Source: an uncultured Thiotrichaceae bacterium (GTDB lineage Bacteria > Pseudomonadota > Gammaproteobacteria > Thiotrichales > Thiotrichaceae). Taken from it: DNA of 35,135 bases. Of the stretch, positions 1 to 35,135 are shown piece by piece; within the stretch, counting starts at the first letter, position 1; each line of letters starts with the position of its first letter. The stretch is taken from the NCBI GenBank assembly GCA_902727985.1, contig CACVAY010000049.1:1-35135 (forward strand), given 5' to 3'. Position numbers and translations under genes: made by a program. The notes beneath the pieces are model-generated. The model had not been told where the DNA came from. It was given only the letters and a program-made list of their open reading frames with translations, and did no database searches.

Positions 1-143
1 AGTCTTGCGGAAGCTCAGAGAGCCGGGGTTGGGGAGTGGATTCTTTTTTAGACGCACGATTTAGCACAGTTGCTGATTTTTGAAGTCGATGATTATACAA
101 TGGTTTTAGCTTGAGCGGGAATTGCTGGCAGATTATGTGCAAT

Positions 144-182
144 AAAAATGATAATCCTAAGGAAAGGTTTCTTCGCTATAAT
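144..182 (+). promoter_or_regulatory. Possible promoter with Fur-box-like site ahead of the hydrolase gene
   Basis: A perfect -10 hexamer TATAAT lies at 177-182, with no convincing -35 at the normal distance. Just upstream, 144-162 matches the classical 19-bp Fur box at about 13 of 19 positions, with ten contiguous matches (AATGATAATC, 147-156). A repressor bound there would cover the -35 region. The match is moderate and was made by eye, so iron control is only a hypothesis. Confidence 0.3.
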
Positions 183-230
183 GTACTTATGTTCGCCCTG
201 ATACCTGCTTAATACCATGAGAATTGATTT

Positions 231-971
231 ATGAAAAACATCCTTCTTTTACTTAGCTTCACCCTATTCTTCAGCCCTGTATTTGCTTCCGATATGGCAA
301 AAGAAAAACGCTGGGCAGAACAAATCGAAGACGGCCTGATGGATGGTGAATCCGCAGAACTCAACGCAGGTGATATTTCCTTTTATACGGTTTATACCGA
401 AGCAGGTGAAGCTAAAGACACAGCCATTTTACTCCTCCATGGACTAGGCGTGCATCCCGACTGGCAGCAAGTCATCAACCCTTTACGCACCGCATTACCA
501 GAGAAAGGTTGGAGCACACTGTCAATTCAATTACCGATTCTAGAAAATGGCGCACCCGAAAAAGACTACAAACCCTTATTAAAAGAAGTGCCTGCTCGAC
601 TTGAAAGTAGCATCACCTTCCTTAGAGAAAAGGGGGCAAAAAACGTATTGATCATTGCACATAGTCATGGGGCACAAATGGCAACCTATGCACTACAAGA
701 CATGCAAGATCAAGTGACTGGCTTTGTAGGCATCGGCATGGGGCCTGACAATGCAGATTACCTGCCTAAACTAACTATTCCAGTTTATGACTTGTATGGT
801 GAAAACGACCTTGAGGATGTTTTAAAATCAGTAGAGAAACGTGCGAAAGCCAGTAAAGATAACAAAAATTACAAGCAAACAAAGGTCAAAGGTGCTTCAC
901 ATTTCTTTGATGATATGGATGAGCAATTAATCGATATCGTTGTGGCATGGCTTAAAGATCACAGCGAGTGA
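231..971 (+). CDS. Secreted alpha/beta-hydrolase, DUF3530-like
   Basis: The 246-aa protein has a Sec signal peptide (hydrophobic core about residues 4-17, likely cleavage after FAS near residue 20) followed by an alpha/beta-hydrolase fold. Visible elements are the strand-HGLGVHPDW oxyanion region at about 70-78, the nucleophile elbow AHSHG with Ser145, a probable acid in YGEND (Asp193) and the catalytic His in GASHFF (His224). The segment HPDW through GWSTLSIQLP is typical of the DUF3530 family, whose substrate is unknown. The protein should act in the periplasm. The start is the first ATG before the signal peptide. A zinc-ribbon gene follows 10 bp after the stop, so the two are probably co-transcribed. 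Confidence 0.75.
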   Translation: MKNILLLLSFTLFFSPVFASDMAKEKRWAEQIEDGLMDGESAELNAGDISFYTVYTEAGEAKDTAILLLHGLGVHPDWQQVINPLRTALPEKGWSTLSIQLPILENGAPEKDYKPLLKEVPARLESSITFLREKGAKNVLIIAHSHGAQMATYALQDMQDQVTGFVGIGMGPDNADYLPKLTIPVYDLYGENDLEDVLKSVEKRAKASKDNKNYKQTKVKGASHFFDDMDEQLIDIVVAWLKDHSE

Positions 972-981
972 AGTTCCCCTC

Positions 982-1200
982 ATGATTTTGGAAACCAAAA
1001 TACGTTGCCCTGAATGTGGCAACGATACGCAAGAAAGCATGCAGGAGAATGTCAGCGTGCAGTTTTATCGTTGCCCCCATTGTAAAACACAACTAAGTAC
1101 TAAAGCTGGTGAATGCTGTGCTTTTTGTTCTTATGGAGATACGCCCTGTCTGTCCGCACAGATGGTCGGGTCATCTTGTTGCGGGGAGTTTACTTCCTGA
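982..1200 (+). CDS. Small zinc-ribbon protein, GDCCVxC family
   Basis: The 72-aa cytoplasmic protein has two CPxC pairs (CPECG near residue 8 and CPHCK near 32), which form a zinc ribbon. A second cysteine-rich block, GECCAFCSYGDTPC, fits the GDCCVxC domain family, some members of which carry selenocysteine. This copy has cysteine at all those places and no in-frame TGA. I chose ATG 982 because it begins ILETKIRCPEC as in a normal ribbon start and sits 10 bp after the preceding stop. An upstream in-frame ATG at 940 would lie inside the hydrolase gene. Function is unknown; metal or redox handling is an inference from the cysteines. Two further cysteines sit in SSCCGEF near the C-terminus. Confidence 0.7.
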   Translation: MILETKIRCPECGNDTQESMQENVSVQFYRCPHCKTQLSTKAGECCAFCSYGDTPCLSAQMVGSSCCGEFTS

Positions 1201-1246
1201 TCTCAACTGAGCAAAAAATAGCGGATAACTTATGGGAGGTCATAGC

Positions 1247-1272
1247 TAGCACCGCTGATTTCAATGGTGCTA
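1247..1272. terminator. Possible hairpin between convergent genes
   Basis: TAGCACC (1247-1253) can pair with GGTGCTA (1266-1272) across a 12-nt loop. It lies between the stop of the zinc-ribbon gene and the stop of trhO. Neither strand has a clear T-tract after the stem, so it may be a weak bidirectional terminator or an end-protecting hairpin. Confidence 0.3.
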
Positions 1273-1299
1273 TTGAAGATTTGCTATAGAGTACCTGAG

Positions 1300-2316
1300 T
1301 CAGGCAGTCTTTTTATCTTGCTCGGCCTGGCGTTCTTTATCCGCCGCTTGCTGTGCTTGTTTAGCCTGGATCTTAGCTAAGCGATTTAGTTCGATACGCT
1401 CAGCCACATCACCACCAAGGTGTACTTCACCACGTGCTTTCGCTAAGTTCATTTGCTTCTCACGTTCCGCAAAACGGGCTTTCTGTTCCGGCGAATATTT
1501 GTCATAGCAATGTGGGCAGCTCACACCATGTTCAAAATGCTCGCTCTGCATCTCTTCTTCGGTGATTGGCATACGGCAGGCGTTGCATTGCTCATAAGAA
1601 CCGGGCTCAAGATCATGGTCTACCGTGACACGCTCATCAAAGACGAAGCATTCACCATCCCATAAGGTGTTTTCCTTGGGCATCTCTTCAAGATACTTCA
1701 AAATGCCCCCCTTTAGATGGTAAACATCGTCATAGCCTTGTTCTTTAAGGTAAGCCGTCGATTTTTCACAACGAATACCGCCAGTGCAAAACATAGCGAT
1801 TTTTTTACCTTTGTGTTGTTCAAGGTTCGCTTTGACATACTCTGGGAATTCACGAAATGTCGTCGTGTTAGGGTTTGTTGCATTGCGAAAGGTACCAACC
1901 TGATACTCATAATCATTACGTGTATCAATCAAAACCGTATCTGGATCACTGATGAGCGCATTCCATTCTTCAGCTGTGCAATAGGTACCAACAGCCTGGT
2001 TAGGATCCACGCCCTGAATTCCCATGGTCACAATCTCTTTCTTGAGCTTAACCTTGGTGCGTTTGAACGGCATGGATGCTGAAAATGATTCTTTATAGTC
2101 AAATTCAGCAAGACGGGGATCTTTATGCAAACATGCGAGTACAGCATCAATACCTTCGCGTGAACCAGCTATGGTGCCATTAATGCCCTCGTTAGCGAGA
2201 AGGAGAGTACCTCGAACCTGATGGTCAAGCATGCAAGTGAGTAGAGGCTGGCGCAGATCCTCGAAACCATCCAAACGGACGAATTTATAAAGCGCACAAA
2301 CAACAGTCTGTGACAT
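1300..2316 (-). CDS. trhO: tRNA uridine(34) hydroxylase, rhodanese family
   Basis: This 338-aa protein matches the TrhO/YceA family (about 350 aa in E. coli), which uses oxygen to make 5-hydroxyuridine at the tRNA wobble position. It has an N-terminal ferredoxin-like domain ending in [11 protein letters not shown] (about 41-51), then a rhodanese domain with the loop [11 protein letters not shown]. The likely catalytic Cys177 and the nearby Cys183 lie in that loop. A C-terminal cysteine-rich tail (CNACR, CPHC) probably binds zinc. The start is ATG 2316 because GAGG lies just upstream and the protein begins like homologues. An in-frame start at 2358 would add 14 residues not expected in the family. 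The gene appears monocistronic. Confidence 0.9.
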
Positions 2317-2540
2317 GGGTATTACCTCGATGCGATCCGGAACGTAAATCCGGAGCAATCAATGGACTGATGGTGTTGTGACAGCATCAGATGAAGGTGG
2401 GATTATAATCGCAATACGGGGAGGAATTCAAACAGCTCTCAGTGTGTATACCTAAGGTATTACAGCCTGTGGCATTGTTTGCTGGAACTACTCATTAAAC
2501 GGATCTAGCAACATACCACACAATAGCATTTCTCAGGCAC

Positions 2541-2564
2541 AAAAAAGCCAGCTTGTAAGCTGGC
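2541..2564 (-). terminator. Intrinsic terminator of the ferredoxin gene
   Basis: On the minus strand GCCAGCTT pairs with AAGCTGGC (2547-2564), followed directly by six T residues (2541-2546). It lies 33 bp past the ferredoxin stop codon. Confidence 0.85.
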
Positions 2565-2596
2565 CTTTATGTGTGTAACTATTCCTAATCAGCAGA

Positions 2597-2848
<252 letters not shown>

Positions 2849-2929
2849 TCAGGTTCTCTTAATTCCAGTAAAGTAATTCTACCCGTCTAACAACGGAAAA
2901 CTATTAAGGTTAATTCTAACAGGGAATTT

Positions 2930-2980
2930 AAAAAAAAGGGGGGTGATTTAACTCAAGTAGGCCAGGTAAATCAAATCACC
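2930..2980 (-). terminator. Probable terminator of dsbC
   Basis: On the minus strand GGTGATTT pairs with AAATCACC (2942-2949 with 2973-2980). The region ends in a C-run and a run of eight T residues (2930-2937). The loop is long (23 nt) and can form a competing internal hairpin, so efficiency is uncertain. Confidence 0.55.
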
Positions 2981-2993
2981 TGACCCAGCTTCT

Positions 2994-3755
2994 TTATTTA
3001 GCTGCTTTTTCTTCTTCAAGTTTTGAAACAAGGATATTTGCTGGTACATATCCAGGAAGTAAGGTTCCCTTCTCTGTAATCAAAGCAGGAGTACCTGTTA
3101 CACCAACTTCACGACCTAGCTCGTATTGGGCTGCAACTGGATTCTCACACGTTTTTGCAGGAATCGCTTCACGATTCTTAGCTTTTGTTAAAGCTGTCAA
3201 GTTATCATCTGCACACCATGCGCTTACCGCTTTCTTGAATGAAGGTGAACCAACGCCCGCACGTGGGAATAAATAGTAAGAAACAGTAATACCTTGCTTA
3301 TTCAACTCGGGAATTTCATTATGGATTTTTGCACAGTAAGGACAATCGATATCAGTAAACACGGTTAGTACCTGCTTTTCGTTTTTAGCTTTGTACGTAA
3401 TGGTTTTACTAGCATCTTGCTTATCCATCATCGCCTTACGCTTACCAGCGAATGCTTTTTCCGCATCCTCTTGTGCTTTACGCGTCAGATCAACTTTCTT
3501 TACCCGGTCAATCAAGTTCCCGTACATAAGGAAACGTGCATCTTCAGAAACATAAACAACTTCTGTACCAAGCGTTACTTCATAAAGGCCTGGCATTTCT
3601 GTCGCTCGAACATTATCAGGCTCTTCTCCACCTAACATCCCTTTCAATTCTGTTTTAATTTTTGCGACTTTTGCGGTATCAGCCGCCTCTGCCCATGCGA
3701 GTCCAAGCATCAAGAAGGTCGTGATGGATAATGTTGCGATGAGTTTTTTATACAT
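2994..3755 (-). CDS. dsbC: Thiol:disulfide interchange protein DsbC
   Basis: The 253-aa periplasmic disulfide isomerase starts with a signal peptide (about residues 1-24, ending near WAEA-A). An N-terminal dimerisation domain, a linker helix and a thioredoxin-fold domain follow. The active site is Cys138-Pro-Tyr-Cys141, the structural disulfide pair is Cys181 and Cys203, and the cis-proline lies in VTGTPA (Pro223). ATG 3755 was chosen because AGGAA precedes it and it opens directly into the signal peptide; the in-frame start at 3884 would add 43 unlikely residues. In E. coli dsbC follows xerD directly. Here it also follows xerD, but 273 bp separate them, so it probably has its own promoter. 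recJ, the usual third gene, is absent. Confidence 0.92.
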   Translation of the reverse strand: MYKKLIATLSITTFLMLGLAWAEAADTAKVAKIKTELKGMLGGEEPDNVRATEMPGLYEVTLGTEVVYVSEDARFLMYGNLIDRVKKVDLTRKAQEDAEKAFAGKRKAMMDKQDASKTITYKAKNEKQVLTVFTDIDCPYCAKIHNEIPELNKQGITVSYYLFPRAGVGSPSFKKAVSAWCADDNLTALTKAKNREAIPAKTCENPVAAQYELGREVGVTGTPALITEKGTLLPGYVPANILVSKLEEEKAAK

Positions 3756-4028
3756 ATTTTTTCCTATATTGTTCGAGACATAAGCATCTCTTAGAGCATG
3801 CATACTTACTATTTTGATTTTGACCGCTACTTTCAATGCTGATGAAAGCTGGGAACATATGTGTATATTGGGCATTTCTACCATTTTGCAAGCTTGGAGG
3901 ATTCTACTCTTTTATCCGAAGCCCGCAAATTTACCTATACGAATAACATCCTCAATGGGATGCAAATAATGTGCTTACTCTTAATGACCTATTTTGATGA
4001 ATACAGTTCCATTCGCATCCAAGTGATA

Positions 4029-4943
4029 TTAACCCCGAGGATGATGGGACTGATGTATTGCCTGTAAACGTGCCTGAGCAACATGTGTGTAAATCTGCGT
4101 CGTAGATAAACTACTATGACCAAGTAATAACTGCACAACTCGTAGATCTGCACCATGATTTAATAAATGAGTCGCAAATGCATGACGTAAGGTATGGGGT
4201 GAAATTTTGCGACTGATACGTGCGGTTAGGGCATGTTTTTTGATGAGATACCAAAAAGCCTGACGTGTCATACCTTGTCCGCGATTAGTCACAAAAATTT
4301 GTTCGCAAGTCCCTTTACCCCGCATCAGGTCTGGTCTCGAATCTTGTAAGTACTGGTTTATCCAATTTAAGGCCTCTTCTCCCAATGGCACAAGTCGTTC
4401 TTTATTGCCTTTACCAAATACCCGAACCACACCATTTTGAAGAGAAATATTCATTGATTGAATATTGATAAGTTCAGATACACGCAAGCCTGTTGCGTAG
4501 AGCAGTTCCAACATAGCCCGATCACGTAAACCTTGTGGGCTTGTGAGATCAGGCGCTTCCAACAAGGCATCAACCTCATCTTCTGAGAGTGTATCAGGGA
4601 GAGGTTTCCCATGCTTTGGAGAAGCAATGAGTTCAACAGGCGACGCCTCTCTCTGACCTTCACGGACAAGATATTGGTAGAAACGACGGAAACTAGAAAG
4701 GCTTCTTGCAGTGGTGCGAGAGGTCGTATCGGACTCTAGTCGATGTGTGAGATAGGCCTGAATATCTGCTCGAGTAACATCCTCTAGCTTCGCTTCAGAA
4801 TCAGACGTACTGAGCCATTCATAGAATATTCTCAAATCACGCTCATATGCTTCCAGTGTGTTTTTGCTTAAGCCACGTTCAGCCCATAGCGCATCGAGAA
4901 ACTTATCAAGTAATTGCTGGGTATGGGGATTAATGTCAGACAT
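4029..4943 (-). CDS. xerD: Site-specific tyrosine recombinase XerD
   Basis: The 304-aa recombinase resolves chromosome dimers at dif together with XerC and FtsK (E. coli XerD is 298 aa). The N-terminal SAM-like domain occupies about residues 8-105. The catalytic domain holds all six active residues: Arg154 in TGLRVSE, Lys178 in GKGNKER, His250 and Arg253 in HTLRHAF, His276 in LLGHSS and the nucleophile Tyr285 in YTHV. The start codon lies inside the end of the GNAT gene (8-bp overlap), which suggests translational coupling. Full length, intact residues and the dsbC neighbour support housekeeping XerD rather than a mobile-element integrase. Confidence 0.95.
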   Translation of the reverse strand: MSDINPHTQQLLDKFLDALWAERGLSKNTLEAYERDLRIFYEWLSTSDSEAKLEDVTRADIQAYLTHRLESDTTSRTTARSLSSFRRFYQYLVREGQREASPVELIASPKHGKPLPDTLSEDEVDALLEAPDLTSPQGLRDRAMLELLYATGLRVSELINIQSMNISLQNGVVRVFGKGNKERLVPLGEEALNWINQYLQDSRPDLMRGKGTCEQIFVTNRGQGMTRQAFWYLIKKHALTARISRKISPHTLRHAFATHLLNHGADLRVVQLLLGHSSLSTTQIYTHVAQARLQAIHQSHHPRG

Positions 4944-5364
4944 CCAATATCATCTCAACATGAGGGATTCCAGCATCGAGGAAAATATCACCCTGCTGAT
5001 GAAATCCCATAGCGACATAGAAATCTGTGATATAGGTTTGAGCTCCCAAACTAATGCTTTGTATCTTGTGTTTTTGGCAATAGTTTATAGCTTCCTGCAC
5101 AAGTTTGGTTCCAATGCCTTGACGACGATGAGAATGCGCAACGGCGACACGCCCTATTTTAGCTTTTTGTTTTTCCTCTAAGATACGTAATGTTGCCAGC
5201 GGTCTACCATTTTCTATAAAGGCAAAATGGAGCGCTAACTGATCACCTTCATCAATTTCTAATTCAGACGGCACATCCATTTCATCGACAAAAACCCTCA
5301 GACGTAACTCTTTGACATCTTCCCAGTAATCAGACGGTAAATAAAACGAAACAAGCTCCATCAT
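4936..5364 (-). CDS. GNAT family N-acetyltransferase
   Basis: This 142-aa single-domain protein has the GNAT core. It opens with a VFVDEMDVPSELEIDEGD segment typical of ElaA-like members, then shows GRVAVAHSHRRQGIGTKL, where the Q/R-x-x-G-x-G/A loop binds acetyl-CoA pyrophosphate. The C-terminal strand FYVAMGF is also typical. The substrate cannot be told from sequence. It starts 2 bp after the stop of the reductase-like gene and its end overlaps xerD, so it is the middle member of an operon. Two ATGs lie in tandem (5364 and 5361); neither has a strong Shine-Dalgarno sequence. Confidence 0.8.
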   Translation of the reverse strand: MMELVSFYLPSDYWEDVKELRLRVFVDEMDVPSELEIDEGDQLALHFAFIENGRPLATLRILEEKQKAKIGRVAVAHSHRRQGIGTKLVQEAINYCQKHKIQSISLGAQTYITDFYVAMGFHQQGDIFLDAGIPHVEMILDV

Positions 5365-5366
5365 GC

Positions 5367-6131
5367 CTAGAGTTCGTCGCTAATCGCCTGAAGCGTTGGC
5401 ACATCAATATTCGCCGCATTTGCAATAGCCAAGGCACGTTGTAAACGTACTGGTGCACTTCTTCCCATGCATTGATGATCAGGATCACCTTCAAACGCAA
5501 CGACCATTGCTGCAATTAGTGCATCATGATCTAGGGACTCACCCACCAAATGTTCCTGCAACGCATGGATATCAACCGTGACATCGCGAGCAAAGTCTTG
5601 ATGATCACGCCATAACTCACTCACACTGCCACCGGTACGTAAACCCGCAATATTGCTCGTCAGAATATAGTAATTTTTACGTACTAACTCCTGAAGCATC
5701 ATTGCTTCATTATCAACCTTTGTTGCAGGGATATCCAAGCTAGCCAAAGCGTCATGCAGCAATGTTACTTGAGGGCCATATACTGGGGACGGCACAACAA
5801 CCTTGCTATCTTGTCCTTTTTTCTTTTCAAACCATACGGAAATTACCGTTGGATTCGCCAAATCGTGCTTTTTCCAATCAACAGGTAATAATTCATTTTG
5901 AATAAGACCCACTCTGTCTCGCCACGGCTCAGGTATTTGCTCAAGGATAGTATCTAAATCCCCCTCACCTACTGCGACAAGCACAAGCTCTGGTTCAGGA
6001 AAATCAATAGCTGCTTGTTGCATATCCATATCACGCGTAACAGGATAAACAGGATAACCTAAACGCATAAAGCCACGCGCAAATACAGACCCAATTTCCC
6101 CAATTCCGATCACAACAATAGGTTTCTTCAT
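5367..6131 (-). CDS. NAD(P)-binding protein, ketopantoate-reductase-like
   Basis: The 254-aa protein begins with a Rossmann motif, GIGEIGSVFARG (about 8-19), and a second nucleotide-domain strand VLVAVGEGDLD. This resembles the N-terminal domain of the ApbA/PanE ketopantoate reductases. The C-terminal helical part (NYYILTSNIAGL onward) does not clearly show the PanE catalytic pattern, so I do not assign pantothenate synthesis. ATG 6131 is preceded by GGAAA; an upstream in-frame start (6200) would add 23 residues that spoil the Rossmann start. It is followed at 2 bp by the GNAT gene, so the two products may act together, possibly on a small metabolite. That last point is inference. Confidence 0.65.
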   Translation of the reverse strand: MKKPIVVIGIGEIGSVFARGFMRLGYPVYPVTRDMDMQQAAIDFPEPELVLVAVGEGDLDTILEQIPEPWRDRVGLIQNELLPVDWKKHDLANPTVISVWFEKKKGQDSKVVVPSPVYGPQVTLLHDALASLDIPATKVDNEAMMLQELVRKNYYILTSNIAGLRTGGSVSELWRDHQDFARDVTVDIHALQEHLVGESLDHDALIAAMVVAFEGDPDHQCMGRSAPVRLQRALAIANAANIDVPTLQAISDEL

Positions 6132-6219
6132 AGTTTTCCTTTCGAACAAGTAAGTAAAGGTTTTGTAAAGTTCTAAAGAAAACACGACCAAAACCTTCAA
6201 ATCAATTAGAGATAGTGAG

Positions 6220-6756
6220 CTAGTTATCTAAGTTTTCGGTAATACACTCTTGGATCTGTTTTTCTAATTCTTCTGGGGAAGCGGTAGTATTTTCTGTAGC
6301 AACCATTTCACATGCTTCACGTGTGAGCTGATAGCTTTCATCATTCGACGCATTATCATCAGAATTTGGCAAATCATTAGCGTTATCGTAGTTTGGCGTT
6401 GTCCCGCCCTGCTTTCTTAATTCCATCGCCACACATTCATCAACCACGCGGAAAATATCAGCATCCGTCACCCCTGCATGACGACTCGCACGAATACAGT
6501 CATTACGAATCATATCCATTGACGTTTTTGGTTGCATAGCTTCATCAACCAATTCATATTTTGGCACTTCGACTTTAGGGCGCTCTTTGCCCGTATCACT
6601 CTGAATGAGCATAGCCTGCTCTGGTGGTAAATTTAAGGTATTAGCGTCATCAGCGCGGAAGGATTTAGCCCATTCAAACTTCATTCCCAAGAAGACCAGT
6701 AGGGCAAAAATAAAGAATGCAACGATAAACGTAAGGAAGAATTGTTTGTAATTCAT
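6220..6756 (-). CDS. Membrane-anchored protein with two Cys-helix repeats
   Basis: I do not recognise this 178-aa protein. It has one N-terminal membrane segment (about residues 5-24), then a polar exported part. That part contains two similar units: Cys87 to Cys108 (C-x20-C, ending VDECVAMEL) and Cys149 to Cys171 (C-x21-C, ending IQECITENL). Each is predicted helical with a turn in the middle, and an Asn/Asp-rich linker (about 118-142) separates them. The pattern suggests two disulfide-closed helical hairpins in the periplasm. The gene lies 88 bp upstream of the reductase-like gene and may head the operon that runs to xerD. A TATAAT sequence ends 6 bp before the start codon, and no Shine-Dalgarno sequence is visible. 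Confidence 0.6.
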   Translation of the reverse strand: MNYKQFFLTFIVAFFIFALLVFLGMKFEWAKSFRADDANTLNLPPEQAMLIQSDTGKERPKVEVPKYELVDEAMQPKTSMDMIRNDCIRASRHAGVTDADIFRVVDECVAMELRKQGGTTPNYDNANDLPNSDDNASNDESYQLTREACEMVATENTTASPEELEKQIQECITENLDN

Positions 6757-7188
6757 GAGAGCATTATATGATTATTTGATCTTTCTAGGGTAACAAATCC
6801 ATGAGTGAAACTCATAAACTTTCTGAAACCAAAAATACTAGCCTGAAAATACAACATGAAACCCAGCAATGTTTCATATTACATAAATATTTCAGGCCAG
6901 TAGAAAAACAACGCTTAAATATTGGTTCTTCGGGTCGCTTCGTTGTGACGGACTCGACCCTTATTTTGATAAATAAAGTATGAGAGCTGTACAAAATATC
7001 TCTTGTGCATTGCTATTCATACCCTATCCGCCAAAACGTAGAAGCATAATGGCAGAGTATATTTTTAATACCTCTCGCAGATGTACCAAGCCGTTTCTTT
7101 AGATGATGAAAGGTTATACAAGACGAATATGCCTATTACATGAATAAAAGAGACTACCCCGAAATATTCTTATTAAGCTCAAAAAGCT
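6757..7188. other. Gene-poor stretch, 432 bp
   Basis: Nothing firm is seen here. A 60-codon plus-strand ORF (6801-6983) starts 10 nt after AGGG but resembles no family I know and is overlapped by an equally long antisense ORF. The left end must hold the promoter of the Cys-repeat gene (TATAAT on the minus strand at 6763-6768). No tRNA-like fold or strong terminator was found after the aminopeptidase stop at 7189. Confidence 0.5.
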
Positions 7189-8544
7189 TTATCGGTACGT
7201 GTTTCTTAGATATTCAAAAGCTGCCAGTAAACCCATCGCTTCACCACCAATGGCGCGACCAGGACGATTGCGTAAATTCCATGCCATCACATCAAAATGT
7301 ACCCAAGGCACATCGTCTGATATAAAAGCCTCTAAAAATAGTGCCGCTGTAATCGCCCCACCATAAGACTCGCCAGGTGAGTTAACTAAATCAGCAACAT
7401 TGCTGGATAATTTACTAAAGTAATCTTGGTATAGTGGTAATTGCCAAATAAGCTCATGAGAACTGTATCCAGCTGCATTTAGCTGGGAAGCCAAACCATC
7501 GTTATTCGTGAAAAAGACCGGCACCTCTGTTCCCAAAGCAACCCGTGCCGCACCTGTTAAGGTTGCAAAGTCCATTACCAAATCAGGTTCTAACGCGCAG
7601 GCTTCTGTTAAAGCATCACAAAGCACCAGGCGCCCTTCCGCATCCGTATTATCAATCTCAATGGTCTTACCCGAACGTGTACCAATCACGTCACCAGGGC
7701 GGAAAGCATCACCTGAAATCGCATTGTCAGCAGCCGCTATCAATACCGTCAACTGAACAGGTAATCGATACGACATAACTAGCATCGCCAAGCCCAAGAC
7801 ATGCGCAGCACCACCCATGTCCTTTTTCATATTGCGCATAAATTTGGAGCCTTTTATATCTAAGCCCCCGGTATCGAAACAGATGCCCTTCCCCACTAAT
7901 ACAATATGCGGATGCTCCTCCTCTCCCCAATGAAGACGAATCATACGAGGATCATGCTCACTGGCACGCCCTACGGCATGAATGGCAGGATACTCAACGC
8001 GCATTTGTTCTCGATCAGACACTTCGCTGAAAGTGGCCTGAAACTGTTGCGCAATAGTTTGGGTAGCTTGAGATAAGTGCTCAGGCATCATCCTATTAGC
8101 AGGGGTATTGATAAGATCACGAACCAAAGTAATAGCATCAACCTGAGGTAAAACATGACCCGCCTGTTTAACATACAACATCGGGTATTTTGCAGACTCA
8201 TCATCTTTAAAACAATAGAGGCCTAAGGCCCAGCCCAAAGCGATATCTTCTTGTTGTTGGTCAGTCCAGTCTCCCTCTAAATGATAACTACCCATTGGAA
8301 GCTGGCGACCGATGTCACCCAAGGCCCAGCGCAGTTCGCTACTTCCTGTAGCACCGACTAAGACTTCAGAGAGATTTCCATGTCTATCTGGAAGCATGCA
8401 TAGCGAAGAAGCAGATGCGGTAAAACCAGTGGTATCAACCCAGCGCTGAGTTTGCTCTGACTGCTGAGAATACCAATCTTGAAAATTATTCTGAAAAAGA
8501 ACCTGAATAGGAATGGAGTGTTTCTGTAGTGATGTTTGGAACAT
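7189..8544 (-). CDS. M17 (leucyl) aminopeptidase family protein
   Basis: This 451-aa cytosolic dizinc aminopeptidase has the complete M17 active site. Metal ligands are Lys219 in VGKG, Asp224 in FDTGG, Asp242 in KDMGGAA, and Asp301 and Glu303 in NTDAEGRL. The catalytic residues are Lys231 and Arg305. It is shorter than PepA (about 500 aa) and nearer PepB in length (about 430 aa), with a divergent N-terminal domain that still ends at INTPANRM. It would release N-terminal residues from peptides. I do not choose between pepA and pepB. ATG 8544 is the first start after the upstream gap, and the gene seems to be transcribed alone. Confidence 0.88.
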   Translation of the reverse strand: MFQTSLQKHSIPIQVLFQNNFQDWYSQQSEQTQRWVDTTGFTASASSLCMLPDRHGNLSEVLVGATGSSELRWALGDIGRQLPMGSYHLEGDWTDQQQEDIALGWALGLYCFKDDESAKYPMLYVKQAGHVLPQVDAITLVRDLINTPANRMMPEHLSQATQTIAQQFQATFSEVSDREQMRVEYPAIHAVGRASEHDPRMIRLHWGEEEHPHIVLVGKGICFDTGGLDIKGSKFMRNMKKDMGGAAHVLGLAMLVMSYRLPVQLTVLIAAADNAISGDAFRPGDVIGTRSGKTIEIDNTDAEGRLVLCDALTEACALEPDLVMDFATLTGAARVALGTEVPVFFTNNDGLASQLNAAGYSSHELIWQLPLYQDYFSKLSSNVADLVNSPGESYGGAITAALFLEAFISDDVPWVHFDVMAWNLRNRPGRAIGGEAMGLLAAFEYLRNTYR

Positions 8545-8666
8545 ATTCTAAATCAGTAAAAACCATAAAAATACGCTGTCACATGATTAATGTAAATATA
8601 TCTCTGATCAAATCATCCCATCATACAAAAGCACAGAATCACGACCTAACACTCAAACATCTAATT

Positions 8667-9296
8667 TCAATGAGAATTCGCTTGAAGAGCATGATCAACA
8701 AGAATACTTTTCTTGTGATCCACGTCTAAAATCTCATCAGGTAAGCGGTGCTCTGGTATATTGTGACCTTGCGCACGCTGCCATTCCATAATAACTTGAA
8801 ACTGTTCCACAGGTGGTTTTTTGCGAAGAAATTGGTCGTTATTTGAAATGCCTTTGACTTTGCATAAATAATTCACCGCATTGAACCACGCCATGTTAAA
8901 ACCTTGCGTTTTGATATTGAAGTGTCGGCAAAATAGCTTATTATCTTGGCTGCCTGACACAACAAAAGCTGGCGTGTAGTAACTGATTTTACGCTTCTTT
9001 CCAGAAAGATCCCCACGCTTATGGCGATGCTTGGTATTCACCAAGAATTTCATTTTAATACCACCAACACCAGTTACATAAGCTGAATTACGGCGTTTTT
9101 CACTCCGCTCTCGGTTTTTTTGAGAAGCAATCATATTCGCCTCAAACTTCCATTCGGACTCTAACTTTTTGGCCGCCATGCGATCTTGTTCAAGAGCTGT
9201 CGGCGTTTTGGGATGGTAATATTTTTGGCGTAACTTGCCGCCGACTGATACCGCAACTCGAATTCGCTTGCCTTCATCATATTCATAGATAGGCAT
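8667..9296 (-). CDS. Basic protein with possible AP2-like DNA-binding domain
   Basis: The 209-aa protein is very basic and not firmly recognised. Residues 1-65 look like a short N-terminal beta unit (RIRVAVSVGGKLRQKYYHP) and a charged helix (LEQDRMAAKKLESEWKFEA). Residues about 72-150 run GVGGIKMKF, then YYTPAFVVSGSQDNKLFCRHF, then a helix AWFNAVNYLCKVKG. A three-strand sheet followed by an amphipathic helix is the layout of AP2/ERF-like DNA-binding domains known from homing nucleases and some bacterial proteins. I offer this as inference only. GGAGA lies ahead of ATG 9296. The gene is isolated between long gene-poor stretches, which suits a recently acquired or self-regulated gene. Confidence 0.5.
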   Translation of the reverse strand: MPIYEYDEGKRIRVAVSVGGKLRQKYYHPKTPTALEQDRMAAKKLESEWKFEANMIASQKNRERSEKRRNSAYVTGVGGIKMKFLVNTKHRHKRGDLSGKKRKISYYTPAFVVSGSQDNKLFCRHFNIKTQGFNMAWFNAVNYLCKVKGISNNDQFLRKKPPVEQFQVIMEWQRAQGHNIPEHRLPDEILDVDHKKSILVDHALQANSH

Positions 9297-9861
9297 AAAT
9301 TCACACTCTCCGAAGCGAAGGCCCAGGTTCTTTTTAGCCCTATTTGAGAAGTTTTACCCATTACTTAAAAACACAAAAGACTCGCGCTTAGTGTAAATAA
9401 TGGCAACTCAATCAAAACACATAGTGTAATCCTGAGGCTTCAATATTAATAAATACATTTGCGCTTGCACTCATAGATGAAAATAAAATCCTGAACACTC
9501 GTAGCTGTTATGAAAACACCCAATGACCTTCTAATATTATTTACCAAAAGCTTTTAAAAACAAGAACAAATCTAGGATGCAGATAACTACACCGATTATC
9601 TTATTGTGCTCTAATTATAGTCGCCTAGCTTTGACATAAGTTAAATCTTATCAAAAAAGAGCTGAATCTTTAGCAACTTAAGCAAATGTTTAGATGATTA
9701 CCTAGCCTATTGGTAAAGAGCTAAACAGCACTAATTTAGAATAGATTTAAGGAAAAACATACTAAAAACCTGCATCTTATTGAAAAAAGCATGGCTACTA
9801 TGAGGTTACTTTTTGAACATCTGCTACAGTTAATGGAGTAATCACTGAAATTTACTGGAGA
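9297..9861. other. Gene-poor AT-rich stretch, 565 bp
   Basis: This region is visibly more AT-rich than its neighbours and holds no ORF with coding character. I found no tRNA-like structure, array or strong terminator. It must contain the divergent promoters of the AP2-like gene and the DUF924 gene, but no -35/-10 pair stands out. Confidence 0.55.
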
Positions 9862-10410
9862 ATGGTCATCAACCCACAATTTATAATCGATTTTTGGTTC
9901 AGTGAACCAATGAACCAACATTGGTTTTCATCAACAAAGACTATTGATGATGAAATTCGTGAGCGTTTTTTTGATATATGGCAAGATGCCCAAACAGGTA
10001 AGTATCAATCTTCACAAAGCTCAGCAACAGGAGCATTGGCACTATGTATCATCCTAGATCAGCTACCACTCAATATGTTCAGAGGGAAGGCGAAGAGTTT
10101 CTCGACAGAACAACAAGCCATAGACGTGTCCAAACACGCGATTAAAAAACAGTTAGACAACAAACTAAACGATACACAGGTCGCTTTTCTATACATGCCA
10201 CTGATGCATTCTGAGAACCTTGAGGATCAACAACTCTCCGTTCACTCTTTTGAGAAACGTCAGATTGAGGGTAATCTGCGTTTTGCCAAACATCATTATG
10301 GAATTATTAAAAAGTTTGGCCGTTTCCCCCACCGAAATAAAATTTTACAACGAACCAGTACCGCAGAAGAAATTGCGTACCTACATTCAAACGAAGCATT
10401 CACGGGATAA
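9862..10410 (+). CDS. DUF924 family protein
   Basis: The 182-aa alpha-helical protein fits DUF924 along its whole length. It starts with IIDFWFSEP and QHWFSS, has LALCIILDQLPLNMFRGKA in the middle, then YMPLMHSENLEDQ, and ends with IIKKFGRFPHRNKIL and TSTAEEIAYL. The family has a TPR-like helical fold and no settled biochemical role. ATG 9862 follows a GGAG. The next gene starts 3 bp after the stop, so the two form an operon. Confidence 0.85.
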   Translation: MVINPQFIIDFWFSEPMNQHWFSSTKTIDDEIRERFFDIWQDAQTGKYQSSQSSATGALALCIILDQLPLNMFRGKAKSFSTEQQAIDVSKHAIKKQLDNKLNDTQVAFLYMPLMHSENLEDQQLSVHSFEKRQIEGNLRFAKHHYGIIKKFGRFPHRNKILQRTSTAEEIAYLHSNEAFTG

Positions 10411-10413
10411 CTA

Positions 10414-11322
10414 ATGACAACAACAAATACATGCCTTATTACAGGCGGCTCTGGCTTTATCGGACAACACCTTATCCCTCAGCTGCTAAATGCTAATTAC
10501 CAAATTACTGTCTTAACCCGTTTCCCGGAAAAGACTGCCAAGCTCTTTAAGAAACCAATTCAATGCATTGAAACATTAGAACAAATTCATGATGATCAAA
10601 CCTTTGATGCTGTCATAAATTTGGCAGGCCAAGGCATCGCTGATGCACGCTGGAGCGATGCAAACAAACAATCTATCCGCAGTAGTAGAATGAGCATCAC
10701 CACTGCCCTAATAACACTGTTTCAGCGACTGAATACCAAGCCTGGCATTTTTATTAGCGGTTCGGCTATTGGCTATTATGGCGCAGGTATCAAAACCAAT
10801 ATCACAGAAACATCAGGGACTGATAACAGCTTCTCAAGCACACTTTGCATGGAATGGGAGAATATCGCTAGTCAAGCACTAGATTTAGAAATTCGCACCT
10901 GTATATTGAGGACAGGCATCGTTCTAGGAAGAAACGGTGGCGCACTAAAACGTATGCTTCCACCCTTTAAATTCGGATTGGGTGGACGAATAGGGAATGG
11001 CCAACAATGGATGTCATGGATTCACATCGATGACTTATGCAATATGATGTTGTATATGATTAAGCACAATGACTTAGAAGGCACTTTTAATGGCACCGCC
11101 CCTACCCCTGTAACGAATCAGGATTTCACAAAAAGTCTCGCCAAAAGGCTTCACCGCCCCGCTATATTCCCCATGCCAGCCATGGTTGTTAAACTTCTCT
11201 TTGGTCAAATGGGTGAAGAACTACTCTTAGCGGGTCATCAAGTCATACCAAACCGCATATTACAAACCGATTTTACCTTTCAGTACCCAACACTCACGCA
11301 GGCCCTTGAAAACGTTGTTTAG
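10414..11322 (+). CDS. TIGR01777 family SDR-type epimerase (YfcH-like)
   Basis: This 302-aa protein is an extended short-chain dehydrogenase-like enzyme of the TIGR01777/YfcH type (E. coli YfcH is 297 aa). The NAD(P) motif GGSGFIGQHL lies at about residues 8-17, NLAGQGIADARW follows, then ISGSAIGYYG with the conserved Tyr region. LRTGIVLGRNGGAL and WMSWIHIDDL are also typical. The C-terminal part (from about 250) corresponds to the DUF1731 domain. The substrate is unknown. It is coupled to the DUF924 gene by a 3-bp gap and converges on greA. Confidence 0.85.
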   Translation: MTTTNTCLITGGSGFIGQHLIPQLLNANYQITVLTRFPEKTAKLFKKPIQCIETLEQIHDDQTFDAVINLAGQGIADARWSDANKQSIRSSRMSITTALITLFQRLNTKPGIFISGSAIGYYGAGIKTNITETSGTDNSFSSTLCMEWENIASQALDLEIRTCILRTGIVLGRNGGALKRMLPPFKFGLGGRIGNGQQWMSWIHIDDLCNMMLYMIKHNDLEGTFNGTAPTPVTNQDFTKSLAKRLHRPAIFPMPAMVVKLLFGQMGEELLLAGHQVIPNRILQTDFTFQYPTLTQALENVV

Positions 11323-11339
11323 CTGAATGATTATCATTC
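11306..11339 (+). promoter_or_regulatory. Possible Fur-box-covered promoter in a convergent gap
   Basis: TTGAAA (11306-11311), a 17-bp spacer and GATTAT (11329-11334) form a plausible sigma-70 promoter. A perfect palindrome, GAATGATTATCATTC (11325-11339), sits exactly over the -10. Its 13-bp core AATGATTATCATT equals the core of the consensus Fur box. The only DNA downstream before greA is about 100 bp of non-coding sequence, so a short RNA is possible. The same palindrome could instead be just a small hairpin behind the SDR gene. Confidence 0.3.
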
Positions 11340-11395
11340 TTTGCGATAAATAAAGAAAGAACAGCCTCAATTGCATGACGGGATAATTCAAGACA

Positions 11396-11421
11396 ATAAA
11401 AAAGGGAGCCTCAGCTCCCTT
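11396..11421 (-). terminator. Intrinsic terminator of the carA-carB-greA operon
   Basis: On the minus strand AAGGGAGC and GCTCCCTT pair around a 4-nt loop (11402-11421), followed by six T residues and then ATT. It lies 24 bp after the greA stop. Confidence 0.9.
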
Positions 11422-11444
11422 AATTAAACGACATGTCTTACCAC

Positions 11445-11927
11445 TTAGATGAATTGCACCTCAACAATTTCATACTCGCGAGTACCACCCGGAGCTTGTA
11501 CGGTTGCAACATCACCTTCTTCTTTGCCAATCAAAGCACGCGCTACAGGTGAAGATACCGCAATCTTGTTTTCTTGGATATCCGCTTCGATATCACCAAC
11601 AATCTGGTACTTCACAACCTCTTCAGTATCAACATCTTCTAACTCAACCGTTGCACCAAAAACCACACGTCCTTCATTACCAGAAGCTAAACTAGCGACC
11701 TCAATAACCTGCGCTGTTGAAAGAATACCTTCAAGCTCTTGAATGCGCCCTTCATTAAAACCTTGTTGCTCACGCGCAGCATGGTATTCCGCATTTTCTT
11801 TCAAATCACCATGTTCACGAGCATCAGAAATAGCTTGTACAATCGTCGGACGCACCACTGATTTTAAATGAGTTAATTCTTCTTTCAGCTTTTCAGCACC
11901 CGTACTGGTTATAGGAGCTCTAACCAT
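11445..11927 (-). CDS. greA: Transcription elongation factor GreA
   Basis: At 160 aa this matches GreA (158 aa in E. coli). It has an N-terminal coiled-coil (about residues 8-75) whose tip holds the acidic pair in [19 protein letters not shown]-terminal FKBP-like domain follows (from about 80, ending [13 protein letters not shown]). GreA enters the RNA polymerase secondary channel and stimulates cleavage of backtracked transcripts. The start codon overlaps the carB stop as TAATG, with AAGGA inside the end of carB, so translation is probably coupled. GreA production would therefore partly follow the pyrimidine/arginine operon. Confidence 0.95.
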
Positions 11928-14900
11928 TATATTTTTCCTTTATGCAAATCTTGTAAACGATAAACCGAACGTATGCATTCATGTGCCATTGCCTGACACA
12001 ATGCCCACGCACCCGCGATAGTCGTAGTATAGGTTACTTTACCTTGTAGGGCTTCACGGCGGATTTCGTAGGAATCCTTAATTGCTTGTTTACCTTCAGT
12101 AGTATTGATAATTAAATCAATTTCACCATTCTTAATCAAATCGACAACGTGCGGCCTACCTTCTTGAACCTTACGGGTCTCGGCACATGCTAAGCCAGCT
12201 TCCATAAGCGCACGTCGAGTACCACGTGTTGCAACTAACTCGAAGCCTTGTTCAATCAACATTTTGGCAATCGGCAAAATGGCTTCGCGATCATGTTCAC
12301 GCACACTGACAAAAGCAGTACCTCCCTCAGGAAATTCAATACTTGCACCACGCTGAGATTTACTAAAGGCTTCAGCAAAGGTTTTGCCAACACCCATCAC
12401 CTCACCCGTAGATTTCATTTCAGGGCCAAGTATCGGATCAACACCAGGGAATTTAATGAATGGGAATACCGCTTCTTTCACAGAATAGTAACCAGGAATC
12501 GTTTCTTCAAGCATACCCTGCTCTTTCAAGGAAACACCCGCCATACAAAGTGCAGCCACTTTCGCCAGTGGCCGACCAATTGCCTTAGATACAAAGGGTA
12601 CTGTACGTGAAGCACGAGGGTTCACTTCTAGCACATAAATATCATCGCCTTTGATCGCAAACTGGGTATTCATTAACCCAACAACACCTAACGCTTTCGC
12701 CATTTTAACAATTTGCTCACGCATGCGATCTTGCAAATCATCCGACAAAGAATAAGGGGGCAATGAACACGCTGAGTCACCTGAGTGAACACCCGCTTGC
12801 TCGATATGCTGCATAATGCCGCCGATTAATACATCTTCGCCATCACAGATTGCGTCGACATCCACTTCGATTGCATCGTCAAGGAAACGATCGAGTAATA
12901 CAGGTGAATCATTAGAAACTTGTACCGCATAGGTCATGTAGTGACGAAGATCTTCTTCGTTGTACACGATTTCCATAGCACGACCACCCAATACATAGGA
13001 AGGCCGTACCACTAACGGATAACCAATTTCTTCCGCTAAACGTACCGCAGATTCAGTATCACGTGCAGTCCGATTCGGTGGCTGTTTCAAACCAAGCTTT
13101 TCGATCATTTGCTGGAAGCGCTCACGATCTTCCGCAAGATCAATGGCATCAGGAGATGTACCAATAATGGGCGCACCATTGTCTTCCAAAGCTTCGGCTA
13201 ATTTAAGAGGCGTCTGACCACCATATTGAACAATCACGCCTTTTGGCTTCTCAAGATCAACAATCTCCAGTACGTCTTCCAAGGTTAATGGCTCGAAATA
13301 TAAACGATCAGAAGTATCGTAATCGGTAGAAACTGTTTCAGGGTTACAATTCACCATAATGGTTTCATAACCGTGATCACGCATCGCAAATGCTGCATGA
13401 ACACAACAATAATCAAATTCGATTCCCTGACCGATACGATTAGGACCACCACCTAAGACAATGATTTTTTCTTTATCTGTTGGCAAGGCTTCACATTCTT
13501 CATCATAAGATGAGTACATATAAGCAGTACTGGTAGAGAATTCGGCTGCACAGGTATCAACACGTTTGTATACCGGACGAACATCTAATTTATGACGGTG
13601 CTTACGCACACTTTTTTCAGACTCATGAAGCAATGTTGCCAAACGCAAATCAGCAAAGCCTTTACGCTTAAGATTAAACATTTCCTGTTTCGAAATATCT
13701 TTAAGAAGGCGGTTTTTCAAACCTTTTTCTAAAGACACAATTTCTTCGATCTGTACCAAGAACCAACGATCAATACTGGTTAAGTCGAAAAGATCATCCA
13801 AAGTCATGCCAAAGCGGAAAGCATCAGCAACATAAAGAATACGTTCACTACTAGCTTTGGTTAGTTCGCTGCGTAGAATGTCCTTTGCATCTTTGGCTTC
13901 AAGGTCTACGCGCTCATTAAAACCTTCAATACCCGTCTCCAAACCTCGTAAAGCTTTTTGCATAGACTCTTGGAACGTTCGACCAATTGCCATAACCTCA
14001 CCAACAGACTTCATCTGTGTGGTCAATAAAGCATCTGCCTGCGGGAATTTTTCAAAAGTGAAACGGGGAATCTTTGTTACCACGTAATCGATACTAGGTT
14101 CAAATGATGCGGGCGTTGCACCACCTGTAATATCATTTTGCAACTCATCCAAGGTATAACCAACAGCAAGTTTTGCGGCGATTTTCGCAATCGGGAAACC
14201 TGTTGCCTTTGATGCTAGTGCTGATGAACGTGATACCCGAGGGTTCATCTCAATGATAACCATACGACCATCATCAGGATTGATTGAGAACTGAACGTTC
14301 GAACCCCCTGTATCAACACCAATCTTACGCAAGACTTTCAATGAAGCATCACGAAGGATTTGGTATTCCTTATCGGTTAGAGTTTGTGCTGGCGCAACGG
14401 TAATCGAATCACCCGTATGGATGCCCATTGGATCAAGGTTTTCGATAGAGCAGATGATAATACAGTTATCAGCTGAGTCACGAACCACCTCCATCTCATA
14501 TTCTTTCCAACCCAATAAAGATTCTTCAAGCAAGACTTCTGTGGTTGGAGACATATCCAGGCCACGCGCCGTAATCTCTTCAAATTCTTCTTGATTGTAG
14601 CCAATACCACCGCCAGAACCCCCCATAGTGAATGAGGGGCGAATAATAATGGGAAAACCAATCTTCTTCTGAATAGCGCGCGCTTCTTCCATGGAATGTG
14701 CCACTTCAGAATTCGCAGAAGACAAACCAATCTCCTCCATGGCAACACGGAATTTTTCACGATCTTCCGCCATGTCGATGGCTTCTTTCTTAGCACCAAT
14801 CATTTCGACATTATGCTTTTCCAGAATACCCTCACGATCAAGATCAAGTGCACAATTCAGTGCCGTCTGCCCCCCCATGGTGGGTAAAAGCACATCTGGC

Positions 14901-15145
14901 TTTTCTTTTTTGATAATGGCTTCAACGGTTTTCCATTCTATAGGCTCGATGTAAATCGCATCTGCCATTTCAGGATCGGTCATAATGGTGGCTGGGTTCG
15001 AGTTCACCAAAATAACGCGATAACCTTCTTCACGAAGCGCCTTACACGCTTGCGCACCTGAATAATCAAATTCACAGGCCTGTCCAATGATAATCGGGCC
15101 GGCACCAATAATTAAAATACTTTCAATATCACTACGTTTAGGCAT
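11927..15145 (-). CDS. carB: Carbamoyl-phosphate synthase large subunit
   Basis: The 1072-aa protein is nearly identical in length to E. coli CarB (1073 aa). It contains two homologous ATP-grasp halves. The first begins [24 protein letters not shown] and forms carboxyphosphate; the second begins [22 protein letters not shown] (about residue 560) and phosphorylates carbamate. The C-terminal MGS-like regulatory domain (from about 935, [15 protein letters not shown]) is where UMP and ornithine act in enterobacteria. The product feeds both arginine and pyrimidine synthesis. The start overlaps carA by 8 bp, so the two subunits are likely made in a fixed ratio. Confidence 0.97.
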
Positions 15146-16286
15146 TTTGGCTCTTGCTCTCGTGCATCATGGAAATAAACTGGTCGAATACTGGGGCAAC
15201 ATCATGTGGCCCTGGGCTTGCTTCAGGGTGTCCTTGGAAACCAATAGCTGGACAATCCGTACGTGAAATACCCTGCAATGATTTATCAAACAACGAACGA
15301 TGTGTTGCTGTAACATTTTCGGGCAAGCTCGCATCATCAATCGCAAAACCATGGTTCTGACTGCTGATCATGACTTTTTGCGTCTCTAAATCCTGAACAG
15401 GATGATTCGCACCATGATGACCGAACTTCATCTTTAAGGTCTTTGCACCACTTGCAAGCCCCAGCAATTGATGTCCCAGACAAATACCAAAGGTCGGTAC
15501 TTTTGTTTCAAGAACCTGTTGAATCGCTGCAATGGCATAATCACAAGGCTCTGGATCACCGGGACCATTTGACAAGAATACGCCATCTGGCTTCATTGCA
15601 AGCACATCCGCCGCTGAGGTTTTGGCTGGAACAACCGTGACATGGCAACCACGATCAACCAACATGCGAAGAATGTTTTTCTTCACGCCAAAATCGTAAG
15701 CAACAACATTGTAATCTGCTGATTCAGCGGTTACCGACTTTTCGTCTTCCTTATTGAGCTCCCAAGAACCTTCAGTCCATTCATAAGTGGCATCAGTAGT
15801 AACTGCTTTAGCCAAATCCATACCCTTCAGACCAGCGAAAGCTTTTGCAGCAGCTAAAGCCGTTTCTGCAGAAGGTGCATCACCAGCAATCACACAACCG
15901 CTTTGTGCTCCTTTTTCACGAAGGATCCTTGTTAGACGACGTGTATCAATATCCGCAATTGCAACAATATTGCGTCGTTCTAAATAATCAGTTAGGGATT
16001 CTTCTGCACGCCAGTTACTGTGCAGTAATGGAACGTCTTTTACGATGAGACCCGCTGCAAAGATTTCATCAGCTTCTTCATCTTCGGTATTGACACCGAC
16101 GTTACCAATATGGGGGTATGTTAATGTAATTAACTGCTTAGCGTATGATGGATCAGTTAATATCTCTTGATACCCGGTCAATGCTGTATTAAATACAACC
16201 TCTCCCACCGACTCTCCATCACAACCAATTGACTCTCCATGAAAGACACTTCCATCTTCCAGAACCAGTATTGCGGACTTTCTCAC
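15138..16286 (-). CDS. carA: Carbamoyl-phosphate synthase small subunit
   Basis: The 382-aa glutaminase subunit has the same length as E. coli CarA. The N-terminal CPSase domain ([17 protein letters not shown] onward) is followed by a class I glutamine amidotransferase with LSNGPGDP, the nucleophile Cys in [11 protein letters not shown], and the His/Glu pair in [10 protein letters not shown]. It supplies ammonia to CarB through the intersubunit tunnel. The start is a GTG at 16286 preceded by AAGAGGTG at 9 nt. That Shine-Dalgarno sequence lies in the loop of a 7-bp hairpin that reaches into the start codon. Transcription crosses a terminator-like hairpin in the leader first. Confidence 0.97.
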
Positions 16287-16330
16287 TTAAGTTCACACCT
16301 CTTAAGTCATATTTATGATTAAAATATGAC
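16285..16330 (-). promoter_or_regulatory. Tandem hairpins over the carA ribosome binding site
   Basis: On the minus strand GTCATATTT pairs with AAATATGAC (16306-16330, 7-nt loop). Next, ACTTAAG pairs with CTTAAGT (16285-16307, 9-nt loop). The second stem includes the first two bases of the GTG start and holds the ribosome binding site AGGTG in its loop. The two stems share two bases, so they compete at the edge. A role in translational control is inferred. Confidence 0.45.
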
Positions 16331-16331
16331 G

Positions 16332-16363
16332 AATACAAAAAACGGGATGTCATCTCATCCCGT
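16332..16363 (-). terminator. Leader terminator (candidate attenuator) of carA
   Basis: On the minus strand ACGGGATG and CATCCCGT pair around a 6-nt loop (16342-16363), followed by six T residues and GTATT. It lies between a good promoter (about 16443-16470) and carA, with no upstream minus-strand gene that it could end, since bioA diverges. An intrinsic terminator in that place is best explained as an attenuator. Confidence 0.75.
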
Positions 16364-16367
16364 CAAA

Positions 16368-16433
16368 TTATGTGTATCTTTTCATGAAAACCAACGAGAC
16401 GTCGATTTCTCCTAACGACGCACAAAGACACAT
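16368..16433 (-). CDS. Putative carA leader peptide, 21 codons
   Basis: ATG 16433 opens a 21-codon frame that begins MCLCASLGEI, ends FMKRYT and stops with TAA (16368-16370), four bases before the terminator stem. In enterobacterial pyrBI and pyrE, a leader frame ending near a terminator lets a ribosome following a UTP-starved, pausing polymerase block the hairpin. The position here fits that scheme. The predicted transcript start is only a few bases before the ATG, so there is no room for a normal ribosome binding site. An internal AGGAG is too far from the next ATG. Translation is therefore unproven. Confidence 0.4.
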   Translation of the reverse strand: MCLCASLGEIDVSLVFMKRYT

Positions 16434-16442
16434 TGGGGGCAT

Positions 16443-16470
16443 ATTTTAGCACTTACTTTCAGTGTGTCTA
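16443..16470 (-). promoter_or_regulatory. Sigma-70 promoter of carA-carB-greA
   Basis: TAGACA (16465-16470, 5 of 6), a 16-bp spacer and an extended -10 TGCTAAAAT (hexamer 16443-16448, 5 of 6) form a strong promoter on the minus strand. The expected transcription start falls in or next to a run of five C residues on the transcript strand (16435-16439). That feature recalls nucleotide-sensing start sites of pyrimidine genes such as pyrC. Confidence 0.7.
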
Positions 16471-16560
16471 TGTAAGATTCATCTTGTGCACAGACTTTTG
16501 CAAAAAATCATACTTTGGTTATTAAAAACAGTTAATTCCTGATGAGTGCTGATACACCAC

Positions 16561-16566
16561 TATAAT
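16561..16566 (+). promoter_or_regulatory. -10 element ahead of bioA
   Basis: A perfect TATAAT lies 54 bp before the bioA start. The best -35 at 16 bp (CTGATG, 16539-16544) is poor, which suggests an activator or simply weak expression. I found no convincing BirA operator palindrome. Confidence 0.5.
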
Positions 16567-16619
16567 TTTTCCAACAAACTCGTTACCCTGAATGACCTCG
16601 TAATATCTACATCCAAAAC

Positions 16620-17921
16620 ATGTCTCCACAAACACCGACCGAACAGCAATTACAATTTGACCAAGAACATATCTGGCATCCCTATACCAGTATGACCTCT
16701 CCGCTACCTGTCTACCCTGTGGTATCCGCATCGGGTGTGCGTTTAACGCTAGCGGATGGACGTGAGCTTATAGATGGTATGGCATCGTGGTGGTCAGCCA
16801 TTCATGGTTATAACCACCCTGTACTCAATCAGGCTATCACTGAACAGCTCTCAAGAATGTCGCACGTCATGTTTGGTGGCATTACGCATCAACCTGCCAT
16901 TGAACTTGCAGAAACTCTCATCTCAATCACCGCCGATAATCTACAGCATGTATTTTTTGCAGATTCCGGCTCAGTAGGTGTGGAGGTTGCTCTCAAAATG
17001 GCCATACAGTATTGGCATGCTCAAGATAAAACCTCGAAATCTAAAATGCTAACGGTGCGTAATGGCTATCATGGAGATACCTTTGGCGCAATGGCTGTTA
17101 CTGATCCTGAAGGCAGCATGCACAGCCTCTACAAAGATATTCTACCCAAGCACTTTTTTGCTGATGCACCTAATTGCTGGCGTAACGATAATCGCGAAAT
17201 TGCACACAACGCAACTCAACTGCATAAAGTGCTAGAACAGCATCACGATGAAATTGCAGCCATCATCCTTGAACCTATTGTGCAAGGTGCTGGTGGCATG
17301 CGCATTTACTGCCCAGAGTATCTACAAGCTGTCAGAGCCTATTGTGATGAGTATGACGTATTATTAATTCTGGATGAGATCGCAACCGGGTTCGGTCGGA
17401 CGGGAAAACTCTTTGGCTATGAGCATGCGGATATTCAAGCTGATATTTTAGTCGTAGGCAAAGCCTTAACGGGTGGCTATATGACCTTAGCAGCCACTTT
17501 ATGCAGCTCAAAAGTCGCACATGGGATTAGTCAGAACCAGGGCGTATTAATGCATGGCCCCACCTTTATGGCTAACCCACTCGCTTGCAGTGTTGCCAAT
17601 GCCAACCTCGCATTGCTTTTAAACGCCGATTGGCAAAGCAATATCCAGCGCATAGAGCATATGCTTCGCAAAAAACTATCCGTTTGTGGGACTTTACCGA
17701 TGGTTAAAGATGTCAGAGTCATCGGTGCAATTGGAATCATTGAAATGCAGCATCCTGTGGACATGGAAAGCATTCAAAGAGAATTCGTGAATGCAGGTAT
17801 CTGGGTAAGACCCTTTGGCAAACTCGTTTATATGATGCCACCTTACATTATTAGTGATAATGATTTAACAACACTTTGCACATCCATCATCAAAGTAATC
17901 ACTCAGCAATCACCTTCTTAA
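16620..17921 (+). CDS. bioA: Adenosylmethionine-8-amino-7-oxononanoate aminotransferase
   Basis: The 433-aa PLP enzyme (E. coli BioA is 429 aa) converts 8-amino-7-oxononanoate to 7,8-diaminononanoate, with S-adenosylmethionine as amino donor, in biotin synthesis. Typical BioA signatures are HIWHPYTSM near the start, DGMASWWSAIHGYNHP (about 53-67), SHVMFGGITHQPA, and LDEIATGFGRTG with the PLP-binding Asp252. The PLP Lys281 lies in VGKALTGGYMTLA. The SAM-specific WW and HPYTSM motifs separate it from other class III aminotransferases. No other bio gene is in the window, so it is encoded apart from any bioBFCD cluster, divergent from carA. Its stop codon lies at the edge of an inverted-repeat element. 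Confidence 0.95.
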   Translation: MSPQTPTEQQLQFDQEHIWHPYTSMTSPLPVYPVVSASGVRLTLADGRELIDGMASWWSAIHGYNHPVLNQAITEQLSRMSHVMFGGITHQPAIELAETLISITADNLQHVFFADSGSVGVEVALKMAIQYWHAQDKTSKSKMLTVRNGYHGDTFGAMAVTDPEGSMHSLYKDILPKHFFADAPNCWRNDNREIAHNATQLHKVLEQHHDEIAAIILEPIVQGAGGMRIYCPEYLQAVRAYCDEYDVLLILDEIATGFGRTGKLFGYEHADIQADILVVGKALTGGYMTLAATLCSSKVAHGISQNQGVLMHGPTFMANPLACSVANANLALLLNADWQSNIQRIEHMLRKKLSVCGTLPMVKDVRVIGAIGIIEMQHPVDMESIQREFVNAGIWVRPFGKLVYMMPPYIISDNDLTTLCTSIIKVITQQSPS

Positions 17922-18053
17922 GGAACTTCTGATCAAGTCCAAATAATATTGGAACCGAAGCTTTAGCCTCGCCTAACATATTGGAAATAAACTACGAAGG
18001 GCGGGACTGAAGTCCCGATTCCAAAAAAATAGACTTAATCAGAGATTCCTTAA
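17918..18053. repeat. MITE-like element with long terminal inverted repeats
   Basis: The 136-bp element begins with TTAAGGAA at 17918 and ends with TTCCTTAA at 18053. The arms pair over about 40 bp with few mismatches: TTAAGGAA, then TCTGAT-n-AAGTC, then TTGGAA-y-CG on both sides. Inside is a perfect hairpin, CGGGAC-TGAA-GTCCCG (18002-18017). It fills almost exactly the space between the bioA stop codon (which it includes) and the stop of the convergent gene at 18056. It codes for nothing. It may be a non-autonomous transposable element now serving as a two-way transcription end. Confidence 0.6.
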
Positions 18054-18055
18054 CC

Positions 18056-19009
18056 TTACGCATCACGTAAATAGGGTTCGATGGTTTCATTCCACAGAGT
18101 CTGTTTACCTAATTGCTTAACACGCTTTTTCATGCCCCACCACCCCTGTAAACCACCTGTATGGATGATAGATACCACATCACGCTCTGAAAACTCGAAC
18201 TCTTTCACTCTGTGCAGCAACGCTCGGCACATCTTACTGCTATAAATGGGGTCGAGTAATACTCCAGTTTCTTCATACCATGCTTCAATAAACTGAAGAT
18301 GCTCAATATCAACTTTGGCATAACCACCAAAATCAGCAGCAATCAAATCATAATCCGCATGGTTACCCTGCGCCACATACTGACTGACACGCTGCCCTAA
18401 CTCGGGATCTTTTAAAACGGAAAAACCAAGTACTCGCTGTTCCTGCCTCGCACCTCTGATTAAACCTGCTACTGTCCCTCCTGTTCCACAAGCACTGCTC
18501 ATGACGGTTGTTTTGGGAAGTAATTTATTTACTTGCTGTGCTAGCAATTCACAACCTTGCACTGCCAAAGTATTAGAACCCCCCTCAGGTAATAGGTATG
18601 CCTCTGGATACGCTTGTCGAAGCTTTTGCAAGTAATCGGGATCATTGCGTTGTCGATAGGTTTTCCGATCAACAAATTTCAGTGTCATTCCGGCTTGCCG
18701 AGCTTTTGAGAGCGTTTCATTATCAGCATAATGTTCTTCACCGCGAATAATACCAACACATGAAAAACCATACCGCTGACAAGCTTCTGCTAAAGCGCTA
18801 ATGTGATTGGAATACGCACCACCAAAGCTGACAACCGATTGATACCCCTGCTGTTTGATCAATTGAAGATTCAGGTGTATCTTGAATTGCTTGTTACCGG
18901 CACCTAGCCCTTTTGGGCTATCAATAGTAACAAGATGAAACGTCAGCCCACGAATGGGAGAAAGAAAAGAAAGATCGTGAAAATACAATGCAGGCGGCGC
19001 TAGTAACAT
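18056..19009 (-). CDS. D-cysteine desulfhydrase / ACC deaminase family PLP enzyme
   Basis: The 317-aa fold-type II PLP enzyme belongs to the ACC-deaminase/D-cysteine-desulfhydrase family. The PLP lysine is in GAGNKQFKIH (about residues 36-45), the substrate-binding stretch is SFGGAYSNHISALAEAC, and the phosphate loop is SACGTGGTVAGL. The C-terminal segment IIHTGGLQGWWG is also typical. D-cysteine desulfhydrase would give pyruvate, ammonia and sulfide; ACC deaminase would give oxobutyrate. Sequence reading does not separate these. The family's usual IHP..SGNK motif is altered to an LGAGNK form. AAGG precedes ATG 19009. Confidence 0.8.
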   Translation of the reverse strand: MLLAPPALYFHDLSFLSPIRGLTFHLVTIDSPKGLGAGNKQFKIHLNLQLIKQQGYQSVVSFGGAYSNHISALAEACQRYGFSCVGIIRGEEHYADNETLSKARQAGMTLKFVDRKTYRQRNDPDYLQKLRQAYPEAYLLPEGGSNTLAVQGCELLAQQVNKLLPKTTVMSSACGTGGTVAGLIRGARQEQRVLGFSVLKDPELGQRVSQYVAQGNHADYDLIAADFGGYAKVDIEHLQFIEAWYEETGVLLDPIYSSKMCRALLHRVKEFEFSERDVVSIIHTGGLQGWWGMKKRVKQLGKQTLWNETIEPYLRDA

Positions 19010-19055
19010 GCCCTTACCTTATCAGATTATGTAATTAGACCATGTAAAACCGAAA

Positions 19056-20087
19056 CTAAGCTGACAGTTCTGGGGACGATTCATGATTAGATGTTACTGA
19101 TTGATCAGCACAAAGCCCACTTTGGCTAATAGACCCCTTAATTGCATTCGACAAATGTATCTTCAAAGCTTTCATTTCATTATCTAAACATTCATCACTT
19201 GTCTGCTTCCCACTGGAACTCAACACCAAGCTCATTTCTTCTCTTACCATTGCCATGCGTGAACAGAATGCATTCATCACAGAAGATGAAGCAAAGAAGC
19301 ATTCCGGCTTCATAGTGCCCATTATCAACTCTGCATATTCAACTAGAATCGTTTCAATGGTATTGCTAACAGACCTTGGGTGGCTAATTCTTACCAATGA
19401 TTGATTCATTCCTGTCAGAGTGGTTTGGCGAATGTCAGTATGTGGCATACGACGCTTCATAATCGCCACCAAGAAATTCAAAATCAAATGAGCAGATTGC
19501 GTATATTCCTGAGGAACCCTGATCTCTTTCATATCAAGTTTATGCAAATGATATGACGATAAAATGTAGTTGTGTGCAAGCTCAAGGCTGTCAGAAAAAT
19601 TCTGACAGGTAAAAGCAAAGGCATCATCTAAATCACTAGTGACTAAAAACTTCAAATGTAACAAATCTTCTTCGTACAAATCCTCTTGTGTTGAAGCAAC
19701 ACCATGATCAGCGAACATCCGTTCCCTAAGGTTTTCAATGTAAGATAAAAGATTCAGCGAGTGCTGCCATGTAGTAAATTGAAAATTCACTTCGAATGAT
19801 AATACTAAGCCATTATCCGTTCTTTCTACTTCAACAAACCCCATGTTCGGAAAAAATGAGCAAGTATCATGCAAATCCACAACCATCATCACGTTATGTC
19901 TAAAATCACATCCTTTAGCATTGACCACTTGATGATAGGCAACATCCAGCACCTGAATACTTTCAGGAACAGGTGCAGTCACGCAGGATAATTGTGGGAT
20001 ATGATAAATATTTGAACGCACTTCCGGCCTGTCAGGATTAGTAAAAACCTGAAATTTTATCGAACGAGAGTTATCTAACTCAGACAC
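19056..20087 (-). CDS. Unrecognised cytoplasmic protein, 343 aa
   Basis: I do not recognise this protein. It has no signal peptide or membrane segment. The first half is beta-rich with many aromatic and charged residues (YHIPQLSCV, DLHDTCSFFPNMGFVEVERT); the second half is helical (LILNFLVAIMKRRMP, MRLVRISHPRSV-like segments, FCSRMAMVREEM). The start is a GTG at 20087, fixed by an in-frame TAG immediately before it and the lack of another Met until residue 66. The ribosome binding site GGGGGA lies in a 7-bp stem. No operon partner is evident. The layout could be a regulatory or ligand-binding protein, but that is a guess. Confidence 0.6.
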   Translation of the reverse strand: MSELDNSRSIKFQVFTNPDRPEVRSNIYHIPQLSCVTAPVPESIQVLDVAYHQVVNAKGCDFRHNVMMVVDLHDTCSFFPNMGFVEVERTDNGLVLSFEVNFQFTTWQHSLNLLSYIENLRERMFADHGVASTQEDLYEEDLLHLKFLVTSDLDDAFAFTCQNFSDSLELAHNYILSSYHLHKLDMKEIRVPQEYTQSAHLILNFLVAIMKRRMPHTDIRQTTLTGMNQSLVRISHPRSVSNTIETILVEYAELIMGTMKPECFFASSSVMNAFCSRMAMVREEMSLVLSSSGKQTSDECLDNEMKALKIHLSNAIKGSISQSGLCADQSVTSNHESSPELSA

Positions 20088-20092
20088 CTAAG

Positions 20093-20121
20093 TCCCCCAT
20101 AAATAGTTGAGTATTGGGGGA
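20093..20121 (-). promoter_or_regulatory. Hairpin sequestering the ribosome binding site of the 343-aa gene
   Basis: On the minus strand TCCCCCA (20115-20121) pairs perfectly with TGGGGGA (20093-20099) across a 15-nt loop. The G-rich arm is the only ribosome binding site for the GTG start at 20087. A GC-rich stem there should hold translation low unless opened. Confidence 0.5.
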
Positions 20122-20380
20122 AGCTATATCAAACATCTGATATTTACAATGGAATTTTTTGCGCTTATAGCTGGACTTTCATGACTATGTATTTTAAATA
20201 TATGTAATAGAAGAAATTGTCTTATTCCGCGCTGAATACAAATATGATTACCCGATATTTTAAATCGCAGAAAAACACTTAACTCACCATAGGAAGGTGT
20301 ACAAGCAATAAAGCTCCACACGTTTAATACACTAAAATCCTGCTTAGTTTTCAGCACCAGCCGCTACTCAAAGCAGACAT

Positions 20381-20635
20381 TTATGCCTGTAGCTTCTCTC
20401 TTTTCTCTGACGCTCTTTTATCATTCGATCGCATGAGCTGATAGGTCAAATACAACTTCGCTGGTATAGATATCAAGAGCCCACCCGCAATGAGCAAAGA
20501 AATGAGCATAATATCAGCGACATCACCTTTGGAAACCCTATCAGTGAAAACCGCCAAGCCCAAACCAACACCAGCTATCCCTAAGCCTATGAAAGTTAGA
20601 GCATACATTGTCTTACTTAACTGTGACTCTGTCAT
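20381..20635 (-). CDS. Small two-TM inner membrane protein
   Basis: The 84-aa protein has two hydrophobic helices (about residues 10-29 and 40-63) joined by a short polar loop with TDRVSKGD. It ends in a basic tail rich in Lys, Arg and Glu (SNDKRASEKREKLQ), so both ends are probably cytoplasmic. I recognise no family. A perfect short palindrome, TTGATG-AA-CATCAA, lies about 70 bp upstream and could be an operator. Regular codon content and a clean start make it likely to be real. Confidence 0.6.
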   Translation of the reverse strand: MTESQLSKTMYALTFIGLGIAGVGLGLAVFTDRVSKGDVADIMLISLLIAGGLLISIPAKLYLTYQLMRSNDKRASEKREKLQA

Positions 20636-20741
20636 AACTACTCCCAGAAGCGATGAAATAATCGCGTTCTAGGATAAATGTATGACATCACAATTCCTGA
20701 AACCTTGATGAACATCAAAGTAGCCGTCTTAGCAAGATAGC

Positions 20742-21848
20742 TTAGTACCCTGTCATTTCCAAGTAGCCCTTAGCTACTCGCTGCTTAGACACGGCATCCA
20801 GCACCTCAACAGCACCTTCCCAATAGCTCACACCCGTATCCATCATTTGCTCAGGGAATCGCGCCTTTACCAACCACTTCTTTTTTAATGTAGGAATCTC
20901 AAACTGCCAAACGACTGGATAGCGCTCCCCTTTTTCATTCTTCCAATAATCTATAGGCTGCAAGTAAACCTCATCTTTAGAAATTTCCGTAACAGAACCA
21001 TCACCCGCAATCCATTTGCCGGAACTGGTGACATCAGCCTCCCCTGTTGTCTGACGTAATTGGTAATACATGAAGTCATTGCCATCATCAAACTGCAAAG
21101 CAAACCAATCCCAGCCCACTTGATTATCATCCAATGCACTGGTACTCCATTCTCGGTCAAACCATGACAAACCTTTTACTGAATATGATTGCTTGTTAAC
21201 CTTTATCGTTCCAGACGTATCCATTCGCGGATAAGAGTAGTAATACGATGCATTACCTTTTTGTTTACCCTTTTGGCTGAGTCCTTGTTGCCCTTGTAAA
21301 ACCAATGGTTTGGCTTTTGTTAAGGCTAAATCTAAAACGAAATCTTGCGCTTTAATCTGCACCTTCCATGGAAAATCGGCACCTTTACTTGAAATAATCT
21401 GCCAATCTTCCAGCCACACTCGAAAATTTTGTTCTAACTCACTACCTGCCAAACCGATAGCCTGCCTGACAAGTCGCTGTTGATGATGATGCCTTTGCTT
21501 TGGAATATCACTCAATGCGATATGTGCCATCCACAATTGATTTGTCGCCCATGGAGAATCACTCTTGGGCTTATCCGGTGAAAGTCCTATGCGGAAGAAT
21601 GTGACCTGATAACCAAATTCATATCCGTTTTTATCAGCAACATTGCCCGTCACATACCACCATTCATTACGAAAGCCAGGATGTGCATTATGATCTTCAG
21701 GGAAAGTAAATTGCCTAGGCTCTGTTGCGCGTTCGAATCCTTCATCAGCAATACCCCCTAACCAGTCCTGTAGCTCCATTTCCTGAGATTGTGGCTGCTT
21801 ATCGCATGCAACCATGAACAAACTCAACGCAAGAATCATCAATCTCAT
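20742..21848 (-). CDS. Lipoprotein with CrtC/AttH-like lipocalin domain
   Basis: The 368-aa protein has a lipoprotein signal ending at Cys15 (FMVAC). It then shows the CrtC/AttH pattern, beginning HPGFRNEWWYVTGN and YEFGYQVTFFR, with SWFDREWSTS and GWDWFALQFDDG in the second half. Despite the carotenoid hydratase name of the family, members beside FtsX-type transporters are thought to bind or carry a hydrophobic compound. The start overlaps the permease stop by 4 bp (ATGA), so the ATPase, permease and lipoprotein form one operon. The transported compound is unknown. Confidence 0.85.
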   Translation of the reverse strand: MRLMILALSLFMVACDKQPQSQEMELQDWLGGIADEGFERATEPRQFTFPEDHNAHPGFRNEWWYVTGNVADKNGYEFGYQVTFFRIGLSPDKPKSDSPWATNQLWMAHIALSDIPKQRHHHQQRLVRQAIGLAGSELEQNFRVWLEDWQIISSKGADFPWKVQIKAQDFVLDLALTKAKPLVLQGQQGLSQKGKQKGNASYYYSYPRMDTSGTIKVNKQSYSVKGLSWFDREWSTSALDDNQVGWDWFALQFDDGNDFMYYQLRQTTGEADVTSSGKWIAGDGSVTEISKDEVYLQPIDYWKNEKGERYPVVWQFEIPTLKKKWLVKARFPEQMMDTGVSYWEGAVEVLDAVSKQRVAKGYLEMTGY

Positions 21849-24367
21849 GCACTTAGCCCTTCACGAATAATGAGTTTTTTCATACGATACATGGGATATA
21901 TCCCTGCCAACAGCGCTGCCAGCATAGACAAACCTATCGCCTCGAAAATGACCCACCCTGAAAACACCCGTTCCATCGTCCAACCGAAAGAGCGCTGATT
22001 GATCACATGAATTAATAACTCCGACATGGCCCAGCCCAATGGCAAAGCAAACAACCCCGCCAGGAAACCAATAAGCAGAGTTTGCATCAGAATCATTTTA
22101 GCAAGCTGCGTACTTGTCATACCAGTAGCACGTAACACGGAGAACTCGCGGGTCTTTTCTAATAAAACCGCCATTAACGCACTAAACACTCCCACAAATG
22201 CCACGATGATAACTAACAGACGCAACACATTGGTGATCGCAAACGTACGATCAAAAATAGCTAATGAAACCTCACGTATTTCTTTATTTGAACGAATACG
22301 GATTGCAGTAGATGCCCCCTCTGTCAAGGCCCTTAATGCCTGCCGAACCTGATCACCATCAGCACTTGCTGTTAATTTCAAACCGATGGAAGAAATCCCC
22401 CTATCTCGCCAATGCTTCTCATAGAATCCAGGAGCCATGACAAGCATACCCTGCGTGGCACTGTAATCTTGATAAATACCACCAATCATTGCTGAAACAC
22501 TGACACCTTGCTCATTCTTTGTAAGCAATCTATCCCCAACGTTTAAATCATGATGATAGGCCAATGGTTCAGAAATAAAGATCACCTCGCCTGCCATGTA
22601 GTCTTGCCAGAGCTCTTCTCCCCCCCCTTCAAGAAAGCGAAAACCTTGTTTGCCATGCTCGCCTGGGTTTAGCACCAACAGCGGTGTAGGAACTTGCTCA
22701 ACCTCTACATAGGTGGAATAACCCGAACTTACCGACTCAACTCCTGGTAATTTTTGTGCTTTGCTTAACCAACTCTCAGGCAATTTACCTTCAACACGCG
22801 ATTCGGCATCATTTACTGAAGAGATATACAAATCGCTTTGTAGGGTCATCGCCAACCAATCGGCCACACTTGCGCGGAACGAACCAATCATTATGCCCAC
22901 CCCCACGGTTGCTGAAACTGCGATAGCCAAGGCTATAATGGCAATATTCATACGACTCAACGAACTATGAACAGCCCGCAACACCATAGCTGGAAGCGTG
23001 CCCATTTTCTCCCACCAAGGCCGTAATATAGCCAGAGCAGCAACAGTCAGGCTCGGTATCCACAAGCTATAAGCAATCACCATCAGAAATAGCGCAAAGA
23101 ATCCACCGATGAGGCTCCGTTGAAACACGACTAAAACCACAAAGGCAAAAAGCCCCATCAGTGCACCGATGAAAAATAAAGGTTTCAATACTTGATTAAA
23201 ACGTCCTTCCAACATGGAAGCGCGAGTGACATGAACGGGTTGTGTCTTCGCAGCCTCCCAAGCAGGTACAAGAGTCGCGAGGATAACTGCCGACAAGGTA
23301 ATACCAAGCCCTTTGACAACGGACCAAACATTGATACTAAAAGCAACCTGATCTGTTGACCTGAAAATATCATCGATCGTTTGCATCACCAGCATCAATA
23401 AAGCTTGCCCCAATAAAGCGCCCAAAAACACACCTAATAAAGCCCCCACAAGACCAATCAACACCGCTTCGATAAGCATTTGTAAAAACAGGTCTCGCTG
23501 CGTCACGCCAATCAAACGTTCAACCGCAAATTGCTTGCGGCGCTGTAACACAGAGAAAGTCATGGTGTTATAAACCAGAAATGCTCCGACTAAAACGGCC
23601 AAAAGACTCATCGCTGTCAGGTTGGTGCGAAATGCTTTCGTCATCTGATCTAACGCTTGGGTCTTGGTCGGAGAGGTAATGAGTTTAACTGATTGCGGCA
23701 ATTGTTGAGCCATTGAGGGAATCTGTTCCTCAGTCAATATCAACTCAATTCGATCAAGAAAGCCTGTTTTACGTAATAATTGCTGAGCATTTGCAATATC
23801 TGTGAATAGCACATTGTCCATCACAGCCTGATTTGTTGAAGTAAAAACACCTTGAAGCATGACTGATGACTGCTTGCCATTCACCGACAGTGCCAGTTCT
23901 GACGATAGGGAAAACCCCAAACGTTGCCGAGTACGTTCTGCCATCAACACCGCTGATGGTTCCGTCAAAAGTTGCAACATCAACATGGGTTCAATACTCA
24001 CTCCGCTTTGCTGATCAAACAAGGGCTCAGCAAAAGGATCAATGCCAATGACCTGGAATACTTCACCCGCAATCACCACATCCCCTTCGATCATTGCTGC
24101 AGTTTGTCGCATCCCGGCTAAACGTAAATTCGCATACACAATATCAGGCACGCCCTGCCCTGAATTCGCCACAATGTGATGCGTCATTTTTCCTGATACA
24201 TTATCGATAGAGTTCGCAAAAGACTGTCGAGCAGAATGATTGGCAAGATCCACAGCAATCATCACCGCTGTACCCAAGGCAATACTGAGTAAGGTTAACC
24301 AAAATTGCCATGGGTGCTGACGAAAAAACCGTATGCTCGAACGCAACAAACTCATTGGAGGCAACAT
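21845..24367 (-). CDS. FtsX-type ABC transporter permease, two-domain
   Basis: The 840-aa inner membrane protein has an N-terminal membrane helix (about residues 18-38), a MacB-like periplasmic domain, and a first FtsX domain of three helices (about 255-375). Further helices follow in the middle, then a second periplasmic domain and a final FtsX domain (about 720-830, with VLRATGM typical of FtsX). This is the duplicated layout of AttFG-like and YbbP-like permeases that extract substrates from the outer leaflet. I chose ATG 24367, 5 bp after the ATPase stop. A TTG at 24379 has a better AGGG but would overlap the ATPase. Confidence 0.85.
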   Translation of the reverse strand: MLPPMSLLRSSIRFFRQHPWQFWLTLLSIALGTAVMIAVDLANHSARQSFANSIDNVSGKMTHHIVANSGQGVPDIVYANLRLAGMRQTAAMIEGDVVIAGEVFQVIGIDPFAEPLFDQQSGVSIEPMLMLQLLTEPSAVLMAERTRQRLGFSLSSELALSVNGKQSSVMLQGVFTSTNQAVMDNVLFTDIANAQQLLRKTGFLDRIELILTEEQIPSMAQQLPQSVKLITSPTKTQALDQMTKAFRTNLTAMSLLAVLVGAFLVYNTMTFSVLQRRKQFAVERLIGVTQRDLFLQMLIEAVLIGLVGALLGVFLGALLGQALLMLVMQTIDDIFRSTDQVAFSINVWSVVKGLGITLSAVILATLVPAWEAAKTQPVHVTRASMLEGRFNQVLKPLFFIGALMGLFAFVVLVVFQRSLIGGFFALFLMVIAYSLWIPSLTVAALAILRPWWEKMGTLPAMVLRAVHSSLSRMNIAIIALAIAVSATVGVGIMIGSFRASVADWLAMTLQSDLYISSVNDAESRVEGKLPESWLSKAQKLPGVESVSSGYSTYVEVEQVPTPLLVLNPGEHGKQGFRFLEGGGEELWQDYMAGEVIFISEPLAYHHDLNVGDRLLTKNEQGVSVSAMIGGIYQDYSATQGMLVMAPGFYEKHWRDRGISSIGLKLTASADGDQVRQALRALTEGASTAIRIRSNKEIREVSLAIFDRTFAITNVLRLLVIIVAFVGVFSALMAVLLEKTREFSVLRATGMTSTQLAKMILMQTLLIGFLAGLFALPLGWAMSELLIHVINQRSFGWTMERVFSGWVIFEAIGLSMLAALLAGIYPMYRMKKLIIREGLSA

Positions 24368-24372
24368 AGACA

Positions 24373-25071
24373 CTACCAAGCGTACCCTGTCGAGCCTTCT
24401 GAAATCTGTCCATGGTTAAGGACTAACACTCGATCGGCTGCTTCTGCCACTACCTTGCTATGGGTAACGATTAATAAGGTTTGTCCCGTTGATTTCGCGA
24501 TCGTTGTAAGTAATGACAAAACTTTCTGCCCCGTTGCCACATCTAAATTTCCCGTTGGCTCATCGGCTAATACAATCGTCGGTTTGTGGATTAAGGCCCT
24601 GGCAACTGCAACACGTTGCTGTTCTCCACCGGACAACTGATCGGGAAATGCTGCCTCTCTGCCTTCTAGTCCAACATTAGCTAGCCAAGCACTCACGTGT
24701 TTTTTTCGTTCAGTCAATGGCACATCCGCCAACTCCAATGGTAAGGCGATATTCTCGAAAACGGTTAACGTGGGGATAAGATTGAATAGCTGATAGATAA
24801 AACCTAAATGCTCCCGTCGAAACAAGGTTAATTCAGGTTCTGACATCTCAGACATACACAGCCCCTGAATACTCAGTTCCCCTGAACTTGCTTGATCAAT
24901 CCCCCCTATAATGTTCAATAAAGTGGATTTCCCTGAACCACTCTCTCCCAACAAAGCAACGCATTCTCCTCTATTAAGCGCAAAAGAAACATCCGATAAC
25001 ACAGCCTGCTCCTTTCCTGCCTCCTGATAACTGTAGGAAATATTCGACACGGTAATAATCGGAGATGACAT
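24373..25071 (-). CDS. ABC transporter ATPase, LolD/MacB type
   Basis: The 232-aa ATP-binding subunit has Walker A GESGSGKST (about 42-50), the Q-loop in GFIYQLFNLIPTLT, signature LSGGEQQRVAVARAL, Walker B IVLADEPTGNLD and the switch His in LIVTHS. The FxxQxFxLxPxLT segment is that of MacB/LolD-type mechanotransmission transporters, which fits the FtsX-type permease encoded next. It heads the operon. The 274 bp upstream separate it from the divergent protease gene. Confidence 0.9.
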   Translation of the reverse strand: MSSPIITVSNISYSYQEAGKEQAVLSDVSFALNRGECVALLGESGSGKSTLLNIIGGIDQASSGELSIQGLCMSEMSEPELTLFRREHLGFIYQLFNLIPTLTVFENIALPLELADVPLTERKKHVSAWLANVGLEGREAAFPDQLSGGEQQRVAVARALIHKPTIVLADEPTGNLDVATGQKVLSLLTTIAKSTGQTLLIVTHSKVVAEAADRVLVLNHGQISEGSTGYAW

Positions 25072-25345
25072 AGATAATCAGTATTTAATAGACGAAGGGA
25101 AAGAGTAACGCATGTGCTTCTTTTCAACAATTAATAACATTTTCCCAGGTGCACACAGACAAAAAAAGCGGTGACGTTTTTGGTTCAAACTTTCAGACAA
25201 ACAGACCTAAAGACAGACAAAAATCAAGCTAAGGTTCAGCCATCAAGAACTACTATCAATTGCTAAACCCCATACTAAAAAATATAAAACAAGACAAAAA
25301 TAACCGTCACAAATTGTCTTATTTATCAAGCCCAGCGGATTTATC

Positions 25346-27484
25346 ATGATGGCTAACCACATAGCGCCCCCTTTATTATTCACACTTGCTGTTTCTCTAA
25401 TGGCACCATTGTATTCAGCTTCTCTTTGGGAGCCTATTCATGTTTTGCAACGCTCTAAAATATCATCAGATTTAAAATTTCTCCCTAGTCACTATAGCTT
25501 GCAAACTCTTGATGAAAGCAAAATGCGCAAGCAACTCACCACCACAACAAGCCATGGTGAATTAACCAAACAAACATTGGAAGTCCCCCTTCCTGATGGC
25601 GAGTTCATTCAGTTACGCCTGACCAAAAAAATCATCATGGAGCCAGCACTTTCAGCAAAATACCCAGCGATTAAGACTTTCTCAACACAAGGCATCAATA
25701 ATCCACATATCAGCGGTGTTATTGGTATCAACGACCTTGGCTTTCACGGTATGTTATTCACAGAAGATGGGCGTCGAGTTTTTCTAGATCGCCGAGTAGC
25801 TGATGGGGAAAACTATTACATCTCTTACTACGACACTGATTATCACCCAGTCGATAAAGAAGTCATCCGCTGTAATAATGCAGACCATGATCATTCATCA
25901 TTGCGTTCACTTATCCCTAGGCAAGTAAGCACCAAACGTGTCAGTGATAGTATACGCACCTACCGCATCGCTATCGCTGCAACCGGTGAATACACGTTGT
26001 TTCATGGTGGTACAAAGTCAGCCGCTTTATCAGCGATTACCACGACTTTGGCTCGCGTTAACGAAATATATGAGCGTGACTTATCAATCAACATGACCTT
26101 GGCAGCCGGCACAGAAGACATCATATTTACCGATCCAACAACAGATCCTTTTACTGATGATGATTCGGATGAACTATACAGCCAAAGCCAAACTGAAATT
26201 AATGCAAGAATAGGCCCCACAAATTACGATATCGGCCATACTTTCAGCATTGGCAGTATTGGTACTGCTGGCAGAGGTGTAGTTTGTAACGACAAACTAA
26301 AAGCCCTAGGTATAACAGGCTCCTCTAATCCTCAGGGTGATACCTATGATATCGATTATGTTTCACATGAAATCGGCCATCAGTTTGGAGGGAGACACAC
26401 ATTCAATGCACAAGCAGGTGATTGCCAACATCGTTCGAATAACACCGCCTTTGAACCAGGCAGTGGTTCAACTATCATGTCCTATGCTGGCCTCTGTGAG
26501 GAAAACAATTTACAAAACAACACTGATGCTATGTTTCATACAAAAAGCATCGAAGAAATAAGCGCATTTATTAACAACCCATTAACGGGTGGCTCATGCG
26601 GCACAACAATTCCCACAGACAATAGCCAACCTGTTGCCAATGCGGGAGCTAATTACACCATTCCGGTGAGCACACCCTTCGAATTATCTGGCTCAGCGAC
26701 AGATGTAGATGATGGAGACACGCTCAGTTATTCATGGGAACAAATTGACTCAGGAACAGCATCTGATGTCAATATAGACATGGGGGATAATGCAATTTTC
26801 CGCACATTCCTCCCTATTAGCTCTAGCATTCGCACCATACCAAAACTCAGCGACCTCTTAACAGGAACAACCAGCAAGGGAGAAATCCTACCCACTACAG
26901 CACGCACAATAAACTTTGCGCTAGTCGTTAGAGACCAAAATGGAGGAGTAGCTACTGATAGCATGCAAGTCACGGTTGATAATAGCGGTGGTGCCTTTGC
27001 AATCACTTCTCACAATTCAGCCAATCTGCTAACAGCCGGAGAGACCACGAATGTTAGCTGGGACAGTGCTAACACAGCATCAGCACCAATCAGTTGCCCT
27101 ACTGTAGATATTCTTTTATCAACAGATAGCGGTAATACCTTCCCGACAACACTTGCAAACGCAACCGCTAATGATGGAGAGCAAATGGTTAGCATCCCTG
27201 AAGCCATCACTCAAAACTCAACATCTCGTCTTAAAATCGCTTGTAACAACAATATCTTTTTCGATATTTCTGATACCGATATCAGTATTGAACCACTGGC
27301 AAATGACATAAATATTGAACCACCCGCAACGGATCTTGACACCAGCATTCAACTGTCACAAAACCCTGGTAGTGAAAGCGAAGATAAAAGTGGAGGCGGC
27401 TCAAGCTCACCACTATTACTCCTTTGTTTATGCTTACTTTTTGGCCTACGCCGTTTAGCTAAAACATCTAGACTTTCAGAATAA
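25346..27484 (+). CDS. Secreted reprolysin-like metalloprotease with GlyGly-CTERM
   Basis: The 712-aa protease begins with a signal peptide (about 1-25). A propeptide follows up to about 190, then an M12-type zinc domain with HEIGHQFGGRH (His341, Glu342, His345, His351) and a Met-turn in SIMSYAG. Residues about 425-550 look PKD/Ig-like (NAGANYTIPVSTPFELSGSATD). The tail is a GlyGly-CTERM signal: a Ser/Gly-rich stretch, a hydrophobic helix and Arg residues (from about 682). Such tails are cut by rhombosortase and the protein leaves through type II secretion; neither is in this window. ATG 25346 and 25349 are both possible. It is divergent from the ABC operon. Confidence 0.88.
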   Translation: MMANHIAPPLLFTLAVSLMAPLYSASLWEPIHVLQRSKISSDLKFLPSHYSLQTLDESKMRKQLTTTTSHGELTKQTLEVPLPDGEFIQLRLTKKIIMEPALSAKYPAIKTFSTQGINNPHISGVIGINDLGFHGMLFTEDGRRVFLDRRVADGENYYISYYDTDYHPVDKEVIRCNNADHDHSSLRSLIPRQVSTKRVSDSIRTYRIAIAATGEYTLFHGGTKSAALSAITTTLARVNEIYERDLSINMTLAAGTEDIIFTDPTTDPFTDDDSDELYSQSQTEINARIGPTNYDIGHTFSIGSIGTAGRGVVCNDKLKALGITGSSNPQGDTYDIDYVSHEIGHQFGGRHTFNAQAGDCQHRSNNTAFEPGSGSTIMSYAGLCEENNLQNNTDAMFHTKSIEEISAFINNPLTGGSCGTTIPTDNSQPVANAGANYTIPVSTPFELSGSATDVDDGDTLSYSWEQIDSGTASDVNIDMGDNAIFRTFLPISSSIRTIPKLSDLLTGTTSKGEILPTTARTINFALVVRDQNGGVATDSMQVTVDNSGGAFAITSHNSANLLTAGETTNVSWDSANTASAPISCPTVDILLSTDSGNTFPTTLANATANDGEQMVSIPEAITQNSTSRLKIACNNNIFFDISDTDISIEPLANDINIEPPATDLDTSIQLSQNPGSESEDKSGGGSSSPLLLLCLCLLFGLRRLAKTSRLSE

Positions 27485-27570
27485 TGAACTTCCATCGAGA
27501 GTAGTTGACAAACGCACCTCAATCACTAAATATATTTGCCAACAAGGGCTTATAACGAGGCATTCACACA

Positions 27571-28080
27571 ATGCAATTCAAACTATTAGGAATTTTCTTT
27601 CTCTTAACAATACTCATTTTTCCGCGAATCACATCAGCAGATCGCTATCTACAGGTGAATCATGATCAAATTCGCACTTTACTCACACAACCAAACATCC
27701 AGAAAAAAAATCGACCGCAACATAACGCTATTATCAAAGCCAAACAAATGTTACGTGTCCCATATCGCTGGGGTGGAACGACACCCCGTGGCTTCGATTG
27801 TAGCGGCCTAACACAATACTCCTTTAGACATGCAGGTATCAAAATACCGCGTACGGCTCAGCAACAATACAATGCGATTCCGAAAGTACGGCGAAAACAT
27901 ATGACAAAGGGTGACTTGATCTTTTTTCATATGCCAAGACGTGGTCGCGTAAACCATGTGGGCATTTATCTCGGCAACAATAAATTTATTCATGCCCCAG
28001 GACGAGGCCAGCGCGTCAAAATCAGTTCACTTTCCCGTTATTGGAATAAAAAAGTGGTGGGTGTAGGACGCCCCGGATAA
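27571..28080 (+). CDS. Secreted NlpC/P60 (C40) peptidase
   Basis: The 169-aa protein has a signal peptide (about 1-23) and a C-terminal NlpC/P60 domain with Cys77 in FDCSGL, His129 in NHVGIYLG and His141 in FIHAPG. Family members cut D-gamma-glutamyl-mDAP links in cell-wall peptides, so a role in peptidoglycan remodelling is likely. It lies 86 bp after the protease gene on the same strand and may share its transcript. Its stop is 9 bp from that of the convergent rtcR. It is short, with no LysM or SH3 targeting domain. Confidence 0.88.
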   Translation: MQFKLLGIFFLLTILIFPRITSADRYLQVNHDQIRTLLTQPNIQKKNRPQHNAIIKAKQMLRVPYRWGGTTPRGFDCSGLTQYSFRHAGIKIPRTAQQQYNAIPKVRRKHMTKGDLIFFHMPRRGRVNHVGIYLGNNKFIHAPGRGQRVKISSLSRYWNKKVVGVGRPG

Positions 28081-28089
28081 AGCCTGGCA

Positions 28090-29697
28090 TTACTCTATAT
28101 CTCGCTGCAAATCTTTAAAACTCAAACCAAATTTCTTGAGATAGAGGCGTAAACGGTGGCTATCATTCGCATTCGTTTTCGCCTCGCGACTGACATGGAA
28201 TAAGATCCGCCCTGCTTCAGCAAGACTGCGGCTTTTTTTGCACACCTTAACCACCTCAGTTAATTGCAATTGATCAAACAAGTCCATCTGTTCAAAGACT
28301 TCATCCCCTACTATTTCTTCGAGCTGCTCTTTTGATGAATCCTCTTGAGATAACGGCTGGTAACTCTGCCAATCGTAACTCAAACGTTTGATTTCTTGAG
28401 CAACAATCGCTTCATTAATTCGCCCACCTGAAGCCAGGGTCGCCATACGAATAATACTGGAATTCAAATCGCGAAAGTTGGCGCGCCACAAAGCCGCATC
28501 ACAATGTGCAAATTTCAAATATTGCTCACGCGCTCCTTTATTGAAGCTAACCTTGTGCCCTGCCTTACGTGTAAAGACTTCCAGCTCATGGTTAATATTC
28601 GGCTCCAAATCCTCGATACGGTTTTTCAACGATAGCATTTCATAGGTCCATAGATTGATCCGTGCCAACAGATCTTCCCGAAATTCGCCTTTTTTCACGC
28701 ACTCAAATAAATTGCGATTCGTGCCTGCAATCAGCTGGAAATCACTGTGAGTCTCCTTATCAGAACCAAATGGCATAAAGGTTTTTTCTTCGATAGCGCG
28801 AAGCAACATCGCTTGTTCATCCACCCCCAGCTCACCAATTTCATCCAGGAATAATAATCCCTTATCTGCCTCGCGCAATAAGCCCATGCGCTCAGAAGCA
28901 GCTCCTGTATACGATCCTTTAATGTGACCAAATAAAGCTGACATCGCATTGTCGCCGCGTAAAGTGGCACAGTTAACTTCCACCAAATTACCTGACACTT
29001 GACCACGCTGTTTTTTTAATTCAAAAATGCGCTTCGCCAAACGGGATTTACCGACTCCCGTTGGCCCAGTTAATAAAATAGGTTCCGCAGAACGAATGGA
29101 AACCTTTTCAACTTGGCTAATGAGACTATTAAATGCCTCGTTACGTGTCTCAATACCACTTTTCAAGTAAGCCACACCCTCACGCGACTCATGTGCAAAA
29201 CGTGAGGCAATCAAGTCATAGCACGACAAATCCAAATCAATAATCTGAACCCTTCCCTCAGCTCTTTTCTCTTTACCAGCCCGAGTTTGTAATAACTTGC
29301 CTGGAACGTAGTTCGCTTCTGTCAGCAAATACAAGCAAATTTGCGCCACATGCGTCCCTGTTGTGATATGCACATAATAATTCGCCTGCTCAGGATAAAA
29401 TGGATAAAACCTTGAAAAGTCATGCAACTGCGCATAAACCTGTTCGAAATCCCACGGATTTTCATAATCAACCACATGCGTGGTAATTCGAGTATTAGGG
29501 GAAACTTCATGCATATCTCGCACGGTTAGGTCTGCCAACTCTTCCTCATCTTCATGATGAATCAATATGAAGTGATCAACCTTGAAATCGTTCTGCATAA
29601 GAATCGCAACATTAGGACGCCAGCGTTGCCAGCGTCTCTTCCCCAAGCCCTGATGGTCTAGTTTCTGCCCTAGCATTCCGATAACAATATTATCCAT
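28090..29697 (-). CDS. rtcR: Sigma-54 activator RtcR with CARF sensor domain
   Basis: The 535-aa protein matches E. coli RtcR closely. The N-terminal CARF-like domain (about 1-160) contains HITTGTHVAQIC (about 110-121). A sigma-54 AAA+ domain follows, with Walker A GPTGVGKS (about 211-218), GSYTGA in place of the usual GAFTGA (261-266) and Walker B LLFLDEIGEL (281-290). A C-terminal helical region would bind DNA. In Salmonella, RtcR responds to tRNA fragments with cyclic phosphate ends. I chose ATG 29697 since AGGTGA lies 8 nt upstream and the protein then starts like E. coli RtcR; a GTG at 29709 is less likely. It diverges from rtcB. Confidence 0.93.
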   Translation of the reverse strand: MDNIVIGMLGQKLDHQGLGKRRWQRWRPNVAILMQNDFKVDHFILIHHEDEEELADLTVRDMHEVSPNTRITTHVVDYENPWDFEQVYAQLHDFSRFYPFYPEQANYYVHITTGTHVAQICLYLLTEANYVPGKLLQTRAGKEKRAEGRVQIIDLDLSCYDLIASRFAHESREGVAYLKSGIETRNEAFNSLISQVEKVSIRSAEPILLTGPTGVGKSRLAKRIFELKKQRGQVSGNLVEVNCATLRGDNAMSALFGHIKGSYTGAASERMGLLREADKGLLFLDEIGELGVDEQAMLLRAIEEKTFMPFGSDKETHSDFQLIAGTNRNLFECVKKGEFREDLLARINLWTYEMLSLKNRIEDLEPNINHELEVFTRKAGHKVSFNKGAREQYLKFAHCDAALWRANFRDLNSSIIRMATLASGGRINEAIVAQEIKRLSYDWQSYQPLSQEDSSKEQLEEIVGDEVFEQMDLFDQLQLTEVVKVCKKSRSLAEAGRILFHVSREAKTNANDSHRLRLYLKKFGLSFKDLQRDIE

Positions 29698-29835
29698 TTC
29701 GATAGTCACCTATTTATTTAGATACATTCTTTTCTGCATTTTAAGTGTACGCTATTTTCATCAACCGCCCTGAAATAGAATATAATCAAGCAAAAATAAT
29801 TACTTAAGATAAATAACACAGCCGCTATAAAAAAC

Positions 29836-29851
29836 TGGCACGCCCGTTGCA
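29836..29851 (+). promoter_or_regulatory. Sigma-54 (-24/-12) promoter of rtcB
   Basis: TGGCACG-CCCG-TTGCA matches the sigma-54 consensus at every specified base, with GG at 29837-29838 and GC at 29849-29850. Transcription should start near 29863, giving a short leader before the rtcB ribosome binding site CGGAG. RtcR sites are expected in the AT-rich 140 bp upstream, but I could not pick out a clear palindrome. Confidence 0.93.
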
Positions 29852-29887
29852 ATAGTTAAAGTAACTACCAACAAACGGAGCAATACC

Positions 29888-31114
29888 ATGACAAACAAAA
29901 ACTACGAAGTGATGTACCAGGAAGGTCATGTTCCCGTTAAATCCTGGACACGAGGCGTACCTTTTGATGAGAACTCTAAACAACAGTTAAATACTATCTC
30001 CCGTATGCCCTTTATTCATAAATGGGTTGCCGCGATGCCCGATGTTCATCTAGGTAAAGGCGCAACCATTGGTAGCGTGATTCCTACGGTTGGCGCAGTT
30101 ATTCCAGCAGCGGTCGGCGTGGATTTGGGTTGTGGAATGATGGCGGCAAAGACCAGCTTGAAAGCCCATCAATTACCTGATGATTTGTCTGGATTGAGAA
30201 GCCGCATCGAAAAAGCCATACCACATGGTCGTTCTGTAGGCCGTGGTAAACGCGACGTTGGAAGCTGGGAAAACATGCCAGATGATGTAATCGCCGCGTG
30301 GTCACCCTTAGATGAAGCATTCAAGATTATGTGCGACAAATATCCGTTTTTGAAGAACACCAACAACATCAAACATCTTGGAACACTCGGCACGGGCAAC
30401 CACTTTATCGAAGTCTGTCTAGATGAATCTGAGGATGTGTGGGTAATGCTACATAGCGGCTCACGCGGCGTCGGGAATCGTATCGGCTCTTATTTCATCG
30501 AGCAGGCAAAAAAGGATATGGAACGCTACTTCATCCAGTTGCCTGACAAGGATTTAGCCTACATCCCAGAAGGTTCGCCCATGTTTCGTGAATACACTAT
30601 GTCGGTTGCGTGGGCACAGGATTTTGCCCGTATTAACCGTGAGGTGATGATGGAACGCGCACTGACAGCCTTGCGTGAAGAAATACCGACTCCCTTCACC
30701 GCAGAAGCTGAAGCCGTGAACTGTCACCACAACTACATCAGCCGTGAAAATCACTTTGATAAAAACGTCTGGGTAACACGTAAAGGCGCAGTCAGTGCTC
30801 GCAAAGGCCAGCTAGGAATTATCCCTGGAAGCATGGGAGCAAAGTCTTTCATTGTTCGTGGATTAGGCAATAAAGATAGCTTTTGTAGCTGTAGCCATGG
30901 CGCTGGACGTGTGATGTCTCGCACACAAGCCAAAAAATTGGTAAGCCTGGACGAGCACATCAAAGCCACTGAAGGCGTGGAATGCCGAAAAGACGCAAGC
31001 GTGATCAACGAAACACCTTCTGCTTACAAGCCCATCGAAAAGGTGATGGAAGCACAGAAAGATTTAGTCGAAATCGTACATATCCTAAAGCAAGTGGTTT
31101 GCGTGAAGGGGTAG
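29888..31114 (+). CDS. rtcB: RNA-splicing ligase RtcB (3'-phosphate/5'-OH)
   Basis: The 408-aa ligase has exactly the length of E. coli RtcB. It joins RNA 3'-phosphate or cyclic phosphate ends to 5'-OH ends using GTP and Mn2+. Visible active-site parts are MPDVHLGKG (about 50-58), the metal Cys82 in DLGCGM, His172 in GTGNHF, His189 in MLHSGSRG, NCHH (278-281) and the guanylylated His337 in SCSHGAGR. It is expressed from a sigma-54 promoter under the divergent RtcR. rtcA, its usual partner in E. coli, is missing; a PcfJ-like gene follows at 44 bp instead. Confidence 0.97.
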   Translation: MTNKNYEVMYQEGHVPVKSWTRGVPFDENSKQQLNTISRMPFIHKWVAAMPDVHLGKGATIGSVIPTVGAVIPAAVGVDLGCGMMAAKTSLKAHQLPDDLSGLRSRIEKAIPHGRSVGRGKRDVGSWENMPDDVIAAWSPLDEAFKIMCDKYPFLKNTNNIKHLGTLGTGNHFIEVCLDESEDVWVMLHSGSRGVGNRIGSYFIEQAKKDMERYFIQLPDKDLAYIPEGSPMFREYTMSVAWAQDFARINREVMMERALTALREEIPTPFTAEAEAVNCHHNYISRENHFDKNVWVTRKGAVSARKGQLGIIPGSMGAKSFIVRGLGNKDSFCSCSHGAGRVMSRTQAKKLVSLDEHIKATEGVECRKDASVINETPSAYKPIEKVMEAQKDLVEIVHILKQVVCVKG

Positions 31115-31137
31115 CAATAATAGGAAATAAATAAAGG

Positions 31138-31151
31138 TTTCCTAAAGGAAA
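31138..31151 (+). promoter_or_regulatory. Small hairpin over the ribosome binding site of the PcfJ-like gene
   Basis: TTTCC (31138-31142) pairs with GGAAA (31147-31151) around TAAA. The downstream arm is the ribosome binding site of the gene starting at 31159. The stem is short, so it would only modestly lower translation relative to rtcB. Confidence 0.35.
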
Positions 31152-31158
31152 TACGACA

Positions 31159-32700
31159 ATGAGAACACGAGAAATCAGAGAAATGATCAAAAGTCGTTAC
31201 CGCGAAATGGCGGAGGAACAGACGCGTGATTATTACCTGACACATGATTACTACAATGGTCGAACGTTGCAGAGACCGTATCAGCCCTATGTGGCCGAAC
31301 CTAACCCAGAGGAAGAAATCGCAAAACGAGATCATGCGTATTTAAATGATTTGCTCAGTCCAAAACCGACATTAGGAAACGCTTTTGCAGAAGCTTTAGC
31401 TGGGTTCAATGGAAAGACTGATGATAGCGATCTACGGTGCAGTGATTCAACGCTAAAACCTGCAGAAGATCTACTCGTGCGTATTATTGAATGGCACGAG
31501 CGATACACCTGCGAGGGGATAGCGGCATTATTAAAAGAGGATGAAGAGCGTTTATCAACCGCCAACATTGACGCGTTGCAAAACGCTTATCCAAACGAGC
31601 CGGTGATAGTACAAAACATCATTATTTTTGCCGCTTTTTGGTTACGTAGCCCGCGTAGCTATAAGGCCAATAATGAAGCGTCGATGCTAGATCACGTCTT
31701 TGCGCATTACCCTACTCCCGCATTACTCAGAAAATGTTGGAAAGAAAGCGCAACGCCGGAGAATGTGCAGTGGCTCATGATTTACTTCGCTTATACACAG
31801 GGCACAAGCCTCAAGGCATTAACGCAGTATTTCGGCTGGAAAACAGAAAGCCCGAAACTATGGCATTTTCTGCCAGAAAGTCGCGGGCATTTCTCACCGA
31901 AGGAAGCTGTGCTGTATCAGGAAGTCATGCGCCTTGGTGGATCGGAGGACTTCTATGAAATATTGATGGATCACCCAAGCTATCAGCCCGATGTATTAAG
32001 CAGTAACGAACAAAGCCGAAACTTTTGGTATAGCGTTGTTCGCTGGTTCATTAAGCATGACGAAGATGTTGTGGGTACAGAAATCACACGCATCCTCACG
32101 TGGGCACGTCATCAGTACACCGAGTTTATGCGTGAACGCAAAGCATTCACCATGAATGGGCGAAGCCTAAGCAAAGTGATCAGAAGTGCCAACGATTATC
32201 ACCGCGCTGTGCTGGCACATCAGGCCGAACTAGCACGACGTGCAGAAGCTCGACGTGTTGCTGCTATTGAACGTGCTGAACAACAACGCCAGGAAGATGT
32301 AGAACGTCGAGAACGAGCATATACCTATTATGATGATGAGCATGAAAACTACACCTGGAAGAAACATAACTGGGATAAGCAGTATCACTCCCACAAAGGT
32401 GTATGGACGTTTCGTGAGTTGGTCTCTAGCCAAGAGTTAAACCTGGAAGCGAACATCATGGAGCACTGCGTATACGACTATGACTATGGTTGTTACATGG
32501 GTGAATCTGCCATTGTTTCATTACGTCTGGATGATGAGCGTTGTATCACCATCGAATTAGAACCCACGTCTGGCGATTTGATTCAGGCAATGGGCCAATA
32601 CAATCGTGACCCTGAAAAAGATGAACTAGACGTTATTCGCAAGTGGCATATCGAGGTCGTTAAATGCAAAACTCGACCTCGTAAACGACCACTGCCCTGA
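31159..32700 (+). CDS. PcfJ-like domain protein co-transcribed with rtcB
   Basis: The 513-aa cytoplasmic protein has a charged N-terminus and a helical middle (about 100-320). A highly charged coiled coil follows (about 350-390, rich in Arg, Glu and Ala), then a C-terminal domain like PcfJ (about 412-500). The PcfJ hallmarks are FRELVSSQEL, the MEHCV motif (434-438), a tyrosine-rich turn, SAIVSLRL, CITIELEP and LIQAMGQYNRDP. PcfJ is named after a plasmid-encoded enterococcal protein and has no settled function. The gene is 44 bp behind rtcB with a ribosome binding site AGGAA, and a hairpin follows it, so it is made whenever RtcR fires. A role in RNA end repair or in sensing damaged tRNA is inferred from context only. 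Confidence 0.75.
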   Translation: MRTREIREMIKSRYREMAEEQTRDYYLTHDYYNGRTLQRPYQPYVAEPNPEEEIAKRDHAYLNDLLSPKPTLGNAFAEALAGFNGKTDDSDLRCSDSTLKPAEDLLVRIIEWHERYTCEGIAALLKEDEERLSTANIDALQNAYPNEPVIVQNIIIFAAFWLRSPRSYKANNEASMLDHVFAHYPTPALLRKCWKESATPENVQWLMIYFAYTQGTSLKALTQYFGWKTESPKLWHFLPESRGHFSPKEAVLYQEVMRLGGSEDFYEILMDHPSYQPDVLSSNEQSRNFWYSVVRWFIKHDEDVVGTEITRILTWARHQYTEFMRERKAFTMNGRSLSKVIRSANDYHRAVLAHQAELARRAEARRVAAIERAEQQRQEDVERRERAYTYYDDEHENYTWKKHNWDKQYHSHKGVWTFRELVSSQELNLEANIMEHCVYDYDYGCYMGESAIVSLRLDDERCITIELEPTSGDLIQAMGQYNRDPEKDELDVIRKWHIEVVKCKTRPRKRPLP

Positions 32701-32736
32701 GTAAAGCATTAAACAAGGGGGCGGAAATGGAAATGG

Positions 32737-32765
32737 GTCGAGCAATCAGGCTCGACTCGCTTTAA
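32737..32765 (+). terminator. Terminator of the rtcB operon
   Basis: GTCGAGC and GCTCGAC pair around a 6-nt loop (32737-32756), followed by TCGCTTTAAAAT. The T-tract is weak. It lies 37 bp after the PcfJ-like stop and 15 bp before the convergent cytochrome gene ends, and it favours the plus strand. Confidence 0.6.
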
Positions 32766-32779
32766 AATAGGCACTTTAT

Positions 32780-33103
32780 TTATAGCTCAGAAAGCCAAGT
32801 CGCTATTTCGCTAATTTCATCGTCGGTAATGCCCGTAATGGTCGCTTTCATAATGCCAGCTTGCCCATTGGTACGCTTCTCGTCACGAATATCTTTAACC
32901 TGCTCAATCAAGTAATCCTTATTTTGACCAGCAAGTTTCGGATAGGCAAGCATCAACGGTGATGTCGCATCATTACCATGGCAAGCATTACAGCCCTTCT
33001 CTTCGTATAACGCCTCCCCATCATCATTTTTAGCTTGCACATACACCATGCTCAACATGCCTAGCAAGAATACGGGAGCGAACCACATCCATCCTCTACT
33101 CAT
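32780..33103 (-). CDS. Periplasmic class I c-type cytochrome
   Basis: The 107-aa monohaem cytochrome has an N-terminal signal or anchor helix (about 6-22), the haem site GCNACHG (Cys38, Cys41, His42) and a probable axial Met85 in AGIMKATI. It resembles small c5/c553-type carriers (YPKLAGQNKDYL, ITDDEISEIATWL). It would shuttle electrons in the periplasm. I chose ATG 33103, which lies inside the last codons of serB (8-bp overlap). An ATG at 33088 with AGAGG close upstream is an alternative that would shorten the signal. The two-gene unit with serB has no obvious functional logic. Confidence 0.82.
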   Translation of the reverse strand: MSRGWMWFAPVFLLGMLSMVYVQAKNDDGEALYEEKGCNACHGNDATSPLMLAYPKLAGQNKDYLIEQVKDIRDEKRTNGQAGIMKATITGITDDEISEIATWLSEL

Positions 33104-33755
33104 CGTACATACCAGCTTCTTCTTCATCAAAGACCTCATCCAATATAGCCATGAGGTTTTTCTCATCCACAATATGTGTCGCATCTTGTTTAAGCGCTTC
33201 TTTTGCACAGAACGCAACACGTGTATCCGCATAGGCAAACATACTCAAGTCATTTGCGCCATCGCCCACTGCCATCGTTTCTGATGTATGAATACCCAGC
33301 AGATTCTGCAAGCGTAGCAACATGTCACCTTTTGAATTTGACTGCATCATGTCGCCGCCAACCAAACCTGTCAGCTTGCCATTACGCACATGCAATTGAT
33401 TGGCGAAATCCGCATCTAGCTCTAAATCATCACAGGCTTTTGACGTTGCAGGACGGAAACCACCACTGAAACAAATCACCTTCATATCCATCTCTTTTAA
33501 AGCCTGGATAAAGTCATAAGCGCCTGGCATATACGGCAAATTATTGAAAACTTTGTCCGCTGCTGAAGCATCCATGCCTTCTAAGAGTGCTACACGCTCA
33601 ATCAAGCTCTCAAAGAAATCTAACTCACCCTGCATGGCTCTTTCAGTAATCGCACTTACCTGCTCTTCAACGCCACCTTTTGCTGCCGCTAAAAAGTCGA
33701 TCGTTTCACCATCCATTAGTGTGGAATCAAAATCCAGCACAACCAATCTAATCAT
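33096..33755 (-). CDS. serB: Phosphoserine phosphatase (HAD family)
   Basis: The 219-aa HAD phosphatase performs the last step of serine synthesis. Motif I is DFDSTLMDGE (nucleophile Asp8, Asp10), motif II is CFSGGF, motif III is the Lys in SNSKGDML, and motif IV is GDGANDLSM. A cap with EQVSAITERAMQGELDF is typical of SerB. It lacks the N-terminal ACT-like extension of E. coli SerB (322 aa). I took ATG 33755 because it opens into motif I as in short SerBs; an in-frame ATG at 33785 would add ten residues. The stop overlaps the cytochrome start. Confidence 0.9.
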   Translation of the reverse strand: MIRLVVLDFDSTLMDGETIDFLAAAKGGVEEQVSAITERAMQGELDFFESLIERVALLEGMDASAADKVFNNLPYMPGAYDFIQALKEMDMKVICFSGGFRPATSKACDDLELDADFANQLHVRNGKLTGLVGGDMMQSNSKGDMLLRLQNLLGIHTSETMAVGDGANDLSMFAYADTRVAFCAKEALKQDATHIVDEKNLMAILDEVFDEEEAGMYDE

Positions 33756-33987
33756 TTTCTTTACCCGATATGTAGTGTGCCGCAAAGTTTACGTGAGGTG
33801 TGCTGAAAAGACCAACCTGAGGGTTTGATAAAAAAAATCACATTTTTTTAAAATTATTTCACTCGACACTTTTACTACGACCGGATCTATAAGCTACTGT
33901 TTACAAATTGTTTTTTCTACTATTTGAAAAACGTAAAACCGTCACTATATTGCCACCCCAAAATTATGTTCTAAGCCTTTTCAGGTA

Positions 33988-34015
33988 CTTGAAGGAATTT
34001 CAATCGTCCCTATCT
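33988..34015 (+). promoter_or_regulatory. Sigma-32 heat-shock promoter
   Basis: CTTGAA (33988-33993), a 14-bp spacer and CCCTATCT (34008-34015) match the heat-shock consensus CTTGAA / CCCCATnT with one mismatch. Transcription would start near 34022, leaving a leader of about 75 nt. That leader contains a TACAGC/GCTGTA hairpin, but I see no clear anti-Shine-Dalgarno thermometer. Confidence 0.8.
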
Positions 34016-34096
34016 ATTAATCATCGAACACAACAATACACTTACAGCACACAATAAGAAGCGCTGTAGAACCAAGAAAACAGGAGTAGCAATACA

Positions 34097-34519
34097 ATGT
34101 TTAACACACTATTTACACAAGATGTCCTTTCTGAATTTGACCGTATGAATCGTCTTTTCGCCAATGAGGCAGCAGCGACACAAGCAGCAACAGAATATCC
34201 AGCGATCAACATCGCTAAAAGTGACGAGCAAGTAGAAGTTTACGCCTATGCACCAGGGCTAGACCCAGCAAGCATCGACGTCACCCTACATGATCAGATA
34301 CTCACGCTCAAAGGCGCTAAACAAGCGCGCGAAGTCGAGGACGGTGAACAAACTTTCGCACAAGAACGTTTTGCAGGCGACTTTGAACGTACTGTAAAAA
34401 TAATGGACGACATTGACACCAGCAACGTAGAAGCAAGCTATGAAAATGGCGTACTACGCATCACGCTAAACCGACAAGCGAAACCAGTTGCTCGCAAAAT
34501 CACTGTCAACACACACTAA
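34097..34519 (+). CDS. Small heat shock protein (Hsp20), first copy
   Basis: The 140-aa ATP-independent holdase has an IbpA-like N-terminus (MFNTLFTQDVLSEFDRMNRLF). An alpha-crystallin domain follows (about 42-130: YPAINIAKSDEQVEVYAYAPGL, QILTLKGAK, ENGVLRITLNR). It should bind unfolding proteins for later rescue by DnaK/ClpB. AGGAG precedes the ATG. It is the first gene behind the sigma-32 promoter, with a second hsp20 gene 15 bp downstream. A C-terminal I-x-I/V anchor is not obvious (KITVNTH). Confidence 0.92.
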   Translation: MFNTLFTQDVLSEFDRMNRLFANEAAATQAATEYPAINIAKSDEQVEVYAYAPGLDPASIDVTLHDQILTLKGAKQAREVEDGEQTFAQERFAGDFERTVKIMDDIDTSNVEASYENGVLRITLNRQAKPVARKITVNTH

Positions 34520-34534
34520 TTGAGGAGAATACCC

Positions 34535-34927
34535 ATGACAACCGATACAAAGATTCGTCAGAACGACAACAAAGTAGAAAAAACCGTAACAACTAAAGCC
34601 ACGCGCCCTGCGGTAGACATTTACGAAAATGTAGATACCCTAACCCTGTATGCTGATATGCCAGGTGTCAGCGCTGAAAATCTGGACATACAAGTAGAAA
34701 ACAATCAGCTCACTATCGAAGCCAATGCGCAAATTGAACTGGCTGATGATATGAAAGCCGTGTACGCCGAAAACCGAACCGCTCGCTATCGTCGTAGCTT
34801 CACACTGAGCAACAAGCTAGACCAAGATAAAATCCAAGCCAGCGTTAGCAACGGTGTACTAACACTCACCATTGCGAAAAGTGAAGCCGCCAAGCCGCGC
34901 AAAATTGAGATAAAAACCGCGGCATAA
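34535..34927 (+). CDS. Small heat shock protein (Hsp20), second copy
   Basis: The 130-aa protein has a polar, Lys/Thr-rich N-terminus (about 1-28) and an alpha-crystallin domain (RPAVDIYENVDTLTLYADMPGV, LTIEANAQI, YRRSFTLSNKLD, SNGVLTLTIAKSE), ending in KIEIKTAA. That tail carries an I-x-I-like anchor (IEI) which the first copy lacks. I chose ATG 34535, with GGAG 9 nt upstream; an in-frame TTG at 34520 is too close to the preceding stop. The different N-termini and tails suggest that the two copies form mixed oligomers with separate roles, as IbpA and IbpB do. Confidence 0.92.
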   Translation: MTTDTKIRQNDNKVEKTVTTKATRPAVDIYENVDTLTLYADMPGVSAENLDIQVENNQLTIEANAQIELADDMKAVYAENRTARYRRSFTLSNKLDQDKIQASVSNGVLTLTIAKSEAAKPRKIEIKTAA

Positions 34928-34983
34928 TCGATCATCCTCGATGAGCCACCCTTTGGGAATATCACGTTAATCAGTCTATCAAT

Positions 34984-35102
34984 AAACCATCCTACCCGTG
35001 AAAGCGGGTAGTAGAGGTCAGCCGAAGCCTCTACTTGGTCAACTCCCTCCTGTAAGAGACGGACTGAAACGAAACGAGATAAACCTTTTGGGTGGTTTTT
35101 TT
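34984..35102 (+). ncRNA. Structured RNA-like segment ending in a U-tract
   Basis: CTACCCGT-GAAA-GCGGGTAG (34992-35011) is a stem of 7-8 bp with a GNRA loop. GTAGAGG and CCTCTAC (35011-35034) form the next stem. AAACCA (34984-34989) can close the whole region against TGGTTT (35093-35098), which runs into seven T residues (35096-35102). No ORF lies here. It may be the 3' end and terminator of the hsp20 transcript, an independent small RNA, or the end of an IS200/IS605-type element lying beyond the window. I cannot decide among these. Confidence 0.45.
35081..35102 (+). terminator. Possible terminator after the hsp20 operon
   Basis: AAACC (35081-35085) pairs with GGTTT (35094-35098) around an 8-nt loop, followed by a T-run to 35102. 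It is 154 bp past the last hsp20 stop. The short stem makes it weak unless helped by the longer fold around it. Confidence 0.45.
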
Positions 35103-35135
35103 ATTGCCCAATATCTTATAAGTCTGGCAGATCTT

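Follow-up and report, generated by a model that had tools for sequence, protein, structure and literature searches.

The window, that is, the whole 35,135-nt stretch of DNA from an uncultured Thiotrichaceae bacterium that was analysed, encodes carA, carB, and greA in succession, alongside a divergent class-III aminotransferase, which we take to be bioA-like (Table 1). All elements of the car-operon leader were on the minus strand, between the aminotransferase gene (16620) and the GTG start codon of carA (16286). Specifically, a promoter, a 21-codon ORF, and a strong intrinsic terminator had been described ahead of carA-carB-greA in the original prediction, and this layout was confirmed in the sequence. 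Its statement that the terminator has no other gene to serve also held, in that the aminotransferase gene upstream of the leader is divergent and the terminator therefore serves no listed gene except carA. The carA and carB genes overlap, and the latter was named from its position and from tblastn matches in relatives, without a family search.

Table 1. Features of the car locus and its leader, in positions of the window
Feature	Position	Strand	Remarks
Divergent class-III aminotransferase	16620..17921	+	PF00202
Predicted sigma-70 promoter of the car operon	16443..16470	-	TAGACA, 16 nt, TAAAAT, TG before the -10; 10/12 matches
24-codon ORF, same frame and stop as the 21-codon ORF	16368..16442	-	ATG
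5′ part of the car leader RNA	16365..16436	-	start placed from the -10 box
21-codon ORF, proposed leader peptide	16368..16433	-	ATG; judged a chance ORF
Terminator hairpin GACGGGATG-AGATGA-CATCCCGTT	16341..16364	-	9 pairs; conserved carA-leader hairpin
Run of six T	16337..16342	-	first two T pair in the stem; G comes next
carA	15138..16286	-	GTG start; PF00988, PF00117
carB	11927..15145	-	ORF; tblastn matches beside carA in relatives
greA	11445..11927	-	PF03449, PF01272; directly after carB

The terminator hairpin (16364-16341) had a folding energy of -13.3 kcal/mol, and the CCCG of its stem was located immediately 5′ of the six T, which are followed by G. We sampled the regions upstream of carA in 30 loci from the family of the window (the window included), 80 named genomes, and 85 class-wide genomes. 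The named loci were the best 80 of 595 found, among which Thiothrix, Thiolinea, and Thiotrichaceae genomes had the CarA nearest to that of the window, and the class-wide loci came from the listed portion of 316 carA-bearing genomes, usually with a single locus for each family, so that both samples are biased towards CarA resembling that of the window. The named and unnamed sets shared some loci, giving 195 in total and 188 distinct loci. An energy-defined scan placed a terminator within 130 nt upstream of carA in 110 of the 195 loci, as compared with 13, 11, and 9 of 195 in three dinucleotide shuffles and 13 of 193 in a control stretch at -460..-330; with duplicates removed, 106 of the 188 distinct loci retained it. 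On the opposite strand, the same scan returned a terminator in 19 of 195 loci, 13 of them with CGRG, because the stem is palindromic.

Conservation extended to the letters of the stem. CGAG or CGGG was present at the start of the 5′ arm, or not more than three letters from it, in 92 of the 110 terminators (88 of the 106 distinct ones), while such letters were seen in none or one of the shuffled cases and in none of the 13 terminators of the control stretch. Moreover, in a stricter set of 89 car-leader terminators, 74 had CGRG at the start of the stem or no more than three letters away from it; of 232 terminator-like sites in other parts of these loci, a background that includes coding sequence, 7 did. 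These counts (110/195, 106/188, and 74/89) used energy-defined terminators and not a preset motif. The motif search, from which ten hits were dropped as spurious, did preset the first four letters of the stem, so that the hairpin logo and the first pairs of the covariation test are partly by construction. In the resulting alignment of 79 hairpins, 178 cells showed two-sided change, versus a shuffled mean of 51.5, and the number of pairs with two-sided change was 9, versus 7.8 in the control, a value reached by 87 of 500 shuffles. The terminator ahead of the car operon is real and is conserved, partly letter for letter, in many relatives. No Rfam family matched the window and 23 further loci at the gathering score.

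Within the genus of the window, which was represented by four loci, only the window had the canonical stem: two members (L003 and L005) had a terminator hairpin with different stem letters, located 13-14 nt downstream of the -10 box, and in the remaining one (L004) no terminator was found upstream of carA. By eye, the arms of the conserved hairpin seemed to be split by a long inserted stretch in another member of the family (L029). We also noted that carA and carB were apparently fused in four genomes (G044, G054, G257, and G399), where an open frame of ~1460-1530 codons ran without a stop. The likeliest carA start codon, as chosen by script, was TTG in 66 of the 80 named and 55 of the 85 class-wide loci, the window having GTG, and this prevalence hints at weak initiation at carA.

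The promoter had been called good in the original prediction. The site has 10 of 12 matches, and a scan recovered four promoter-like sites in 2 kb where 4.2 were expected, so that the site by itself is no proof; the TRGACA/TAAAAT or TAGAAT-type sequences found ahead of the hairpin in relatives do argue for a promoter at this position. Transcription start sites were placed from the -10 boxes, in the window and in relatives alike. The 5′ part of the predicted leader RNA (16365..16436), taken alone, folded no better than its shuffles, 11.6% of which matched it, and a possible 9-bp antiterminator (16401-16393 with 16364-16356) was not significant, with 6.2% of shuffles equalling it. No conserved antiterminator was found among the car leaders compared. 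Many of these leaders are too short to hold one. Of 117 hairpin loci, 84 distinct ones, including the window, had a strong predicted promoter, and in 20 of these 84 no more than 25 nt separated the -10 box from the stem. Base pairing between the leader and the sequence downstream of the terminator was rejected as a general mechanism, the mean over 83 loci being -7.65 kcal/mol versus -7.76 kcal/mol when permuted.

To describe the spread of the hairpin we used a covariance model, R1, and counted locus matches at E<=0.01 that were upstream of carA and on its strand. The model matched 44 of the 80 named loci, 54 of the 85 class-wide loci, and 22 of the 30 own-family loci, counts that are partly circular because R1 was trained on 79 of these carA loci; one of the own-family matches (L023) was ~300 nt upstream of carA. 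There was no match in 23 named loci, which comprised nine from Enterobacterales, four from Vibrionales, two each from Aeromonas, Thalassotalea, and Colwellia, and one each from Moritella, Agarivorans, Ferrimonas, and Kangiella, the orders being those to which we presume these genera to belong. A match in Agarivorans (E 0.048), ~280 nt upstream of carA, was left uncounted. Other Alteromonadales had the hairpin, namely, Pseudoalteromonas (L039, L042, and L065, E 0.0005-0.0045; L037, E 0.02) and Alkalimonas (L107, E 0.017). A metagenome-assembled genome titled Klebsiella pneumoniae (L110) also carried it, in contrast to Klebsiella michiganensis (L074), and was not counted among the 23, since its CarA, which shares 69% identity with that of the window, is unlike that of Klebsiella; its label is probably wrong.

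Searches of whole genomes with R1 placed the window hairpin second in its own genome at 33.7 bits, a rank that is partly circular and holds for the 150 of 468 first-look candidates that were scored. The top match, at 34.5 bits within the same scored set, was located in the gap between rplT and pheS (L215:1501-1545; G000:C71:43281-43325 +), and the stem type is thus not exclusive to car. Hairpins of this type were present in the rplT-pheS gap of two other genomes of the family (L230 and L246), and they are possibly a pheST attenuator of the lineage. A further match (26.7 bits) was in a stretch between convergent genes, and a weaker one (22.5 bits; L218:1501-1543, G000:C129:35698-35740 +) was between ihfB-like and lapB-like genes, followed by a pyrF-like gene; the latter match may be just the ihfB terminator. 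All of these genes (rplT, pheS, lapB, ihfB, and pyrF) were recognised by eye from their translated starts. None of these places, that is, rplT-pheS, the convergent stretch, and ihfB-lapB upstream of pyrF, could be established as belonging to a pyrimidine regulon. In 16 other genomes, where only part of the first-look candidates was scored and the same circularity applies in part, R1 found the carA leader in 12 and ranked it best in 11, missing it in G088, G140, G143, and a Citrobacter genome (G414).

Outside the training set, we examined a Pseudomonadaceae-like family, this being the family of the one OprF-bearing class genome among 369 and identified by OprF only. R1 matched upstream of carA and on its strand in 30 of 30 such loci (30 of the 39 carA loci found), at E 0.0035 or less and free of the above circularity, so that a stem of the same sequence family as that of the window was present throughout. 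The T-run ended 40-51 nt before carA in all 30. These Pseudomonadaceae-like leaders differed from the window in having other conserved elements in their 5′ part. By eye, a further hairpin-like repeat (TTTAGTGTGTCCACTAAA) was visible close to the predicted start in most of them (L253-L282), and in several CGCAGA/TCTGCG were able to pair around the terminator.

Published work on Pseudomonas describes a carA attenuator with the arrangement seen here, that is, a single promoter, an intrinsic terminator between the start site and carA, and the operon carA-carB-greA (PMC4997734). In P. aeruginosa, carA is reported to lose its pyrimidine response, and to keep its arginine response, once the stem-loop has been removed (PMC4997734). 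In P. syringae, a 3′ end has been mapped immediately downstream of the carA-leader terminator, 45 nt before carA, disruption of the stem-loop raises car expression, and uracil lowers it; arginine raised expression, arginine together with uracil had little effect, and qRT-PCR registered no change (PMC4997734). The same report credits PMC2965389 with having predicted carA attenuation, and we did not find carA mentioned in the latter's main text. Among titles and the beginnings of abstracts in the open-access literature, no report of this hairpin outside Pseudomonas was found. The remark in the original prediction that E. coli carAB is not known to use such attenuation agrees with our findings, and it is Pseudomonas that is reported to do so (PMC4997734).

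Because the window hairpin belongs to the Pseudomonas sequence family and is located in the same place, car attenuation, probably responsive to pyrimidines, is by analogy the best reading of the locus. We consider it reasonably probable that the window carries a carA attenuator of the Pseudomonas kind, independent of a leader peptide and found more widely than in that genus. The reading builds on a terminator with conserved stem letters that is placed between promoter and carA, in leaders that have no conserved leader peptide. The car operon would be transcribed from the promoter at 16470-16443, with a fraction of polymerases released at the terminator (16364-16337) to yield a leader RNA of roughly 100 nt, and the remaining polymerases reading on into carA-carB-greA. 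Termination would then occur, and be regulated, in this organism, with pyrimidine supply as the likely signal if the Pseudomonas findings carry over, and sensing would proceed without a translating ribosome. RNA polymerase itself might act as the sensor, on transcribing the pyrimidine-rich 3′ arm and the T-run; alternatively, a factor that recognises the conserved stem might do so. Counting against this reading are the restriction of the canonical stem to the window within its genus, the lack of a conserved antiterminator, the count of covarying pairs that did not exceed its control (9 versus 7.8), the higher R1 score at rplT-pheS, and the arginine and qRT-PCR results from P. syringae (PMC4997734).

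We weighed several other explanations. The best surviving of them, albeit rather unlikely in our estimate, is a constitutive partial terminator that would do no sensing and would either set how much car mRNA is made per promoter firing or produce a small RNA, as might be expected where no antiterminator is conserved and where, in 20 of 117 hairpins, the 8 nt after the core stem contain just 3 or 4 T. The P. syringae carA leader RNA, P32, has indeed been reported as a small transcript (PMC4997734). Against a terminator without sensing stand the reported loss of the P. aeruginosa pyrimidine response on stem-loop removal (PMC4997734) and the conservation of stem letters rather than of structure alone.

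In Bacillus, PyrR with bound UMP promotes termination in leader RNA. A PyrR that bound the hairpin or the leader here and promoted termination in the same way would share with those attenuators their terminator-based leader control, and pyrR is present in the genome of the window (E 5.2e-61) and in 241 of 369 class genomes. Furthermore, PyrR was absent from all 23 hairpin-less genomes of Enterobacterales, Vibrionales, Aeromonas, Alteromonadales, and Kangiella, and the raw association across 132 taxa gave p = 2e-7 (67 with both, 32 with neither, 17 with PyrR only, and 16 with the hairpin only). In contrast, the 13 independent pairs on the CarA tree that differed in PyrR were split into two concordant, two discordant, and nine ties, and the association may therefore be inherited; for this tree, the hairpin was counted at E<=0.1 in class loci and up to 0.02 in named ones, 50 named loci were used, and 20 own-family genomes (18 with PyrR) were excluded. 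The 85 class loci alone gave p = 0.025 at E<=0.1 and 0.087 at E<=0.01, and the hairpin occurred without PyrR in three Pseudoalteromonas, Alkalimonas, Microbulbifer, and others. In addition, the Rfam search of the window and 23 loci returned no PyrR-binding RNA element at the gathering score and nothing relevant in 16280-16480 at a permissive threshold. The comparison thus leaves dependence on PyrR unsupported, unlike in Bacillus, and we regard control by PyrR as improbable.

Enteric pyrBI and pyrE have attenuators upstream of pyrimidine-synthesis genes, and the window resembles them in having an intrinsic terminator with a T-run upstream of the first gene and an ORF nearby. The original prediction had pointed to this likeness. 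Under such a mechanism, a ribosome on the 21-codon ORF would trail the polymerase and block the hairpin at low UTP. The ORF does end near the stem, its TAA (16370-16368) being three bases, rather than four as had been stated, before the stem as drawn by our scan (16364). Against this stand the lack of any Shine-Dalgarno sequence before the ORF and the position of its start codons, 1 and 10 nt after the -10 hexamer and hence no further downstream than the point where transcription should begin; in addition, 21% of shuffled leaders contained an ATG ORF that was 21 codons or longer and stopped close to the stem. Among the 84 leaders, 13 (the window included) had an ORF reaching the stem, three had one with ATG, and none had one preceded by a Shine-Dalgarno sequence, while 20 were too short, in contrast to the enteric systems. 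In the two congeners L003 and L005, no ORF preceded the terminators. The ORF was thus lost while a terminator hairpin, of other stem sequence, stayed, an outcome that the original prediction had named as refuting its proposal. A carA leader peptide has been stated for P. aeruginosa, which had no conserved counterpart among the window and its relatives, and in P. syringae the authors who cite it could see no codon from which such a peptide would start (PMC4997734). We rejected the leader peptide as a conserved mechanism and consider it very improbable for the window, where the comparison does not support a peptide and the 21-codon ORF looks like a chance reading frame. Of the pyrBI/pyrE-type attenuation that had been proposed, attenuation as such is supported by conservation and by the Pseudomonas case (PMC4997734), while the peptide is not; likewise, of the conservation in relatives suggested as a check, that of the terminator was found (106/188) and that of the ORF was not. 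A leader ORF of this kind should not be taken as functional without comparing relatives.

The least credible explanation is GreA autoregulation by a hairpin moving with greA, as in the E. coli greA leader: greA followed carB in 93 of the 100 loci that were fetched (of the seven without it, four were cut by the end of a contig or stretch) and was, by coordinates, elsewhere in the hairpin-less Enterobacterales, Aeromonas, Vibrio, and Moritella genomes checked, but it was beside carB without any hairpin in two Thalassotalea, two Colwellia, Agarivorans, Ferrimonas, and Kangiella, and the E. coli greA stem differs in sequence by eye. Linkage to greA was accordingly rejected as a predictor of the hairpin, given these hairpin-less Alteromonadales and Kangiella. 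The greA and rnk leaders share terminator-based leader control with the window (PMC2965389), ahead of other genes. The earlier suggestion that GreA would come under the same control stands to the extent that greA, positioned after carB, would probably be co-transcribed.

Under the favored reading of a peptide-independent attenuator, the window also differs from E. coli carAB, although the operon and the presumed signal are the same. E. coli carAB P1 is controlled by UTP-sensitive reiterative transcription, for which the start-site type is a purine followed by a T-run (PMC6245113). The start region of the window (ATGCCCCCAATG) has no T-run, RTTT being absent by eye from ATGCCCCCAATGTGTC, and its candidate control element is the terminator. 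Purine-TTT was present near the predicted start in 30 of 43 hairpin-less car promoters (shuffled mean 4.7) and in 37 of 84 with the hairpin (shuffled mean 5.9), and the same test further downstream gave 7 and 4 for the two promoter sets. Hairpin and start-site T-run overlapped in distribution, the window having the former and lacking the latter. Purine-TTT car start sites (such as AATTTGCC) occurred beyond Enterobacterales, in L044-L108 and others, a distribution that suggests an early origin of UTP-sensitive initiation at car.

A wider proposition, which we put forward tentatively and consider possible although doubtful, is that the CGRGR-stem hairpin was ancestral to much of the Gammaproteobacteria, that it senses pyrimidine nucleotides while the car leader is being transcribed, without ribosome, leader peptide, or obligatory PyrR, and that Enterobacterales, Vibrionales, Aeromonas, and several Alteromonadales have lost it and would use other car control. 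The more interesting part of our results is the breadth and letter-level conservation of the hairpin, together with the absence of a matching Rfam family. They raise the questions of why the letters, and not the shape alone, of the car terminator have been kept across many Gammaproteobacteria, and how leaders with not more than 25 nt between -10 box and stem might answer to pyrimidines without a peptide. If the proposition is true, these nucleotide-sensing attenuators would constitute a family that is new, with either RNA polymerase itself or a factor that recognises the CGRGR stem reading the hairpin.
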